A DNA stretch of 64,000 nt from NCBI GenBank assembly GCA_016870035.1, contig VGCJ01000002.1:1-64000 (forward strand). The letters run 5' to 3'. The notes beneath the pieces are model-generated. The model did not search any database. It was not told the DNA's origin and saw only the letters and a list, made by a program, of their open reading frames with translations. Shown piece by piece: positions 1 to 64,000 of this stretch. The first letter of the stretch is position 1, and each line of letters starts with the position of its first letter. Source of the DNA: Alphaproteobacteria bacterium (GTDB lineage Bacteria; Pseudomonadota; Alphaproteobacteria; Rhizobiales; Beijerinckiaceae). Made by a program: the position numbers and the translations under genes.

Positions 1-735
1 GCGCGCTGCGGGAAAAATTTTTCCATCATGATAACCCGTGTCGCCGACATGATAAATGCGTCCAGCAGGCGTCTCGATCACAAAGGCTGTCCACAGTGCA
101 CGCAGACGATCACGAATGCCGCGCGCCGACCAATGATAGGCCTCTTCGAAATGAACGGCGATGATAGGGCCAAGCTCAACACGCGCACCCCAATCATGTG
201 CTTCAACGCGAATGCCCGCATGAGCATCACGAATGATTGTGTCATTACCAAGCGGTGTAATAATGCGCGGTGCATGAATCGCATGCAGACGTCGCAGCGT
301 TGCGATGTCGAGGTGATCATAGTGATTATGGGAAACGAGCACGATATCAATTGGTGGTAGTTTCTCAAACGGAATGCCAGGCGGGTTCACCCGTTTCGGC
401 CCGACAAAGCGCAAGGGCGAGACACGCTCTGACCACACCGGATCGATCAGAATGTTGAGCCCGCCCGTTTGTAGAAGAAAACTCGCATGACCGACATAAG
501 ACAGCCTTGTGTCACGACCCGGTACCCGATGCGGGGGAGCGTCCATGTAAGGGCTAGGATGTGAGGCGGGCCAGCGTTCCGGCTTACGTTCCATCATCCA
601 GCGCAAAAGATCGCCAGGAGATTTTTTCCAGCGGCGCCCCGGATTGAAAAAATGTTCGCCGTCGAAATGGTCGCTGGTAGGCCCCTGATAATAGGGGTTG
701 CGGCTTTTTACAGGAATTTTCACGTGATCGTTCAT
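1..735 (-). CDS. MBL-fold metal-dependent hydrolase (3' end outside window)
   Basis: The reading frame runs from an ATG at 735 to the window edge without a stop, so about 245 N-terminal residues are visible. Near the middle is the metallo-beta-lactamase signature SHNHYDHLD (HxHxDH metal ligands). Just before it are HASFLLQTGG and ILIDPVWSER, the pattern of the UlaG/NAPE-PLD-like branch, in which an N-terminal extension precedes the fold. A further HVGDTGYHDG segment fits the later Asp/His metal ligands. Members of this branch hydrolyse phosphodiesters or lactones; the substrate cannot be read here. No signal peptide is seen, so a cytoplasmic enzyme is likely. It is divergent from ppa, with about 170 bp between them. 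Confidence 0.85.
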   Translation of the reverse strand, partial: MNDHVKIPVKSRNPYYQGPTSDHFDGEHFFNPGRRWKKSPGDLLRWMMERKPERWPASHPSPYMDAPPHRVPGRDTRLSYVGHASFLLQTGGLNILIDPVWSERVSPLRFVGPKRVNPPGIPFEKLPPIDIVLVSHNHYDHLDIATLRRLHAIHAPRIITPLGNDTIIRDAHAGIRVEAHDWGARVELGPIIAVHFEEAYHWSARGIRDRLRALWTAFVIETPAGRIYHVGDTGYHDGKIFPAAR

Positions 736-902
736 GGAGGTGCAGACTATGGCGAGCGTCGCTTCTCCTGTCAAAACAATAAGACCGTTTCATGAAGGGG
801 ATCCGACAATGTTCCCCGAAAGTCGTTCTTATTCTTCTCATAGCAAGCCATTACCTAAGCGAGTGAGTTCGCGCTTTTTTCCGAACAAAAGGCAGGTCCC
901 CG

Positions 903-1436
903 ATGAATCTCAAGGCCATTTCGCTTGGGAAAAATGTTTCCGATGATGTCAATGTTGTGATCGAGGTCCCGATTGGTGGCGAACCGATAAAATATGAAAT
1001 TGATAAAGATGCGGGCGCGCTTGTGGTTGACCGTTTTCTCTACACATCCATGCGCTATCCGGCTAATTATGGCTTCATTCTGCACACACTCTCCGATGAT
1101 GGTGATTCCTGTGATGTGATCGTCGCCAATACAAGGGCGATTATACCGGGTGCGATTATGAGCGTGAGGCCTGTGGGCGTGCTCATCATGGAAGATGAAT
1201 CGGGCAGTGATGAAAAAATAGTCGCTGTTCCCAGCGCGAAACTCACAAAGCGCTATGAGAAGGTGATGAATTATACGGATCTTCCGGAAATCACGATCCA
1301 TAAAATCGAGCATTTCTTTGCCTACTACAAAGATCTCGAACCCGGCAAATGGGTCAAGATCGTGCGCTGGGGTGATGCTCAAGAGACGCACCGTTTGATT
1401 CTTGAAGGTATCGAGCGCGCCAAACAAAAGGTGTGA
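903..1436 (+). CDS. ppa: inorganic pyrophosphatase (soluble family I)
   Basis: A 177-residue protein, the usual length of bacterial family I pyrophosphatases, which hydrolyse PPi to two phosphates and so pull biosynthetic reactions forward in the cytoplasm. Recognisable segments are [14 protein letters not shown] near residues 21-34, RYPANYGF at about 51-58 and the metal-binding run DDGDSCD at 65-71 (the three Asp of the DxDxxD signature, with Ser-Cys where Pro-Leu or Glu-Leu is common). The ATG at 903 follows an AAGGCAGG ribosome-binding stretch. It is a stand-alone gene between the divergent MBL hydrolase and the downstream MscS channel gene. Confidence 0.95.
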
Positions 1437-1566
1437 AGCCACACCAAAGACACGCGCTTGCCCCTTCAGCGTTGATCCGGCTTTGCGTGACTGATGCTTT
1501 CGCGTTACGAAGGCATTCCGTTGATCATCGCCCGATGATTCGGGTGAAGAACGGAGGGCTAAACGC

Positions 1567-3942
1567 ATGGCGGCACTCATTGTGAGCTTTCTTCGGCAGC
1601 ATCGCTTCTTTGTTTTCACTCTTTTGGCACTTGCGCTTGTGTCATGGTATGCAGCGGTCAACGCACAGGATCAAACCAATATTCGCGCACAACTTGATGC
1701 CTTACGTCTTGAACTTGACGGAATTGAAGCGGTCATAACGTCCCGGCCGATGGGCGACTCTGCTTTTCAAGAAAAGCGGCAACGTGTTGAAGCGATCGCG
1801 CAAGCCATGAAAACCATCACCGATGAACAATCGCCGCGCGCCGAAGCCATTCGTTCACGTTTGAAAGAATTGGGTCCAAAGCCCGACGATAAGGCTCCGC
1901 CTGAAAGTCCTGATATTTCGAAAGAACGCGAAGAGCGTGAAAAGGCGCTCAAAGAATTTGATGATACAGTAAAGCTTGCTCGGACTTTGTCGGTTCAAGC
2001 TGATCAATTACAAACAGCGATCTCCGATAAACGGCGCGCGCTCTTTACGCAGCAACTTTTCTCGCAATCGGCAAGCGTCCTTTCGCCTGGGCTTTGGTCA
2101 GATATCGGATTTAACTTCTCGCATGATGTGCGAGCGCTTGGGATTGTCGCGCGGGATACAATCGAACGTGCGGTTGATCGAGCAGGTCTTCTTGGCGGAT
2201 TGTTGATCGCCTTGGGGTTGGGTTTTACCGCTTTTGCAACGATGCTCGCGCGGCGACATGTGATCGCAATGATTGAACGTTCGACGCGTTTCGGAAATCC
2301 GACACGGCTTCAGCGTGCCTTACGCGCGGTGGCGGTGGGTGCCATCGGTTTCGTTATTCCTTTCTTTGGTATTTTCGCGATTGAGCAAGCGGTCGATGGT
2401 GCGGCGCTTCTACCGAACCGCGTTGAGCCTGTCATGGTGGCGGTGTTACGCGCTGCAGTGTTTATCAGCTTTATTGGCAGCCTTGCGGGAGGAATTCTTG
2501 CAACCGCGAAGCCAGAATGGCGCGTACTTCCTTTGGGAGATCGTCAGGCTGAAAAACTTGCAGCAATCGCGCGGCGAATTGCGCTGATAATCGCGACGGG
2601 TCGTGTGATTGAATCAATTAATCAAGCGATTGTTGCGGGTCTTGGCCTTTCGGTTCTTTCAAAATCACTGATTGCGCTTTTGGTCGCTGCTACGCTCACG
2701 ATTGGTCTTTATCGCTTAAAGCCCGAAGATCGTGGTGATGCATTTGGTGATCAACGACCTTTCTGGATTGTCATTGCGCGTCTCTTTGGTTGGGTGATGG
2801 TTGTCGGCATTTCGATTTCGGCATTTTTTGGTTATCCGGTTCTCGCAAGTTTTCTTGCCGATCAACTCGTGACCATCGTGATCTTGACGGTCCTCACTTA
2901 CATCGGTCGACAGATTGCCGAAGATTCATTTGATTATTTGATGTCGCCGAGCACCAAGACGTTTCGTTCTATACAATCCGCCTCGGGTCTTTCGCGTCCT
3001 GCGCTTGAACAAATTACTGTCATTCTCTCGGGCGTCTTGCAGCTCTTAGTTTTAGGTCTTGGCGTAACTTTGGCACTTGCGCCGTGGCGAGTTGATTCAG
3101 GCGATATTTTGTTGCCGCTTAAAGCGGTGATTTTCGGCTTTACCATCGGCGAAGTCACGATTTCATTTGGCGCCGCCTTCTTTGCCATTATCCTTTTCGG
3201 CGCCGGTATTCTGCTGACACGCGGTTTACAAAGATGGCTCACACAAAATTATTTGCCCCGTACGCATCTTGATTCTGGTTTACGAAATTCAATTGTGACC
3301 GGCATTGGCTATACGGGTTTTATTGTTGCCGCCGCAGTTTCATTGAGTGGCCTCGGCTTAAGTCTCGAGAAAGTCGCCATCGTTGCTGGTGCTCTCTCTG
3401 TCGGTATCGGTTTTGGCCTTCAATCCATCGTCAATAATTTCGTTTCTGGTTTGATCCTTTTGTGGGAGCGTGCCATTCGTGTGGGTGATTGGGTGGCTGT
3501 TGGCGCTGAAGAAGGGCATGTCAAACGTATCAATGTGCGCGCCACAGAAATTGAAACATTTGACCGCTCGGTTTTGATTGTTCCGAATTCATCGCTTGTT
3601 TCAGGCGTCGTTAAAAATCGCGTTCATAATGATCGCACGGGTCGTGTTGTGATTTCTGTTCCGGTGTCGCGTGATGCCGACCCAGATCTCGTTCATCGCT
3701 TGATGAGTGAAGCCGCGCAGGCAAATAGCAAATTGCTTCGCGACCCCGCACCACATGTTCAATATAAAAAGCTAGGCGAGACCGTTAAAGAATTCGAGCT
3801 AACGGGGTTTGTTGCCGAAGTGGATGATGCCGGACGTGTGAGCTCAGATTTACTCTTTGTCATTGATCGCGCGTTACGCGCATATGGATTAGGCGAGATT
3901 TTAAGCCGTACCTTAATGGTGAATGAAGAGAAATCCAAATAA
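1567..3942 (+). CDS. MscS-family mechanosensitive channel with N-terminal DUF3772
   Basis: A 791-residue membrane protein. Residues about 12-34 form a signal or first hydrophobic segment, followed by a charged helical periplasmic region to about residue 190 with the composition of DUF3772. About ten hydrophobic segments follow. The conserved MscS pore and beta domain begins near residue 612 (GIGFGLQSIVNNFVSG, then LWERAIRVGDWV). This is the architecture of the large MscK/YjeP-like channels that release osmolytes on hypo-osmotic shock; the DUF3772 version is common in alphaproteobacteria. GGAGGG precedes the ATG. The gene converges on the helicase gene and shares a likely terminator with it. 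Confidence 0.9.
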   Translation: MAALIVSFLRQHRFFVFTLLALALVSWYAAVNAQDQTNIRAQLDALRLELDGIEAVITSRPMGDSAFQEKRQRVEAIAQAMKTITDEQSPRAEAIRSRLKELGPKPDDKAPPESPDISKEREEREKALKEFDDTVKLARTLSVQADQLQTAISDKRRALFTQQLFSQSASVLSPGLWSDIGFNFSHDVRALGIVARDTIERAVDRAGLLGGLLIALGLGFTAFATMLARRHVIAMIERSTRFGNPTRLQRALRAVAVGAIGFVIPFFGIFAIEQAVDGAALLPNRVEPVMVAVLRAAVFISFIGSLAGGILATAKPEWRVLPLGDRQAEKLAAIARRIALIIATGRVIESINQAIVAGLGLSVLSKSLIALLVAATLTIGLYRLKPEDRGDAFGDQRPFWIVIARLFGWVMVVGISISAFFGYPVLASFLADQLVTIVILTVLTYIGRQIAEDSFDYLMSPSTKTFRSIQSASGLSRPALEQITVILSGVLQLLVLGLGVTLALAPWRVDSGDILLPLKAVIFGFTIGEVTISFGAAFFAIILFGAGILLTRGLQRWLTQNYLPRTHLDSGLRNSIVTGIGYTGFIVAAAVSLSGLGLSLEKVAIVAGALSVGIGFGLQSIVNNFVSGLILLWERAIRVGDWVAVGAEEGHVKRINVRATEIETFDRSVLIVPNSSLVSGVVKNRVHNDRTGRVVISVPVSRDADPDLVHRLMSEAAQANSKLLRDPAPHVQYKKLGETVKEFELTGFVAEVDDAGRVSSDLLFVIDRALRAYGLGEILSRTLMVNEEKSK

Positions 3943-3970
3943 GAGGCGAGAACTTTTCCGTCTCTTATTT
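3937..3970. terminator. candidate bidirectional terminator between convergent genes
   Basis: AAATAAGAG at 3937-3945 is repeated inverted as CTCTTATTT at 3962-3970 with a 16-base loop. The arms contain the stop codons of both converging genes and give T-rich ends on either strand. The stem is AT-rich and only 9 bp, so termination is an inference. Confidence 0.4.
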
Positions 3971-6900
3971 ATCTTTGCCTTCGAATTGCAACTTCAACGC
4001 TAATAATTTTGCAAAAGGTGAATTGGGATCGGGTGCACGATCTTGTTCGCGCGGACGCGGAGGATCTTGCCATCCGCGATCCGGCTTACGGGCTTGATTT
4101 TTTTTGCCGCCACGCCCTTCAAAGCGCTGGCCACCACGACGCTCATCGCGGCCACCATCATGTTTTCCAAATTGTTTGCGCGGTGGGCGATTTTCACCGT
4201 CTTCCCGTGAGCGTTTGTCATCACGGCGATGGAATGATTTCTTCTCAGCCGCTTGTGAAGTGTCTGAGTCAGCGGATACAGCCGCTTCGCCTTCGCGCGG
4301 TTTATTGTGATGAGATTTACGGCGATCATGTTTTTGCTCTTGCGGGCGGTGGCGATGTTGCCGCCACACTTCAATCATTACAGGTTCAGCAGCTTCGGTT
4401 GTTGCTGCTTCAGGTGTCGCTTCCGCAGTAACTTCCGGCGCGCCACTTTCAGGTTCAGTTGCAACCGGTGTCGCATCACTTGTTTCAGATGAAGGTGACG
4501 CCTCCGGAGCGGCTACCGCTTCCGTTGTTGCCTCAGCTGCAACCGCTTCGTTCGCTTTTGCAAGCGCAATCGTGATTGCAGGTCCCACACGACGATCCAT
4601 GATGTAGCCGAGTGATTTCAAAATTGAATTGAAATCCCCACCTGCACATCCGCAAAGCGATGTCATCGCAACAGTAACAACAAAGCCCTCACCATCGGCA
4701 GCGCCTGCAGGAGGTTCACCCAGCGTGATGCCCGGACGATATTGAATCGCGGGGCGAATAAGATCGGCCAGTCTTTCAAGAATATCAACACGCACGGCGC
4801 GTGAACCACAGACGCGGAAACCGGCAGCACGATAAAGCGTCTTCGGTGTATCAGGATTGATGGGAATCGATGTGCGACCCGAGGCGGCAAGATGAAGAAT
4901 GTCATCAAGCCCCTTCACTTCTGCGCCACATTCTTTCAACGTCCAGAGTTGGCATGCAAGAGCGCGTGGGGCCGGTTTCAACAAAGTAGGCACAGTCAAA
5001 TGATAAGCGCCAAATCTCACACCAAGACCGCGCAAAGCCGCGCGCGCTTCTTGGTCAAGCGTTTTCATGTCTTCATTAACTTTTGTGCGATCAAGTACAC
5101 CCAGCGATTCTGCGATTTGAAAACCGATACCACGCGCCATGCCGGTGAGCGCTTCCGGTTCTTCCAATTTCAAAAGAGGCCCAAGAAGTTTTTCAACATG
5201 CGCTTTGAGCCAGAGATCAATGCGGTTTTGAATTTTCTCACGATCTGCTGATTCAAGATGCTCGTCAGCAAGAAGGCGTAAACGGGGGGCGAGAAGTTTT
5301 TCGCCAGCAGTCAAACGCGCAATCGGTTCACCCAAGAAGCGCAATGCGCCGTCGTGACTTAAGGTAAAGGCTTCATCAACGGCATTTGAAACACGTGTGG
5401 CACGGTTCGCAAATTCACCGGCAAGGGCTTTCAATGCGGCAGCGCGCAAAGCTTTTCCTTCGGGCGAACCTGTGTCCGATTCAGGCACAAATTGAAAACC
5501 GATCAATCGGCCGACGGGGTGTGACTCGACAAGGACTTCGCCCGTCGCCGTGATATCCGCTTCCAGCATCGCGTTCTCTCTCAGCCGACGCATCAGGACG
5601 CTGGTGCGGCGGTCAACAAATCTTTGGGCCAGACGCTCATGAAGCGCGTCTGACAATGCATCTTCTACCTGTCGCGTGGCTTCCTGCCAATGCGTCGGAT
5701 CCGCGAGCCAATTCTCACGATTGGCGACAAAGGTCCACGTCCGGATCTGGGCGATCCGGGCGGAGAGCGTGTCGATATCGCCATCGGTCCGGTTTACCTC
5801 GGCGATCTGGCGGGCGAACCAATCGGCCGGGATCCGCCCTTTTGTTGCGAGGTCGAGATAGAGCGTAGTCACAAGATCGGCATGGGCCTGCGGTGAAACC
5901 TTACGATAATCAGGCACTTGGCACACGGCCCATAGCAATTCGACGGCTTTCTGGCCTTTGGCCGCGGCCATGATTTCCCGATCTCGCGAAGCCGCTTCAA
6001 GCGCTCGGAGATCATCCGCCAAGGGCGCGCGGGTTAGGCCGTCTTCACCGGGGACACGGTCAAGCGCATGGATCAGCGCGGACACGCTTGAAAAATTGAG
6101 TTCAGCGTTGCGCCATTGCAACATCGGCAAAGGCGGGAACACATGGGATTCGAGTGCCTCAACAAGCTCATCTTCAAAAGGCGCACAACGACCGGTTGAG
6201 CCAAATGAGCCATCTTTCAAATAGCGGCCGGCACGTCCGGCGATCTGTCCGAATTCACTCGGAACAAGGCGACGAAATTTTGTGCCGTCATATTTTCGAT
6301 CGCCGGCAAAAGCGACGTGATCGACATCAAGATTAAGCCCCATCCCAATCGCATCTGTTGCAACAAGATAATCAACATCACCTGACTGGTAGAGCGCCAC
6401 TTGCGCATTGCGGGTGCGTGGTGAAAGCGCACCAAGAACAACAGCCGCACCACCGCTTTGACGACGAATGAGTTCGGCGATTGCGTAAACTTCATCAGCG
6501 GAAAATGCGACAATCGCGGAGCGACGCGGCAAGCGGCTGATTTTGCGATCACCTGCAAAAGTCAATTGCGACAGACGCGGACGCGTTGTTGTTTGCAATC
6601 CTGGAATAAGTTTTAGCAAAAGTGGTTTGATTGTTTCTGCACCGATCAACATTGTCTCATCGTGACCGCGCATATTAAGAACGCGATCCGTGAAAACATG
6701 TCCGCGATCAAAATCGGCTGCGAGTTGGCATTCATCAATCGCGATGAATCTGACATCAACATCGCGCGGCATTGCTTCAACGGTTGCTACATAATAACGC
6801 GAGCCTGGTGGTTTGATTTTTTCTTCACCGGTGATGAGCGCCACCGCAGGTGCGCCCACGCGCGCGACAACGCGTTCATACACTTCGCGAGCGAGCAATC

Positions 6901-7039
6901 GCAAAGGCAGACCAATGATGCCGGAGGGATGCGCCAGCATGCGTTCAATGGCGAGATGAGTCTTGCCGGTATTGGTCGGCCCGAGAATGGCGGTAACGCC
7001 ACGGGCGCGCTGGGAAGGGGGAAGGGAGGGAGAACGCAT
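3965..7039 (-). CDS. SUV3-like ATP-dependent RNA helicase
   Basis: A Superfamily 2 helicase of about 1024 residues. From the ATG at 7039 the Walker A motif GPTNTGKT falls at residues 20-27, followed by the Walker B DECQ box (AIDECQLAADFDRGH), a motif V-like ATDAIGMGLNLDV and motif VI QIAGRAGRY. This order and wording match the mitochondrial SUV3 degradosome helicase family, which is widespread in alphaproteobacteria. After about residue 850 the protein turns into a low-complexity Ala/Glu/Pro tract and then an Arg/Lys/Gly-rich tail, probably disordered and RNA-binding. A longer frame up to 7222 exists, but its extra 61 residues do not look like family sequence. It lies downstream of the DUF3108 gene on the same strand. 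Confidence 0.85.
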   Translation of the reverse strand: MRSPSLPPSQRARGVTAILGPTNTGKTHLAIERMLAHPSGIIGLPLRLLAREVYERVVARVGAPAVALITGEEKIKPPGSRYYVATVEAMPRDVDVRFIAIDECQLAADFDRGHVFTDRVLNMRGHDETMLIGAETIKPLLLKLIPGLQTTTRPRLSQLTFAGDRKISRLPRRSAIVAFSADEVYAIAELIRRQSGGAAVVLGALSPRTRNAQVALYQSGDVDYLVATDAIGMGLNLDVDHVAFAGDRKYDGTKFRRLVPSEFGQIAGRAGRYLKDGSFGSTGRCAPFEDELVEALESHVFPPLPMLQWRNAELNFSSVSALIHALDRVPGEDGLTRAPLADDLRALEAASRDREIMAAAKGQKAVELLWAVCQVPDYRKVSPQAHADLVTTLYLDLATKGRIPADWFARQIAEVNRTDGDIDTLSARIAQIRTWTFVANRENWLADPTHWQEATRQVEDALSDALHERLAQRFVDRRTSVLMRRLRENAMLEADITATGEVLVESHPVGRLIGFQFVPESDTGSPEGKALRAAALKALAGEFANRATRVSNAVDEAFTLSHDGALRFLGEPIARLTAGEKLLAPRLRLLADEHLESADREKIQNRIDLWLKAHVEKLLGPLLKLEEPEALTGMARGIGFQIAESLGVLDRTKVNEDMKTLDQEARAALRGLGVRFGAYHLTVPTLLKPAPRALACQLWTLKECGAEVKGLDDILHLAASGRTSIPINPDTPKTLYRAAGFRVCGSRAVRVDILERLADLIRPAIQYRPGITLGEPPAGAADGEGFVVTVAMTSLCGCAGGDFNSILKSLGYIMDRRVGPAITIALAKANEAVAAEATTEAVAAPEASPSSETSDATPVATEPESGAPEVTAEATPEAATTEAAEPVMIEVWRQHRHRPQEQKHDRRKSHHNKPREGEAAVSADSDTSQAAEKKSFHRRDDKRSREDGENRPPRKQFGKHDGGRDERRGGQRFEGRGGKKNQARKPDRGWQDPPRPREQDRAPDPNSPFAKLLALKLQFEGKDK

Positions 7040-7337
7040 GATCAACTTCAAAGAGGCGCTGGAACCTGCCCGACCCTCTGTATCAAAGTCAAACCGATTG
7101 TCGAAAAATGAGACAAAGTTAGAGAGGAAATTACACGGAAATCGAACGATTAAGAAACGAATCGCATCCGAACCGCTTTTGGTGCCGGAGGTGACCAGCG
7201 ACGTGAAAAATCGATTAAGCACGCTTCTTTGGCAGATTCACCTTTCGTCAATTTTTAGCGCAAATCGGGAACGAATCCTGCACGAATCAGCGCTTTTCGC
7301 GCAAACTCTGTCGCAATTTGAGACAGGCTCAGATGAA

Positions 7338-8183
7338 TTAAGGACTCTTAGCGGTCGCGGTGTCGGAGGGTTTTTCAAAGCCCTCGATCTTCGTGGCTTC
7401 GATCCGCAAATTACCGATCATGGTTGCGATCTGAATATCAACGGGCACGAAATAAGTTTGCCCCGGAACTTGTGCGAGGCGCACCGAAATATCCCGGTTA
7501 TTCTCCATATAGGTGACATTGTCCCGTTTCTCGCGATGACCGGAGACGGGCATGTAGCGGACATAACAATCAACCGTCGGGCCTTTATAGCCGGGGATGG
7601 TCAGCGTCCGCTCCTGGTCAGGAAGCAACGTGATATCAAAACGTCCGGCCCCATCGAACACTTTGAGCGTTTGTGCGCAGACATCACTCGCGGTCGGTTC
7701 ATTCCTCAAAGGGATTAGGAAGGCGGTTAGCGGATCCACGACTCCGCGTTTCTGTTCTGGGAGAATGGGGACACGGTCCGGCCTCTCGGGCAAAGGCGGG
7801 GTGAGGACGACACTTGTGACCGCGCCGCCCGACAGCGTCATATCCACGCGTTGGGGATCGTCTGGATGATCAACCGCGAGGCTGTAGCGATTGCCGGAAA
7901 ATTTTCCGCCACTCTCAACGCCCTCGACATCAGCGATCAGGCGTGGCGCAAAGAAATAGCGGAAGATTCCAAGAAAATCGGCACCGAGATGAAGTTTATA
8001 GCCTGAACCGCGCCGCGTTTCAGAAAAACGGGCGGTTCCAATTGAGATAAAGGCGATCGAAACCGAATAATAAACCGAATAGGACTTTAGCGCCGCCGAA
8101 GCAGTGTTGGAGAGGCTCGTCAGAAGCGCGCCAACCATCAAAAGAGAGGTCAGGGGCCGCTTAAGGGCAGAAAAAGGGGCCAT
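7338..8183 (-). CDS. exported DUF3108 protein
   Basis: A protein of 281 residues from the ATG at 8183. The N-terminus (Lys/Arg, then a run rich in Leu, Val and Ala, then NTASA) is a clear Sec signal peptide with cleavage after ASA. The mature part begins LKSYSVYYSVSIAFISIG and carries the FSGNRYSLAV and PGYKGPTVDCYVRYMPVSG segments typical of DUF3108, a family predicted to be a periplasmic or outer-membrane-associated beta-rich protein. Its function is unknown. A TTG 39 bp upstream would lengthen it by 13 residues but would bury the signal peptide. The roughly 300 bp between this gene and the helicase start (7040-7337) shows no other gene. Confidence 0.8.
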   Translation of the reverse strand: MAPFSALKRPLTSLLMVGALLTSLSNTASAALKSYSVYYSVSIAFISIGTARFSETRRGSGYKLHLGADFLGIFRYFFAPRLIADVEGVESGGKFSGNRYSLAVDHPDDPQRVDMTLSGGAVTSVVLTPPLPERPDRVPILPEQKRGVVDPLTAFLIPLRNEPTASDVCAQTLKVFDGAGRFDITLLPDQERTLTIPGYKGPTVDCYVRYMPVSGHREKRDNVTYMENNRDISVRLAQVPGQTYFVPVDIQIATMIGNLRIEATKIEGFEKPSDTATAKSP

Positions 8184-8359
8184 AAACGCGTCCGGCAGGG
8201 TCAAAGAGGGGCGAATCGTCAATTTATCTCTACAATGCGATAAGCGATTTGTCTGGAATTGATGTGGTGATGCTTGAAAAAGGCAGGTTTTGCTTGACGT
8301 TCTGGCGGCTTCTACCCTATAAAACCACGGCCCAATTTTTTGAGGGTGCGCGTGTCGAT

Positions 8360-8394
8360 GGGCGGCTCTGGCCGCCCTCCGTCTTTAAGGACGG
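8360..8394 (+). promoter_or_regulatory. two tandem hairpins in the rpmB leader
   Basis: GGGCGGC/GCCGCCC (8360-8377, loop TCTG) is followed one base later by CCGTC/GACGG (8379-8394). Both stems are perfect and lie 42-76 bases before the L28 start. They may act as an attenuator or protein-binding leader. Neither is followed by a T tract, so they are not an obvious terminator. Confidence 0.4.
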
Positions 8395-8435
8395 CGGCGA
8401 AAGCGGACCTGATACGACCAGTAAGGACGAAATCT

Positions 8436-8723
8436 ATGGCACGTCGTTGCGAATTGTCGGGTAAGGCCGTGTTGAGCGGGCAGCTTGTCAGCCACTCGAA
8501 CCGCAAGACCAAGCGGAAATTCCTTCCCAATCTTTGCCAAGTTACGCTTCAATCGGATGCGCTTGACCGCTCTATAAGCCTGCGCGTTTCGGCTAATGCC
8601 CTGCGCACGGTTGAGCATCGCGGTGGTCTTGATGCGTTTCTCGTTAAGGCCCGCGCTGAAGACCTCTCGCCGACCGCGCGTGATCTGAAGCGCGACATCG
8701 AAAAGAAGCTCGCAGCTCACTAA
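8436..8723 (+). CDS. rpmB: 50S ribosomal protein L28
   Basis: A 95-residue basic protein starting [15 protein letters not shown], then [13 protein letters not shown] and [16 protein letters not shown], all diagnostic of bacterial L28 in the alphaproteobacterial length class (long C-terminal tail). L28 sits in the large ribosomal subunit. The ATG at 8436 is preceded by AAGGACG at a good distance. An open frame extends 32 codons upstream, but that stretch encodes nothing L28-like and covers the leader hairpins. It is monocistronic in appearance; the next gene on this strand starts 113 bp later. Confidence 0.96.
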
Positions 8724-8760
8724 TCGCCTTTCTGTTTTTCTAGCTTTCTGTTTATGGGCG

Positions 8761-8820
8761 TCGGCCTCTGCCGTCAGCCTTTCGTGCGTATCGAAACCTG
8801 CATCGGCCTCTGCCGTTAGC
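8761..8820 (+). repeat. two direct repeats, each a small hairpin, in the yhhQ-like leader
   Basis: TCGGCCTCTGCCGTCAGC at 8761-8778 recurs as TCGGCCTCTGCCGTTAGC at 8803-8820, one mismatch in 18, exactly 42 bases apart. Each copy can fold CGGC-CTCT-GCCG. The second ends 16 bases before the start codon, next to the AAGGA ribosome-binding site, so a control role is possible. Confidence 0.55.
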
Positions 8821-8836
8821 TTCAAAGGACTGCGAG

Positions 8837-9439
8837 ATGCATTCTCTTTCTATTCACCGGCTCATTGTGCCGGTTGTTGTGATGACCTTGGTGGTCGTTG
8901 CGTCAAACATTCTCGTTCAATATCCCTTTGAGCTTTTTGGACTTGGTGATTATCTCACTTGGGGTGCTTTCACTTATCCGGTGGCCTTTCTTGTGACCGA
9001 TCTTACCAATCGACGTCATGGACCGCGCGTGGCGCGCCAACTTGTTGTCGTTGGATTTGCTCTTGCTGTTGTTTTGTCGATTTGGCTTGCAACGCCGCGC
9101 ATAGCGATGGCTTCTGGCACCGCTTTTCTCGTCGGTCAGTTGCTCGACATCACCCTGTTTAATCGCTTGCGTCGCCAAGCGTGGTGGCGCGCGCCATTCG
9201 TCAGCACTGTCATCGGTTCTGTACTGGATACCGCGCTCTTCTTCTCGCTGGCTTTCGCGGGTGACCCCGATATGTCGGGTCTCGTCAATTTGTTCGGCAC
9301 AGATGTCATGTTTTGGCAAAGCCTCGTCGTGTTTGATTTCACAGTGAAGATGCTCATCGCACTTATCGCACTATTGCCTTATGGCGCTTTGATGAGCGTC
9401 ATTCTTCCCATGGAACGCGCAGAGAAAGCCGTGGCGTAA
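8837..9439 (+). CDS. yhhQ: YhhQ-type queuosine precursor transporter (VUT family)
   Basis: A 200-residue membrane protein with about six hydrophobic segments. It shows the COG1738 pattern: an early VASNILVQYPF, then TWGAFTYPVAFLVTDLTNRRHG, then a central GTAFLVGQLLDITLFNRLR and a late STVIGSVLDTALFFSLAF. E. coli YhhQ imports preQ0/preQ1, precursors of the tRNA nucleoside queuosine. The ATG at 8837 follows AAAGGACTGCGAG. It is directly downstream of rpmB with a repeat-bearing leader and converges on cobT with 2 bp between stop codons. The family assignment is firm; the substrate is inferred from characterised members. Confidence 0.85.
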   Translation: MHSLSIHRLIVPVVVMTLVVVASNILVQYPFELFGLGDYLTWGAFTYPVAFLVTDLTNRRHGPRVARQLVVVGFALAVVLSIWLATPRIAMASGTAFLVGQLLDITLFNRLRRQAWWRAPFVSTVIGSVLDTALFFSLAFAGDPDMSGLVNLFGTDVMFWQSLVVFDFTVKMLIALIALLPYGALMSVILPMERAEKAVA

Positions 9440-9441
9440 AG

Positions 9442-11322
9442 TTACGCTGCTCGGCGTTTGTCGCCGGGAGCGTTATCGTCGAATAATTCGGCCAATTTTT
9501 CGGTCATCGCGCCACCGAGCTCTTCGGCGTCAACGATGGTGACGGCGCGCTTGTAATAGCGTGTCACATCATGGCCGATACCAATGGCGATCAATTCGAC
9601 CGGCGAACGATTTTCAATTTCATCAATAACAAAGCGTAGATGTTTTTCGAGATAATTGCCAGGATTCACCGAAAGCGTTGAATCATCAACCGGCGCACCG
9701 TCTGAAATCATCATCAAAATTTTGCGCTGCTCGGGGCGAACAAGCAATCTCTTATGCGCCCAATCAAGCGCTTCACCATCGATATTTTCTTTGAGCAAGC
9801 CTTCGCGCATCATGAGACCGAGATTTTTGCGTGCACGACGCCAAGGCGCTTCTGCTGCTTTATAGATGATGTGGCGCAAATCATTGAGGCGCCCCGGCAT
9901 ATTGGGTTTGCCGGACTGCAGCCAGAATTCGCGTGATTGTCCGCCTTTCCAGGCACGTGTGGTGAAGCCGAGAATTTCGGTTTTGACACCGCAGCGCTCA
10001 AGCGTACGCGCGAGAATATCGGCGCATGTTGCTGCCACAGAAATTGGGCGGCCACGCATAGAGCCTGAATTATCGATCAGAAGTGTGACCACCGTATCGC
10101 GGAAATTTGTATCCTTCTCGCGTTTGAACGAAAGCGGTTGATGCGGATCAATGATGATGCGCGGCAGACGTGCAGGATCAAGCGCGCCTTCTTCCAGATC
10201 AAATTCCCACGCTCGATTTTGTTGCGCCATCAAGCGACGTTGTAAACGATTGGCAAGACGCGCAACGACACCCGAAAGATGACTGATCTGTTTATCGAGA
10301 TAAGCTCTTAGCCGGGTGAGTTCTTCTGCGTCACAAAGATCTTCCGCGCCAATCGTCTCGTCATATTTTGCAGCAAAAACGCGATAGTCTGAAACAGGTT
10401 TTTCAGGACGAGACGGTGGCGGCGGGCGAGGCGTATTATCACACTCATCCGAATCCGGCATATCGTCTTCATTCATCTGATCATCGGTTGGACCGTCTTC
10501 TGCGTCGGCCACACCTTCTTCGATCTCAGCGTCTGACTCTTCGGCCGCGCTTGATTCCGTCTCTTCGGTTGAAACTTGTTCTTCCTTCTCGCCGCTTTGT
10601 TGATCTTCGCTTTCGCTCTCGGATTGCTGCTCGTTGTCCTCGTCGTTGTTGTCGCCTTCTGCGTCGGCGTCTTCGGCCATATCCAGTCTGACAAGCACTT
10701 CGCGAACAACGCGCGCAAAAGCACGCTGATCATCAATGTGATTTTGAAGCCCGTCGAGACTTGCGCCAGCTTTTGACTCAATGAAGGGACGCCAGAGTTC
10801 AACAAGTTTTTGTGCTGCAGGCGGCGGGGCCGATCCGGTCAAACGTTCGCGCACCAACATCGCAAGCGCTTCCTCAATCGGTGCATCCGCAACATAAGTC
10901 ACTTGGCTGAAATTACCACGGTGATATTTGTCATCAAGCATAGCTGACAAATTGGCCGCAACACCTTCCATGCGGCGTGCGCCAATGGATTCACAACGTG
11001 ATTGTTCAATCGCGTCATAGACAGCACGTGCCGTTTGTCCACTCGGTAACAACCGCCGATGAATTGAATCATTATGGCACGACAAACGCAGCGCCATGGA
11101 ATCGGCATGACCACGCAATACGGCTGCATCTTGTGCCGTCATCTTGCGGGGCGGTTCGGGAAGACGTGCGCGATCCCCTAACAAAGCGGGTCGATCATTC
11201 GCAAAACTCACGTCCAGTTCGGTCTTTCCGGAAATGGCGCGCATTGTCCCGATCACCGCGCGCTTAAATGGCTCAGCGGGTGCTTCTTTTTGTGATGCGG
11301 GTTTGCGATTGGATGTCGACAC
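9442..11322 (-). CDS. cobT: aerobic cobaltochelatase subunit CobT
   Basis: A 626-residue subunit of the CobN-CobS-CobT complex that inserts cobalt into hydrogenobyrinate a,c-diamide in aerobic cobalamin synthesis. An N-terminal helical part is followed by a very acidic Glu/Asp/Ser stretch at about residues 220-300 and a C-terminal von Willebrand A domain whose MIDAS motif DNSGSMRG lies near residue 416. This is the standard CobT arrangement. It starts at a GTG (11322) with GCGAGGA just upstream, 18 bp after cobS, so the two are translated from one message. CobN is not in the window. Confidence 0.95.
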
Positions 11323-11340
11323 AGGTCCTCGCGATGATCC

Positions 11341-12324
11341 TTAGCTCAACGCCACATTCAACGCGCTTTCCGGTAAATCTTCACCAAAACTGCGTTGATA
11401 GAACTCGGCGACCAGAGGACGCTCGAGTTCATCGCATTTGTTGAGGAAGGTCAGACGAAATGCCATGCCGATATTGCCAAAGATGTCAGCATTCTCGGCC
11501 CATGTGATGACGGTGCGCGGGCTCATCACAGTGGAGAGATCACCATTCACGAAAGCCTGTCGCGTGAGATCAGCAAGACGCACCATGCGATTGATGATGT
11601 CGCGACCTTCCTTGGTTTGGAAAGGCTTTGATTTTGCCAAGACGATATCGACTTCCTTATCATGTGGCAGATAATTGAGCGTCGTCACAATCGACCAACG
11701 GTCCATCTGGCCTTGATTTATTTGTTGCGTACCATGATAAAGGCCGGATGTATCACCAAGGCCGACAGTATTCGCTGTCGCAAACAGTCTGAACGCCCCA
11801 TGCGGACGGATCACGCGTTTTTGATCAAGCAATGTGAGCTTGCCGGAAATTTCAAGAACGCGTTGAATAACGAACATCACATCAGGGCGGCCTGCATCAT
11901 ATTCGTCAAACACAAGCGCGATGTTGTTCTGCAAAGTCCAAGGCAAAATACCGTCTTGGAATTCGGTAACTTGTTTGCCATCTTTCAACACGATCGCATC
12001 TTTACCGACGAGATCGAGACGCGAGACATGGCTGTCGAGATTGATGCGCACGCACGGCCATTTCAAACGCGCGGCCACTTGTTCAATATGGGTTGATTTA
12101 CCCGTGCCGTGATAGCCCGCCACCATCACGCGGCGATTGCGCGCAAAGCCTGCGAGAATGGCGAGGGCTGTCTGGCGATCAAAGAGATAATCAGGATCAA
12201 GATCAGGCACATGCGGATCGGCAACCGAATAGGCCGGCACTTTCATATCCGTGTCGATGCCGAACATCTCGCTTGCGGAGACGGTGATATCGGGCATACC
12301 GGGAATTACTGGGGCGCTTGTCAC
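11341..12324 (-). CDS. cobS: aerobic cobaltochelatase subunit CobS (AAA+ ATPase)
   Basis: The AAA+ ATPase partner of CobT in cobalt chelation. Walker [10 protein letters not shown] lies near residue 70, Walker B is [10 protein letters not shown], and the sensor-type segment [14 protein letters not shown] and [11 protein letters not shown] follow, all strongly conserved in CobS. I favour the GTG at 12324 because GAGG stands six bases upstream and it gives 327 residues, close to the family's length. A GTG at 12351 (336 residues) and an ATG at 12297 are alternatives. It is transcribed after the J-domain gene and ahead of cobT. Confidence 0.93.
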
Positions 12325-12444
12325 GTAAAACCTCGCATCGACTGCTGGCACGGTTTGCCGTTTCCGGCAGCCGCTGGATGACCGCTAACGATCGTCCTTG
12401 TTGGGAATTGGCGGGCTCAAAACGAACCCTCGAGCTTTTCTTTA

Positions 12445-13059
12445 TCAGGCGAGGCCTGCCGCTTTCAATGTATTATACGCATGGATGATCTCTCTTAAGC
12501 GATCTTCCAGAGAGCGATCCCCGCCATTCGCATCCGGATGGAAGCGCTTGACCAACTCTTTGTAGCGGAGGCGGATGGTTGCCGAATCCGATCCGATCTC
12601 GAGCGAGAGCGTTTCATAGGCTTTCTGGGCGAGTGCCCCGACCCGCGGTCCCTCAGGTTCGGTTTTTTTCCGCGGCTTTTTGACCCCGGCATCGTCAAAG
12701 AGATTAAAGGGATCAACAAAGACCTCCTCCGGCTTCTTTTGGGGGCGTCTTTTGCCGCTTGCGGCGTTCTCGCCCATTTTCCAAGTGGGGCGGTGGCCGA
12801 TCATCGCGTCTTTTTGGTAGGAAAGGATCGCCGAATCGCTCATTCCAGCGAAATAATTGTAGGATTGATTATATTCCCGTACGTGATCGATGCAGAATTG
12901 CCAGAAGCGGCCTTCTTCGTGACGGCCCTTTGGCGCCCGGTGAGGCCCGGGCTCGCCGCATCCCGGATGCTCGCAACGCGGCGGCTCCGCTTCGGGGCGT
13001 CCCCTGCGGCTTCGCGGCGGAATGCGGATCTTGTCGTAGAGTTTCGACTTTGGGTTCAT
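12445..13059 (-). CDS. J-domain (DnaJ-like) protein upstream of cobS
   Basis: A 204-residue cytoplasmic protein with the J domain at the C-terminus rather than the N-terminus. The HPD tripeptide (RFHPDANGG) is near residue 173 and is followed by a helix ending IIHAYNTLKAAG. The N-terminal half contains CEHPGCGEPGPHRAPKG and FCIDHVREYNQSYNYF, a Cys/His-bearing region that could bind metal. This architecture is regularly found beside cobS in alphaproteobacteria, suggesting a co-chaperone link to cobaltochelatase, although that role is inferred from position only. It is divergent from bolA over 91 bp. Confidence 0.88.
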   Translation of the reverse strand: MNPKSKLYDKIRIPPRSRRGRPEAEPPRCEHPGCGEPGPHRAPKGRHEEGRFWQFCIDHVREYNQSYNYFAGMSDSAILSYQKDAMIGHRPTWKMGENAASGKRRPQKKPEEVFVDPFNLFDDAGVKKPRKKTEPEGPRVGALAQKAYETLSLEIGSDSATIRLRYKELVKRFHPDANGGDRSLEDRLREIIHAYNTLKAAGLA

Positions 13060-13150
13060 GGCGGTTTAATAATCGTTCTGGCAGGCCGGAAACAAGTCTT
13101 GTGGAGAGCGGGCGAAGTGACGCAGATAGGGCGGTTGAGGTGTTTATAAA

Positions 13151-13420
13151 ATGACCGACATCCCCATCCGCGACCGTATCGAAATAAAATTGCGTGAGGT
13201 TTTCACGCCCATGCATCTTGTGGTGACGGATGATTCCCATCGTCATGCGGGCCATGCGGGTGCGGGACCTGGTGGGCAAACGCATTTCTCCATCGAAATC
13301 GTGAGCGTTGCGTTTCAAGGCAAGAGCCGTGTCGACATCCACCGTTCCATCAATTCAGTGCTTGCTGAAGAATTTTCAGCGGGTGTTCACGCGCTCGCGA
13401 TCTCGGCACGGGCGCCTTAA
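13151..13420 (+). CDS. bolA: BolA family protein
   Basis: An 89-residue protein with the compact BolA fold. IEIKLREVFTPMHLVVTDDS comes first, then HAGH with a Gly-rich loop and THFSIEIVSVAFQGKSRVDIHR, then a C-terminal helix with the HALAISA ending. BolA proteins pair with monothiol glutaredoxins to bind [2Fe-2S] clusters and some act as regulators of iron or redox status. The ATG sits 91 bp from the divergent J-domain gene. The stop codon overlaps that of the converging DMT gene by 4 bp. Confidence 0.92.
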   Translation: MTDIPIRDRIEIKLREVFTPMHLVVTDDSHRHAGHAGAGPGGQTHFSIEIVSVAFQGKSRVDIHRSINSVLAEEFSAGVHALAISARAP

Positions 13421-14304
13421 CCCACGATCAACAAAGCTCCGACGCCGATCAGAACCATCGCCATGCCGATGAGTTCGCGTCTGCTTGTGGTTTCACTCAA
13501 TAATTTGCGCGTGACGATTTGCGCAAAGAACACTTCGACAAGACCGAGCGTTCGGACATTGGCGGCTGCGGTCAATGAAAAACCGATGAACCAGAATTGC
13601 GAAGCAAAAGCGCCCATGAATCCGGCAAAAAGTGACGAGCGCCAGACGCTGACGCTGCCTGTCAACGCCCGTCGATCAAAGAGCAGCATCCAGACAACAA
13701 GTATCAATGTTTGAAGACCAAGAGACCATGCGAGCATGGTTGACGCGCGCAATACAAAACTTTGTTCACCCAGCTCAAGAATGCCGCCACGAAAAAAGAT
13801 GGCCGCAAGCGCGAAGAGTCCGCCCGCAGCAATTCCGGCGAGTGCGGGGCGAAGGCCTGCGGCAGTGAGCTTTTCTCCCGCTTTTACGGCCATCAAAACA
13901 ACGCCGATGGTCGCGAGAATGATTGCACAGATGGCCGTGAGGGAAAGATGATCGCCAAGCACTAAGGAACCAAAAATTGCCACTTGAACAGGTTCCGTCT
14001 TTGTATAGGCAGTCGTGACCGAAAAGGATCGTTCTTTCATCGCCAGCAACATCAAAGCGGTTGCAAGAATTTGAGAGACAGCCCCACCAAAAGCAAATCC
14101 AATAAAAGCAAGATCGGCGGTTGGTATGGCTTCCCGACTTAACCCTGCAACAAGACCCAAAAACAGAAGCGCAAAGGGGAAACCATAAAGAAAGCGTACT
14201 TGCGTTGCGCCAACGGTTCCTATTTCAGCAGTCAGTTTCCGTTGCATCGCATTGCGCGCGGTTTGTGCAGCGGCAGCAATGATGGCGGCAGATGCCCAGA
14301 ACAT
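13417..14304 (-). CDS. EamA/DMT-family transporter
   Basis: A 295-residue membrane protein with about ten hydrophobic segments arranged as two EamA repeats. The first half ends with a TEPVQVAIFGSLVLGD-like segment and the second with EVFFAQIVTRKLLSE and MAMVLIGVGALLIVG, the usual position-specific pattern of drug/metabolite exporters. The substrate is not deducible. It converges with bolA and is divergent from a second DMT gene, with 189 bp between the two starts. The two proteins are not close copies of one another. Confidence 0.85.
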   Translation of the reverse strand: MFWASAAIIAAAAQTARNAMQRKLTAEIGTVGATQVRFLYGFPFALLFLGLVAGLSREAIPTADLAFIGFAFGGAVSQILATALMLLAMKERSFSVTTAYTKTEPVQVAIFGSLVLGDHLSLTAICAIILATIGVVLMAVKAGEKLTAAGLRPALAGIAAGGLFALAAIFFRGGILELGEQSFVLRASTMLAWSLGLQTLILVVWMLLFDRRALTGSVSVWRSSLFAGFMGAFASQFWFIGFSLTAAANVRTLGLVEVFFAQIVTRKLLSETTSRRELIGMAMVLIGVGALLIVG

Positions 14305-14493
14305 CTAAATTCCGTCCCAAAAGTTATTTTCGTGAAAGTCCTTTATTTGCGTGTAATTTGTTGAGGTCAACCAAAACTGCACAGTGGCGATGCAGCTTCC
14401 TAGGGTTGAGCTTCTCAATGACCCCGCGTATGGGTCTCACACAAAAGAATAAGCGTTTTCAGGCGATTTTGCCTTGGGTTCGGGAGTAAGCGC

Positions 14494-15372
14494 GTGGAGT
14501 CTCAACAAACAGGACGGGGAATCGGCTTTGCTTTGGCCGGCGCGTTTTTCTACGGGTTCAATATCACTTTCGCAAAAATATCGTCCGAGATGGGCGTTCA
14601 AGGCCCGATGATTGTTGCTGAGCGTGTGCTCGTGATGATCGCGATTGGGCTTTGTTTTGCCGCGCTCACACGCAGTGCGATACGCATCGCCAAAGGCGAG
14701 ATTATGCCCATGATGCTGCTTGGGTTTGTCAGTATGGGTGTGTCGATATGTTATCTATCTTCGGTTGCCTTTATTCCGATCACTGTTGCGGCAGTGATCT
14801 TTTATACTTTTCCAATTCTGATCGTTATCGCGAGCCCCTTCGTTGACGGGAAAAAACTAACCCCCGCAATGCTTGGAATTGTTGCTCTCGCATTTATTGG
14901 CGTTGTGTTGGTGCTCGGCATGGCGGGCGGGGACCTTGATATAAGAGGCGTAGCGCTTGCGCTGCTTGCAAGCGTTTCTGCCGCCATGCAGTTTTTTGCG
15001 GGCACGAGATGTCGTGTGACCCCGAGTGCTGCAAAAATTGTTGTGACACAGGCGATTGTTCTGCCGGGTGCGCTCGCCTCAGTGTGGGTGACAGGCGGTG
15101 TTTTTACAATTGAAACGCAAATTACAGCTGCAATGCCAATCTTGTTGACGATTGGTGGCTTTGTTCTCGGCTTTGTGTTTCAAATCTTGGCCCTCGCGCG
15201 CATCTCGGCGACTGTGGCAGGTTTGGTTTTCTGTCTTGAGCCGGTAGTAGCCGCGATCACCTCTGCAATTGTTCTCGGGGAGCGGCTGCAAGCAATTCAA
15301 TATTTTGGAGGCTTTCTTGTGATTGTTGCGATTGCGCTGACCATGTTGGCCGAACGACAGGCTGCCCGGTAA
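14494..15372 (+). CDS. EamA/DMT-family transporter (GTG start)
   Basis: A 292-residue integral membrane protein with ten predicted hydrophobic segments and the two-repeat EamA organisation; the second repeat ends LVFCLEPVVAAITSAIVLGE, the usual EamA motif. It starts at GTG 14494 with GGGAG about eight bases ahead, and no in-frame ATG is better placed. The next gene (COG0523 GTPase) begins 4 bp after its stop, so the two are almost certainly co-transcribed. The pairing hints that the exporter and metallochaperone respond to a common condition, but no substrate can be assigned. Confidence 0.83.
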   Translation: MESQQTGRGIGFALAGAFFYGFNITFAKISSEMGVQGPMIVAERVLVMIAIGLCFAALTRSAIRIAKGEIMPMMLLGFVSMGVSICYLSSVAFIPITVAAVIFYTFPILIVIASPFVDGKKLTPAMLGIVALAFIGVVLVLGMAGGDLDIRGVALALLASVSAAMQFFAGTRCRVTPSAAKIVVTQAIVLPGALASVWVTGGVFTIETQITAAMPILLTIGGFVLGFVFQILALARISATVAGLVFCLEPVVAAITSAIVLGERLQAIQYFGGFLVIVAIALTMLAERQAAR

Positions 15373-15376
15373 ACTC

Positions 15377-16465
15377 ATGTCTATTGCGCCGATTCCTATC
15401 ACCATCATCACAGGCTTTCTTGGTGCCGGAAAGACAACGCTTCTCAATCGACTGCTTAAAGACTCGACGCTCGCCGATACAATTGTAATTGTCAATGAGT
15501 TCGGAGAAATCGGACTCGATCATCTTTTTATTGAAACGCAAGATGACAATATGATCCTGATGGCTTCGGGTTGTCTTTGTTGTACGATTCGAGGCGATTT
15601 GATTTCAACGCTTGAAGATCTCATCAAAAAATATGACACGGGAGCCTTGAAGGCCTTCAAGCGCGTGATCATCGAAACAACGGGTCTTGCCGATCCCGCA
15701 CCAATCTTACAATCGCTCATCGGTCATCCGATGATTCTCGTGCGTTATACGCTTGATGGTGTTATCACACTTATCGATGCGGTGAATGGATCATCAACGC
15801 TTGATCATCATCCCGAAGCGGTGAAACAGGCCGCGATCGCGGATCGTATTGTGCTTACCAAAACCGACCTTCCAAATGATACTGAGTCCCTCCATACGCG
15901 GTTGAAAAAACTTAATCCCGCGACATTTATTATTGATGCACAAAGTTCAAAAGCTGATGTCTCACACCTCATTGGTACAGGCGTGTTTGATCTTTCAAAA
16001 AAAATTCCTGATGTGGCGGCATGGCTGAAATCAGAAGCCTATGAGGATCATAACCATCATCACATTCACGGACACTATCATGACATCAACCGCCATGATG
16101 ATCACATACGCGCCTTCTGCCTCACAACGCATGAGGCAATTCCTGTTGCGGCATTCGAGATGTTTTTGACCTTACTTCAATCAGCGCACGGTCCAAATTT
16201 ATTGCGCATGAAGGGCATTGTAAAAATTGCCGAACATCTGGATCTTCCTGTGATACTCCATGGCGTACAGCATGTTTTTCATCCGCCGGTTAAATTATCG
16301 CGCTGGCCAGACGATGATCATCGCACAAAACTTGTGTTGATCACCAAAGATCTTGATGAGAGCTTTGTGTCGCGGCTTTGGGACGCGTTTCTTGATCGCC
16401 CGGGGATTGACACGCCCGACCGCTCCGCCATGTTTGAGAACCCGCTTTCTTTATGGCGGGAGTAA
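15377..16465 (+). CDS. COG0523/CobW-type GTP-binding metallochaperone
   Basis: A 362-residue G3E GTPase. Walker A is GFLGAGKTT at 13-21. The metal-binding GCLCC motif is at residues 65-69 with the invariant CxCC arrangement, and TKTD marks nucleotide recognition. A His/Asp-rich linker (HNHHHIHGHYH and HDDH) lies around 224-243, followed by the CobW C-terminal domain with HGVQHVFHPP. COG0523 proteins deliver zinc or another metal using GTP hydrolysis; the His-rich loop is typical of ZigA/YeiR-like zinc handlers. A cobalamin-specific CobW role is less likely because this gene lies apart from cobST. It is in an apparent operon with the DMT gene upstream and the acyl-CoA synthetase downstream. 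Confidence 0.87.
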   Translation: MSIAPIPITIITGFLGAGKTTLLNRLLKDSTLADTIVIVNEFGEIGLDHLFIETQDDNMILMASGCLCCTIRGDLISTLEDLIKKYDTGALKAFKRVIIETTGLADPAPILQSLIGHPMILVRYTLDGVITLIDAVNGSSTLDHHPEAVKQAAIADRIVLTKTDLPNDTESLHTRLKKLNPATFIIDAQSSKADVSHLIGTGVFDLSKKIPDVAAWLKSEAYEDHNHHHIHGHYHDINRHDDHIRAFCLTTHEAIPVAAFEMFLTLLQSAHGPNLLRMKGIVKIAEHLDLPVILHGVQHVFHPPVKLSRWPDDDHRTKLVLITKDLDESFVSRLWDAFLDRPGIDTPDRSAMFENPLSLWRE

Positions 16466-16486
16466 AAACGGGCGGAGGAAATAAAA

Positions 16487-18283
16487 ATGTGGGGCGTGTC
16501 GGTGCTATTAAGCGAGCTTGCCTATTTGCGCGGGGCTTTGCGCACGCTAAACCGCGTAAAGCCGATTAAATCTACACCAAACCGCACAGTGCTTGATCGC
16601 CTTGAAGATGTGATTGCGCAAAATCACAATCGCGTTGCGTTAATTTCGGATCATGAAACCCTGAGTTATGGCGCGATGGGCGCAAGGATCAACCGCATTG
16701 CGCGATGGGCGCGCGCGAATGGCATCGGTAAAGGTGACACGGTCGCGCTTTTTCTGCCGAACCGTCCCGATTATCTCTGTATCTGGCTTGGCATTGCGCG
16801 CGCGGGCGGCGCCACCGCTTTGCTCAACACATCGCAAACCGGTCATGCGCTCATGCATTCGGTCACCATCGTCAAGCCTAAGCTTGCGATCATCGCGCGC
16901 GATCTGCTTGAGATCTATCATAACGCCATGGACAATGTATCCGATGCGCCGCGCCTTTTTGTTCATGATTTTAAGGAGTCTGAATTTGATCGCGCGCTAC
17001 AAAATTTCTCTGACGCAGTGCTTGAACCGCATGATCGTGTTACGCTGACGCTCGATGATCGTTGCATTTATGTCTACACTTCCGGCACCACTGGGCTGCC
17101 CAAAGCGGCCAATATCAATCATTACCGTGTGAGTGCTATGGCGCTGGGCTTTTCCTCCGTAATGGAAGCGGAGAAAAGCGACCGGCTTTATGATTGCCTG
17201 CCGATGTATCATTCAAATGGCGGTATTCTCGCAACGCTTGGTACGCTTATTCGTGGTGGAAGTGTTGTGATTCGAGAAAAATTATCCGTGCGGGAATTCT
17301 GGTCTGATATCATCAAACATAACTGCACTTTGTTTTTCTATATCGGCGAAGTGTGTCGCTATCTTTTGAATGCGCCGCCATCCCCGCTCGATCGCCAACA
17401 TCGCATTCGTCTGATTTGCGGCAATGGCTTGCGGCCCGATATCTTTCATGCTTTCTCGAAGCGTTTCGGCATCAAACATATTCGTGAATTTTATGGAGCG
17501 ACCGAGGGCAATATCGCGCTGTTTAATTTTGATTCACATCCCGGTGCGATTGGTCGTATTCCGAAATGGGCCGAGAAACGGTTTGTTGTCAAAGTCGTAC
17601 GCTTTGACGTCGAGAATGAAAAGCCTATGCGCGATGACGAGGGGCGGTGTATTCCGTGCAAGCCGGGTGAGATTGGTGAAATCATCGGCGAGATCATTGA
17701 TGATCCGAACGCGCCGGCGAATCGTTTCGAGGGTTATGCTGATAAAGGCGCAAACGAGTCAAAAATTCTGCGCAATGTGGTTCGCGAGGGTGATGCGTGG
17801 TTTCGCTCCGGCGATCTCGTGACGCGTGACGAGCGCGGCTATTTCTATTTTGTTGATCGCATCGGCGATACATTCCGCTGGAAGGGCGAGAACGTCTCAA
17901 CCAATGAAGTCGCGGAAGCCATCAACACGCATCCGGGCATTGCGTCCTGCGCGGTCTATGGCATTTCGATTGCGGGGCATGATGGTAAAGCGGGCATCGC
18001 AGCGCTGCATCTTTCCGAATATGAGTCTTTCGATCTTGATCGTCTTACCAAACATCTCGTCGACAATTTGCCCCCGCATGCGCGACCACTGTTTTTGCGT
18101 CTGCGGCGCGAAGCTGATATGACCGGCACATTCAAAATCCGCAAAGTTGATTTGATGAAAGAAGGTCTCACGCCGCGTGATACAAGTGAGCCTCTTTATG
18201 TGTTCGATAGTGAAACAGGACGCTATCGCATTGTGGATGATACGATGCGTCGGGATATTCTTGAAGGCAGCTTAAGGTTATAG
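16487..18283 (+). CDS. long-chain acyl-CoA synthetase (FATP/VLACS-like)
   Basis: A 598-residue adenylate-forming enzyme. The P-loop YTSGTTGLPKA lies near residue 197, EFYGATEGNIALFN is the A5 motif, FRSGDLVTRDERGY is A7, and FRWKGENVSTNEVAE carries the A8 hinge. The wording of the A5 and A8 motifs matches the fatty acid transport protein / very-long-chain synthetase branch (FadD6-like) rather than E. coli FadD. It should activate long fatty acids to acyl-CoA at the membrane face. It starts 21 bp after the GTPase gene behind GGAGGAAA and ends just before a palindromic repeat. Confidence 0.88.
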   Translation: MWGVSVLLSELAYLRGALRTLNRVKPIKSTPNRTVLDRLEDVIAQNHNRVALISDHETLSYGAMGARINRIARWARANGIGKGDTVALFLPNRPDYLCIWLGIARAGGATALLNTSQTGHALMHSVTIVKPKLAIIARDLLEIYHNAMDNVSDAPRLFVHDFKESEFDRALQNFSDAVLEPHDRVTLTLDDRCIYVYTSGTTGLPKAANINHYRVSAMALGFSSVMEAEKSDRLYDCLPMYHSNGGILATLGTLIRGGSVVIREKLSVREFWSDIIKHNCTLFFYIGEVCRYLLNAPPSPLDRQHRIRLICGNGLRPDIFHAFSKRFGIKHIREFYGATEGNIALFNFDSHPGAIGRIPKWAEKRFVVKVVRFDVENEKPMRDDEGRCIPCKPGEIGEIIGEIIDDPNAPANRFEGYADKGANESKILRNVVREGDAWFRSGDLVTRDERGYFYFVDRIGDTFRWKGENVSTNEVAEAINTHPGIASCAVYGISIAGHDGKAGIAALHLSEYESFDLDRLTKHLVDNLPPHARPLFLRLRREADMTGTFKIRKVDLMKEGLTPRDTSEPLYVFDSETGRYRIVDDTMRRDILEGSLRL

Positions 18284-18312
18284 TTTTAGCTTTTAATTTG
18301 CGATTGATTTAA

Positions 18313-18429
18313 TTTTTCCTCCCCTTGTAGGGGGAGGTGTTCGCAAAGCGAACGGAGGGGGCATTTAGCGATGGCCCCACCCGCCAAACGCTTTGCGTTT
18401 GTCACCCTCCCCTACAGGGGAGGGAAATT
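18313..18429. repeat. palindromic intergenic repeat between convergent genes
   Basis: About 117 bp in which the left arm, with CCTCCCCTTGTAGGGGGAGG and then GCAAAGCG, is repeated inverted as CGCTTTGCG and then CCCTCCCCTACAGGGGAGGG. Each end is itself a short palindrome, so the element can fold into a long cruciform. It sits exactly between two converging genes and may serve as a terminator. Elements of this wording are scattered between genes in many alphaproteobacteria (from memory). Confidence 0.75.
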
Positions 18430-18459
18430 GTTTGGCAACGTCCGTCGTTTTATTGAAAA

Positions 18460-20076
18460 CTATATTCGCGCCCGCAATTCTCGTCTTATAATCTTCCCCG
18501 TTGTGGTCATCGGTAAAGAATTAACAAATTCGATCTCGCGCGGATATTCATGCGCCGATAGTCGCTCTTTCACAAATTGTGCGATGTCGTTTTCAAGCGC
18601 GTCGCTCGGCATGAAATCTGGTCGCAAAACAACGAAGGCTTTTACGATTTCGGTCCTGAGCGCATCGGGCTTTCCGACAGCGGCAGCAAGCGCAATAGCG
18701 GGATGTTTGATGAGGCAATCCTCAATCTCGACCGGACCGATGCGATAGCTTGATGAGGTGATGACATCATCATCACGGCCGATGAATTTGATGTAGCCTT
18801 CATCATCCATCACGCCTTGATCGCCCGTCGTCATCCAGTCGCCAATGAATTTATCGTGGCTTGCCGCTTCACGGTTCCAATAGCCCAAAAACATCACCGG
18901 ATCAGGGCGTGCGATGGCGATCTGCCCCACTTCGCCGCGCTTACATTCTGTGCCGTCTTCATGAATGATCGCGACGCGGTGGCCCGGAACCGGTTTACCG
19001 ATAAAACCGAGCTTGACCATTGAGAGCGCGTTGCATGAACCGATAACGAGATTGCATTCGGTCTGCCCATAGGCTTCATTGATCGTGAGGCCCAATTCCT
19101 CACGCGCCCACAACAGAGTTTCAGCGCCGAGCGCCTCGCCGGCGGACGCAATGGTTCGCAAATTCAAATCATATTTCGCGCGCGGGTTTTTGACGGTGCG
19201 CAACATGCGCAACGCGGTTGGCGGCACAAAAATATTGCGGATCTTGAAATCCTGCATCAAGCGATAGGCTTCATCCGCATCGAATTTTTCAAACTTACGC
19301 GCGACAACCGGCACACCATGCGCAAGCGATGGCAATAGTCCGTTCAACAATCCGCCAGCCCATGCCCAATCCGCAGGCGTCCAAAGAAGATCATTCTCGC
19401 GCGGGAAAAATTCATGCACCAGCTCAAAACCCGGTAAATGACCTGGCAACACGCGATGCCCATGCAACGCGCCTTTTGGTTGGCCAGTTGTGCCCGATGT
19501 ATAAATCATCAAAGCCGGATCATCGGTGAATGTATCAAACGGTGAAAATTCACGAGAACAAGAAGCGAGCGCTTCATAAAAATCTTTCGCATCGCCTTCA
19601 TCGCCATCAACCGAAAGCAAAAATTTGAAATCGGGGAGTAGCTCTTTCGTGCTTCTTATTTTCTTCAAGCTCGCAGAATTGGTGATGAGCCCTGTCACAC
19701 CGGCATTATGCAAGCGATAAAGTAGCGCATCGACACCAAAGAGCACGGCGAGCGGCAAAGCCACCGCCCCAACCTTGTAAATCGCTATATGGCTCTCGGC
19801 GACTTCGCGCGATTGCGGCAGTAAAATCGCAATTCGTTCACCGCGCGTCACGCCGCTCTTCACAATAAAATTTGCAAGCTGATTGGAGCGTGTGCGTAAA
19901 TCTCCGAAGCTCACGCGATCAACACCACCCGAAGCATTGACATCAAGAAGCGCCAAGCGATCAGGATCACGCGCAGCCCACATATCGCACACAGCCACGC
20001 CGATATTGTAGCGCTCCGGTATATCCCACCGGAACGCCGCGCGCAGGCTCGCCTCATCAGAGCTGAAAGGAAGCAT
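18460..20076 (-). CDS. acyl-CoA synthetase (AMP-forming, medium-chain/ACSM-like)
   Basis: A 538-residue adenylate-forming ligase. The P-loop YTSGTTGQPKG lies near residue 194, NEAYGQTECNLVIG is A5, WMTTGDQGVMDDEGYIKFIG is A7, SSSYRIGPVEIE is A8 and the catalytic Lys is in TTTGKIIRRELR at the end. The A5 and A8 wording fits the acetyl/medium-chain (ACSM, PrpE-like) group. It should make an acyl-CoA from a short or medium carboxylic acid with ATP. It lies downstream of putR on the same strand with 88 bp between them. It is not closely related to the facing long-chain enzyme. Confidence 0.87.
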   Translation of the reverse strand: MLPFSSDEASLRAAFRWDIPERYNIGVAVCDMWAARDPDRLALLDVNASGGVDRVSFGDLRTRSNQLANFIVKSGVTRGERIAILLPQSREVAESHIAIYKVGAVALPLAVLFGVDALLYRLHNAGVTGLITNSASLKKIRSTKELLPDFKFLLSVDGDEGDAKDFYEALASCSREFSPFDTFTDDPALMIYTSGTTGQPKGALHGHRVLPGHLPGFELVHEFFPRENDLLWTPADWAWAGGLLNGLLPSLAHGVPVVARKFEKFDADEAYRLMQDFKIRNIFVPPTALRMLRTVKNPRAKYDLNLRTIASAGEALGAETLLWAREELGLTINEAYGQTECNLVIGSCNALSMVKLGFIGKPVPGHRVAIIHEDGTECKRGEVGQIAIARPDPVMFLGYWNREAASHDKFIGDWMTTGDQGVMDDEGYIKFIGRDDDVITSSSYRIGPVEIEDCLIKHPAIALAAAVGKPDALRTEIVKAFVVLRPDFMPSDALENDIAQFVKERLSAHEYPREIEFVNSLPMTTTGKIIRRELRARI

Positions 20077-20164
20077 CGTCTATGGGCCACTCAAGAAAAG
20101 CGCCGCATTTAGGCAGAGCGGGGCTCTTTTTGCAATGCAGCAAAAACCTAACCGCGCTCGGCAT

Positions 20165-20626
20165 TCAAACGGGCAGAGTCCCGTCCGATTTCACTTCTTC
20201 CATCACGGCAAAGGTCCGGCTCTCTTTCACGCCCGGCAGCGCCAAGAGCACGTCACCCAAGAAGCGGCGATAGGCCGCCATATCCTCAACGCGTGTCTTG
20301 ACGAGATAATCAAAGCCGCCCGCTACCATATGGCATTCCAGCACCTCGGGTGCGGTTTGAACAGCTTCGCTGAAGCGTGCGAACACATCGGGCGTTGTTT
20401 TATCGAGCGTGACCTCGACGAAAATCAAAAGACCTCGATCGAGTTTTTTCGGGTCGAGCATGGCGCGAAAGCCCATCACATAACCGTCTCGCAACAGACG
20501 TTTTACACGTTCGCTCGCGGCCGTCGGCGAAAGCCCAACTTTTTCAGCAAGATCGACGGTGGTGATACGGCCGTCCTCTTGCAGCAATTTCAGAATTTTC
20601 CGGTCAATCCGATCAAGATCCGACAT
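20165..20626 (-). CDS. putR: Lrp/AsnC-family regulator of proline catabolism
   Basis: A 153-residue regulator. An N-terminal winged helix-turn-helix at residues 3-60 (DRIDRKILKLLQEDGRIT, then LSPTAASERVKRLLRDGYV) is followed by the RAM/AsnC effector domain with MVAGGFDYLVKTRVEDMAAY. Divergence from putA across an AT-rich 121-bp gap is the classical arrangement of PutR in alphaproteobacteria, where it activates putA in response to proline and often represses itself. That identity is from context; the Lrp family assignment is certain. Confidence 0.9.
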   Translation of the reverse strand: MSDLDRIDRKILKLLQEDGRITTVDLAEKVGLSPTAASERVKRLLRDGYVMGFRAMLDPKKLDRGLLIFVEVTLDKTTPDVFARFSEAVQTAPEVLECHMVAGGFDYLVKTRVEDMAAYRRFLGDVLLALPGVKESRTFAVMEEVKSDGTLPV

Positions 20627-20747
20627 ATTCGCTAAATCCTATTAAAAATATAGTTATTTTATCTAATAATTAGAAAAATTTGCCAATTAAAACACTATAA
20701 ATTTTAAGTTATAGTGAAGAAATCAAATTCTGTGGAGAGTCGCTTTA
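20627..20747. promoter_or_regulatory. putR-putA divergent control region
   Basis: 121 bp, strikingly AT-rich compared with the genes either side, containing short imperfect inverted repeats such as AACTATA/TATAGT near 20692-20718 and runs like TATAGTTATTTTATCTAATAA. Lrp-family proteins bind bent AT-rich sites of this kind. Promoters for both genes must lie here, but I cannot place -10/-35 elements firmly. GTGGAGAG serves as the putA ribosome-binding site. Confidence 0.6.
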
Positions 20748-23700
20748 ATGACCTCTTTTGCACCATTCCGTACAGATTTCGCCCCCCGCGACGAGGAGAT
20801 CGCCGCGCGCTTGCTGCTGACGGCCACGATTTCTCCTGAAGCTGAAAAGCGCGTTGATCAATCAGCGAAGGGCTTGATCCATGCGATCCGTACCAAAACA
20901 TCGGGCCTCGGCGGTGTCGAGGAATTGCTGCGCGAATACTCGCTCTCCACGCCCGAAGGCCTTGCTTTGATGGTGCTCGCCGAAGCCCTCCTTCGTGTGC
21001 CGGATGCCGCGACTGCAGACAGTCTGATTGAAGATAAGCTCGGCCAAGGTGATTTCTTGAATCATGAAACGCAATCGGATGCGATTTTGGTGTCGGCGTC
21101 TGCGTGGGCTTTGGGCCTCACCGCGCGTGTCATTCAACCGGGTGAAACGCCAGAGAGCATGATCGGCAAACTCGTGAAGCGTTTGGGTCTGCCCACCGTG
21201 CGTACAGCCACGCGGCAGGTGATGCGCGTGCTCGGCAGTCATTTTGTGCTTGGGCAAACGATTGATGAAGCGCTTGAACGCGCGCGCTCCGGCGCGGGTA
21301 AACTCTTCCGTTATTCTTTCGATATGTTGGGCGAAGGCGCACGCACGCAAGAGGATGCGGATCGCTATGCCGCTTCATACAGCGCTGCGATTGCCGCTAT
21401 CGGCAAAGCGGCAGGTAATGAGCCTTTGCCAAATCGCCCTGGCATTTCGGTGAAACTCTCCGCACTTCATCCGCGCTATGAGTGGCTCTCGCGCGTACGC
21501 GTGATGTGCGAGCTTGTGCCGGTGCTTTTGCGCCTAGCACAAGAAGCCAAATCCTATGACCTGAATTTCACGGTCGATGCGGAAGAAGCGGATCGTCTTG
21601 AATTGTCACTTGATGTCATCGCTGCGATGTTTTCTGATCCGTCACTGGCGGGATGGGATGGCTTTGGCCTCGCGATTCAAGCCTATCAAAAGCGCGCGAT
21701 TGACGTGATCGACTGGATCGACAATCTCGCTGCACTTCACAACCGCCGTATGATGGTGCGGCTTGTGAAGGGTGCTTATTGGGATACGGAAGTCAAACGC
21801 GCGCAAGAGCGTGGACTTGATGATTATCCCGTCTTCACGCGTAAAGCGATGACCGATCTGAATTATATTGCGTGTGCGGAGCGTATGCTTAAAGCTCGGC
21901 CGCGTATTTATCCGCAATTTGCAACACATAATGCGTTAACGGTTGCCTCCATTCTGGAACGTGCAGGCGGCGTTGAGGGACTTGAGTTTCAACGTCTGCA
22001 TGGCATGGGCGATACGCTCTATCAGCATCTTTTGAATGAGCGTGAAAATTTGGCATGTCGCACTTATGCACCCGTTGGAGGGCATTCCGATTTGCTTGCC
22101 TATCTTGTGCGCCGCTTGCTTGAGAATGGCGCGAATTCTTCTTTCGTGTCCGTTGCAGCCGATCCGAATGTTTCTGCTGAAACCTTGCTCACGCGTCCTC
22201 AAAATATCATTGGCAATGCAGGTGCCGCACGTCATCCGAAATTACCGATGCCTTCGGATATCTACGCGCCAAAGCGTCTTAATTCGCGCGGTGTCGAACT
22301 CGGTCACGCGGCAACGCTTGAAGCGCTGATGGCGGAAATCAAATCAGCTTCAGCCACAAAAATTGTTGCGGCACCAAAGATCGATGGTGAAGGCTTTGTG
22401 CGCTCAACGCGGGCCATCATGTCTCCGATTGATCGCACCACCCTTGTTGGTCATGTCAGCGAAGCGGATGTGACGCTCGCCGTGAAAGCGATGAAAGCCG
22501 CAAAGCGCGGTTACCGTGCATGGGATCGTACGCCTGCGGCGACACGTGCCGCAGCACTAGAAAAGGCTGCCGATGCGCTTGAAGCGCAACGCGGTTTGTT
22601 TTTGCATCTTCTGCAAGTTGAAGCCGGCAAGACAATTGACGACGCGCTCGCAGAGCTGCGCGAAGCGGTTGATTTTTGTCGCTTCTATGCAGCAGAAGCG
22701 CGCGCGATTTGCGGAGAAGGTGAAGCGCTGCCGGGCCCCACGGGGGAAGACAATCGTCTCATCCGTCGTGGACGCGGTGTGTTTGTTTGTATCAGCCCAT
22801 GGAATTTTCCGCTTGCGATATTCTTGGGCCAAATCACAGCCGCGCTTGCGGCTGGTAATGCGGTCGTTGCAAAGCCTGCGGAACAAACGCCGCTTATCGC
22901 GTTTGAAGCGATACGCGTGTTGCATGTATCAGGCGTACCAACATCTGCATTACACTTTGTGCCAGGTTCAGGAGATACGGGCGCCGCACTCACATCGCAT
23001 GCGCTTGTTGGCGGTGTCGCGTTTACGGGTTCGACAGAAACCGCATGGCGCATCAACCGCACGCTTGCGGCAAAAGAAGGTCCCATCGTTCCGTTGATTG
23101 CAGAAACCGGCGGCATCAATGCGATGATTGTTGATGCCACCGCTCTGCCGGAACAAGTCTCCGACGATGTTGTGATGTCGGCGTTCCGCTCGGCAGGGCA
23201 ACGCTGCTCGGCTTTGCGCCTTCTGTGCGTGCAAGATGATGTTGCCGACAAGATGATCACGATGATCAAAGGTGCTGCTGAAGAATTAAAACTTGGTGAT
23301 CCGCGTGACACATCGGTTCATATCGGCCCCGTGATTGATGCGGAAGCGAAAGCCAATCTCGATGCGCATATTGCGACTATGACGAAGACTGCTAAAACAC
23401 ATTATTCTGTTAAAGCATCCACACAGGGCACTTTCGTCGCGCCGCATATGTTTGAGGTGAAATCCGTGAGTGATGTGAAGCACGAAGTGTTTGGCCCAAT
23501 CCTTCACATTGTGCGTTGGAAATCGGGCGGGCTCACAGAGCTTCTCGATCAGATCGACGCACTCGGTTACGGTCTTACACTTGGCGTGCATACGCGTATC
23601 GATGCCGTGCGGGACGAAGTTGTTGATCGGCTTGATGCCGGCAATTGCTATATCAACCGCAATATGATCGGCGCGGTTGTCGGCACACAGCCCTTCGGCG

Positions 23701-23834
23701 GCTCGCGGCTTTCCGGTACAGGCCCCAAAGCGGGCGGGCCGGATTATCTGCGTCGCTTCACGTTGGAACAGACGGTTACGGTCAACACCGCCGCCGCGGG
23801 CGGTAATGCCAGCCTGATCGCGATGGGGGAGTGA
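20748..23834 (+). CDS. putA: bifunctional proline dehydrogenase / L-glutamate gamma-semialdehyde dehydrogenase
   Basis: A 1028-residue PutA that oxidises proline to glutamate in two steps, with FAD and then NAD. The proline dehydrogenase barrel (RPGISVKLSALHPRYEW, MMVRLVKGAYWDTE, FATHNALTV, RLHGMGDTLYQ) occupies roughly residues 130-440. The aldehyde dehydrogenase follows from about 540 with ISPWNFPLAIF, AETGGINAMIV (general base Glu) and catalytic Cys near 820 in SAGQRCSALR. There is no N-terminal ribbon-helix-helix domain and no long C-terminal extension, so this is the short bifunctional type that depends on a separate regulator, here putR. A hairpin followed by T residues ends the transcript. 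Confidence 0.96.
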   Translation: MTSFAPFRTDFAPRDEEIAARLLLTATISPEAEKRVDQSAKGLIHAIRTKTSGLGGVEELLREYSLSTPEGLALMVLAEALLRVPDAATADSLIEDKLGQGDFLNHETQSDAILVSASAWALGLTARVIQPGETPESMIGKLVKRLGLPTVRTATRQVMRVLGSHFVLGQTIDEALERARSGAGKLFRYSFDMLGEGARTQEDADRYAASYSAAIAAIGKAAGNEPLPNRPGISVKLSALHPRYEWLSRVRVMCELVPVLLRLAQEAKSYDLNFTVDAEEADRLELSLDVIAAMFSDPSLAGWDGFGLAIQAYQKRAIDVIDWIDNLAALHNRRMMVRLVKGAYWDTEVKRAQERGLDDYPVFTRKAMTDLNYIACAERMLKARPRIYPQFATHNALTVASILERAGGVEGLEFQRLHGMGDTLYQHLLNERENLACRTYAPVGGHSDLLAYLVRRLLENGANSSFVSVAADPNVSAETLLTRPQNIIGNAGAARHPKLPMPSDIYAPKRLNSRGVELGHAATLEALMAEIKSASATKIVAAPKIDGEGFVRSTRAIMSPIDRTTLVGHVSEADVTLAVKAMKAAKRGYRAWDRTPAATRAAALEKAADALEAQRGLFLHLLQVEAGKTIDDALAELREAVDFCRFYAAEARAICGEGEALPGPTGEDNRLIRRGRGVFVCISPWNFPLAIFLGQITAALAAGNAVVAKPAEQTPLIAFEAIRVLHVSGVPTSALHFVPGSGDTGAALTSHALVGGVAFTGSTETAWRINRTLAAKEGPIVPLIAETGGINAMIVDATALPEQVSDDVVMSAFRSAGQRCSALRLLCVQDDVADKMITMIKGAAEELKLGDPRDTSVHIGPVIDAEAKANLDAHIATMTKTAKTHYSVKASTQGTFVAPHMFEVKSVSDVKHEVFGPILHIVRWKSGGLTELLDQIDALGYGLTLGVHTRIDAVRDEVVDRLDAGNCYINRNMIGAVVGTQPFGGSRLSGTGPKAGGPDYLRRFTLEQTVTVNTAAAGGNASLIAMGE

Positions 23835-23848
23835 GGCAATGATTTTCC

Positions 23849-23882
23849 GTGCCCCTCGACTCGACAGGGGCGGGGTTTTTCT
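23849..23882 (+). terminator. putA terminator
   Basis: GCCCCT (23851-23856) pairs with AGGGGC (23866-23871), followed after GGGG by TTTTT (23876-23880). It stands 15 bp after the putA stop. This is a good Rho-independent form, though the stem is short. Confidence 0.65.
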
Positions 23883-23889
23883 GTATTGA

Positions 23890-23936
23890 CCCCCCTTCAA
23901 CTCACAACAGCGCGCCGAAACGCTGGTTTGAGGGGG
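23890..23936 (+). promoter_or_regulatory. hairpin in the rplS leader
   Basis: CCCCC-T-TCAA near 23890 pairs with TTGAGGGGG near 23936 with one bulged base. An inner CAGCG/CGCTG stem can form within the loop. It stands about 100 bases before rplS, next to the palindromic element at 23943-23992. It may be a leader structure for L19 synthesis or simply part of a repeat. Confidence 0.4.
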
Positions 23937-23942
23937 TTTCTG

Positions 23943-23992
23943 GGGCATCATCCCGAAAAGTTGATCTCGGTTTTTAGGCCAAGATGATGCCC
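23943..23992. repeat. palindromic element in the rplS 5' region
   Basis: GGGCATCATC (23943-23952) and GATGATGCCC (23983-23992) are perfect inverted arms. The interior carries CCCGAAAAGTTG and CTCGGTTTTTAGG, themselves roughly complementary (CCGA/TCGG). The wording closely resembles the dispersed Hyphomicrobiales palindrome I know as GCATCATC-CCGAAAAGTG-...-CCGGTTTTCGG-...-GATGATGC, which is good evidence for the host lineage. Confidence 0.65.
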
Positions 23993-24036
23993 AAAACGAC
24001 AGAAAAACCATTAAATCCATACGGCAGGAGATCAAA

Positions 24037-24423
24037 ATGGATATTATCCAGCAGCTCGAGAAAGAGCAGGCTGAAAAGCTCGCCGCCGCCCGTCTGATTC
24101 CGGATTTTGAGCCCGGTGATACAGTTCAGGTCAATGTAAAGGTTGTTGAAGGCGACCGTACCCGCGTGCAGGCCTACGAAGGCGTGTGCATCGCGCGTAA
24201 CGGCGGCGGCATCAATGAGACCTTCACGGTTCGGAAGATTTCGTATGGCGAAGGTGTCGAGCGCGTCTTCCCGATCTATTCGCCGCTGATCGACTCGATC
24301 AAGGTGATCCGTCGCGGTAAAGTCCGTCGCGCGAAGCTTTATTATCTGCGTGACCGTCGCGGCAAATCGGCCCGTATCGTCGAGCGTAAGACCGGTCACG
24401 GCACGGAGCAGTCGGAAGGCTGA
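24037..24423 (+). CDS. rplS: 50S ribosomal protein L19
   Basis: A 128-residue basic protein with the L19 landmarks: an N-terminal [11 protein letters not shown] helix, [20 protein letters not shown], the [20 protein letters not shown] core, [15 protein letters not shown] and the Lys/Arg-rich [20 protein letters not shown]19 lies at the interface of the 30S and 50S subunits. The alphaproteobacterial form carries the extra C-terminal tail seen here ([10 protein letters not shown]). GGCAGGAGATC precedes the ATG. It is the first gene after putA and is separated from leuC by 142 bp. Confidence 0.97.
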
Positions 24424-24460
24424 TCCTGTGGCCGTTAAGGTCCTTAGACGAGTTTTTGCG

Positions 24461-24495
24461 GGCGCGGCCGGATAACGTCGCGCCTTTGCCGTTTT
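24461..24495 (+). terminator. candidate rplS terminator
   Basis: GGCGCG (24461-24466) pairs with CGCGCC (24479-24484), followed by TTTGCCGTTTTT. It lies 40 bases after the rplS stop and 80 bases before leuC. The T tract is interrupted, so efficiency is uncertain. Confidence 0.4.
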
Positions 24496-24565
24496 TAACC
24501 TTTAGGTTTTGATCGCTAACTTTGATCCGGTTGATCCGGTCGTCAGTCGCAGGAAGAACAATCCG

Positions 24566-25981
24566 ATGGTTCACGCCGCAGCGCCCCGCACTCTCTATGA
24601 TAAAATCTGGGACGACCATGTCGTCGACACGCAGCCGGATGGCACATGCCTTCTCTATATTGATCGCCATCTCGTTCATGAAGTGACGAGCCCACAGGCT
24701 TTCGAAGGTCTGCGCATGGCGAAGCGCAAAGTGCGCGCGCCACAAAAGACGCTCGCTGTTGTCGATCACAATGTGCCGACAACCGATCGCTCAAAAGGCA
24801 TTGATGATCCAGAGTCGCGCACGCAAGTGGAAACGCTCGCCGAGAATGCACGTGAGTTTGGCATCGAATACTACGACGAACTCGACAAGCGTCAGGGTGT
24901 CGTGCACATCGTCGGCCCCGAGCAAGGCTTCACGCTGCCCGGCACGACGATTGTCTGTGGCGATAGCCATACATCGACGCATGGCGCATTCGGCGCGCTC
25001 GCGCATGGCATTGGTACGTCGGAAGTCGAGCATGTGCTCGCGACGCAAACGCTAATTCAGAAAAAAGCGAAGAACATGCGCATCATAGTTGACGGCAAAT
25101 TGCCGGTAGGTGTGACAGCGAAAGACATCATTCTCGCGGTCATCGGTGAAATTGGCACGGCCGGTGGCACAGGTCATGTGATGGAATATGAAGGCGATGC
25201 GATCCGCGCGCTCTCCATGGAAGGCCGCATGACGATCTGCAACATGTCGATTGAAGGCGGTGCGCGTGCTGGTCTTGTTGCCCCCGATCAGAAGACATTC
25301 GATTATCTCAAAGACCGTCCGAAAGCGCCGAAGGGCATGGCGTGGGATATGGCGATGAAATATTGGGAAACGCTTGTGACAGACGCAGGCGCGCATTTTG
25401 ATCGTGAAGTGAAATTGGATGCCGCCAATCTGCCACCCATTGTGACATGGGGTACTTCGCCGGAAGACGTTGTGTCGATCACGGGCACAGTGCCGATGCC
25501 CTCCGCCGCGCCAAGCGAACAGAAGAAAGCCGCCATTCAACGAGCACTCGATTATATGGGCTTGAAGGGTGGCGAGAAGATCACCGACATTAAGCTTGAT
25601 CGCGTCTTTATCGGCTCATGTACAAATGGCCGTATTGAAGACCTGCGCACTGTTGCAAAGGCTGTCGAAGGCAAGAAGGTGGCTTCAACCGTGAGCGCGA
25701 TGATCGTGCCGGGTTCTGGCCTTGTAAAGCAACAGGCAGAAGAGGAAGGCCTCGACAAGATTTTCAAAGTGGCTGGTTTTGATTGGCGCGAGCCGGGCTG
25801 CTCCATGTGCCTGGCGATGAATGCCGACAAACTTGCACCGGGCGAGCGTTGCGCATCAACATCAAATCGCAATTTCGAAGGTCGTCAGGGCTTTAAAGGG
25901 CGGACGCATCTCGTGTCGCCTGTCATGGCTGCTGCTGCAGCGATTGAAGGACACTTCGTCGATGTACGGAAATGGGTTTAA
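24566..25981 (+). CDS. leuC: 3-isopropylmalate dehydratase large subunit
   Basis: A 471-residue aconitase-family subunit that isomerises 2- to 3-isopropylmalate in leucine synthesis together with LeuD. Cluster ligands are Cys at about 352 ([12 protein letters not shown]) and the pair in CSMC at about 412 and 415. [19 protein letters not shown] and [10 protein letters not shown] are family hallmarks. The ATG at 24566 has AGGAAG ten bases upstream and starts [15 protein letters not shown], as other LeuC proteins do; an in-frame start 57 bp upstream adds sequence that does not fit. It is the first gene of leuC-leuD-leuB. Confidence 0.97.
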
Positions 25982-26021
25982 GCGATTTCAACTTTTCTTT
26001 TTTTGAAACGAGTTCACTGAT

Positions 26022-26627
26022 ATGCAGGCTTTTAAAACTCTAACCGGCGTCGCTGCTCCGCTCGACATTATGAATGTCGATACGGATATGATCATCCCGA
26101 AGCAATATCTGAAAACAATCAAGCGGACGGGCTTGGGTACCGGCCTCTTCTCGGAAATGCGCTACAAGGAAGATGGCTCGGATAATCCGGATTTCGTGTT
26201 GAACAAACCCGCCTATCGCAAGGCGGAGATCCTCGTCGCTGGTGATAATTTCGGCTGCGGTTCCTCGCGCGAACATGCACCTTGGGCGCTTCTCGATTTT
26301 GGCATTCGGTGTGTGATCTCCACAAGCTTCGCAGATATTTTTTATAATAACTGTTTCAAGAACGGCATTCTGCCGATCACGGTTTTCCAAGCTGATCTCG
26401 ACAAGCTTATCGATGATGCTCGTCGTGGTGCGAATGCGACGATGACGATTGATCTTCCCGCGCAGGAAATTCGTGGACCAGATGGCGGCGTTGTGAGATT
26501 TGAAATTGATGCCTTTCGCAAGCACTGTCTGATCAATGGTCTCGACGATATCGGACTCACAATGGAAAAGGCGAATGCGATTGCTGATTTCGAAAAGCAA
26601 AATGCAAACGCGCGACCTTGGGCTTAA
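26022..26627 (+). CDS. leuD: 3-isopropylmalate dehydratase small subunit
   Basis: A 201-residue swivel-domain subunit that completes the LeuCD isopropylmalate isomerase. It opens [21 protein letters not shown] and has the conserved [22 protein letters not shown] loop region (residues about 71-92, which closes over the cluster) and [13 protein letters not shown]. It lies 40 bp after leuC on the same strand, so stoichiometric co-expression is likely. The length is normal for the proteobacterial LeuD1 type. Confidence 0.97.
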
Positions 26628-26693
26628 TCTAAATTTTGTTCTTTCTCTTCGCGCCGCCTGATCTGGGCGGCGTTCTTCTTCAAAAGGTGCAGC

Positions 26694-27806
26694 ATGGCGA
26701 CGCAAAAACTGCTTCTTCTCCCTGGTGACGGTATTGGTCCGGAAGTGATGACGGAAGTCGAGAAACTCATCACATGGATGAACAAGACAGGGATGGGTTC
26801 GTTTGAAACAGAACGCGATCTTGTCGGCGGCTCAGCCTATGATGCGCATAAGGTTGCGATCACAGATGCAGCAATGAAACTCGCACATGAATCGGATGCG
26901 GTTGTGTTCGGTGCGGTCGGTGGCCCGAAATGGGACAAGATGCCTTATGAAGCACGTCCCGAAGCGGGTCTTCTCCGTTTGCGCAAAGAGCTTGAGCTTT
27001 TTGCCAATTTGCGTCCAGCCATTTGCTATCCTGCGCTTGCGGATGCGTCCTCACTGAAACGTGATCTCGTTGAAGGTCTTGATATCGTCATCGTACGCGA
27101 ATTGACGGGCGGTGTGTATTTCGGCGAACCGAAAGAAATCGTCACGCTTGAGAATGGCGAGAAGCGCGGCGTTGATACACAAGTTTACACGACACATGAG
27201 ATCGAGCGCATTGGTCGCGTTGCATTTGAAATGGCCCGCAAGCGCAAGAACAAAGTGACTTCGTCTGAAAAGCGCAATGTTATGCGTTCGGGCGTGTTGT
27301 GGCATGAAGTGATGTCGGCACTCCATAAGCGTGAATATCCAGATGTGATGCTGGAGCACCAACTTGCCGATGCGCTCGGCATGCAGTTGGTGCGTTGGCC
27401 AAAACAATTCGACGTGATCGTCACAGACAATCTCTTTGGCGATATGCTTTCAGACGTTGCCGCTATGCTCACGGGTTCGCTCGGTATGTTGCCGTCAGCG
27501 GCGCTTGGTGCAACCAATGAGAAGACTGGCAAGCGTAAGGCGATGTATGAGCCTGTGCATGGCTCAGCGCCTGACATTACTGGCAAAGGCATGGCCAATC
27601 CGATTGCGATGTTTGGCTCTTTTGCCATGACATTGCGTTACTCTTTCGGCATGACAGAGGCAGCCGACAAGTTAGAGAAGGCGATTTCTGATGTGCTCGA
27701 TCAAGGGTTGCGCACGAAGGATATCGCTGCTGCAGGTCAAAACGCTGTGAGCACCGCTGAAATGGGTCAAGCCATTCTTAAGCAATTACAGAAGATCGCA
27801 GGCTAA
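26694..27806 (+). CDS. leuB: 3-isopropylmalate dehydrogenase
   Basis: A 370-residue NAD-dependent decarboxylating dehydrogenase for the third step of leucine synthesis. It starts [15 protein letters not shown] and contains [14 protein letters not shown] (substrate Arg residues), [12 protein letters not shown], the [19 protein letters not shown] metal-site segment and [15 protein letters not shown]. All active-site landmarks are intact. It follows leuD after 66 bp, with AAAGGTGCAGC upstream. leuA is not in the window. Confidence 0.97.
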
Positions 27807-27817
27807 GGAATTCGACG

Positions 27818-28756
27818 ATGGTGCTCCCTGTATCACGCGACGCCATTATCGAGGCGCATCAACGTATCGCACCCTATATCCGGTGCACACCGCTCATGAA
27901 ATTGAATGATCGTACCTTTGGTCTCGAATGCGCGGTAACGTTCAAACTTGAATATTTGCAACATGCCGGCAGTTTCAAATCGCGCGGTGCGTTTAACACA
28001 TTAATCAAGAAGGCAACGTCCAAGATCGCGGTTACCGCAGCATCAGGTGGTAATCACGGTGCGGCTGTCGCTTTTGCTGCGCGGGCTCTCGGGTTGCCTG
28101 CTAAAATCTTTGTGCCGGAAATTTCAGCGCCCATTAAAGTGGCAACCATTCGCAATTTTGGTGCTGAAGCGGTTGTCGGCGGTGCGATCTTTGATGACGC
28201 TTATGCGGCATGTCTCGATTATCAAAAACAATCCGATGCGCTTCTCGTTCACCCTTTCGACGCGATCGAAACCTTGGAAGGGCAGGGCACGATTGGAAAA
28301 GAATGGGAAGAGGATGGTCCGCTCCCCGACACGGTTTTGATCGCGTGTGGCGGCGGCGGATTGATTGGCGGTATTGCCTCATGGTGGCAGGGCCGCGTCA
28401 AAATTGTTGGTGTTGAGCCCGAAGGTTCACGTTGCCTCCATGCAGCACTTCAAGCAGGCGTGCCTGTACCGGTTGATGTGAAATCGGTTGCGGCTGATTC
28501 TTTAGGTGCGCGCACTGTTGGTCGTTACGCTCTTGAAATTGCCAAAGAAGCGGTTGATCATGTGGCGCTTGTTGATGATGAGGCCATTCATAAAGCGCAA
28601 CAAATTCTATGGAGTGACTTCCGCATCATGAGCGAACCTGGTGGTGCCGCAGCACTGGCTGCCTTGTTGTCAGGTGTTTACAAGCCCAAAAAAGGCGAAC
28701 ATGTCGGCATATTGCTTTGTGGTGCCAATGTTGACCCGGCGACGGTGGTTTCATGA
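27818..28756 (+). CDS. PLP-dependent threonine/serine dehydratase-like protein
   Basis: A 312-residue fold-type II PLP enzyme. The cofactor Lys is at about 54 in AGSFKSRGAF, the substrate loop is ASGGNHG, and CGGGGLIGG is the phosphate-binding Gly cluster. There is no C-terminal ACT regulatory domain, so it corresponds to the catabolic or biodegradative short form (threonine/serine dehydratase, or serine racemase-like) rather than IlvA. The reaction would be deamination of Thr or Ser to the 2-oxo acid. It begins 11 bp after leuB and its stop overlaps the carbonic anhydrase start (ATGA), so it belongs to the leu transcript. Confidence 0.85.
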   Translation: MVLPVSRDAIIEAHQRIAPYIRCTPLMKLNDRTFGLECAVTFKLEYLQHAGSFKSRGAFNTLIKKATSKIAVTAASGGNHGAAVAFAARALGLPAKIFVPEISAPIKVATIRNFGAEAVVGGAIFDDAYAACLDYQKQSDALLVHPFDAIETLEGQGTIGKEWEEDGPLPDTVLIACGGGGLIGGIASWWQGRVKIVGVEPEGSRCLHAALQAGVPVPVDVKSVAADSLGARTVGRYALEIAKEAVDHVALVDDEAIHKAQQILWSDFRIMSEPGGAAALAALLSGVYKPKKGEHVGILLCGANVDPATVVS

Positions 28757-29439
28757 CGAATAATTTTCCGCAGCGGTTGCAAGAGGGCTATCGTGCCTTT
28801 GTGGAAGGGCGCCTGCCGCGCGAGCGTGAGCGTTTTGAAGATCTCGCCGCAACCGGACAAAAACCTGAAATCATGGTGATTGGCTGTTGCGATAGTCGTG
28901 TCTCGCCCGAAGTTATTTTTGATGCGCGGCCAGGCGAACTTTTTGTTGTGCGCAATGTTGCCAATCTCGTGCCGCCCTTTGAAACGGGCGGACAATTTCA
29001 TGGCACATCTGCGGCGCTTGAATTTGCGGTACAAGCGCTTCGTGTCAAACATATCGTTGTTTTAGGTCATGGTCGTTGTGGTGGTATCCGCGCTTATGCC
29101 GATGAACAAGCGCAACCGCTCTCGCCTGGTGATTTTATTGGTAAATGGATCAGTCTGATCGATCCTGTGGCGGCCAAACTTGGTGCGCGCAAAAACGATA
29201 CACTTGATGATTATGTCGAGAAACTCGCTCACGCCTCCATTGAGAATACACTCAACAATTTGATGACATTTCCGTGCGTGAATATTTTAGCGGGCCGCGG
29301 CAAGATTCAATTGCATGGCGCTTATTTCGACGTGTTCTCCGGTGCGCTCAGAATTCGCAATCCGGAGACGGGCGTTTTTCATGCGGCCATAGACGAAGTG
29401 CCCGGCCGCGTGTCGCTCTTTCATGCTGAAGGTGTTTAG
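28753..29439 (+). CDS. beta-class carbonic anhydrase
   Basis: A 228-residue enzyme interconverting CO2 and bicarbonate. Zinc ligands Cys46 (CCDSRVSPE, with the Asp-Arg dyad), His and Cys of LGHGRCGG near 106-109 are all present, as is the FVVRNVANLVPPFE segment. The architecture and length fit the bacterial plant-type beta class. Its ATG overlaps the stop of the dehydratase by 4 bp, showing translational coupling. Its own stop overlaps that of the converging asd gene. Supplying bicarbonate for carboxylation is the likely role. Confidence 0.93.
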   Translation: MTNNFPQRLQEGYRAFVEGRLPRERERFEDLAATGQKPEIMVIGCCDSRVSPEVIFDARPGELFVVRNVANLVPPFETGGQFHGTSAALEFAVQALRVKHIVVLGHGRCGGIRAYADEQAQPLSPGDFIGKWISLIDPVAAKLGARKNDTLDDYVEKLAHASIENTLNNLMTFPCVNILAGRGKIQLHGAYFDVFSGALRIRNPETGVFHAAIDEVPGRVSLFHAEGV

Positions 29440-30473
29440 CCTTTTGCTTTCAACAATTTGCGATTGTTGAGCGCCTCGGCGATTTGAATGGCGTTCAATG
29501 CCGCCCCTTTGCGTAAATTGTCGGAGACGCACCAGAAAGCGAGACCGTTTTCAACGGTCGAATCTTCGCGGATGCGCGAGATGTAAGTCGCATCTTCGCC
29601 CGCCGCTTCATGCGGAGTGATGTAGCCTCCCGGTTCGCGCTTGTCGATGACAAAGCATCCGGGCGCCGAGCGTAGAATGGTGCGTGCTTCGTCTGCAGAA
29701 AGGGGCTTTTCCAATTCGATATTCACTGCTTCCGAATGCGAGATAAACACTGGCACGCGCACGCATGTCGCGGTCAGTTTGATTTTTGGATCGAGAATCT
29801 TTTTTGTCTCGACCGTCATCTTCCATTCTTCCTTGGTGAAACCGTCTTCCATAAACACATCGATTTGTGGAATGAGGTTAAAAGCGATGCGCTTCGGGAA
29901 TTTTTCGAGCTTGACCTCACCAGCTGAGAAAATCGCGCGCGATTGGTTGAAAAGCTCGTCCATCGCGTCTTTGCCGGCACCCGACACAGATTGATAGGTC
30001 GAAACCACAACGCGCTTGATGGTTGCGCGTTCATGAAGCGGCTTTAACGCTACAACAAGTTGCGCGGTCGAACAATTGGGGTTCGCAATGATGTTCAAGC
30101 GCTTTTTGTCCTTCATGAAAGGTTCAAGCACATGCGCATTTACTTCCGGCACGACAAGCGGCACACGCTCGTCATAACGCCAGCAGGATGAGTTATCGAT
30201 TACAAGGCAGCCCATCGCGCCAATTTTTGGCGACAATTCCTTCGACACGCTTGAGCCCGCCGACATCAAGCAGATATCGGTCTTCGAAAAATCATGATGT
30301 TCAAGATTCTGAACTTTCAGAATTTTGTCGCCGTAAGAGACTTCAGTGCCGAGGCTGCGCGCAGAAGCAAGCGCTACCACTTCATCCGCGGGGAACGAAC
30401 GTTCCGCGAGGATCGACAACATTTCACGACCCACATTGCCCGTGGCGCCGACAATTGCGACCTTGAAACCCAT
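29436..30473 (-). CDS. asd: aspartate-semialdehyde dehydrogenase
   Basis: A 345-residue NADPH-dependent enzyme of the aspartate family pathway (Lys, Met, Thr, diaminopimelate). The Rossmann motif is VGATGNVGREML at residues 8-19, the catalytic Cys is in ANPNCSTAQ near 131, and STYQSVSGAGKDAMDEL plus RVPVFISHSEAVN are typical. The length and motif wording indicate the Gram-negative/Gram-positive mixed type found in alphaproteobacteria rather than the longer E. coli form. It converges with the carbonic anhydrase gene; the divergent upstream region contains two GC-rich hairpins. Confidence 0.96.
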   Translation of the reverse strand: MGFKVAIVGATGNVGREMLSILAERSFPADEVVALASARSLGTEVSYGDKILKVQNLEHHDFSKTDICLMSAGSSVSKELSPKIGAMGCLVIDNSSCWRYDERVPLVVPEVNAHVLEPFMKDKKRLNIIANPNCSTAQLVVALKPLHERATIKRVVVSTYQSVSGAGKDAMDELFNQSRAIFSAGEVKLEKFPKRIAFNLIPQIDVFMEDGFTKEEWKMTVETKKILDPKIKLTATCVRVPVFISHSEAVNIELEKPLSADEARTILRSAPGCFVIDKREPGGYITPHEAAGEDATYISRIREDSTVENGLAFWCVSDNLRKGAALNAIQIAEALNNRKLLKAKG

Positions 30474-30519
30474 TTTTGAAATCCTTGCTGCTTGAACTCT
30501 TGATCCGCTCCCCTGATGA

Positions 30520-30568
30520 CACCCGACCCCGGGTGGTTTGGTCTCATCTCCTACCGGGGGGAGAGACC
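30520..30568. promoter_or_regulatory. two hairpins upstream of asd
   Basis: CACCCG/CGGGTG (30520-30535, loop ACCC) and GGTCTC/GAGACC (30540-30568) lie 47-95 bp ahead of the asd start on the minus strand and 250-300 bp ahead of the DMT gene on the plus strand. They are perfect stems in the asd promoter region. Their function is unknown. The rest of 30474-30740 shows nothing recognisable. Confidence 0.35.
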
Positions 30569-30818
30569 GGAGCAGGGAGACTTTACGCGCGCGTTTTCAC
30601 GCCGCCTGTTTTGGCAGTTTTCGTTTTCTTGAGCGAAGTTGTGAGCGCGATGATAGACATGAGGCCCGTCACAAATAAAAAAATGACGCCGCCACAAATA
30701 CTGATCTTCACGCCTTGTCAATCACTGCTTCTGGCGAGGCGTGTTGCATTGGCGGCACTCGACCCTTCGAGAGCGATCCGTTATCACCACCAGACGCTTT
30801 TTTCAGGGATCCGCTCTT

Positions 30819-31709
30819 TTGTCATCGCCCGCTTCGTCCAACCTGCTCTTGCGCGCTGCGCCCATTATTTTCGTGGTCATCTGGTCAACCGGCTGGGTCT
30901 CGGCGCGTTATGGTGCCGATTATGCCGATCCCCTGACTTTTTTGTCGCTACGCTTTGCTCTGGCCTTTTTGGCCATGGCCGCCATCGCGGTTTTCAGTCG
31001 GGCGCAATGGCCAAAGGACCGCGCGGCGCTTCATGTGATGGTGTCGGGCGTTTTGCTTCACGCGCTTTATCTTGGCGGCGTGTGGTATGCCATCGCACAT
31101 GGGGTGCCCTCAGGCATTTCCGGCTTGATCGCTGCGATCCAACCGATTCTCACCGCAGCGCTTGCGCCGCTTCTGTTGCGAGAGCGCATCGGATTTTTGC
31201 AATGGCTTGGCATTGTGGCTGGCTTTGTCGGCATCGCCTTGGTGCTTGAGCCAAAACTTGCGACGGTCGATCTCGATCATTTGAACAGCGTGGTTGTTCC
31301 TTTAGCTATCAACGCCTTTGCGATGGTCTCGGTGACATCGGGAACATTTTATCAAAAGCGCTTCATCCCGCAGGGCGATTTGAGAAGCATCACGGCGGTT
31401 CAATATATCGGAGCGTTTTTGGTCGTTACACCTATCGCATTGTTGACCGAACCTTTGCATGTGAGTTTTACACTCGGCTTTTGGCTTGTCATGGCCTGGT
31501 CAGTCTTTGCTTTGTCTCTTGGTGCGATCGGGCTTCTCTTATTGTTAATCCGGCGCGGGGCTGTGTCCCGCGCGGCAGCATTGATTTATCTTGTGCCGCC
31601 AAGTGTTGCGATTGAAGCCTATTTCGCCTTTGGCGAAACGATGGTTATCACGCAGATGCTGGGCATGGGTCTAACCGTCGTCGGCGTCGCGCTCGCGACA
31701 AGGCGTTGA
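30819..31709 (+). CDS. EamA/DMT-family transporter
   Basis: A membrane protein of about 296 residues with ten hydrophobic segments and two EamA repeats; the first has IWSTGWVSARYGADYADPLT and the pattern SGLIAAIQPILTAALAPLLLRE, characteristic of RhtA/YdcO-like exporters of amino acids or metabolites. I prefer the TTG at 30819, which has AGGGA nine bases upstream. An in-frame GTG at 30741 would add an Arg-rich 26-residue stretch unlike family members. No ATG is available at the N-terminus. The substrate is unknown. Confidence 0.75.
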   Translation: MSSPASSNLLLRAAPIIFVVIWSTGWVSARYGADYADPLTFLSLRFALAFLAMAAIAVFSRAQWPKDRAALHVMVSGVLLHALYLGGVWYAIAHGVPSGISGLIAAIQPILTAALAPLLLRERIGFLQWLGIVAGFVGIALVLEPKLATVDLDHLNSVVVPLAINAFAMVSVTSGTFYQKRFIPQGDLRSITAVQYIGAFLVVTPIALLTEPLHVSFTLGFWLVMAWSVFALSLGAIGLLLLLIRRGAVSRAAALIYLVPPSVAIEAYFAFGETMVITQMLGMGLTVVGVALATRR

Positions 31710-31839
31710 AGCGTTTCAAGTGAGTTACCATTCTCTGTAATTTCCCCGATACGCGGAACAATGGAGCTCGAGAGATGATTATCTTTCTGCGTGTGTGATC
31801 ATGCATATTTTTGTGTGACTGTTCAGAAAAGAGTTTGTG

Positions 31840-32301
31840 ATGGGACTCCCCGTTCTTTCAGCCGGCACACATGTTCTTATTGGTGACGGCAAAAAAGCTT
31901 TTATTCTTTTTAATGAAGGCACGGCCGAGCGTCCGAGCCTCACGGTTGAAACCATTCTCAATCACCCTGATCTTCCTACCCACGATTTGGGTGCAGCGCG
32001 TCTCGGTCGTGTTTTTGAGAGCGTCGGCTCGCGACGCGCATCGACAGATGAGACTGATTGGCATCAAAGAGAGGAAGATCACTTCATACGCGATATGATG
32101 GCACATCTCGTGGATTTAGATCGGCGGGCAAGACTAAGAAAACTTGTTCTTGTTGCGCCGCCTCGGGCAATGGCCGAACTTCGTCGCGTATTACCCTCGT
32201 CTTTCGTTTCGCTGGTAACGGCTGAGATTACCAAAGATCTGACAAATCATTCCGTGACCGCGATCACTGAATTATTGCAAGCTGAAGAGCCCTTATTCTA
32301 A
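31840..32301 (+). CDS. host-attachment-family protein (baeRF/AtsE-like)
   Basis: A 153-residue acidic cytoplasmic protein. It matches the 'protein required for attachment to host cells' family by LIGDGKKAFILFNEGTAERP near the N-terminus, the Asp/Glu-rich centre with EEDHFIRDMMAHLVDLD, and KLVLVAPPRAMAELRRVLP followed by EITKDLTNHSV at the end. The family shares a fold with archaeal release factor 1 and its biochemical role is unsettled. GTG 31837 and ATG 31840 are adjacent possible starts. The 3' end overlaps the converging SOUL gene by 4 bp. Confidence 0.8.
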   Translation: MGLPVLSAGTHVLIGDGKKAFILFNEGTAERPSLTVETILNHPDLPTHDLGAARLGRVFESVGSRRASTDETDWHQREEDHFIRDMMAHLVDLDRRARLRKLVLVAPPRAMAELRRVLPSSFVSLVTAEITKDLTNHSVTAITELLQAEEPLF

Positions 32302-32939
32302 CGCCCTTCGATTTCTTGCATCACTTCATTACGACGCCAGAAAAAGGGCTTCCACGGTGGATCATAGAAGGCGTAAGTCGCTTCGTCTTTTGGCTTCAAT
32401 GATTTATGTATGATGATCGCTGCAAGCTCTTCGCGACGCGCGTTCAAATTGCCTTCGGTCCAAAGTCCTGAAAATTTAAGAACCGCAACACGTCGGCTTT
32501 TGAATTGTTTGAGTGTAATTCTTTCATCATCGGGTTTCGGTAATGTGCTCATTGTATAGGTTTGCGGCATCATAAATCGAATGACCCAAGAAGGACCGCT
32601 CCCTGTTTGTGTAACAGGCGCGGTCATCTCGATCTTTTCACCTTTAGATTGTGTTACAGGAGCGGTCATTGCGATTTTTGATTGCGACGTGTTGCCACCA
32701 AAAATATAACCCGCGAGCATACGAAAGCCCGCATTCACGGCGCTATCGCGATCACCTTCTACGACAACTTCGGCCACAATATAGGGTGCATAGTCGCGCA
32801 GTTCAAAATCACCCTCTTTCGCGATGATTTTATATTGAGGCTCTTCGATGTCAGCCATCACCGGTCCTGTAATAATCAAGCCCAAGAAGAGCAGCGCGTT
32901 CCAAAAGAACGAACGCCTCACACTGAGCGCGCTTCTCAT
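32298..32939 (-). CDS. exported SOUL-family heme-binding protein
   Basis: A 213-residue protein with an N-terminal signal sequence (RRSFF, a Leu/Ile/Gly-rich core, PVMA). The mature part begins IEEPQYKIIAKEGDFELRDY, the opening of the SOUL/HBP domain, and has the paired IAMTAPVTQSKG and IEMTAPVTQTG segments and LPKPDDERITLKQF. Eukaryotic relatives bind heme or porphyrin. Here a periplasmic heme-related role is possible but unproven. It starts 3 bp after the stop of the DUF1993 gene, so the two form an operon. Confidence 0.85.
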   Translation of the reverse strand: MRSALSVRRSFFWNALLFLGLIITGPVMADIEEPQYKIIAKEGDFELRDYAPYIVAEVVVEGDRDSAVNAGFRMLAGYIFGGNTSQSKIAMTAPVTQSKGEKIEMTAPVTQTGSGPSWVIRFMMPQTYTMSTLPKPDDERITLKQFKSRRVAVLKFSGLWTEGNLNARREELAAIIIHKSLKPKDEATYAFYDPPWKPFFWRRNEVMQEIEGR

Positions 32940-32942
32940 CGC

Positions 32943-33449
32943 TCAATAGACTCCAAGGAAATCGCGTTTCGTAAGTTCAACGCCATTATGCCGCAAAATG
33001 TCATAGGCTGTCGTGGTGTGAAAAAGGAAATTGGGTAATGCGCCATGACGAAGATAAACAAGTGCGTTAAACACGCGTGGTTCCGGCCGCATCGGTACGG
33101 TAATATCACGGCTTTCAGCGCCGACAAATTTATCTTTCGGGATTGAAGTGATGAACGAAATTGTCTTGGCAATCCGTGCGTCTAAATCTTCAAAGCTCGC
33201 TTCGGTATCCGTATAACTCGGGACATCAACACCGGCGATGCGTGCCGCTCCGCCTTTGGCAAAATCAGAAGCCAACTGAACCTGTCTTGTAAGAGTGAAC
33301 ATGTCGGGAAAGAGGCGGGCCGACAGCAAGACTTGCGGTTCGATCTTGCGGGCTTCGGCATGGGCGACCGCCTTTTTCAAAACGGCGGCGAGCGCCTCAA
33401 GTGATTGCACAAAAACCGGAACGGAAAGATCATATAGGCTAAGCGACAT
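32943..33449 (-). CDS. DUF1993 domain protein
   Basis: A 168-residue helical protein beginning MSLSLYDLSVPVFVQSLEAL, followed by LFPDMFTLTRQVQLASDFAK and LRHGALPNFLFHTTTAYDILRHNG; these are the conserved helices of DUF1993, related to DinB-like four-helix bundles. Its function is unknown. The ATG at 33449 has GGAG seven bases upstream; a TTG two codons earlier is less likely. It is transcribed into the SOUL gene. The 180 bp between its start and tRNA-Ala shows nothing recognisable. Confidence 0.83.
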   Translation of the reverse strand: MSLSLYDLSVPVFVQSLEALAAVLKKAVAHAEARKIEPQVLLSARLFPDMFTLTRQVQLASDFAKGGAARIAGVDVPSYTDTEASFEDLDARIAKTISFITSIPKDKFVGAESRDITVPMRPEPRVFNALVYLRHGALPNFLFHTTTAYDILRHNGVELTKRDFLGVY

Positions 33450-33628
33450 ATTCAAACTCCTTGCTGCCGAGCGCTGACATTGTCATGGAATGATACGCGC
33501 GAACAGGTCCTTGGACGCCTCTTTTATAAGTCGTTCTGCGTACGGATCCGGCTTGCTTTTGGCGTTGAAAGTCTCTATCCCGACGCCAATCACAGGGTCT
33601 GGCGGAGTTGTGGCGTCCCAGGCCCCGG

Positions 33629-33704
33629 GGGGCTGTAGCTCAGTTGGGAGAGCGCCTCGTTCGCAATGAGGAGGCCGGCGGTTCGATTCCGCTCAGCTCC
33701 ACCA
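33629..33704 (+). tRNA. tRNA-Ala (anticodon CGC)
   Basis: The acceptor GGGGCTG (33629-33635) pairs with CAGCTCC (33694-33700), with A73 and an encoded CCA. The D-arm is AGCTCAGTTGGGAGAGC and the T-loop contains GGTTCGATTCC. The anticodon loop TTCGCAA within CCTCG/TGAGG gives CGC, reading the Ala codon GCG. The accessory island starts immediately after it. Confidence 0.95.
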
Positions 33705-33902
33705 TTTTATTCAATTAAATCAATGTATTAGAAGATGGCGGCGGTTTCAAATCCGGAGCCAAAAAAGTTATAAAGAGTTAGAGAGTTTGTGGCTTCAAGC
33801 CCATATTCGAACATCCGCCTCAAAAATTAGTAGATCTTCTTTGCAGTAAAATCTCAGTTCAACCAAATTAAGGGGCTCTGAAAAAGGAGGATAAGAAATT
33901 TT

Positions 33903-33918
33903 TTGACCAATTCTTCAA
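33903..33918. promoter_or_regulatory. weak candidate RutR box before the first island deaminase
   Basis: TTGACCAATTCTTCAA matches 12 of the 14 fixed positions of TTGACCANNTGGTCAA; the right half-site has lost its GG. It lies 65 bp before the ATG at 33983. One such near-match could be chance. Confidence 0.3.
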
Positions 33919-33982
33919 AATTGTCACCTTAAAAAATTAAACTTATTTTTGGGTGAGCTCTAAGTTAATTTGTGAGGCCATC

Positions 33983-35275
33983 ATGCTAGATCTTCTTATT
34001 AAGTCGGCAAAATTAATAAGCATTCCGAACCTCGTTGACGTTGCTGTGAAGGACGGCAGGATTGTCGAGATTTCGCCGGTCATCATCGGCGAAGCAACCC
34101 GAGTGATTGAGGCACGGGGTAGGCTCGTTTCTCCCCCCTTTACCGATCCTCATTTTCACATGGACGCTACGTTAAGTCTCGGGTTGCCGCGGATTAACCG
34201 TTCTGGAACGCTGCTTGAGGGTATCGCGCTTTGGGGTGAGTTGAAATCATTACTAACAGTAGAAGATGTAATGGAACGAGCACTTCGCTATTGTGATCTT
34301 GCAGTTTCACAGGGCCTTCTAGCCATTCGCTCACACGTCGATGTGTGTGACGATCGATTAATTGCCGCGCAAGCGCTGATTGAAGTGAGAAAGCGTGTAG
34401 CACCTTATATTGACCTCCAGCTTGTGGCTTTTCCTCAAGACGGCCTATATCGCGACCCCAAGGCTGAAGCTAACTTAATTAAAGCGTTGGATCTTGGTCT
34501 TACTGTTGTCGGCGGAATTCCGCATTTCGAGCGCACGATGCAAGATGGAACACGTTCCGTTATACGCCTGTGCGAGATCGCCGAAAAGCGCGGCCTTACT
34601 GTTGATTTACATTGCGACGAATCTGACGACCCAATGTCCCGCCACATCGAAACCTTAGCGAGCGAAACGGTGAGGCTTGGTCTTCAAGGCCGAACAGTTG
34701 GATCGCACTGCACATCGATGCATTCGATGGATAATTATTATGCTTCCAAACTTCTGCCGCTAATAGCTGAAGCAGGTGTCCATATTATTTCAAACCCTTT
34801 GATCAACATCACTCTTCAGGGTCGCTCCGATAGCTATCCGCGTCGGCGTGGTCTTACGCGGGTTGCCGAGCTGCGCGCTGCCGGCGTTAATGTCGCCTTT
34901 GGTCAAGATTGCACGATGGACCCGTGGTATTCCCTAGGCTCGGCTGACATGCTCGAAGTGGCCCATATGGGTATTCATGCCGTTCCCATGACCTCTCGTG
35001 AGGCAATGGCGTGGGCTTTCGAGTCTGTTACTACTAATGGTGCTAAGGCCATGGGTCTTCCTGATCCCACTTTAACTGTTGGCGGGCCAGCTAGCATGGT
35101 CTTGCTCCAAGCGCGTGATCCAATTGAGGCGGTGCGTATGAAGGCGACCAGAATTGCTGTCATTCGGAATGGAAAAATAATTTCAGAAACCACACCGCGT
35201 CTTGCTAGCCTATTCCTTCCGGGTAGGCCGCAAATGCTTGATCCTGCAAATTTTGCTCCTCTTACTGAAGACTGA
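33983..35275 (+). CDS. cytosine deaminase-like amidohydrolase (CodA/AtzC family), island copy 1
   Basis: A 430-residue metal-dependent deaminase. The HxH metal pair is in DPHFHMDA (His57, His59). HCDESDDPMSRH gives the third His and catalytic Glu, SHCTSMHSMDNYY another His, and FGQDCTMDPWYSLG the metal-binding Asp. E. coli CodA has FGHDD at the last site; the Gln and Cys here suggest a changed pocket. CodA deaminates cytosine to uracil, while AtzC of the same family hydrolyses N-isopropylammelide, so any aminopyrimidine or triazine-like ring is possible. The ATG at 33983 is preferred; a GTG 30 bp upstream adds 10 residues. About 45% of positions appear shared with the second island copy at 42002 (estimated by eye). 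Confidence 0.82.
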   Translation: MLDLLIKSAKLISIPNLVDVAVKDGRIVEISPVIIGEATRVIEARGRLVSPPFTDPHFHMDATLSLGLPRINRSGTLLEGIALWGELKSLLTVEDVMERALRYCDLAVSQGLLAIRSHVDVCDDRLIAAQALIEVRKRVAPYIDLQLVAFPQDGLYRDPKAEANLIKALDLGLTVVGGIPHFERTMQDGTRSVIRLCEIAEKRGLTVDLHCDESDDPMSRHIETLASETVRLGLQGRTVGSHCTSMHSMDNYYASKLLPLIAEAGVHIISNPLINITLQGRSDSYPRRRGLTRVAELRAAGVNVAFGQDCTMDPWYSLGSADMLEVAHMGIHAVPMTSREAMAWAFESVTTNGAKAMGLPDPTLTVGGPASMVLLQARDPIEAVRMKATRIAVIRNGKIISETTPRLASLFLPGRPQMLDPANFAPLTED

Positions 35276-35300
35276 AACTTAACCTCGAAAGGACGTTTTT

Positions 35301-35760
35301 ATGCCTATTTTATTGACCGGCGACAAGCGCTTGCAGCAGCTACTCGGACCTTCGCCGTTCGTGCCCATCTTCGTAATGCTATAGTGGCAGACCTAGTGGA
35401 ATTTGCAGGTATTAATTCTATACCTATTGAAAATGCTTGGAGCTAGTATATACCTCCTGCGATGTAGCTTGCTATTGATGATGGATAAATGTAATCTAAA
35501 TCCTTAAGAGGTGTTGCTGTAATCGGTGACCTACATGCCTTGCTCAAATAAACTTAAAGTGACGCTTTATTCCTTTGGGGTGAAAGCTATACGGTTGAAA
35601 AAGATGCACTTTTTATCGGAGCAGATTATCCAAAAATAGCGTTTCTCATTGCTTCATTCAGTTGACCTGCTTGAAAGATTTAGATATTCTTGGGGTGTAC
35701 AATCGCAATGCGAATTATTTTACCAATATGCTATCAGACAGTATGTAGAGGTTAAATATT
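35301..35760 (+). pseudogene. decayed BMP-family substrate-binding protein gene
   Basis: Frames broken by several stops still translate to pieces parallel to the intact binding protein at 36048. They are IDRRQALAAATRTFAV (signal-peptide part), INSIPIENAW against HASPVENAW, FLWGESYTVEKDALFIGADY against LIWGESYAVENEARQVASDY, and GVYNRNANYFTNMLSDSM against GVFGTRTHEACYLAGILAGR. A ribosome-binding site (GAAAGGA) and ATG at 35301 remain, with a frameshift almost at once. The C-terminal half is not recognisable, and 35761-36047 shows nothing else except the promoter region of the next gene. It is a dead paralog, in the same order as its living neighbour. Confidence 0.85.
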
Positions 35761-36047
35761 TTTTGCTCTTTCGATGAATCTACAAATTACTGAGTCAATA
35801 TGATGATCAATACTGAGTGCTTTCCAATTCTGTTGAAATTCCCACGGTTGGAGTTGTTGATCAAATATTATTGAGGATAAACCGTTAATCACTGACCGCG
35901 GCTCGCTATACCCTTTGATAGGATCGTTCTAATACATTTTGGTACAATTTACAGGCGCAAAAAAGATCACTAAGCTAATGCCTCGATTGCCTGTAATTTG
36001 CCATCGGAAGTCGTTAGTCAAAACTATAAATAAGGGAGATAAAACTT

Positions 36048-37031
36048 ATGAAGTTACATATAACTCGCCGCCATTTTGTGCAAGGTGGATTGGCTCTGGG
36101 TGCATTGTCTACGCTCTCAGGCACTTCTCTTGCTAGTGGCAAAATCAAAGTTGCCGGAGTACATGCATCGCCAGTCGAGAATGCTTGGAATTCTCGCGTC
36201 CACCTTGCCCTCAAATCTGCAGCCTCTGACGGGCTAATTGATTATGTATTTTCTGAAGGTGTGGCTGCTACCGATTATCCAAGAGCGCTTCGTGAATATG
36301 CAGATCAAGGCGCACAATTGATATGGGGCGAATCCTATGCAGTTGAAAATGAGGCTCGCCAAGTTGCATCCGACTACAAGAACACACCGTTCCTCATGGG
36401 ATCTTCAGGCGGGCCGCAGGGGGATAATTTCGGCGTATTTGGAACTCGCACGCATGAGGCCTGCTATCTTGCTGGCATATTGGCTGGCAGACTTTCTAAA
36501 TCGGGAATCTTTGGATCTGTTGGAGGATATCCGATACCGGAAGTGAACCTAGTAATAAATACCTTTCGAGCTGGTGTAAGGGAGACGCGCCCAGATGCAA
36601 AATTCCTTAACGGCTTTATCGGCACATGGTTTGATCCCGCGAAAGCGAAGGAAGCTGCTCTTGCCCAGATTGATGCGGGAGCTGACGTTTTATATGGTGA
36701 GCGTATTGGCACCGCAGACGCCTGCAAGGAACGAGGGGTGCTGGCAATTGGCTCTTTAATCGATTTTTCAGCACAATATCCCGGTACAGTATTCGCTAGT
36801 GCTGTTTGGAATTTCCGCCCGACGATAAATGCGATTGTGGCGGATGTCGTGGCCAAGAAACGTGTTGGCAAGGACTATACTGAATACTCCTTTATGAAGC
36901 ATGGTGGCTCCGAACTTGTGTATGTAAAGGACGGTATTCCAGATGATGCCATTAAGGTAATGAAGGCCAAGCAGGCCGCAATCAATGCGGGTCAGTTCGA
37001 GGTGGCAATTAACTTGGCGGAGCCAAAGTAA
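36048..37031 (+). CDS. BMP-family ABC transporter substrate-binding protein
   Basis: A 327-residue exported protein. The N-terminus has twin arginines in ITRRHFVQGG followed by a Leu/Gly/Ala core and SLASG, so export is probably by Tat (or Sec), ending in a mature periplasmic protein. The mature part begins KIKVAGVHASPVENAWN and contains IWGESYAVENEAR, FGVFGTRTHEACYLAGILAGRL and GSVGGYPIPEVN, the layout of the BMP/PBP1 family (Med, PnrA), which bind purine nucleosides or related bases. GGGAG precedes the ATG. Together with the ATPase and permease genes at 38471-41976 it forms a complete importer, now separated from them by an amidase pseudogene. Confidence 0.88.
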   Translation: MKLHITRRHFVQGGLALGALSTLSGTSLASGKIKVAGVHASPVENAWNSRVHLALKSAASDGLIDYVFSEGVAATDYPRALREYADQGAQLIWGESYAVENEARQVASDYKNTPFLMGSSGGPQGDNFGVFGTRTHEACYLAGILAGRLSKSGIFGSVGGYPIPEVNLVINTFRAGVRETRPDAKFLNGFIGTWFDPAKAKEAALAQIDAGADVLYGERIGTADACKERGVLAIGSLIDFSAQYPGTVFASAVWNFRPTINAIVADVVAKKRVGKDYTEYSFMKHGGSELVYVKDGIPDDAIKVMKAKQAAINAGQFEVAINLAEPK

Positions 37032-37084
37032 TAAGGGATATTTGGTTGATCCACTATTATAAATTATCATCCAAGTGATTCCCC

Positions 37085-38460
37085 AATTTATTATACTGCG
37101 TCGCTTTCCGCTGCCGTTTGCAGCGGAAAGCTGACAGCACAGAAGGCTATTAAGACTGCAATTCAGAAAGCTACCGCGTAGGGTAAACTTGGCACAGTCG
37201 GTTACGTAAACGTTCAGCTAGGTCTAACCTAAACTGTAGTGCTGGATGCGACATTCAAGATTGCCGAACGCGGGCCCTTTTATGGTGTTCCATTGTTAGT
37301 GAAAGATCTCGGCAATGCGGCAGCAGGGTTACTAGTGGCTGCAGGTTAGTTAACGTGGTTGAAGCGGCAAAGAGGGTAGGCGAGGATAGTGCGTTAGCAC
37401 GGTAATCCCGCATTTCAGGATTATTGTATTTTTGGTTTCGGCACTGAGCCCGAATTTGGATTGGCCCGCGCGCCCTCGCCGACGATAGGCCTGATTGCTC
37501 GAAGAACATGGCAACCAGAATTTAGCCCCGATGGCTTCTTCGGCGGAGCAGCGGCCGCAATCGCCACAGGCCTTTTCGCTATCACTTATGTAACTTATAC
37601 TGCCAGCTGCATGTCGCGGAGTCTTAGGCTTAAAACCAACGCGTGGCACAACACCGAACGGACCATTATTCAACAACCGCCTCATCGGCATTGTCGGTGA
37701 AATTGTCGTGGCGAGATGAGTTTGCAATAAACGAATAGTGCTTCTCGCCTGCTGCGTTGCCACCTAAGGACGTGCTCCTGATCTTCGTTTTGCTACCCAA
37801 GGGTTGAAATGATTCGGATCGGCGTAGTCGAAACAAAACCAGGAATTGCAAAAATCTCTAATGCTCAACACGCGGCAGCACAAAGAGCGGTCGATCTTTT
37901 TACCCGTAAGCGATATATCATTTGGCAGGTCGATGAGTAGGTGTTTACCAAGCTTGGACAAAGAGCCAACGAGATTATAAAGATAACGCTATCCGTCAAC
38001 CTTTCGTACTGGTTTACTATCGCCTTTATTAGCGATGATGAACCAGATGTCTCGTAAATTGCCTATGCTATGGTGCTATACGTTCGCAGCATTAACGCTA
38101 CCAACCTTTTTTGCAGCAGATCTCGACAGAGTGAGGATTGAACATCTGTCATGGAACATCTTTGACGATAATGATGTTATCAAAACGCCCGTGCTGCCTA
38201 TTCCTTCGCCCACCATCGCCTTATTCCCGACTGACCATAAAGTTATTCGGCATTTCGGTCATATGGCGGAGATTGCATCAAACGCGACGCTGGCGAATAT
38301 CGTTGGAATACGTGTAATATCAATCCACTAGAGACGCGACTCTATGGATATGCCGTTTGCGGTGCGCTTGCTCTATCCCATTGGAAGTGATCTGGGTCTC
38401 ATCAAACTAGACGGCACGCTGGAAATTGAAGCAAAATTGTTTTATCTGTGGCCCAATTCA
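37085..38460 (+). pseudogene. decayed amidase-signature-family gene
   Basis: About 1.4 kb of plus-strand sequence with many stops and shifts that reads, in order, as an amidase. SGKLTAQKAIKTAI comes first, then GPFYGVPLLVKDLGNAAAG (catalytic Lys region), TEPEFGLARAP, FFGGAAAAIATG (the Ser-rich GGSSGG motif already mutated), VLGLKPTRGTTPNGPLFNN, IRIGVVETKPGIAKI, and near the end VIKTPVLPIPSPTIALFPTD with ATLANIVG. The whole length of the family is represented. Living relatives hydrolyse ring-derived amides or ureido compounds, which suits the neighbouring deaminases. The last piece is still an uninterrupted 98-codon frame (38035-38331). Confidence 0.88.
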
Positions 38461-38470
38461 GGAGAGCGTC

Positions 38471-39982
38471 GTGATTGGACCCAATGTACTTGAGTTAAAG
38501 GACATTACCAAAAAGTTTGGTCCCATACTCGCTAATTCTAATATCAGTCTCACATTAAGGGCGGGAGAGATCCTGGCTTTGCTCGGCGAGAACGGGGCCG
38601 GCAAAACAACCTTGATGAATATTCTATTTGGGCATTATCAAGCCGATTCGGGTAAGGTAACGGCTTTCGGAAAACAACTTTCCTCCGGTCGCCCACGAGC
38701 CGCGATCATAGCCGGCATTGGCATGGTGCACCAGCATTTTACACTCGCTAACAACATGACCGCACTCGATAATGTAATGATCGGCACCGAGCCGATGAGG
38801 TCAATTTGGACCAAACGTCAGGCAGCGCGGAGTAAGTTACTGGTCATTGCGCAGAAATTTGGCCTTGCTATCGATCCAGACAAGAGAATTGCCGACATGT
38901 CCGTTGGCGAAAGGCAGCGTGTAGAAATTCTCAAGGCACTGTTCCGTGAGGCGCGCATCCTGATACTAGACGAACCGACAGCTGTGCTCACTCAAATCGA
39001 AGCCGAGCAATTATTCTCAATTCTCCGTGGCATGGCAAAAGAAGGCCTGTCACTGATTTTCATTTCACACAAACTCGGCGAGGTAATGCGGGCAGCTGAT
39101 CGGATCATTGTCCTGAAGAGTGGACGGGTCATTGCGGAAAGATCTGTTGCCGAAACAAACCGTGACGAATTGGCTGAATTGATGGTAGGCCGGCACGTAT
39201 CCCGTCCCGTGCGTCAGGCATCAATTCGCGGCGAGGTTATGCTTGCGGCGAAGGGGCTGAGTGTCTTCGAAGACGGCCGCGCAAGTTTAGAAAATATTTT
39301 CTTTGAAGTTAGGTCCGGAGAAGTGCTGGGCATCATAGGTGTTGCAGGTAACGGCCAAGCCGCTCTTGGAAGGCTTTGCTCCGGATTGGTTCAACATTCA
39401 AATGGAACTCTGACATACAACGGTCAATCGATTACTCACGTTTCAGCGCGCGAACTTGTCTCGTCAGGCGTTGCCAGGATCCCGGAAGACCGGCATGCGG
39501 AAGGTGTGGTTGGAGAAATGAGCGTTTGGGAAAACGTAATCCTTGAAAAAGTGAGACAGAGAGAGCTTTCTCGCTATAACCTCGTCAATCGTAAGGCCGC
39601 GCAAGCCTCTGCGGATGCCCTTATTAATCAGTTTGATATCCGCGGCGCAACGCCAGACACAAAGACAAGACTTCTTTCGGGGGGCAATCTGCAGAAGCTG
39701 ATACTTGGACGAAATCTTACAGCTTCGCCACGCTTGCTGGTGGCCAATCAGCCTACGCGAGGGCTCGATGAAGGCGCAGTCGCCGCGATCCATTGTGAAC
39801 TCCTTGATGCCCGCCAAAAAGGTGTTGCCATCCTGCTTATTTCGGAAGACCTTGATGAAGTAGTCGCGTTGTCTGACAGAGTGCAGGCGGTATTCAAAGG
39901 GCGAATGTCGAAAGCGGTGGAGACTGACAATATCGACGCTCGCAAAATCGGTCTCATGATGGCTGGTATCTGGGAGGAATGA
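38471..39982 (+). CDS. ABC transporter ATPase with two nucleotide-binding domains (BMP-type importer)
   Basis: A 503-residue cytoplasmic protein. The first ABC domain has Walker A GENGAGKTT, signature MSVGERQRVEI and Walker B ILILDEPTAVLT. The second has the degenerate Walker A GVAGNGQAA usual for this family, signature LSGGNLQKLILGRN and Walker B-like LLVANQPTRGLD. This tandem form energises nucleoside or ribose importers (YufO/NupO, RbsA relatives). I take the GTG at 38471, with AGGAGAG just upstream; the frame runs further back into amidase pseudogene sequence. The permease gene begins 4 bp after the stop. Confidence 0.9.
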   Translation: MIGPNVLELKDITKKFGPILANSNISLTLRAGEILALLGENGAGKTTLMNILFGHYQADSGKVTAFGKQLSSGRPRAAIIAGIGMVHQHFTLANNMTALDNVMIGTEPMRSIWTKRQAARSKLLVIAQKFGLAIDPDKRIADMSVGERQRVEILKALFREARILILDEPTAVLTQIEAEQLFSILRGMAKEGLSLIFISHKLGEVMRAADRIIVLKSGRVIAERSVAETNRDELAELMVGRHVSRPVRQASIRGEVMLAAKGLSVFEDGRASLENIFFEVRSGEVLGIIGVAGNGQAALGRLCSGLVQHSNGTLTYNGQSITHVSARELVSSGVARIPEDRHAEGVVGEMSVWENVILEKVRQRELSRYNLVNRKAAQASADALINQFDIRGATPDTKTRLLSGGNLQKLILGRNLTASPRLLVANQPTRGLDEGAVAAIHCELLDARQKGVAILLISEDLDEVVALSDRVQAVFKGRMSKAVETDNIDARKIGLMMAGIWEE

Positions 39983-39985
39983 CCG

Positions 39986-41035
39986 GTGCGGCTTGAACGA
40001 AGGACACATGTTCCCACGATAAACCTATTAATGGCACCCGTCTGGGCGATACTGGCGGCACTTTTACCGAGCGGGTTGCTTATACTTTCTGCCGGCGTCA
40101 ACCCGTTTGATGCATATCTACAAATTGCTGTTTCTGCCGTTGGCTCGCGGCTCTCGATAACCGAAACACTCGCGCGTGCAACGCCCCTTATCCTCACTGG
40201 TCTGGCTGCCTCAGTAGCCTTTCGTGTGAGGCTCTGGAATATCGGCGGAGAAGGCCAATTTTACTTGGGCGCCCTCACTACAGCCGCAATTGGCCATTCA
40301 ATGCTGTCGGGTGTTCCTGTATTGATTAGTATCTTCGCACTGCTGCTGGCGGGAGCGGGGGTAGGAGCCCTTATTCTGTTCGGGCCTGTCTTACTTAGGC
40401 TGAGGTTTGGGGTTGACGAAGTTGTAACCACACTCCTTTTAAACTTTATTATCATCTTATTTGTGTCGATGATGATTGAAGGTCCGCTCAAGGACCCCCT
40501 CGCATTTGGTTGGCCGCAGTCGGTGCCAGTGTCTCCCGAATTTAAACTACCCAAACTCGTACCTCGAACGCGATTGCACATTGGGTTTATAATCGCGGTC
40601 GTCGCAGCGATTTTGGTTTGGGCGGTGAATGCGAAGACGGTTTTCGGCTTCGAGTCCCGAGCTGCTGGCCTAAATCCAAGGGCAGCGAGCTTTTCAGGTA
40701 TATCACTTTCAAAAATACTCATCCTCGTATCATGTCTGTCGGGCGGACTTGCTGGCCTTGCTGGGGCGTTAGAGGTGACGGGTATCAAGGGTTACGTAAC
40801 GACAGATCTCTCTCCTGGCTATGGCTACTCTGGAATTGTCGTCGCCACGCTTGCTGCGCAGAATCCTATCGGCGTGATTGGCGCAGCATTATTTGTCGCC
40901 ATTTTGTTTGTTGGTGCCGACGGCATGAGCCGGGCACTCGGAGTTCCGACTTTCATTGCCGACGTCATCGTGGCGATATCGCTATTGACTATGCTTATTT
41001 CGGTCATGCTTACTAATTATCGGGTGCGCCTGTGA
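39986..41035 (+). CDS. ABC transporter permease (BPD_transp_2, nucleoside type)
   Basis: A 349-residue inner-membrane permease with eight to ten hydrophobic segments. It carries the family's cytoplasmic loop RLWNIGGEGQFYLGAL near residues 82-97 and GVDEVVTTLLLNFI, plus GFESRAAGLNPRAASFSGI, as in YufP/NupP. It starts at GTG 39986, four bases after the ATPase stop, behind GGGAGGAATGACC. It forms a heterodimer with the next gene's product, whose start overlaps this stop. Confidence 0.88.
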   Translation: MRLERRTHVPTINLLMAPVWAILAALLPSGLLILSAGVNPFDAYLQIAVSAVGSRLSITETLARATPLILTGLAASVAFRVRLWNIGGEGQFYLGALTTAAIGHSMLSGVPVLISIFALLLAGAGVGALILFGPVLLRLRFGVDEVVTTLLLNFIIILFVSMMIEGPLKDPLAFGWPQSVPVSPEFKLPKLVPRTRLHIGFIIAVVAAILVWAVNAKTVFGFESRAAGLNPRAASFSGISLSKILILVSCLSGGLAGLAGALEVTGIKGYVTTDLSPGYGYSGIVVATLAAQNPIGVIGAALFVAILFVGADGMSRALGVPTFIADVIVAISLLTMLISVMLTNYRVRL

Positions 41036-41976
41036 GTGAACTTCTTGATATACTGCTCTCAGCTAGTCTTTGGGCAGCAGTCCTCCGAATTTCAACTCCT
41101 TTAATATTTGGTACTCTTGGCGCTCTGATATGTGAACGTTCCGGCGTTCTCAATCTCGGCATTGAAGGAATCATGACAATCGGCGCTTTCGTTGGTTGGA
41201 TCACTGTGTTTAAGGGTGGCGACTTATGGCTTGGCCTTGCGTTTGCAGCAACGGCCGGAGCCATTTTTGGATTACTGCATGCTATTCTTACAGTACCGTT
41301 TGCTTTATCACAGCATGTGATCGGACTTGGTATTACCTTGCTTGCATCGAGTCTTACATACTATGTTTTCCGGCTATGGTTACCCGTATCGGCGACCCCG
41401 CCAAAGATTGTTCCATTCCAGTCGTTATCAATTCCATACTTGTCAGATATCCCCTTTGCTGGCGAGGTTTTGTTCAGCCAGACGATGCCGACCTACCTCT
41501 CTATACTGCTTGTCATACTTGTATCCTATATCTTAGCTAGAACGCCTGCTGGACTTGCCATACGCATGACAGGAGAAAATCCACATGCCGTGGAGGCGCA
41601 AGGGTTGGATCCCGTCATCATTAGGATTGTCGCGGTTTCCGCTGGAAGCGCCATTATAGCGCTTGGAGGGGCCTTCCTCACCACTGCCGCGTTTGACAGT
41701 TTCTTTCCAACAATGGTGCAAGGGCGAGGTTGGATCTGCATTGCCTTGGTCGTCTTTGCATCTTGGAAGCCGGAAAAGGCCTTACTGGGGGCAATTTTGT
41801 TCGCACTGTTTGATGCATTCCAGCTTCGACTGCAGCATGTCATTGAAGGTGTGCTACCTTACCAAGTCTTTTTGATGATGCCCTACATGCTATCCATTGT
41901 TGCGCTGGTTGTAATGGCTAGGCGCGCCGGCGTCCCGCAAGCGCTAATGCAGGCCTATCACAAAGGTGAACGCTAA
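41032..41976 (+). CDS. ABC transporter permease (BPD_transp_2, second subunit)
   Basis: A 314-residue permease starting at a GTG that overlaps the previous stop by 4 bp (GTGA), so synthesis is coupled. It has the shorter subunit's hallmarks: ERSGVLNLGIEGIMTIGAFVG in the first third, ALSQHVIGLGITLLASSLTYY, and GLAIRMTGENPHAVEAQGLD with the EAA-like helix. YufQ/NupQ-type proteins are the nearest known family. The deaminase gene at 42002 follows 25 bp later, so import and deamination are encoded in one transcript. Confidence 0.88.
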   Translation: MSELLDILLSASLWAAVLRISTPLIFGTLGALICERSGVLNLGIEGIMTIGAFVGWITVFKGGDLWLGLAFAATAGAIFGLLHAILTVPFALSQHVIGLGITLLASSLTYYVFRLWLPVSATPPKIVPFQSLSIPYLSDIPFAGEVLFSQTMPTYLSILLVILVSYILARTPAGLAIRMTGENPHAVEAQGLDPVIIRIVAVSAGSAIIALGGAFLTTAAFDSFFPTMVQGRGWICIALVVFASWKPEKALLGAILFALFDAFQLRLQHVIEGVLPYQVFLMMPYMLSIVALVVMARRAGVPQALMQAYHKGER

Positions 41977-42001
41977 ATAATATTGACGAAAGGGAATCAG
42001 G

Positions 42002-43300
42002 ATGAGCCTAGACCTGATAATTAGAAACGCGACGCTTCCCGACGGCCGTCAGGGGATTGATATTGGCGTCAACGGCGAGCGAATTGTAGAGACGAGGCCG
42101 AAACTTCAAGCCTTGGCGGCGACTGAGATCGATGCGCTTGGAAATCTGGTGACACCTCCATTCGTCGATCCACATTTTCACATGGATGCTACGCTGACGA
42201 CTGGTATCCCACGCCGGAATGTCCTCGGAAGCCTGTTCGAAGGCATTGCCATATGGGCGGAATTGAAGCAGATCATCACTGAGCAAGAAGTTTACGACCG
42301 CGCGGTAAATTTATGCCAATGGGCCATTGCCCGGGGAAATCTTGCAATCCGCAGTCACGTCGACGTTTGTGATCCGAAGCTCACGGGTGTCAGAGCGCTT
42401 CTGGAGGTAAAGAAGCGGATGAAACCGTTAATCGATATCCAGCTTGTTGCCTTTCCTCAAGAAGGTTTGTTTCGGTTTTCTGAAGGCGAGATGCTCCTCC
42501 GCCAAGCGCTCGACATGGGCGTTGATGTTGTTGGTGGCATACCGCATTTCGAACGTACAATGCAGGACGGACACGACTCGGTGAAGACACTTTGTGAAAT
42601 CGCCGCTAATCGTGGACTGCTTGTTGATATGCACTGTGACGAGAGCGATGATCCGATGTCGCGTCATATTGAGATGTTGGCTTATCATGCGCATCGTCTT
42701 GGTATGAATGGACGGGTTTCGGCGTCCCATGTCACATCAATGCGTACTATGGACAATTATTATTTCAGCAAACTGGTGAATTTGGTTCGCGAAGCCAACA
42801 TCAATGTGATCGCTAACCCTCTGACGAATTCGAAGGGTGACGGCGACTCGGAGCATTATCCAAAATACAGGGGTGTTACTCGTATCAAGGAACTGATGCG
42901 ACGTGGCGTCAATGTTGCTTTTGGACATGATTGCTGCCTTGATCCCTGGTACCCTTTGGGAACTTACGACATGCTGGAAGTCGCCCATATGGGCATACAT
43001 GAGGCGCAGATGAATTCTGTTGCGGAGATGGAGAGCGCAGTTCAGTCCATTACCTATTCTGGGGCAGCTGCGATGTGCCTGAAGGGATACGGACTGGAGC
43101 CTGGATGTTACGCAGATATGGTGGTTTTGGGAGCTGCGGACTGCATCGAGGCGGTGAGATTACGTGCAGATCGCCTAAACGTCATTCGTCGTGGCAAGAT
43201 TATTGCGCAAACGAAACCTGCTGAGGTTTCGGTATTCATTGACGGTATGCAAAGCCCAGTTCATTTCTCTCGAAAACAACACGACCGCTGTAATCACTGA
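42002..43300 (+). CDS. cytosine deaminase-like amidohydrolase (CodA/AtzC family), island copy 2
   Basis: A 432-residue enzyme parallel to the copy at 33983. Metal pair His58/His60 is in DPHFHMDA. HCDESDDPMSRHIEM carries the third His and catalytic Glu, SHVTSMRTMDNYYF the next segment, and FGHDCCLDPWYPLGTYDMLEVAHMG the Asp ligand, keeping the His of E. coli CodA but replacing its second Asp by Cys. GAATCAGGATG gives a good ribosome-binding site. Position directly after the permeases makes this the likely partner of the importer. The substrate could be cytosine, isocytosine or another amino-heterocycle. The C-terminal tail (SRKQHDRCNH) differs from copy 1. Confidence 0.85.
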   Translation: MSLDLIIRNATLPDGRQGIDIGVNGERIVETRPKLQALAATEIDALGNLVTPPFVDPHFHMDATLTTGIPRRNVLGSLFEGIAIWAELKQIITEQEVYDRAVNLCQWAIARGNLAIRSHVDVCDPKLTGVRALLEVKKRMKPLIDIQLVAFPQEGLFRFSEGEMLLRQALDMGVDVVGGIPHFERTMQDGHDSVKTLCEIAANRGLLVDMHCDESDDPMSRHIEMLAYHAHRLGMNGRVSASHVTSMRTMDNYYFSKLVNLVREANINVIANPLTNSKGDGDSEHYPKYRGVTRIKELMRRGVNVAFGHDCCLDPWYPLGTYDMLEVAHMGIHEAQMNSVAEMESAVQSITYSGAAAMCLKGYGLEPGCYADMVVLGAADCIEAVRLRADRLNVIRRGKIIAQTKPAEVSVFIDGMQSPVHFSRKQHDRCNH

Positions 43301-43384
43301 TCACACTGATTTCGCTGACCTTAGCCTCTGTCTTAGCCCCCTAAAGTTGAGCCATTATTGTGGTGTCAATGGGAGGGGTTGGAG

Positions 43385-43673
43385 ATGGCTCGGAAGCGAT
43401 ATTCGGATGAGGATTGTTTGAGGATTTTGCGGCCAAGTTGAACTGGATTTGGCGGCGGGTGCGGATGTTGCCAAGGCATGTCGAACGGCGGGGATTAGTG
43501 ACGCAACCTATTATATCTGGCGCAAGAAGTTCGGCGGGATGGCGAAGCCGCAGCTGACGGAGTTGAAGGCTCTCGAGAAGGAGAACCAGCGGCTCAAGAA
43601 GATCGTTGCGGATCTTGAGCTCGACAAACTGATCCTGAAGGAAAGCCTGGATTTTTTAAAACCCAAGATCTGA
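43385..43673 (+). pseudogene. IS3 transposase OrfA (frameshifted)
   Basis: It starts MARKRYSDEDCLRILR and, after one extra base near 43433-43437, continues in another frame as ELDLAAGADVAKACRTAGIS, then DATYYIWRKKFGG, a leucine-zipper-like LKALEKENQRLKKIVADLELDK and LILKESLDFLKPKI. That is a normal OrfA (helix-turn-helix plus zipper) of 95 residues if the extra base is ignored; the actual span of 289 bases is one more than a multiple of three. The frame ends in a stop shortly after the insertion, so the product is truncated. The programmed frameshift site near the end is still intact. Confidence 0.85.
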
Positions 43674-44545
43674 GTGCTGAAGACCTGAAGGGTGCGGTCG
43701 TTCAGGCACGCCAGAAGCTCGGCACATCCGAGCGGCGGACATGCGAGGTTCTTGGGATTGCCCGCAGCACCCTGCGCTATGAGAGCACCCAGAAGAGCGA
43801 TGATGATCAGCGCTTGGCCGTGATCCGGCTGGCCAAGCAATATGGCCGATATGGATATCGCAAGATCCATGAGCTTTTGCAGATCGAGGGCCTTTTGATC
43901 AATCACAAGAAGGTCGAGCGGATATGGCGGGAAGAGGGTTTGCAGCTGCCCGCTCGCCATAAGCGTCGCAAACGGCTCCACCACCATAATGCGTCCATCA
44001 TCCAGCTACGACCCTATTACCCGAACCATGTCTGGTCGATTGATTTTGTCCATGACAAGCTCAGCAATGGCCGTCCCTACAAGATGCTGACAGTTCTTGA
44101 TGAATACACACGCGAAGCCCTCGCCGTGACGGTTGCCAACAAGATGGGATCATCTGAGGTTCTGGAAGCGCTTTACCCCATACTGCTTAAACGAGGGAAA
44201 CCTGACTATCTGCGCTCCGATAATGGCCCGGAGTTCTCTTGCCAACCCTTCACAGATTGGCTGACCAAAGTCGGTATCAAGCCCATCCGGATCTATCCCG
44301 GGTCACCGTGGGGTGAGACCGTCAATAAATCGCTCCGGTGGAGCGATTTTAGGTCGAACGGGTATTGCGAAAGCTTCAACTCGAAACTCCGAGATGAACT
44401 TCTAAACGGCGAGATCCTCTACACGCTGAAGGAGGTCAAGATCGTGATTGAAACATGGCGGCGCCGCTACAACACAATCAGACCGCACTCATCGCTTCGA
44501 TATCAGCCGCCAGCACCTGAGGTTCTGCAATGGCCGGCTCCGTAA
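43673..44545 (+). CDS. IS3 transposase OrfB (DDE integrase domain, altered by in-frame insert)
   Basis: The frame is open from the slippery site onward: LSAEDLKGAVVQARQKLG, a HTH-like part, then the rve core. The catalytic triad residues are in WSIDFVHD, SDNGPEF and NGYCESFNSK. Between SPW and NGYCES a 15-residue stretch (GETVNKSLRWSDFRS) replaces the single Glu usual there; it is encoded by the palindromic insert at 44312-44356 and sits just before the catalytic Glu. The normal product would be an OrfAB fusion made by -1 frameshifting, but orfA is broken upstream, so activity is unlikely. Confidence 0.85.
   Translation, partial: SAEDLKGAVVQARQKLGTSERRTCEVLGIARSTLRYESTQKSDDDQRLAVIRLAKQYGRYGYRKIHELLQIEGLLINHKKVERIWREEGLQLPARHKRRKRLHHHNASIIQLRPYYPNHVWSIDFVHDKLSNGRPYKMLTVLDEYTREALAVTVANKMGSSEVLEALYPILLKRGKPDYLRSDNGPEFSCQPFTDWLTKVGIKPIRIYPGSPWGETVNKSLRWSDFRSNGYCESFNSKLRDELLNGEILYTLKEVKIVIETWRRRYNTIRPHSSLRYQPPAPEVLQWPAP
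44312..44356. repeat. 45-bp in-frame palindromic insert in the transposase gene
   Basis: AAATCGCTCC (44327-44336), loop GGT, GGAGCGATTT (44340-44349): a perfect 10-bp stem inside a 45-base stretch whose translation has no counterpart in related OrfB proteins. The length is a multiple of three and the frame is kept, as in the Rickettsia-type palindromic elements that settle inside coding genes. Confidence 0.7.
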
Positions 44546-44636
44546 CTCAAACCAGCTACGCCGGCCACTCAACGGCTGGCACCAAACGCAATATTAAACT
44601 AACATAACCTCTGGATCGCCTCACGGGGGCAGGCCA

Positions 44637-44786
44637 GCGAATGATCAGGTTGAAGCCATTCGTTTACGCGCCAACCGGACGACGGTCATCTCTAAGGGGA
44701 AAATTGTTGCAGAGCGTTCGTCAGCGAGAGCAACACTGCATGTCGCGGGTCGGCCTTCAGTCTGCGATCGAAAATTCTCACATTAA
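44637..44786 (+). pseudogene. C-terminal remnant of a third cytosine deaminase-like gene
   Basis: The 49 codons before TAA 44784-44786 read ANDQVEAIRLRANRTTVISK, GKIVAERSSARATLHVAGRP and a short tail. They align without gaps to ARDPIEAVRMKATRIAVIRN in the copy at 33983 and to AADCIEAVRLRADRLNVIRR in the copy at 42002. Homology starts at the first base after the IS right tip, so everything upstream was removed in the event that placed the IS there. It is distinct from both complete copies. Its stop overlaps the stop of the facing DCC gene. Confidence 0.88.
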
Positions 44787-45169
44787 GAATCTTGGCGCTC
44801 GGTGGCGACAGGGAGGTCGCACCGCGCGGCGTGAAGCCGATCAATGCGCCAATCAGCAAAATGATTATAGGCAAAATCAGCGATCTGTTTAATAACAGGG
44901 AGCGCTATGAATGGCGCTAAATATTTCCAGCGCGGCAAATGTCGCCACACCAGAATAAATGCGTCGACGCCTTTATAGAGTGTGCCTTGTTGATCTTGCG
45001 CATGCATGCGCCGGAGCGCGACATCAAAGGTCAATCCGGCCTGAGCCAAATTGTCTTTGTCTTCGGTGATGTCCACCCAATGGAAATCGTCAGGAGCTGC
45101 GATTTTTTGATAATGGCCGATCTCGCGCCGACAGAGTCCGCATTTACCATCATAAAAGACTTTGATCAT
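44783..45169 (-). CDS. DCC-family thiol-disulfide oxidoreductase-like protein (DUF393)
   Basis: A 128-residue protein starting MIKVFYDGKCGLCRREIGHY, with the CxxC of the DCC family at residues 10-13. It continues FHWVDITEDKDNLAQAGL, MHAQDQQGTLYKGVDAFILVWRHLP and YLAPFIALPVI. The family is thioredoxin-like and of uncertain function. The ATG at 45169 is chosen because the longer frame lacks family sequence. The last dozen residues run up against the island border and may have been altered when the island arrived; the stop codon overlaps the deaminase remnant's stop. Confidence 0.83.
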   Translation of the reverse strand: MIKVFYDGKCGLCRREIGHYQKIAAPDDFHWVDITEDKDNLAQAGLTFDVALRRMHAQDQQGTLYKGVDAFILVWRHLPRWKYLAPFIALPVIKQIADFAYNHFADWRIDRLHAARCDLPVATERQDS

Positions 45170-45185
45170 CAACGATTTCCTCAGA

Positions 45186-45233
45186 GTAAAAACGAAGCGT
45201 TTCGCCGTGATACCATCACAGTGAAACGCTTCG
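45186..45233 (-). terminator. Rho-independent terminator of the nitroreductase gene
   Basis: On the minus strand CGAAGCGTTTC (45233-45223) pairs perfectly with GAAACGCTTCG (45203-45193) and is followed by TTTTTAC (45192-45186). The 11-bp stem with T tract sits 8 bp after the nitroreductase stop. Confidence 0.85.
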
Positions 45234-45240
45234 AAATCTA

Positions 45241-45879
45241 TTAATAAAGATGCGTGAAAAGCTCTTCCTTGGTGCGACGAACTTTTTTCAAAGCCAATAG
45301 CCAATCATTCTTTTCATCACGATGACCGATGGGGAGCATCGTCACCGAGCGCAATCCTTTTTCACGCAAGCCTAAGAACGCATCGAGCGCTTCGGGGTCA
45401 AAGCCTTCCATCGGCGTGGCATCAACATGTTCAATGGCTGCTGCCGCCATCGCAATACCAAGCGCAATATAAGTCTGTTTTGATGTGTGCTGGAAATTGA
45501 TCTCGGAATCGCGCGCGCAATAATCGGCGATCAGACTCTTCCGATAATTTTCAGTACGCTCATTCGTGCCGACACCACGTTGTGCAATCGTGTAATCGAA
45601 TGACTGATTGATGCGCTCAGGCGTGTAACTATCCCATGCAGCAAAAATGATGAGATGCGAACATTCGGCGACTTGTGTCTGACCGCTGGCAATCGGCACG
45701 ATTTTATCTTTGAGCGCCTGATTGGTGATCACGATGACGTGAAAAGGCTGCAAGCCACTTGAGCTCGGCGAGAGACGGATCGCTTCGAGAATGGTATCCA
45801 CCTTGTCTTTTGACACGCGGCGCGAAGGGTCCATTTTTTTTGCGGCATAGCGCCAGGTGAGGGCATCGAGAAAAGACAC
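45241..45879 (-). CDS. NAD(P)H-dependent nitroreductase-family oxidoreductase (NfsB-like)
   Basis: A 212-residue flavoprotein of the FMN nitroreductase fold. It has TWRYAAKKMDPSRRVSKDK at the start (FMN-phosphate binding), ILEAIRLSPSSSGLQPFHVIV, QTYIALGIAMAAAAIEHVDATPMEGFD, and a C-terminal GHRDEKNDW. The pattern is that of E. coli NfsB and related quinone or nitroaromatic reductases, which transfer two electrons from NAD(P)H. It starts at GTG 45879. It is divergent from the acetyltransferase gene across 232 bp in which I see no other gene. Confidence 0.9.
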   Translation of the reverse strand: MSFLDALTWRYAAKKMDPSRRVSKDKVDTILEAIRLSPSSSGLQPFHVIVITNQALKDKIVPIASGQTQVAECSHLIIFAAWDSYTPERINQSFDYTIAQRGVGTNERTENYRKSLIADYCARDSEINFQHTSKQTYIALGIAMAAAAIEHVDATPMEGFDPEALDAFLGLREKGLRSVTMLPIGHRDEKNDWLLALKKVRRTKEELFTHLY

Positions 45880-46111
45880 GGTGTATTCACTCCAAAAAGG
45901 GGTAAAGCGATCAGGAAGAGGACCTCACCTAAGCCCTTTCGGCCTAAAGGCAAGGCATTGCGTCTATTTGTTGCAGTATTGAGCCTCATGATTGGCCCTG
46001 CTCTTCTTACGGCGATAAGGGCAGACAAGATCGCGAAAAATTCGTCTCGCCTCAGTTAGGTTCGCGGGCTAATCTCTCCCCACAACAATTCTTTTCACTT
46101 TGCAGACGACC

Positions 46112-46609
46112 ATGACACTGACCATACGCCCCGCCGAGATCGCCAATCTGCCCGGAATTCTTGAAATCGTGAATGATGAAATCCTGAATTCAACCGCGAT
46201 TTTTTCGCATCACGCGGTCACGCTCGAAAATCGAAGGGCGTGGTTTGAGGCGCGGCGTGAGCGCAATTTTCCGGTTCTCGTGGCCGTGCTCGGCAAGGAT
46301 GTTTTGGGCTTTGCAAGTTTCGGCGAATTCCGGCTGCATGATGGGTATCTCCACACGGTCGAGCATTCTGTCTATGTCCATCGCCATCATCACGGCAAAG
46401 GTGTTGGTAAAAAACTGATGCCGCCTCTGTTCGAAGCCGCCCGGGCGCTTGGGAAACATGTGATGATTGGCGGTATTTCCGCCGAGAATGCTGGCTCAAT
46501 CCATTTTCATCGAAAGCTTGGCTTTGTTGAAACCGGCCATTTAAAACAGGTCGGCTGGAAATTTGATCGCTGGCTCGATCTCGTTTTTATGCAAAAAATC
46601 CTCGATTGA
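46112..46609 (+). CDS. GNAT-family N-acetyltransferase (phosphinothricin acetyltransferase-like)
   Basis: A 165-residue single-domain acetyltransferase. It starts LTIRPAEIANLPGILEIVND, has VTLENRRAWFEARRERNFPVLVA, the acetyl-CoA motif VYVHRHHHGKGVGKKLM (Q/RxxGxG type) at about residues 90-106, GGISAENAGSIHFHRKLGF and a terminal KQVGWKFDRWLDLVFMQK. This wording is that of PAT/MddA proteins, which acetylate phosphinothricin or methionine sulfoximine and sulfone. The ATG at 46112 is taken; a TTG 12 bp earlier is possible. Confidence 0.87.
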   Translation: MTLTIRPAEIANLPGILEIVNDEILNSTAIFSHHAVTLENRRAWFEARRERNFPVLVAVLGKDVLGFASFGEFRLHDGYLHTVEHSVYVHRHHHGKGVGKKLMPPLFEAARALGKHVMIGGISAENAGSIHFHRKLGFVETGHLKQVGWKFDRWLDLVFMQKILD

Positions 46610-46647
46610 CCGCAAAATCCGGGCAAATCGTATTTTTTCGAGGGTTT

Positions 46648-46838
46648 AAAGGGAAGAGTAGGCCGATTTTGCAGCGGGCCAGAATTTTCAAAAATAGAAA
46701 ATTGGATTTGAACCCAATAATATTTTTTCTCCGTGCGAAGCCCAACCGCGTGCCAATCCGCTCCGGACGACGTCTGACCGCGGATCAAAGATAAGTCGAG
46801 AGTGCAAAGGGGAAAGGCAGCCGATTTTGGAGCGGGCG
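46648..46838. repeat. direct repeat including the tRNA-Gly 3' end (att-like)
   Basis: 46648-46680 and 46806-46838 are near-identical (shared parts include AAAGGG, CCGATTTTG and AGCGGGC). The right copy contains the CCA and acceptor end of tRNA-Gly. Between them, 46704-46715 (GGATTTGAACCC) repeats the tRNA T-arm. This looks like a partial duplicate of the tRNA end, as left by site-specific integration and loss. Otherwise 46610-46827 holds no gene. Confidence 0.55.
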
Positions 46839-46902
46839 AAGGGATTTGAACCCTCGACCCCAACCTTGGCAAGGTTGTGCTCTACCCCTGAGCTACACCC
46901 GC
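46828..46902 (-). tRNA. tRNA-Gly (anticodon GCC)
   Basis: On the minus strand the acceptor GCGGGTG pairs with CGCCCGC (G-U allowed), with discriminator T and an encoded CCA. The D-arm is AGCTCAGGGGTAGAGC, the anticodon loop TTGCCAA in CAACC/GGTTG reads GCC, and the T-loop contains GGTTCAAATCC. The 206 bp from here to the next gene (46903-47108) show no feature. Confidence 0.95.
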
Positions 46903-47108
46903 ATCCTTGATCGGCCAGGCCGTTAAGCCTCAGTCCAGGCTATATGACTCAAGTTCTCGGGAGATGCAACAGGCACGGGGCTTAGGGATTTTGCGGAGCT
47001 GCAAGAAATTCATCGGTTCTCCCGAATCGAAAGCAGGCTTTCCCCTTGCGAAGGTCTGCGCGCCGCTTCTAGAAGGGGCCACCCGATGAAATCTATGGAA
47101 ATGAGCCC

Positions 47109-47627
47109 ATGCCTGCGACGCCCGAAGATCTTTTTGCCTTTCTCGATGATATGGGCATTAAAACCGAGACGATCACCCATCCGGCCGTGTTCACGGTTGA
47201 GGAGTCAAAGAGCCTGCGCGGCGAAATTCCGGGCGCCCATGTCAAAAATCTGTTTATCAAGGACAAAAAGGGCAATCTTTTTCTGATCTCGGCGTTGGAA
47301 GACACGCGGATCGATCTAAAAACCATTCATGAAGTGATCGGTGGGTCAGGTCGGGTGAGCTTCTGTTCAGCTGATCAATTACGGGAGCATCTTGGTGTGG
47401 AGCCGGGTTCTGTGACGCCTTTTGCGGTGATCAATGACAAAGCCGGGCGGGTCAGCGCCAATTTTGATCGGCGGCTCATGGAATATGATTGGATCAACGT
47501 TCATCCGCTCGTCAACACAATGACGACGGGGATTGCGCGGGATGATCTCGTCGCTTTTATGGGTAAAACCGGACATCAACCCGCCATTCTCACAGTTGGT
47601 GAAGCGGCGCCGACCGAGAATTCTTAA
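47109..47627 (+). CDS. prolyl-tRNA editing enzyme (ProX/YbaK family)
   Basis: A 172-residue YbaK/aaRS-associated domain protein. It carries the opening DLFAFLDDMGIKTETITHPAVFTVEES, GEIPGAHVKNLFIKDKKGNLFLI, where the conserved Lys lies in the substrate pocket, RVSFCSADQLREHLGVEPGSVTPFAVIND and the late NTMTTGIARDDLVAFM. The wording matches ProX (PrdX, ProXp-ala), which hydrolyses Ala mischarged on tRNA-Pro in trans. It begins 206 bp after the divergent tRNA-Gly and is followed by the YbbN-like gene. Confidence 0.9.
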   Translation: MPATPEDLFAFLDDMGIKTETITHPAVFTVEESKSLRGEIPGAHVKNLFIKDKKGNLFLISALEDTRIDLKTIHEVIGGSGRVSFCSADQLREHLGVEPGSVTPFAVINDKAGRVSANFDRRLMEYDWINVHPLVNTMTTGIARDDLVAFMGKTGHQPAILTVGEAAPTENS

Positions 47628-47747
47628 TTTTAGGCTTTTGGCCGCATTGCCCCGCGGCCCCACCATGCCTATGTCAAAGACTAATACTTTGAGACGGTTC
47701 TGCGTTGGATCCGTTTCAGCAGAACCGAGTTTGAGTTGAGGTCGAAG

Positions 47748-48641
47748 ATGACTTTGCAGGAACAGGCTGGCTCGGCTTCGGGCTCAAAGGATGTGACCAC
47801 GGCGAGCTTCCGTCAGGATGTGATCGCGGAGTCGATGAAGCAACCCGTGCTCGTCGATTTCTGGGCGCCTTGGTGTGGACCCTGCAAGCAATTGGCGCCC
47901 GCGCTTGAAAAGGCTGTGGCGGCGACAAAGGGGCGCGTGCGTCTCACCAAAATGAATATTGATGATAATCCGCAAATTGCGGGGCAGCTTGGCATTCAAT
48001 CGATCCCTGCCGTGATCGCCTTTGATAAAGGTCAGCCGGTTGATGGATTTGTCGGCGCCTTGCCGGAAAGCCAGATCAAAACATTTCTCGAAAGAATCGC
48101 TGGTAAAATGTCGGGCGGTGTTAAAGAGCTACTTGAAGCGGCCGCACAAGTGCTTGCTGCAGGCGATGTTGCGCAGGCCGTCGAAGCCTATGGCGCTGTT
48201 CTTGATGAGGACCCCGGCAACACGGCCGCCATCGGCGCGCTTGTGAAAATCTATATTGATCAAGGTCAGCTCGACGCGGCAAAAGCCTATCTCGAATCCG
48301 TCCCTGATGATCGCCAAAAAGATGCGGAGATTGTTGCCGCGCGCGCGGCAATTGACCTAGCGGAACAAACCTCATCTGTTGGTGATTTGAATGGTCTTGA
48401 AGCCTCGGTCGCAGCCAATCCGAATGATCACCAAGCGCGTTTTGATTATGCGCTCGCTTTGGCGGCTAAAGGCCAACATGATGAGGCGGTTGATGAATTG
48501 ATCGAGATTGTCAAACGCGATCGTACATGGAACGATGATGGGGGCCGCAAACAATTGCTTCAGTTCTTTGATGCGTGGGGCCCCATGGATGAAAAGACGA
48601 AAGCCGGGCGTCGTAAGCTCTCGGCGTTGTTGTTCCGTTAA
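47748..48641 (+). CDS. ybbN: YbbN/CnoX-type co-chaperone (thioredoxin plus TPR-like repeats)
   Basis: A 297-residue cytoplasmic protein. The thioredoxin domain spans residues about 18-125 with an active-site WCGPC in VDFWAPWCGPCKQLAP; E. coli CnoX lacks the second-site Cys, so this one may still be redox-active. It is followed by tetratricopeptide-like helices (AGDVAQAVEAYGAVLDEDPG, KGQHDEAVDELIEIV). CnoX-type proteins protect substrates and hand them to GroEL/DnaK. The ATG at 47748 fits better than a TTG 12 bp upstream. It is followed 38 bp later by the LON-domain gene and then the Trm112-like gene, a common alphaproteobacterial order. Confidence 0.9.
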   Translation: MTLQEQAGSASGSKDVTTASFRQDVIAESMKQPVLVDFWAPWCGPCKQLAPALEKAVAATKGRVRLTKMNIDDNPQIAGQLGIQSIPAVIAFDKGQPVDGFVGALPESQIKTFLERIAGKMSGGVKELLEAAAQVLAAGDVAQAVEAYGAVLDEDPGNTAAIGALVKIYIDQGQLDAAKAYLESVPDDRQKDAEIVAARAAIDLAEQTSSVGDLNGLEASVAANPNDHQARFDYALALAAKGQHDEAVDELIEIVKRDRTWNDDGGRKQLLQFFDAWGPMDEKTKAGRRKLSALLFR

Positions 48642-48679
48642 TCAGGAGTATTGGTAACCATTATTGTAAGAGGTTCGAG

Positions 48680-49345
48680 ATGAATGTGATTTATCGAGGC
48701 CCTTCTGATCTGCCTTCTGTTCTGCCCCTCTTTCCTTTGCCGGGCGCGTTGTTATTGCCGCGCGGGCAGATGCCTCTGAATATTTTTGAACCTCGCTATC
48801 TCGCGGTGATCGATGAAGCGCTGCGCACGCATCGTTTGATCGGCATGATCCAACCCGATGGCGATGCCACCATTCGTGCGCGATCGTCTGATCTTTTTAA
48901 TGTTGGATGTGCAGGGCGCATCACTCAATTCGCCGAAACTGGTGATAATCGCTACATCATCACGTTGACGGGTGTTTGTCGTTTTCGTATCGAAAAAGAA
49001 TTGACGGCGGTAACACCCTTTCGTCAAAGTCAAATCCGCTATGATGAATTTATGACGGATCTCGAAGCGCATGCGGGAGAGACCGCGGTTGATCGTGAAG
49101 CGGTTTTGTCTGCCTTGCGCGAATTTTCACAAGCGAATGGCCTCTCTATTGATTGGAAGGGCATTGACGCCGCTTCAAATGAGGCTCTGGTCAATGCGCT
49201 TTCGATGATGGCGCCTTTTGGCATTAGAGAGAAACAGGCTTTGCTTGAAGCGAAAGATTTGAAAACTCGCGCTGAGCTTCTCGTGGCGATCACAGAAATC
49301 GAATTGGCGCGACGTGATGATGGTTCCGATTCTCTGTTACAGTGA
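48680..49345 (+). CDS. LON peptidase substrate-binding domain protein
   Basis: A 221-residue protein consisting only of the N-terminal Lon substrate-binding domain. It shows [34 protein letters not shown] at the start (quoted as a region, residues about 16-49, not as a single motif), then [24 protein letters not shown] and a helical C-terminal half. There is no ATPase or peptidase domain. Such stand-alone proteins are common in alphaproteobacteria; binding of unfolded protein is assumed from Lon but unproven. It is in an operon with ybbN and the downstream Trm112-like gene, which starts 5 bp after its stop. Confidence 0.9.
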
Positions 49346-49350
49346 AAATT

Positions 49351-49557
49351 ATGAACGAAAAAAATTCTTCCGCTCAAGCGGCGCCTGATCCAAAAATACT
49401 TGAAATCTTGGTTTGTCCTTTGACAAAAGGACCGTTGCGCTATGACGCAGCCCATTCGGAATTGATTAGCGCCGGGGCGCGGCTTGCCTATCCGATCCGT
49501 AACGGCATTCCCATTATGATTCCCGAGGAAGCGCGACCGCTCGATGAGACGGCATAG
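49351..49557 (+). CDS. Trm112-like zinc-ribbon protein
   Basis: A 68-residue protein with [18 protein letters not shown] in the middle and [18 protein letters not shown] at the end, the pattern of bacterial Trm112 (YcaR family). The second Cys of the usual CPxC pair is replaced here (CPLTKG), as in many alphaproteobacterial members, so zinc binding is doubtful. Trm112 proteins activate methyltransferases acting on translation factors or tRNA. The ATG at 49351 is preferred over a GTG at 49342. It is the last gene of the ybbN operon. Confidence 0.85.
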
Positions 49558-49707
49558 GCCGCGAGTTCCTCGATTTCATGCCTTTTAGCGGAAAAAAAAT
49601 TTGGCGCAGGGCGGCTTTTTTCTTGCCTTGCCGCAGGGCTCGCCTGAGAATAGCGAAGTGTGCTGAATGCGTCCCCCTTCCCGTTCCCTATTTGAGGAGT
49701 TTGACCG

Positions 49708-50151
49708 ATGAGGTCCTTGTCTAAAGTTTTCGCGATTGGCTTTATCGCGGTTGTTGCAACATCAGCGGCGCATGCCACAACCAAGCCAGCAACACCTGGC
49801 AAAAAAGCCGCTCCAACGGCTTCTGTCACGCTTGTCAATGGAAGCACATCGGCGGTCGTTGAATTCACAAAGATCGAAATCATTCCGGCTTCGGCGCCTG
49901 CACCTCAATCACAAGATTGGTGGGCTGCCCCAATGAATTGGTTCTCGTCCGATAAGCCCGCCGAGCCGACCACGCAGGAAACCAATCTTTTGAAGGCGCC
50001 TTTGGCCCCGAAAAAATCCGTCGCTCTCAAGCTTGGCAGCCAATGCAATGTGACAATTTCGGCCAAATTTGAAGACGGCTCGTCGATTGATCCGGTCACC
50101 ATGGATTTCTGCAAAGATAAAAAGCTCACTTTGAAAGCGCCTGCTGAGTAA
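49708..50151 (+). CDS. small exported protein of unknown function
   Basis: A 147-residue protein with a clean signal peptide (SLSKVFAIGFIAVVATSAAHA, cleavage after AHA). The mature part starts with a Thr/Pro/Lys-rich stretch, then ASVTLVNGSTSAVVEFTKIE, a Pro/Ser/Trp segment (SQDWWAAPMNWFSSDKP) and ends with two Cys (GSQCNVTIS and MDFCKDKK) that could form a disulfide. I do not recognise the family, but the beta-rich end resembles periplasmic proteins that sense or bind at the envelope. GAGGAG precedes the ATG. A hairpin lies 8 bp after the stop. It is probably monocistronic. Confidence 0.75.
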   Translation: MRSLSKVFAIGFIAVVATSAAHATTKPATPGKKAAPTASVTLVNGSTSAVVEFTKIEIIPASAPAPQSQDWWAAPMNWFSSDKPAEPTTQETNLLKAPLAPKKSVALKLGSQCNVTISAKFEDGSSIDPVTMDFCKDKKLTLKAPAE

Positions 50152-50158
50152 TCAAACT

Positions 50159-50192
50159 CACCGCGTGCTTTAAGGCACGCGAAACGGTGTTT
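50159..50192 (+). terminator. terminator after the exported protein gene
   Basis: GCGTGC (50163-50168) pairs with GCACGC (50175-50180), with an outer CACC/GGTG extension and GTTTAT after it. The T tract is weak. Confidence 0.5.
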
Positions 50193-50360
50193 ATGGTAAC
50201 AGACTGGTATAGAGGAGTAACAACTCTTCTGTGCCAGTTTTCTTTTCAATCGCCGTGACGCAGAGCTGCTATGTGGCTTGCACTCTTTCATGGTGTCGGT
50301 GGACTTCATCAGAAGACATCCTGTTCGTGATCTAATTGCGACACTCTAGAGTGAATGTGA

Positions 50361-51284
50361 ATGAGCGGCAGTGCCAATCCGACAATCGGTATCGCGTTAA
50401 AGATCGCGTCGATCTTTGCGTTTCTGATCATGTCGGCGCTTGTGAAGCTCGCGAGCCGTGATATGCCGATTGGCGAATTGATGTTTTTCCGCGCGTTCTT
50501 TGCGCTCATCCCCCTCGCACTTTGGTTATGGTGGAATGATGAATTACGCGGCGCGGTTAAAACAACGCGTTTAGGCGGTCATTTGTTGAGAAGCATTTCC
50601 GGTTCCGGCGGTATGTATTTTGGCTTTAACGCGCTGGCCTTTTTGCCTCTTCCTGACGCCACCGCGCTTGGTTATCTCGCGCCTTTGATTTCCACCGCAC
50701 TAGCGGCTTTGCTTTTGAAAGAAAATGTGCGCTCCTATCGCTGGATCGCGATTGCAATCGGATTTGTTGGCACTTTGATTATGACGGCACCGCATTTTTC
50801 CGGTCATGATTTTAGAGATTTTTTTGCCGAAGGTCCGGCGCTTGGGGCGATGGCGGGTTTGATGGCGTCGCTTTGTAATGGTTTTTCATCAATTCAAATT
50901 CGCAAACTAGCGCAGCTTGAGCGAACTGGAACAATCGTTTTTTATTTTCTTGTCGTGACATCTTTGATTGGTCTTGTGACATCCATCTTTATTTGGAAGC
51001 CGCCAACTGAAGAACAGGCTTTGTTTTTGATCGGTTCAGGAATTTTTGGCGGCATCGGACAAATTCTGATCACATCCTCTTATCGTTTTGCCGACGCGTC
51101 TGTGATTGTTTCGTTCGAATATTCATCACTTGTATGGGCGGTGGCGATTGGCTTTTTTCTGTTCGGCGATATTCCGCATCCGGTTGTGTTTCTCGGTGCC
51201 TTTATTGTTATTGGATCTGGACTCTATATGATTTATCGCGAGCGTCGTTTGGCACGCGCGTTTCAACAGGACGCCTCGCTTTAG
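50361..51284 (+). CDS. EamA/DMT-family transporter
   Basis: A 307-residue membrane protein with ten hydrophobic segments. ASIFAFLIMSALVKLASRD is followed by GELMFFRAFFALIPL, the first EamA repeat ends ALGYLAPLISTALAALLLKE, and the second repeat ends VIVSFEYSSLVWAVAIGFFLFGD. The pattern resembles the S-adenosylmethionine/riboflavin-type or general 10-TMS exporters; the substrate is unknown. A second small DMT-like gene follows. It is unrelated in detail to the DMT genes at 13-15 kb and 31 kb. Confidence 0.85.
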   Translation: MSGSANPTIGIALKIASIFAFLIMSALVKLASRDMPIGELMFFRAFFALIPLALWLWWNDELRGAVKTTRLGGHLLRSISGSGGMYFGFNALAFLPLPDATALGYLAPLISTALAALLLKENVRSYRWIAIAIGFVGTLIMTAPHFSGHDFRDFFAEGPALGAMAGLMASLCNGFSSIQIRKLAQLERTGTIVFYFLVVTSLIGLVTSIFIWKPPTEEQALFLIGSGIFGGIGQILITSSYRFADASVIVSFEYSSLVWAVAIGFFLFGDIPHPVVFLGAFIVIGSGLYMIYRERRLARAFQQDASL

Positions 51285-51350
51285 AATCAGGACCAATTAA
51301 ATGAGACCTTTATTCAGGGAGCGGGGATCATTAGTATCCGTCTTATCGTT

Positions 51351-51857
51351 TTGGCTGCCATAGGCGGCGCGGTCATTACCGTACAAGCGGGGCTAAACGC
51401 ACAAGTGTCTCGGACTTTAGGTCATCCTTTATGGGCGACCATGGTGTCTTTGACCGTGAGTGTGATTTCGATCTTGCCGATGTTGGTGCTTTTTCGTGTG
51501 GGGCCGCCAACACTTGCAACGATCTCGGCAACACCTTGGTGGATTTGGGTTGGCGGTGCTTTGGGTGCGCTTTTAATTACTGTCGCACTTATCACGGCGC
51601 CGGAACTGGGTGCGGTGGTATTCATCACCGCCGTTGTGACCGGCCAGATGATCGCATCTTTGGCACTTGATCATTTCGCCATTGCCGGATTTCTAGAGCG
51701 TCCAGTTTCGCTCTTACGCATCATAGGCGTGGCTTTGGTGGTCCTAGGCGTCATAGTCACGACTGTGGCGGCGAGTGCATCTGAAAAAATGCCTGTCCCC
51801 CGCCAGGAATCGAACGGATTGCTTCATAGGCTCCACATGCCGCTCAGGCCGCCTTGA
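51351..51857 (+). CDS. YdcZ/DUF606-type small DMT protein
   Basis: About 168 residues with four to five hydrophobic helices. AAIGGAVITVQAGLNAQVSRTLG, GHPLWATMVSLTVSVIS and TAPELGAVVFITAVVTGQMIASLALDHF are the hallmarks of the YdcZ family (half-size drug/metabolite transporters, often in pairs). The start is unclear. The only common initiator in frame is TTG 51351, which cuts into the first helix; the frame is open back to the previous gene's stop (51282), so an ATT or ATC near 51324-51335 behind GGGAGCGGGG may be used. The end of the gene carries the -35-like TTGACA of preT. Confidence 0.7.
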   Translation: MAAIGGAVITVQAGLNAQVSRTLGHPLWATMVSLTVSVISILPMLVLFRVGPPTLATISATPWWIWVGGALGALLITVALITAPELGAVVFITAVVTGQMIASLALDHFAIAGFLERPVSLLRIIGVALVVLGVIVTTVAASASEKMPVPRQESNGLLHRLHMPLRPP

Positions 51858-51882
51858 CAGAATCCGCGACCCGTGCGGAAAT

Positions 51883-51898
51883 CTGACCAATTGGTCAA
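51883..51898. promoter_or_regulatory. RutR-type operator upstream of preT
   Basis: CTGACCAATTGGTCAA, with perfect palindromic core TGACCA-AT-TGGTCA (51884-51897), matches the RutR consensus TTGACCANNTGGTCAA at all but the first base. A TTGACA hexamer at 51854-51859 places the operator at the -10/+1 region of a likely promoter, so binding should repress. It also argues that translation of preT starts downstream. Confidence 0.75.
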
Positions 51899-51941
51899 AT
51901 TCCATCCGATGGAGTTACGAGCCATCGAAGAGGGGGACGCG

Positions 51942-53291
51942 ATGGGATCAGTCAGAACGGGCGGTTTGGCATCAGGGCGCCTCACGGCAGATGATTACAA
52001 AGCCAATTTCTCCGATATTCACCCGCCTTTGACGCGGCATGAGGCCTTTGTTGAAGCGGAACGCTGTTATTTCTGCTCGGATGCGCCGTGTCAGACTGCT
52101 TGCCCGACTTCGATTGATATTCCGCTCTTCATTCGCGAAATCGCAGCCGGTAATGATCTTGGCGCTGCGGAAAGCATCCTTAAATCCAATATTCTGGGCG
52201 GCATCTGCGCGCGCGTCTGCCCGACGGAAACTCTTTGCGAAGAGGCTTGTGTTCGTGAGGCTGCTGAGGGCAAGCCAGTGAAGATTGGCCTCTTGCAGCG
52301 CTATGCAACGGACCGCTTGATGGAAGCAGGCAAACAGCCATTCAAACGCGCGGCCTCGACGGGTAAAAAAATAGCCGTTGTTGGCGGTGGTCCGGCGGGG
52401 CTTTCATGCGCGCATAAGCTCGCTGAATTGGGCCACAGCGTCACGATTTTTGAGGCGAAAGAGAAACTCGGCGGCCTCAATGAATATGGGATTGCCGCTT
52501 ACAAAACGACGAATGATTTTGCGCAACGCGAAGTTGATTTTGTTTTGTTGATTGGTGGCATCGAAGTTAAAACCAATCACGCGCTTGGAAAGCAAATCGA
52601 TATTGCCTCGTTGCGTCGTTCATATGATGCGGTCTTCATCGGCACTGGTCTTGCCGGCGTGAATAAGCTTGGTGTTGACGGCGAAGGCACGCTTCGCGGT
52701 GTGCGGGATGCCGTCGATTTCATTGCTGAATTGAGACAAGCAAAAGATTTGTCTAAACTTGCGATTGGTCGCGATGTTGTTGTGATTGGTGGCGGTATGA
52801 CCGCCATTGACGCGGCTGTGCAATCCAGAAAACTCGGCGCTGACCATGTAACGATTGCTTATCGTCGCGGGCAAGATGTGATGAAGGCCAGCAAGTACGA
52901 ACAGGAAGTTGCGCAAACCCATGGGGTTACACTGCGTACTTTTGTAAAGCCTGTCGCTCTTGAAAGTCAAAATGGTTTTGTCACTGGCGTGACGCTTGAA
53001 GAAACCGATCTCGATAATGGTAAACTCGTCGATACCGGACAGCGCTATAGTGTGAAGGCTGATATGGTGTTGACAGCCATCGGACAAATTTTTGTGCCTG
53101 ATGGTTTGGGTGGTGCTGATAGACTTGAACTTGAAGGCGGCCGTATCAAAGTTGATCAGTATCGACGTACAAGTGTGAAAGGTATTTGGGCTGGCGGCGA
53201 TTGCATCGCTGGTGGTGAAGATCTGACCGTTGCCGCCGTTGAAGACGGTAAGCAAGCCGCATTGTCCATTCATCAATCGCTTCACGCGTAA
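51942..53291 (+). CDS. preT: NAD-dependent dihydropyrimidine dehydrogenase, subunit PreT
   Basis: A 449-residue flavoprotein that feeds electrons between NADH and PreA. The N-terminal Cys-rich module (CYFCSDAPCQTACP, then GICARVCPTETLCEEAC, residues about 42-110) should hold [4Fe-4S] clusters. The FAD motif is VGGGPAGLSCAHKLAELGH and the NAD motif is VIGGGMTAIDAAVQSRKLG. This equals the N-terminal part of animal dihydropyrimidine dehydrogenase. The ATG at 51942 is chosen because AGGGGG stands just upstream and the RutR box would otherwise lie inside the gene; GTG 51873 and ATG 51909 are less likely. preA follows after 18 bp. Confidence 0.93.
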   Translation: MGSVRTGGLASGRLTADDYKANFSDIHPPLTRHEAFVEAERCYFCSDAPCQTACPTSIDIPLFIREIAAGNDLGAAESILKSNILGGICARVCPTETLCEEACVREAAEGKPVKIGLLQRYATDRLMEAGKQPFKRAASTGKKIAVVGGGPAGLSCAHKLAELGHSVTIFEAKEKLGGLNEYGIAAYKTTNDFAQREVDFVLLIGGIEVKTNHALGKQIDIASLRRSYDAVFIGTGLAGVNKLGVDGEGTLRGVRDAVDFIAELRQAKDLSKLAIGRDVVVIGGGMTAIDAAVQSRKLGADHVTIAYRRGQDVMKASKYEQEVAQTHGVTLRTFVKPVALESQNGFVTGVTLEETDLDNGKLVDTGQRYSVKADMVLTAIGQIFVPDGLGGADRLELEGGRIKVDQYRRTSVKGIWAGGDCIAGGEDLTVAAVEDGKQAALSIHQSLHA

Positions 53292-53309
53292 CGCGAAGGA
53301 GAGACATCC

Positions 53310-54614
53310 ATGGCCAATCTTCGCACGAATTTTTTAGGCATCAAATCACCTAATCCATTTTGGCTCGCCTCGGCGCCGCCAACCGATAAAGAATATAATG
53401 TTGTGCGGGCGTTCAAAGCCGGCTGGGGGGGCGTTGTCTGGAAAACGCTTGGTGATGGTGATCCGATCGTCAATGTTTCCGGCCCGCGTTATGGCGCGAT
53501 TCATGGACCTGATCGTCGTTTGATCGGGTTGAACAATATTGAATTAATCACGGATCGTCCGCTTGAAGTGAATTTGCGCGAAATCAAACAAGTTAAAAAA
53601 GACTGGCCCGACTGCGCGGTTGTTGTTTCATTGATGGTGCCTTGTGAAGAAGAAAATTGGAAAGCGATTCTCAAACAAGTTGAAGAGACGGACTGCGATG
53701 GCATTGAACTCAATTTCGGCTGTCCGCATGGGATGTCTGAACGTGGTATGGGCTCAGCTGTCGGTCAGGTTCCCGAATATATAGAAATGGTCACGCGGTG
53801 GTGTAAGCAACATTCACGCATGCCGGTGATCGTGAAGCTCACTCCGAACATCACCGATATTCGTTACCCCGCACGCGCGGCGAAAAAAGGTGGCGCGGAT
53901 GCGGTGTCACTGATCAATACGATCTCATCAATTATGTCGGTTGATCTTGATCAGATGTCGCCTTGGCCTGTGGTTGATGGGCAAGGCACTCATGGTGGTT
54001 ATTGTGGCCCCGCGGTGAAGCCGATTGCACTGAATATGGTCGCGGAAATTGCGCGTGATCGTGAAACGCATGGTCTTCCTATTTCTGCAATCGGCGGTGT
54101 CACGACATGGAAAGACGCGGCAGAATTCATCGCAATGGGTGCTGGCACTGTTCAAGTCTGCACGGCGGCGATGACTTACGGCTTCAAGATCGTTGAAGAA
54201 ATGATTTCAGGCCTCTCTCAATTCATGGATGAAAAGGGCTATCGCACGATTGAAGATTTCAAAGGCCGCGCTGTTTCGAAAGTGACGGATTGGCAATATC
54301 TCAATCTCAATTATGTGGTCAAAGCGTCAATCGATCAGGATCTCTGCATTTCTTGCGGTCGTTGCCATCAGGTGTGCGAAGATACATCGCATCAAGCCAT
54401 CACCAATCAAGTCAATGGCCAACGCAAATTCACCGTGAAGGAAGAAGAATGCGTTGGATGTAACCTCTGCGCGATGGTGTGTCCGGTCGAGAGCTGCATC
54501 ACCATGGTGCCTCAAACCAAAGGCACCGATCCACGCACAGGATTTGAATATGGTCGTCCCTATGCCAACTGGACGACGCATCCGAATAATCCCGCATCCA
54601 AAGCGGCGGAGTGA
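53310..54614 (+). CDS. preA: NAD-dependent dihydropyrimidine dehydrogenase, subunit PreA
   Basis: A 434-residue subunit that reduces uracil or thymine to the 5,6-dihydro form. The FMN barrel carries IKSPNPFWLASAPPT, the active-site Cys in LNFGCPHGMSERGMG near residue 137, and VDGQGTHGGYCGPAVKPIAL with AIGGVTTWKDAAEFI. Two ferredoxin clusters at the end are CISCGRCHQVC and CVGCNLCAMVCPVESC. The arrangement corresponds to the C-terminal part of animal dihydropyrimidine dehydrogenase and to E. coli PreA. GAAGGAGAG precedes the ATG. It works with PreT as a heterotetramer in the cytoplasm. Confidence 0.95.
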   Translation: MANLRTNFLGIKSPNPFWLASAPPTDKEYNVVRAFKAGWGGVVWKTLGDGDPIVNVSGPRYGAIHGPDRRLIGLNNIELITDRPLEVNLREIKQVKKDWPDCAVVVSLMVPCEEENWKAILKQVEETDCDGIELNFGCPHGMSERGMGSAVGQVPEYIEMVTRWCKQHSRMPVIVKLTPNITDIRYPARAAKKGGADAVSLINTISSIMSVDLDQMSPWPVVDGQGTHGGYCGPAVKPIALNMVAEIARDRETHGLPISAIGGVTTWKDAAEFIAMGAGTVQVCTAAMTYGFKIVEEMISGLSQFMDEKGYRTIEDFKGRAVSKVTDWQYLNLNYVVKASIDQDLCISCGRCHQVCEDTSHQAITNQVNGQRKFTVKEEECVGCNLCAMVCPVESCITMVPQTKGTDPRTGFEYGRPYANWTTHPNNPASKAAE

Positions 54615-54620
54615 GGCAAA

Positions 54621-55049
54621 TTAATCGCCGATGCGGGCGATGCCTTCTTCGCCATCATCGCGGCGCCAGACGATTTTATCATCGGGAAGTATTTCGAGGG
54701 TGAAACAAAAAACTTTACCCTCGTACCAGCTTTGCCATTGTTGACAGAGGCTGTCGTTTTTTACCCACCAGCGGCCTTGATCGGTTGGCGCTAAAAATTT
54801 TCCAAGGCCAATCGCTTCGCCTGATCCATCGACCACGCCATCTCTTTTGTAATAGAGGGGCAATTCGCCACCAAAGGGTACGGCAAGATAAATTCTCTTT
54901 CCGATGACGGCATTTTTGATCGCTTTGCCTTTCAGAGGCTCGCCCACAACGCCACCGGTGGAGGCATTGCTCGCAATCGGTACGAGCATTGTGCTCAGAA
55001 GAATTGTACCGAATGCCAATCCTCGTTTTAACATCCAATGCTGTGACAT
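54621..55049 (-). CDS. exported protein of unknown function (DUF995-like pattern)
   Basis: A 142-residue protein with a signal peptide (MLKRG, then LAFGTILLSTMLVPIASNA). The mature part has GKRIYLAVPFGGELPLYYKRDG, a Gly-rich turn, GRWWVKNDSLCQQWQSWYEGK and FCFTLEILPDDKIVWRRDDG. The W-C-x-x-W and later C-F spacing recalls DUF995-type periplasmic proteins, but I cannot claim membership. It converges with preA, 7 bp apart, and lies between the two pyrimidine operons on the opposite strand, so it is probably not part of that pathway. Confidence 0.6.
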   Translation of the reverse strand: MSQHWMLKRGLAFGTILLSTMLVPIASNASTGGVVGEPLKGKAIKNAVIGKRIYLAVPFGGELPLYYKRDGVVDGSGEAIGLGKFLAPTDQGRWWVKNDSLCQQWQSWYEGKVFCFTLEILPDDKIVWRRDDGEEGIARIGD

Positions 55050-55148
55050 CGCCGTATCTACTCCGACTATTTCAAGAATGCGCAGTTTAATGCCGTTGTT
55101 TATGGTAATTTTACGAACAGCGACGCAGATCGGATTAAAGCATAGATT

Positions 55149-55667
55149 ATGGTAGAAAAACTGATCTCCTTTGTTTTATTTCAAATCGCGTGGTTCGCTG
55201 CGGTTATCGGCGGCGCGTATGATTTAGATTTTGTCGCGTCTTCACCAGCGCTTGTGATTTTTGCCTTTCACATTTTGAACAATCATCGTCATTGGTTTGA
55301 GGCTACAGCCAGCATTGCCGCCATTTTTATCATGGGCATCGTGATTGAAATCATTCTCTTAAAAAGTGGCGTGATCAGTTATCGCGGTCTCACCGCGTCA
55401 AATTCATTTCCGCCTTTATGGATTTTGGCGTTGTGGCTTGCTTTCGCGACTTTGCCGGATGGCGCGCTGTCATGGCTTGAAGGTCGTACTATGCTTCAAG
55501 TCCTCTTTGGCGCGGTGGGCGGGCCTTTGAGCTATCTCGCTGGAGAAAAGCTTGGCGCGGCAACGCTCCACGGCAACTTCGTCTATGCGATAGCTGTGCT
55601 TGCCTTCGCCTGGGCTGTTGCGACACCGCTCTGCTTTCGCTTTGTCAGAGTCTTTTCAAAAGCGTAA
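55149..55667 (+). CDS. DUF2878 membrane protein
   Basis: A 172-residue integral membrane protein with five or six hydrophobic segments. SFVLFQIAWFAAVIGGA near the start and the tail pattern LWLAFATLPDGALSWLEGR, then GAVGGPLSYLAGEKLGAATL, are typical of DUF2878, a family of unknown function found in proteobacteria. It begins 100 bp from the divergent exported protein gene. It ends 12 bp before the converging rutR gene. Confidence 0.8.
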   Translation: MVEKLISFVLFQIAWFAAVIGGAYDLDFVASSPALVIFAFHILNNHRHWFEATASIAAIFIMGIVIEIILLKSGVISYRGLTASNSFPPLWILALWLAFATLPDGALSWLEGRTMLQVLFGAVGGPLSYLAGEKLGAATLHGNFVYAIAVLAFAWAVATPLCFRFVRVFSKA

Positions 55668-55678
55668 CAAGCGTTTGA

Positions 55679-56314
55679 TTACGGCATCACGCCATTTAAG
55701 ATCGTATCAATGGCTTGCGCTTTGGCTTTTTGGAATTGCTCGTCGGAAAGCGGCGCGCCACCATTCAGCGCTTTGATTTGATCTTCAAAATCGGCGTAGT
55801 GCTGTGTGGTCGCCCAGATCATGTAGAAAAAATAGCGCGGTTCGAGCGGTCGGATTTTTTCGGCGGCGATCCAGCGCTGCATGATCGCTTCGCGGGAGGC
55901 GAGCCAGTCCGCGAGCGTTGTCTCCAGAAAGTCTTTAATCACCGGTGCGCCCCGCAAGATTTCGCTCGCCCAAATACGAGAGCCTAAGGGATCAGCCCGT
56001 GCCAGATCCATTTTGGCAGCGACATAAGCGCTTATGGCCTCTTTCGGGTCGCCATTCTTGTCAAAAGAGGATGCGGCGGCGAGCCAATCACTCAGAATCT
56101 CTTCAGTGACGGCGCGATAAAGCGCCTCTTTGGTCGGGAAATAATAATGGAGATTGGCTTTCGGCACGCCTGCCCGCCGCGCGATTTCCGCGGTCGTGGC
56201 GCCCTTAAAACCCTCTTCCGCAAAGACCGAGCGGGCGGCCTCGAACAGGCCCTTTTCCTTGAGCTCGCGACCGGCGGATCGTGCCGGTCTTTGGGGAGGC
56301 GGGGTGAGGGTCAT
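55679..56314 (-). CDS. rutR: RutR-like TetR-family transcriptional regulator
   Basis: A 211-residue regulator. An N-terminal TetR helix-turn-helix (FKGATTAEIARRAGVPKANLHYYF region, residues about 37-60) is followed by a ligand domain with IWASEILRGAPVIKDFLETTL and PRYFFYMIWATTQHYADFE, the pattern of the YcdC/RutR C-terminal domain. E. coli RutR binds uracil or thymine and lets go of its operator. It is divergent from the carbamoylase gene, with a RutR-type palindrome between the two starts, so control of itself and of the catabolic operon is expected; a second palindrome precedes preT. Confidence 0.9.
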   Translation of the reverse strand: MTLTPPPQRPARSAGRELKEKGLFEAARSVFAEEGFKGATTAEIARRAGVPKANLHYYFPTKEALYRAVTEEILSDWLAAASSFDKNGDPKEAISAYVAAKMDLARADPLGSRIWASEILRGAPVIKDFLETTLADWLASREAIMQRWIAAEKIRPLEPRYFFYMIWATTQHYADFEDQIKALNGGAPLSDEQFQKAKAQAIDTILNGVMP

Positions 56315-56365
56315 GGTCTTCTGCTTTGAACCCGTGACGAACCAACGAAATTTTACAAACGAGAA

Positions 56366-56381
56366 TTGACCGCTTGGTCAA
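56366..56381. promoter_or_regulatory. RutR-type operator between rutR and the carbamoylase gene
   Basis: TTGACCGCTTGGTCAA is palindromic in its outer arms (TTGACC/GGTCAA) and differs from the RutR consensus TTGACCANNTGGTCAA at one fixed base. It lies 52 bp before rutR and 49 bp before the ATG at 56430, so one site can govern both directions. Confidence 0.75.
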
Positions 56382-56429
56382 ATCTATCTTAGCGTTACGT
56401 TTATCGCGTTGAAAAGCCGGGTTGGGGAT

Positions 56430-57677
56430 ATGGCTGATTTGTCGAATTATCGCATCGATGGCGCGCGGCTATGGGACACGCTGATGGGGATGGCCCAGAT
56501 CGGCGGAACGCCGAAGGGGGGCTGCAAACGTCTCACTTTGACCGATCTCGACAAACAGGGCCGCGAACTCTTCACAAAATGGTGTGAGGCGGCCGGATGC
56601 AGTGTTTCGGTCGATCGTATGGGCAATATGTTTGCGCGACGTCCCGGGACCGATAATTCTCTGCCGCCTGTGATGATGGGCAGCCATTTGGATACGCAGC
56701 CAACAGGCGGGAAATTCGATGGCGTGCTGGGTGTTTTGGGCGCGCTCGAAGTTATCCGCTCGATGAATGATCTGAAGATCAAAACCAAACATCCGGTTGA
56801 AGTTGCGAATTGGACGAATGAAGAAGGTTCACGCTTTGCGCCGGCGATGATTTCATCGGGCGTTTTTGCAGGCGTTTATACGGAAGAATTCGCTTATGCG
56901 CGCGAAGATGGTGAATGCAAAACGCTTGGCGATGAATTAAAGCGCATCGGTTATCAAGGTGAGTTGCCGACGGGCGGTCGACCGATCCATGCCTTCTTTG
57001 AATTACATATCGAGCAAGGCCCCATTCTCGAAGCTGAACACAAAGATGTCGGCGTTGTCACGCATGGCCAAGGCCAGCGCTGGTATGAAATTAAATTGAC
57101 TGGTTTTGAAAGCCATGCGGGTTCAACGCCGATGCCTCGTCGCAAAGACGCCTTATTGGGCGCCGCGCGGATTGTTGAGCTTGTGAATTCCATCGGTTTG
57201 AAACACGCGCCGAATGCAGTGGCGACTGTGGGCATGCTCAATCCTTACCCGAATTCGCGCAATGTGATTCCTGGTGAAGTGTTTATGACTGTCGATTTTA
57301 GGCATCCCGAAGATGCCACGCTCTCGGAAATGGATGCGGCGCTTCAAGCAGGCGTGAAAGAGATCACCGATAAAATCGGCCTCACTTACGACATGAAACA
57401 AGTCTTCTATTATAAGCCTGTAGCGTTCGATAAAGACTGTGTTGAAGCCGTGCGACGTGCAGCGAAGCATTTCGGTTATTCGCATCGCGATATTGTTTCA
57501 GGTGCCGGACATGATGCGTGCTACATTGCTCGTGTTGCACCGACTTCGATGATCTTTACACCTTGCGTTGATGGCATCAGCCATAATGAGGCTGAAGACA
57601 TCAGCCAAGAATGGGCAACTATGGGCACAAATGTGCTCATGCATGCTGTACTCGAAAAAGCCGAAGTGATCGGGTGA
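56430..57677 (+). CDS. N-carbamoyl-beta-amino acid hydrolase (beta-ureidopropionase-type, M20 family)
   Basis: A 415-residue metal-dependent amidohydrolase of the hydantoinase/carbamoylase group. Metal ligands are in GSHLDTQPTGGKFDG (His, Asp), NWTNEEGSRFAP (Glu-Glu) and ELHIEQGPILE (His), with a dimerisation domain (FESHAGSTPMPRRKDALLGA) and a late SGAGHDACYIARV. Between dihydropyrimidinase and PreTA genes, the logical reaction is N-carbamoyl-beta-alanine to beta-alanine, CO2 and ammonia. Allantoate or N-carbamoyl-L-amino acids are alternatives within the family. ATG 56430 with GGGGA is preferred over TTG 56409. The dihydropyrimidinase gene starts 27 bp on. Confidence 0.88.
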   Translation: MADLSNYRIDGARLWDTLMGMAQIGGTPKGGCKRLTLTDLDKQGRELFTKWCEAAGCSVSVDRMGNMFARRPGTDNSLPPVMMGSHLDTQPTGGKFDGVLGVLGALEVIRSMNDLKIKTKHPVEVANWTNEEGSRFAPAMISSGVFAGVYTEEFAYAREDGECKTLGDELKRIGYQGELPTGGRPIHAFFELHIEQGPILEAEHKDVGVVTHGQGQRWYEIKLTGFESHAGSTPMPRRKDALLGAARIVELVNSIGLKHAPNAVATVGMLNPYPNSRNVIPGEVFMTVDFRHPEDATLSEMDAALQAGVKEITDKIGLTYDMKQVFYYKPVAFDKDCVEAVRRAAKHFGYSHRDIVSGAGHDACYIARVAPTSMIFTPCVDGISHNEAEDISQEWATMGTNVLMHAVLEKAEVIG

Positions 57678-57703
57678 TCGCAAACGGGAGAGGGGAACTC
57701 GTC

Positions 57704-59131
57704 ATGTCGACAGTGATCAAAAACGGAATCATCGTCACCGCTGATCGCAGCTATCAGGCCGATGTTTTGATTGAGGGTGAAAGCATCATCGCGATTGGCA
57801 ACGATCTTAAAGGCGACAAAGTGATTGACGCGACGGGTTGCTACATCATGCCTGGTGGCATTGATCCGCATACGCATCTTGATATGCCGTTTATGGGTAC
57901 GAACTCCGCTGATGATTATGAAAGCGGCACAAAGGCGGCGCTTTCTGGCGGCACGACAATGGTTGTCGATTTCTGTATTCCTGGAAATGGTCAGCGCTTG
58001 ATGGATGCATGGAAAGACTGGGACGTGCGCGCTTCAAAAGCCGCGACCGATTATTCCTATCATATGTGCATCACTTATTGGAATGATCAGGTTCGTCAGG
58101 ATATGGCGGATGTGGTCAATAAAGGTGTGACGACATTCAAACACTTCATGGCCTATAAAGGCGCGTTGATGGTGAATGATGATGAAATGTTTTCGTCGTT
58201 TTGCCGCTGCGCGGAATTAGGCGCGATGCCGCTCGTTCACGCCGAGAATGGCGATGTTGTTGCAGCGCTTCAAAAGAAGCTTCTGTCCGAAGGCATCACG
58301 GGCCCTGAAGGCCATGCTTATTCACGCCCACCAGAAGTTGAAGGTGAAGCCGCAAATCGCGCTATTATGCTCGCGGATGCTGCAGGCGTACCACTCTATA
58401 TTGTGCACACCTCGTCAATTCCTGCGCATGAAGCCATTCAACGTGCGCGTGCACTTGGCAAACGTGTTTATGGCGAGCCGCTCATTCAGCATCTCGTGCT
58501 CGACGAAAGCGAATATATGAATAAGGATTGGGTGCATGCGGCACGCCGTGTGATGTCGCCCCCCTTCCGCGATAAAAAGAACCAGGAAGATTTGTGGAAT
58601 GGTTTGCGCGCAGGCTCATTGCAAGTTGTCGCAACCGACCATTGCGCGTTTACGACAAAGCAGAAAGAAGTTGGTCTTACGGATTTCTCGAAAATCCCGA
58701 ATGGAACCGGCGGGCTCGAGGATCGCATGCCTGTGCTCTGGACACATGGTGTTGGCACCGGCCGTTTGACGATGAATGAATTTGTTGCGGTCACTTCAAC
58801 CAATATCGCGCGCATTTTGAATCTTTATCCAAAGAAGGGTGCGATTGTCGTCGGCGCTGATGCCGATATCGTGATCTGGGATTCGGAAGCGACGAAGACA
58901 ATTTCAGCGTCCACACAGGTCTCTGTCATCGATTACAATGTGTTTGAAGGGTTTAAACTCAAAGGCCTGCCGCGCATCACGATCTCGCGCGGTGAAACGG
59001 TTTATGAGAATGTTAAAGTGACAGCGAAAATGGGACGCGGGAAATTCATTGCGCGCAAGCCCTTCCCGCCCGAGTCAAAAGCGCTGGCCACATGGAGAGA
59101 ACTCACGCAACCCAAGAAAGTGACGCGCTGA
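57704..59131 (+). CDS. hydA: dihydropyrimidinase (D-hydantoinase type)
   Basis: A 475-residue cyclic amidohydrolase that opens dihydrouracil or dihydrothymine to the N-carbamoyl-beta-amino acid. Metal ligands are in IDPHTHLDMPFMG (His-x-His), the carbamylated Lys in FKHFMAYKG, then LVHAENGDVV and IVHTSS (His) and VATDHCAF (Asp). TVIKNGIIVTADRSYQADVLIEG is the usual N-terminal beta sandwich. The frame is open upstream to 57611, but the family start with GAGAGGGG upstream is the ATG at 57704. It is the second enzyme of the operon; the transporter ATPase begins right after its stop. Confidence 0.94.
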   Translation: MSTVIKNGIIVTADRSYQADVLIEGESIIAIGNDLKGDKVIDATGCYIMPGGIDPHTHLDMPFMGTNSADDYESGTKAALSGGTTMVVDFCIPGNGQRLMDAWKDWDVRASKAATDYSYHMCITYWNDQVRQDMADVVNKGVTTFKHFMAYKGALMVNDDEMFSSFCRCAELGAMPLVHAENGDVVAALQKKLLSEGITGPEGHAYSRPPEVEGEAANRAIMLADAAGVPLYIVHTSSIPAHEAIQRARALGKRVYGEPLIQHLVLDESEYMNKDWVHAARRVMSPPFRDKKNQEDLWNGLRAGSLQVVATDHCAFTTKQKEVGLTDFSKIPNGTGGLEDRMPVLWTHGVGTGRLTMNEFVAVTSTNIARILNLYPKKGAIVVGADADIVIWDSEATKTISASTQVSVIDYNVFEGFKLKGLPRITISRGETVYENVKVTAKMGRGKFIARKPFPPESKALATWRELTQPKKVTR

Positions 59132-59917
59132 ATGGCATCCTCCCGCGTTATTGATATTGCCGATCTGTCACTCACTTTCGAGACGAATGACGGCCCGGTG
59201 CATGCGCTTTCGAAAGTTTCGCTTGGCGTCGAGAAGGGTGATTTCATTTCGCTCATTGGGCCTTCGGGATGCGGCAAAACGACTTTGTTGCGTGTGATTG
59301 CCGATCTCGAACATCCAACAGGCGGCAGCATTTCCATTCATGGGATGACGCCGGAAGAAGCGCGGTTAAAGCGGACATATGGTTACGTTTTTCAAGCGCC
59401 TGCGCTTTATCCCTGGCGGACGATTGGCAAAAACATCTCACTGCCGCTTGAGATTATGGGCTACTCAAAAGACGAGCGCGCTGGGCGCGTGCGCAAAGGT
59501 CTTGATCTCGTCAATCTCACGGGGTTTGAAAACAAATTCCCTTGGCAGCTTTCGGGCGGCATGCAGCAACGCGCATCGATTGCGCGGGCACTGTCTTTCG
59601 ATCCTGAACTTTTGTTGATGGATGAACCCTTCGGTGCGCTTGATGAAATTGTTCGCGACAAATTGAATGAGCAACTCTTGCGTCTTTGGGAAAAGACACA
59701 AAAAACAGTTGTCTTTGTGACGCATTCGATCCCGGAAGCGGTGTTTCTTTCAACCAAGATCGTCGTGATGTCGCCGCGTCCCGGAAAAATTCATGACATT
59801 ATCGGGTGTAATTTTCCGCGCGATCGTACACTTGATATTCGTGAGACACCGGAATTTCTTGATGTCGCCAATCGCGTGCGGCAAGGATTGCGCGAAGGAC
59901 ATTCTTATGTCGATTGA
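59132..59917 (+). CDS. ABC transporter ATP-binding protein (SsuB/TauB type)
   Basis: A 261-residue ATPase of the nitrate/sulfonate/pyrimidine importer group. Walker A is GPSGCGKTT near residue 47, the Q-loop is YVFQAPALYPW, the signature is LSGGMQQRASIARAL, Walker B is LLLMDEPFGALDEI and the H-loop is FVTHSIPEAVFLS. It starts directly after the dihydropyrimidinase stop, so it is in the same transcript. It energises the two permeases that follow. The pathway context points to uptake of a pyrimidine or a hydantoin-like precursor. Confidence 0.92.
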   Translation: MASSRVIDIADLSLTFETNDGPVHALSKVSLGVEKGDFISLIGPSGCGKTTLLRVIADLEHPTGGSISIHGMTPEEARLKRTYGYVFQAPALYPWRTIGKNISLPLEIMGYSKDERAGRVRKGLDLVNLTGFENKFPWQLSGGMQQRASIARALSFDPELLLMDEPFGALDEIVRDKLNEQLLRLWEKTQKTVVFVTHSIPEAVFLSTKIVVMSPRPGKIHDIIGCNFPRDRTLDIRETPEFLDVANRVRQGLREGHSYVD

Positions 59918-59926
59918 GAGTGGCTC

Positions 59927-60808
59927 ATGCTGACGTCACTTTGGTCCGGCAAGACTCTTCCTGTCATCGTCGTCTCGACGATCCTTGTTGTGTTTTGGTA
60001 TGTGGGTTCGATTTATCTGAACGGTGATATGCAACGCGATGCTTTCGCGAATGCCAATAAGACGGATTATACGCTTTCGGAATTCATCAAGGGTACGTGG
60101 ACGCAAGAGCGCCCGAAATTACCGGCGCCGGATCAGATTCTTTCCGAACTCTATAAAACGGTGATTGATACTGCGCCGACATCAAAGCGCAGTTTAGTAT
60201 TTCATGGATATGTCACACTCTCGGCAACTCTCTTTGGTTTTCTCATCGGATCAGTGCTGGGAATGATTCTTGCCATTCTTGTTGTCCACGTGAAAAGCCT
60301 CGATAAAAGCCTGATGCCTTGGGTTGTTGCGTCTCAAACCATCCCCATCATCGCGCTCGCACCCATGATCATCGTGATCATGAATCAATTTGATATCACC
60401 GGATTGGTTCCAAAATCGATCATCGCGGCCTATCTTTCGTTTTTTCCGGTCACCGTGGGCATGGTGAAAGGTCTCAGGTCGCCTGATCCGTTGCAACTTG
60501 ATTTGATGCGTAGTTATTGGGCCTCGCGCGTTCAAATTTTTTTCAAACTGCGTATTCCGGCCTCTGTACCGTTTCTGTTTGCGAGTTTGAAAGTCGGCGT
60601 TGCGGCAAGTCTTGTCGGCACGGTCGTGGCCGAACTGACAAAGAGTGAGGATGGCGGCTTTGGGGCGCGCTTGCTCGCAGGCTCTTATTACGGACAGACG
60701 ATTCAAATTTGGTCGGCACTCTTTGCCGCATCTGCGTGCGCTTGGGCACTCGTGACCCTTGTCGGCATTCTTGATCGCCTCGTGACAAAAGCGATGGGGG
60801 CACGGTGA
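59927..60808 (+). CDS. ABC transporter permease (BPD_transp_1, SsuC type)
   Basis: A 293-residue permease with a signal-anchor-like first helix (LPVIVVSTILVVFWYVGSIYL), an unusually long periplasmic stretch to about residue 85, and then the transport core. It contains SATLFGFLIGSVLGMILAIL, MPWVVASQTIPIIALAPMIIVI and the EAA loop segment LDLMRSYWASRVQIFFKLRIPASVPFLF, which contacts the ATPase. It starts 10 bp after the ATPase gene. The second permease gene begins on the last base of its stop codon. Confidence 0.9.
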   Translation: MLTSLWSGKTLPVIVVSTILVVFWYVGSIYLNGDMQRDAFANANKTDYTLSEFIKGTWTQERPKLPAPDQILSELYKTVIDTAPTSKRSLVFHGYVTLSATLFGFLIGSVLGMILAILVVHVKSLDKSLMPWVVASQTIPIIALAPMIIVIMNQFDITGLVPKSIIAAYLSFFPVTVGMVKGLRSPDPLQLDLMRSYWASRVQIFFKLRIPASVPFLFASLKVGVAASLVGTVVAELTKSEDGGFGARLLAGSYYGQTIQIWSALFAASACAWALVTLVGILDRLVTKAMGAR

Positions 60809-61929
60809 TGGGGCGTTATAATTACCTCCTCGCCATCGGTGGTGCTGCGGCGATTTTTGCGGCTGTCGGATCTTATACGCATGATGTACCCGTCTCGCTT
60901 TTTGATGATCATGTCATCAAACGTTTGATCTTCGGCATCATTGGTGTCACGGCTTTGCGTCAAAGCGGTGGACCCGAGGTCACCGGTCCGCAGCGGTGGA
61001 ACATTCCTTTCGCGAGTTTTATTCTCGCAATCGAGCTTGTCACTCTTGCGCATGCGGAGGGTACGCGCGCGTGGGGCTTTTATGCCGCGACATTGGCATT
61101 CTGGTTGCTCGCCTGGCGCGCGGTTGATGTTGTTCTTGCTGAACAAGCGCCGCGTGGTCGTGCGAAACTCTTGTCTGATCTTGCGGTGCCAATGATTTTT
61201 GGTTTCACGCTGATCGTCTTGTGGGAAGTGCTCGCGCGCGGCCTGCAAATCCCGATGGTGATTTTGCCCGCGCCCTCCGCGATATTGGGCAAGCTTTTCA
61301 CATCGCTTCCCATTTTGGGGGCTGACTTTTTGCAAACCGTGCAAGGCATTCTTGCGGGTTATGTGATCGGCTGCGGTGCCGGAATTCTCGTCGCGATCTT
61401 GATTGACCGTGTGCCCTTCTTGCAGCGTGGCTTGTTGCCGCTCGGCAATCTTGTCTCCGCTTTACCCATCGTCGGCGTTGCACCCATCATGGTGATGTGG
61501 TTTGGCTTTGATTGGCAATCAAAAGCAGCTGTCGTCGTCATCATGACGTTTTTCCCGCAACTCGTGAATACGGTTGCGGGTTTGGCGGCTTCAGGCGCGA
61601 TGGAACGCGATCTGATGAAAACTTATGCAGCCAGTTATGGACAGACTTTATTTGCGCTGCGCTTGCCTTCGGCCTTGCCCTTCATTTTCAATGGCCTCAA
61701 AATCAATTCCACGTTGGCCTTGATCGGCGCCATCGTTGCCGAGTTTTTCGGCACGCCGATTGTGGGTATGGGTTTTCGCATCAACACAGAAGTTGGGCGA
61801 ATGAATATCGACATGGTGTGGGCGACGATTGTTGTCGCCGCACTTTGTGGGTCTCTGTTTTACGGGATCTTGGCTTTCATCGAAAAGCGGATTACGTTTT
61901 GGCATGTTTCCTATCGTCAGGGGGCTTAG
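60808..61929 (+). CDS. ABC transporter permease (BPD_transp_1, second subunit)
   Basis: A 373-residue permease, larger than usual. The first 130 residues form extra hydrophobic helices and loops (GRYNYLLAIGGAAAIFAAVG and so on), and the transport core starts near LIVLWEVLARGLQIPMVILP. The core has VQGILAGYVIGCGAGILVAI, SALPIVGVAPIMVMWFGFDW and the EAA loop MERDLMKTYAASYGQTLFAL. The two permeases presumably pair. The ATG overlaps the previous stop by one base; a GTG one codon earlier is equally possible. The binding-protein gene follows 37 bp later. Confidence 0.9.
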   Translation: MGRYNYLLAIGGAAAIFAAVGSYTHDVPVSLFDDHVIKRLIFGIIGVTALRQSGGPEVTGPQRWNIPFASFILAIELVTLAHAEGTRAWGFYAATLAFWLLAWRAVDVVLAEQAPRGRAKLLSDLAVPMIFGFTLIVLWEVLARGLQIPMVILPAPSAILGKLFTSLPILGADFLQTVQGILAGYVIGCGAGILVAILIDRVPFLQRGLLPLGNLVSALPIVGVAPIMVMWFGFDWQSKAAVVVIMTFFPQLVNTVAGLAASGAMERDLMKTYAASYGQTLFALRLPSALPFIFNGLKINSTLALIGAIVAEFFGTPIVGMGFRINTEVGRMNIDMVWATIVVAALCGSLFYGILAFIEKRITFWHVSYRQGA

Positions 61930-61966
61930 TGAGTGGGGGCTTTGGCCCGAAAAAGGGGAGAAGAGA

Positions 61967-62959
61967 ATGCGGAAGCTGGTATTTGGAATGATGGCCCTTG
62001 CGGGCTTTGGCGTTACCTCCGCGGACGCTGCAGACAAAGTGATCTTGCAATTGAAATGGGTCACGCAGGCACAATTCGCCGGTTACTATGTTGCGAAGGA
62101 TAAGGGCTTCTACAAAGATGCCGGTCTTGATGTGACGATTAAGCCAGGCGGTCCGGACATTGCGCCGCCGCAAGTCATCGCCGGTGGTGGTGCCGATGTC
62201 GTTGTTGACTGGATGCCGTCAGCCTTGGCAACACGCGAAAAGGGCGTGCCGCTTGTCAACATCGCCCAGCCTTTCAAGCATTCGGGCATGATGCTCACCT
62301 GCCGCGCGGAAACAGGAATCAAATCACCCGCTGATTTGAAAGATCGTACACTCGGTGTGTGGTTCTACGGCAACGAATATCCGTTCCTTTCATGGATGTC
62401 GAAACTCGGCATCAAGACGGATGGTTCAAAGGGCGGCGTGAAAGTGTTGAAGCAAGGCTTCAACGTTGATCCGTTGTTGCAAAAGCAAGCTGATTGCGTT
62501 TCCACGATGACTTACAACGAATATTGGCAGGTCATTGATGGCGGCATTCCAGCTGATAAGCTCGTCGTCTTCAAATATGAAGATCAAGGCGTCGCGACCA
62601 TGGAAGATGGTCTCTATGTCATGGAAGACAAGCTAAAAAATCCAGCCTTCGTTGATAAAATGGCGAAGTTTGTTGCCGCTTCGATGAAGGGTTGGGAATG
62701 GGCGCGCAAGAATCCAAAAGATGCTGCCAAGATCGTTCTCGATAATGATGCCTCCGGTGCGCAAACTGAAAAGCATCAGACCCGCATGATGGAAGAGATC
62801 AACAAGCTCACCGAAGGTTCAAACGGTAAGCTTGATCCGGCTGATTATCAACGCACTGTGAAGACGTTGATGGGTGGCGGTTCAGATCCGGTCATCACGA
62901 AAGAACCATCGGGCGCAACAACCGATGTTGTGATCGACAAAGCGCTTGCTATGAAGTGA
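61967..62959 (+). CDS. NMT1/THI5-like substrate-binding protein of the pyrimidine importer
   Basis: A 330-residue periplasmic binding protein with a signal peptide (RKLVFGMMALAGFGVTSADA). It begins ADKVILQLKWVTQAQFAGYY and has VAKDKGFYKDAGLDVTIKPGG, ADVVVDWMPSALATREKG and LGVWFYGNEYPFLSWM. These are the hallmarks of the NMT1/THI5 fold, whose relatives bind thiamine pyrimidine precursors (ThiY) and pyrimidines. GGGGAGAAGAGA precedes the ATG. It closes the catabolic operon and a terminator follows. The exact ligand (uracil, dihydrouracil or hydantoin) is inferred from the neighbours. Confidence 0.9.
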   Translation: MRKLVFGMMALAGFGVTSADAADKVILQLKWVTQAQFAGYYVAKDKGFYKDAGLDVTIKPGGPDIAPPQVIAGGGADVVVDWMPSALATREKGVPLVNIAQPFKHSGMMLTCRAETGIKSPADLKDRTLGVWFYGNEYPFLSWMSKLGIKTDGSKGGVKVLKQGFNVDPLLQKQADCVSTMTYNEYWQVIDGGIPADKLVVFKYEDQGVATMEDGLYVMEDKLKNPAFVDKMAKFVAASMKGWEWARKNPKDAAKIVLDNDASGAQTEKHQTRMMEEINKLTEGSNGKLDPADYQRTVKTLMGGGSDPVITKEPSGATTDVVIDKALAMK

Positions 62960-62982
62960 TCGCGTAAAGCGTTCTGAAAAAT

Positions 62983-63014
62983 AAAGCCGCGAGAGATCAT
63001 CTCACGGCTTTTTT
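62983..63014 (+). terminator. terminator of the pyrimidine operon
   Basis: AAAGCCG (62983-62989) pairs with CGGCTTT (63005-63011), with GAGA/TCTC inside, and the T run continues to 63014. It lies 24 bp after the last stop and is a good Rho-independent form. Confidence 0.8.
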
Positions 63015-63041
63015 CATGCGTGAGACATTACGTGGTGGGCT

Positions 63042-63533
63042 TTATTTCAAAATCACTCGCGCAAAGAGTGCACCCCAATACATTCCGATTCCGAAACATG
63101 TATGTGAAGCGAGATTTAAGAAACGAATGGTCCAGGGGTTATCGCGTTTTGATGCAGCCCATCCGGCACCCATGCCGGGTTGAAGAATAAACCATCCCGC
63201 TGCAACGGTATGCCAAGCAAGAATGAGTGCCGGAAAAAGCGTCGGTGCGTGTGCATAAGACTCGCCCATGATTTTTAGAAGCGCGCCAACATAAACAATG
63301 CCCGTCACATAATGCGCGATCCATCTGGCTTCGCTTTCAAACGGGAATGATTTCGACGTCGCGATATCGGCGTGAAAAATTTTGCCGCTCGGGAGATGCA
63401 AGAACCATCTGCCGACATAGGTCCAATTCGGAGCCGCCACGCCGGTTGATCGATTGAGGAGAAGCGCCCACAAATCCATCGCGGCCGTTCCTGCAATGCC
63501 AATGACAATGCTTTGAAAAATGAATGCATTCAT
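63042..63533 (-). CDS. DUF2938 membrane protein
   Basis: A 163-residue integral membrane protein with four hydrophobic segments. GIAGTAAMDLWALLLNRS near the start, YVGRWFLHLPSGKIFH, then WIAHYVTGIVYVGALL and LILAWHTVAAGWFILQPGMG, and SHTCFGIGMYWGALF near the end are the conserved DUF2938 blocks. Its function is unknown. It starts at ATG 63533 and converges on the pyrimidine operon. Between its start and tRNA-Leu (63534-63727) I see no gene. Confidence 0.83.
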   Translation of the reverse strand: MNAFIFQSIVIGIAGTAAMDLWALLLNRSTGVAAPNWTYVGRWFLHLPSGKIFHADIATSKSFPFESEARWIAHYVTGIVYVGALLKIMGESYAHAPTLFPALILAWHTVAAGWFILQPGMGAGWAASKRDNPWTIRFLNLASHTCFGIGMYWGALFARVILK

Positions 63534-63727
63534 GATTCGGGCTTCGTGATTTTGATCAAGCCTCTCATGAAGTGCTGTGTTGCGCTAGCGCAAGGCCAAG
63601 GCCACGCATACTCTATTATCAAACCCGTAAGATTTCGCGTGTTAGGCGGATGATGATGGCGGCCGCGCGCCGGACGGGGTCCGGTTGGTGCCGTCCCGTT
63701 TGTGTGTATCAAGTTGAGTAGAGAAAA

Positions 63728-63812
63728 TGGTGCCCCTAGCCGGAATCGAACCAGCACTCCTTGCGGAATCCGATTTTGAGTCGGACGCGTCTACCAGTTC
63801 CGCCATAGGGGC
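63728..63812 (-). tRNA. tRNA-Leu (anticodon CAA)
   Basis: On the minus strand the acceptor GCCCCTA pairs with TAGGGGC, with A73 and an encoded CCA. The D-arm is TGGCGGAACTGGTAGACGC, the anticodon loop CTCAAAA in TCCGA/TCGGA reads CAA, and a long variable arm (TTCCGCAAGGAGTG region) marks it as class II Leu. The T-loop contains GGTTCGATTCC. Confidence 0.95.
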
Positions 63813-63858
63813 AAGGACCGTCGGTCTATATCCCGCCAAGATTCAAAATTCCAGCCCT

Positions 63859-64000
63859 ATCGCGCGTGTTGGCCATGGAAAACGCGCAGGGCTCGCGGGC
63901 CTTGGCTTATTGGTTCTGGCGGCGCTTTCTGGGTGCATGGGCGATCCCACGCCGAAACCCGAGGATCAAAAGCTGCTCGATGATCGGTTCAATGCGCTTT
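63859..64000 (+). CDS. putative lipoprotein, N-terminal part (continues past window)
   Basis: One plus-strand frame reads GKRAGLAGLGLLVLAALSGC followed by MGDPTPKPEDQKLLDDRF up to the window edge. This is a basic start, a hydrophobic core, a lipobox LSGC with the Cys codon at 63934-63936, and a polar mature part. That is a convincing lipoprotein signal. The start codon is uncertain: no ATG is in frame, and ATC 63859 or ATT 63841 would have to serve unless initiation lies further upstream. The ATG at 63875 is in a different frame with no such pattern. Confidence 0.45.
   Translation, partial: MARVGHGKRAGLAGLGLLVLAALSGCMGDPTPKPEDQKLLDDRFNAL

Follow-up and report, generated by a model that had tools for sequence, protein, structure and literature searches.

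The hybrid IS3-family element

The window, as I call the whole 64-kb stretch of DNA analysed here, contains an IS3-family element on its forward strand (positions 43329–44636), with a left end of one type (type B, TGTCTTAGCCCCC) and a right end of another (type A, GGGGGCAGGCCA). It possesses the orfA and orfB genes, with the DDE integrase-type core, that place it in this family. OrfA (43385–43673, forward strand) includes an HTH_Tnp_1 domain, and its frame is broken after ∼16 codons. OrfB (43619–44545, forward strand) is an open frame of 308 amino acids, with HTH_21, rve and rve_3 domains. The matching inverted ends and target duplication of an intact IS3 copy are not found in this element.

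To the left lies an uninterrupted frame (42002–43300, forward strand), which I take to be a codA-like gene. To the right, the element borders directly on the last 49 codons and stop of another codA-like gene, truncated where the hybrid finishes (44637–44786, forward strand); this fragment shares 83% identity over 47 amino acids with the 3′-terminal part of an uninterrupted codA-like frame in genome G199. The window holds two uninterrupted codA-like genes (33983–35275 and 42002–43300), besides the 3′ fragment of a third.

The mixed ends are matched by the composition of OrfB itself, which is of type B up to position 44311 and of type A from position 44357, with a short insert between the two. 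Upstream of this insert, the window DNA is identical to the type B copy C40_B at 198 of 246 positions, versus 90 of 173 for the type A copy C85_A; downstream, it matches C85_A at 278 of 352 positions, versus 152 of 348 for C40_B. No target duplication was seen at the hybrid element. By eye, such a duplication is present in only one (G140_B) of the five other copies with both ends seen, and since it is rare there too, its absence here is weak evidence for a crossover; it is the mixed ends that carry this argument.

A palindromic insert ahead of the catalytic glutamate

The insert spans 45 nucleotides (44312–44356, forward strand; GETVNKSLRWSDFRS), and the OrfB reading frame remains open across it. 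Its core (44327–44349, no strand assigned) is a perfect palindrome with a 10-bp stem, of arms AAATCGCTCC and GGAGCGATTT, and the loop GGT, which can be read directly from the sequence, as in the original prediction. That prediction had the segment splitting the SPWENGYCES region without breaking the frame. The insert indeed lies in frame, just ahead of the catalytic Glu of the IS3-family OrfB; however, relatives have SPW-E-NGY, and the 45 nucleotides take the place of the GAG or GAA codon. The E codon is therefore replaced, not merely split, and the net gain is 42 nucleotides, or 14 amino acids.

From the literature on IS3 elements and retroviral integrases, I take the Glu of NGYCE to be the catalytic residue. 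In the window OrfB, 49 residues separate it from the second Asp (D-49-E), while the insert-free copies show a gap of 14 residues in the alignment and so have 35 (D-35-E). As judged from the sequence, the 14 extra residues just before this Glu would be expected to reduce or abolish transposase activity. For the window OrfB, AlphaFold2 modeling from the single sequence gave a mean pLDDT of 41.8. A PDB sequence search with OrfB returned 23 chains, and the alignment to 6voy, the sole one examined, ends before the insert.

The insert folds with a predicted energy of −19.0 kcal/mol (z −3.67), with one of 200 shuffled sequences folding equally well. The 23-nucleotide core has a single match in the window at up to three mismatches, against a mean of 0.03 in shuffles. 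Perfect palindromes with 10-bp arms number one in the window for a loop of 3 nt and three for loops of 3–8 nt, both being raw counts; the palindrome by itself is hence not very improbable, and its recurrence is what counts. A terminator scan of 43300–44700 did not list the hairpin. Separately, an imperfect 22-nt palindrome (73% complementary) lies at 44445–44480, in the type A part of OrfB.

The same insert in two IS types

A search with OrfB matched 10 of the 12 genomes of the genus, and 11 copies were aligned at the DNA level, three bearing the insert and eight being insert-free copies of type A or B. Among the loci aligned, the insert-free type B copies are C40, G140:C75 and G068:C7, and those of type A are C10, C85 (partial), G097, G156 and G140:C128. 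Copies of both types without the insert (C40, C85 and C10) co-reside in G000, the genome of the window. The comparison with OrfB lacking the segment, suggested in the original prediction, thus shows that the insert is not a group-wide feature.

Searching for the segment showed that it does occur elsewhere. A DNA search identified a second copy, of 93% identity, on contig C86 of G000, and a pattern search for the core at up to three mismatches found only the window and C86 places in this genome. When a 40-residue query was used against the 12 genomes of the genus, five matched: three matches cover the insert, two in G000 and one in G182, another species of the genus, and the five remaining matches begin after it. 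A 39-nt pattern covering most of the insert, allowing three mismatches, was found in two of 397 genomes of the family, at the same three places. Over the 45 nucleotides, the window copy shares 41 positions with C86 and 40 with G182, and C86 and G182 share 37; the hairpin arms are unchanged between the window and C86.

The three carriers differ in type. C86 is of type A on both sides, with 202 of 246 upstream positions identical to G097_A versus 129 of 246 to C40_B, and 66 of 73 downstream positions versus 41 of 73, at which point the contig ends inside the IS. G182 carries a decayed type B element, with 55 of 60 and 53 of 60 positions identical to G140_B over the 60 nt that flank the insert on either side; a deletion lies further upstream, and the comparison over the whole upstream region gives 138 of 237. 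The segment thus occupies one and the same site whether its surroundings are A-A, B-B or B-A. The frame is open across the insert in all three, and all three are damaged: the orfA frame is broken in the window, OrfB has a stop in C86, and G182 has deletions and stops. None of the insert-bearing elements found is intact. Neither this damage nor the hybrid of two IS types was foreseen in the original prediction.

It is conceivable that misjoined repeats created both the hybrid and the insert during assembly, as the genome is in 177 contigs and C86 terminates within the IS. However, the insert is carried by three separate sequences from two genomes, which disagree with one another at 4 to 8 of its 45 positions, and a misjoin would not create a 45-nt segment that is missing from the insert-free copies. 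I consider such an artefact extremely unlikely.

Types A and B are only about 50–55% identical upstream of the insert site. The longest exact match between C40_B and the partial C85_A, 18 bp, spans the site, but once a copy is in place, the exact homology on its two sides that could help to transfer it amounts to only about 7 and 10 bp. I compared 12 A-B pairs for shared runs of 12 bp or longer: in two (both involving C85_A) the longest one falls at the site, in six it falls elsewhere, and four pairs, including the co-resident C40_B and C10_A, have no such run. The argument from shared DNA is limited accordingly, holding for two of the 12 pairs.

These figures bear on the possibility that the segment is a mobile palindromic element inserted independently into types A and B, at the same target near TGGGAGAACGG, by some sequence-preferring insertion machinery. 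The identical position in two types this divergent upstream would be accounted for in this way, and most A and B copies differ by only a few bases right at the site. Against it, the 39-nt pattern is nowhere else in the 397 family genomes, there is no clear target duplication round the insert, and the window hybrid itself displays A-B recombination at the site. Independent insertion is thus possible, but I regard it as rather unlikely.

Distribution beyond the genus

A 24-residue peptide query matched three of 397 genomes of the order at E ≤ 0.01, and the insert was found only in G000; the matches in G552 (a Devosia-type repeat) and G555 (nothing recognisable) were weak and dropped on reading. 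That G552, a genome of the same order, carries such a repeat is consistent with the window coming from an alphaproteobacterium. Within the class, the same query matched one genome of 385, again G000. G182 was not among the matched rows of the order and class samples, and was presumably not drawn. An E ≤ 1e−8 search of 136 genomes of the Devosia family revealed no insert-bearing IS3, with a query that recovers G000 at 4e−25 in the genus. The samples of the family (397), order (397), class (385) and Devosia family (136) thus yielded no copy beyond the window, C86 and G182.

No match was obtained among 50,697 phage records. The 40-residue query also hit 447 of the 72,556 plasmid records; the best 30 of these lack the insert and align across an insert-length gap (39 residues on 75 nt). 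Searches of the literature on in-frame palindromes, palindromes and transposases, hybrid IS elements and Devosia REPs did not find this case, at the level of titles and the start of abstracts and with subscription journals mostly uncovered.

The segment might instead be an old functional extension of one IS3 lineage, since lost from the other copies. Such an extension would account for the frame being open in three copies of three and for the hairpin arms being the same in the window and C86. However, it is absent from the eight other aligned A and B copies as well as from the best 30 of the 447 plasmid records, it was not found in the order and class samples beyond G000, and its carriers are all damaged, all of which makes an ancient function very unlikely.

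A dispersed palindrome with the same core

The exact core is found in at least 119 stretches of a genome collection. Among the 80 matches listed, 56 are titled Devosia, three are Bacteroidota and the rest are, by title, other Pseudomonadota or metagenome-assembled genomes; the three Bacteroidota matches may be terminators. With up to one mismatch, four Devosia genomes contain 9, 17, 8 and 28 copies and a Pelagibacterium genome 13; five other genomes behind these loci have one to three, G182 and G156 have none, and G000 has two, both in IS3. Ten stretches of viral contigs also contain the core, nine of which have Devosia- or Pelagibacterium-like flanks by eye. The dispersed copies lie mostly outside recognisable genes.

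In many of the Devosia copies (within L007–L125), the core is part of a longer repeat that also has GGCCATGAGAGCTAC and, at its side, small GC hairpins. This looks like a mosaic repeat family, for which a literature search listed no description. A Thalassospira stretch (L009:175–681) contains a 207-nt repeat twice, 300 bp apart and intergenic, each with the palindrome; the suggestion that these copies adjoin a tRNA was dropped, as ARAGORN found none in positions 1–1000.

On one strand, the loop is AGT or GGT in 105 of the 128 copies in L007–L125, the same loops as in C86 and the window. The motif [GT]A[AG]G follows on the right of the core in 55 of 104 copies with these loops, and in all three inserts. 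The inserts thereby fall within what I group as the Devosia-type palindrome (exact 10-nt arms, AGT or GGT loop, [GT]A[AG]G on the right), a grouping made in this analysis, in which the loop and the right-hand motif are majority features and not invariant. Similarity over the right 6 nt gives p values of 0.025 and 0.033, ACT loops being left unreversed in that calculation. The left flanks of the inserts resemble the dispersed repeat no better than shuffled sequences do (65 and 98 of 400 shuffles reach the score). Longer shared flanks were not found, the left ones being like shuffles and the right flank of the inserts lacking GGCCATGAGAGCTAC. As the similarity ends close to the core, descent from the dispersed repeat rests on ∼27 bp.

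No copy of the core was found outside IS3 in the 10 genomes of the genus searched, and at up to two mismatches it occurs in three of 199 family genomes, namely G000, G157 and G142. The latter two, from another genus, have single imperfect copies, of one and two mismatches, that are not in IS3 and are possibly due to chance. The one-mismatch copy (L005; G157:C15:352789–352811) lies within a coding frame (LKSLHRSDLIFFDPDNGLEV), and this too may be chance.

A hairpin of local and unrelated origin (through slippage, template switching or a terminator-like piece), with a core identical to the repeat by chance, would fit both the lack of other core copies in these 10 genomes and the dissimilar left flanks. 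However, given a palindrome with 10-bp arms, the chance that its arms are identical to one named repeat is, by simple arithmetic, ∼1 in a million, a figure calculated after the fact since the repeat was found by searching with the core. The loop and the right-flank preference agree with the dispersed repeat too, and the terminator scan does not point to a terminator-like piece. Local origin therefore appears improbable.

I also looked for the palindrome within coding frames elsewhere. Pfam analysis of 20 hand-picked ORFs overlapping palindromes, leaving out other long ones such as those in L066, L067 and L071, identified domains in three. In L063 and L117 the palindrome is near the start of the frame and outside the domains, and only in L028, from Pelagibacterium sediminicola, does it lie between domain pieces. 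There, in an HI0933-like flavoprotein gene (2860–4656 of that locus, reverse strand), it codes for KSLHWSDL from residue 281. Alignment to the PDB chain 2i0z breaks off at query residue 254 (chain 153) and resumes at 349 (chain 181) in a second, weak piece of 21 bits, leaving about 67 residues too many and no stop. The extra residues include KSLHWSDL and a PPSPLEGEGLGVRG stretch, which I take to be typical of translated intergenic repeats.

Proposed origin of the insert

The explanation that I favor, with moderate confidence, is that a REP- or RPE-like palindrome entered an IS3 orfB and that recombination close to the SPWENGY codons then carried it from one co-resident IS type to another. The hairpin core, its loop and about four bases on the right would derive from the REP-like repeat of Devosia and some other alphaproteobacteria, and the palindrome would have entered one IS3-family orfB at the DNA coding for SPWENGY. 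The frame stayed open because cores with AGT or GGT loops lack stops in all three frames of both strands, and because the number of nucleotides gained is divisible by three; an insertion of such a core with a length of 3n will rarely break a gene.

Recombination or gene conversion over the SPWENGY stretch would then have brought the insert into another IS3 type resident in the same genome, a route that I infer from the hybrid; the order of these events is likewise a proposal. The window copy itself would result from a crossover of a type B with a type A element, located in or beside the insert; the intervening DNA would have been lost, leaving one end of each type and the codA fragment on the right.

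A broader proposal would start from a mobile palindromic element with kinship to a repeat that is widespread in alphaproteobacteria. This element would prefer to enter the catalytic-loop DNA of IS3 transposases, keep the frame, and then serve as shared homology for the formation of IS hybrids. Taken jointly, these claims seem to me unlikely.

As a whole, the original interpretation is partly supported. Its likening of the segment to the in-frame palindromic elements of Rickettsiales is borne out insofar as the core is dispersed and has one in-frame case in Pelagibacterium, but every copy of the segment detected in G000 and in the other searched genomes of the genus lies within an IS3 orfB. For the same reason, the suggestion that an IS could carry the palindrome to new sites is not supported.

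Comparison with known systems

In-frame palindromic repeats are best known from Rickettsia. The case reported here is one in the catalytic domain of a transposase, in what would be another alphaproteobacterial order, present in two IS types and a recombinant of the two, and its core is shared with a dispersed repeat that also sits in frame in a flavoprotein gene. It provides a small system in which the entry of these repeats into genes, their transfer among mobile elements and the behavior of a D-49-E transposase could all be tested.

The element as a whole is like other IS3-family members in its orfA/orfB layout, its HTH_Tnp_1, HTH_21, rve and rve_3 domains, and the D-35-E spacing of the insert-free copies. 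The window copy differs in its D-49-E spacing and in having ends of two types.

Published work on the alphaproteobacterial RPEs describes palindromic elements that lie in frame within protein genes and add a peptide (PMC3767692, PMC10969869). The insert resembles RPEs, as described, in being palindromic and located in a conserved coding frame that it leaves unbroken. In contrast, RPEs are about 100–150 bp and occur in many Rickettsia genes, while the insert is 45 nt and within the genus is found only in IS3 orfB; its two copies in G000 are both there, and are not dispersed over several unrelated genes of one genome.

The CGTC- and GTAG-tagged REPs are described as small stem-loops, mostly intergenic but some intragenic, found also in free-living bacteria, with the CGTC types predominating in alphaproteobacteria (PMC3733652). 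CGTC REPs have stems of 8–9 bp and loops of 4–5 nt; one of their ends bears an unpaired CGTC, and most of them have a CCA-like tail (PMC3733652). The inserts do have CGTC a few bases before the stem, whereas among the dispersed copies CCGTC is present in no more than 24 of the 104 left flanks. With a stem of 10–11 bp, a 3-nt loop and no CCA tail, the insert was rejected as a CGTC REP.
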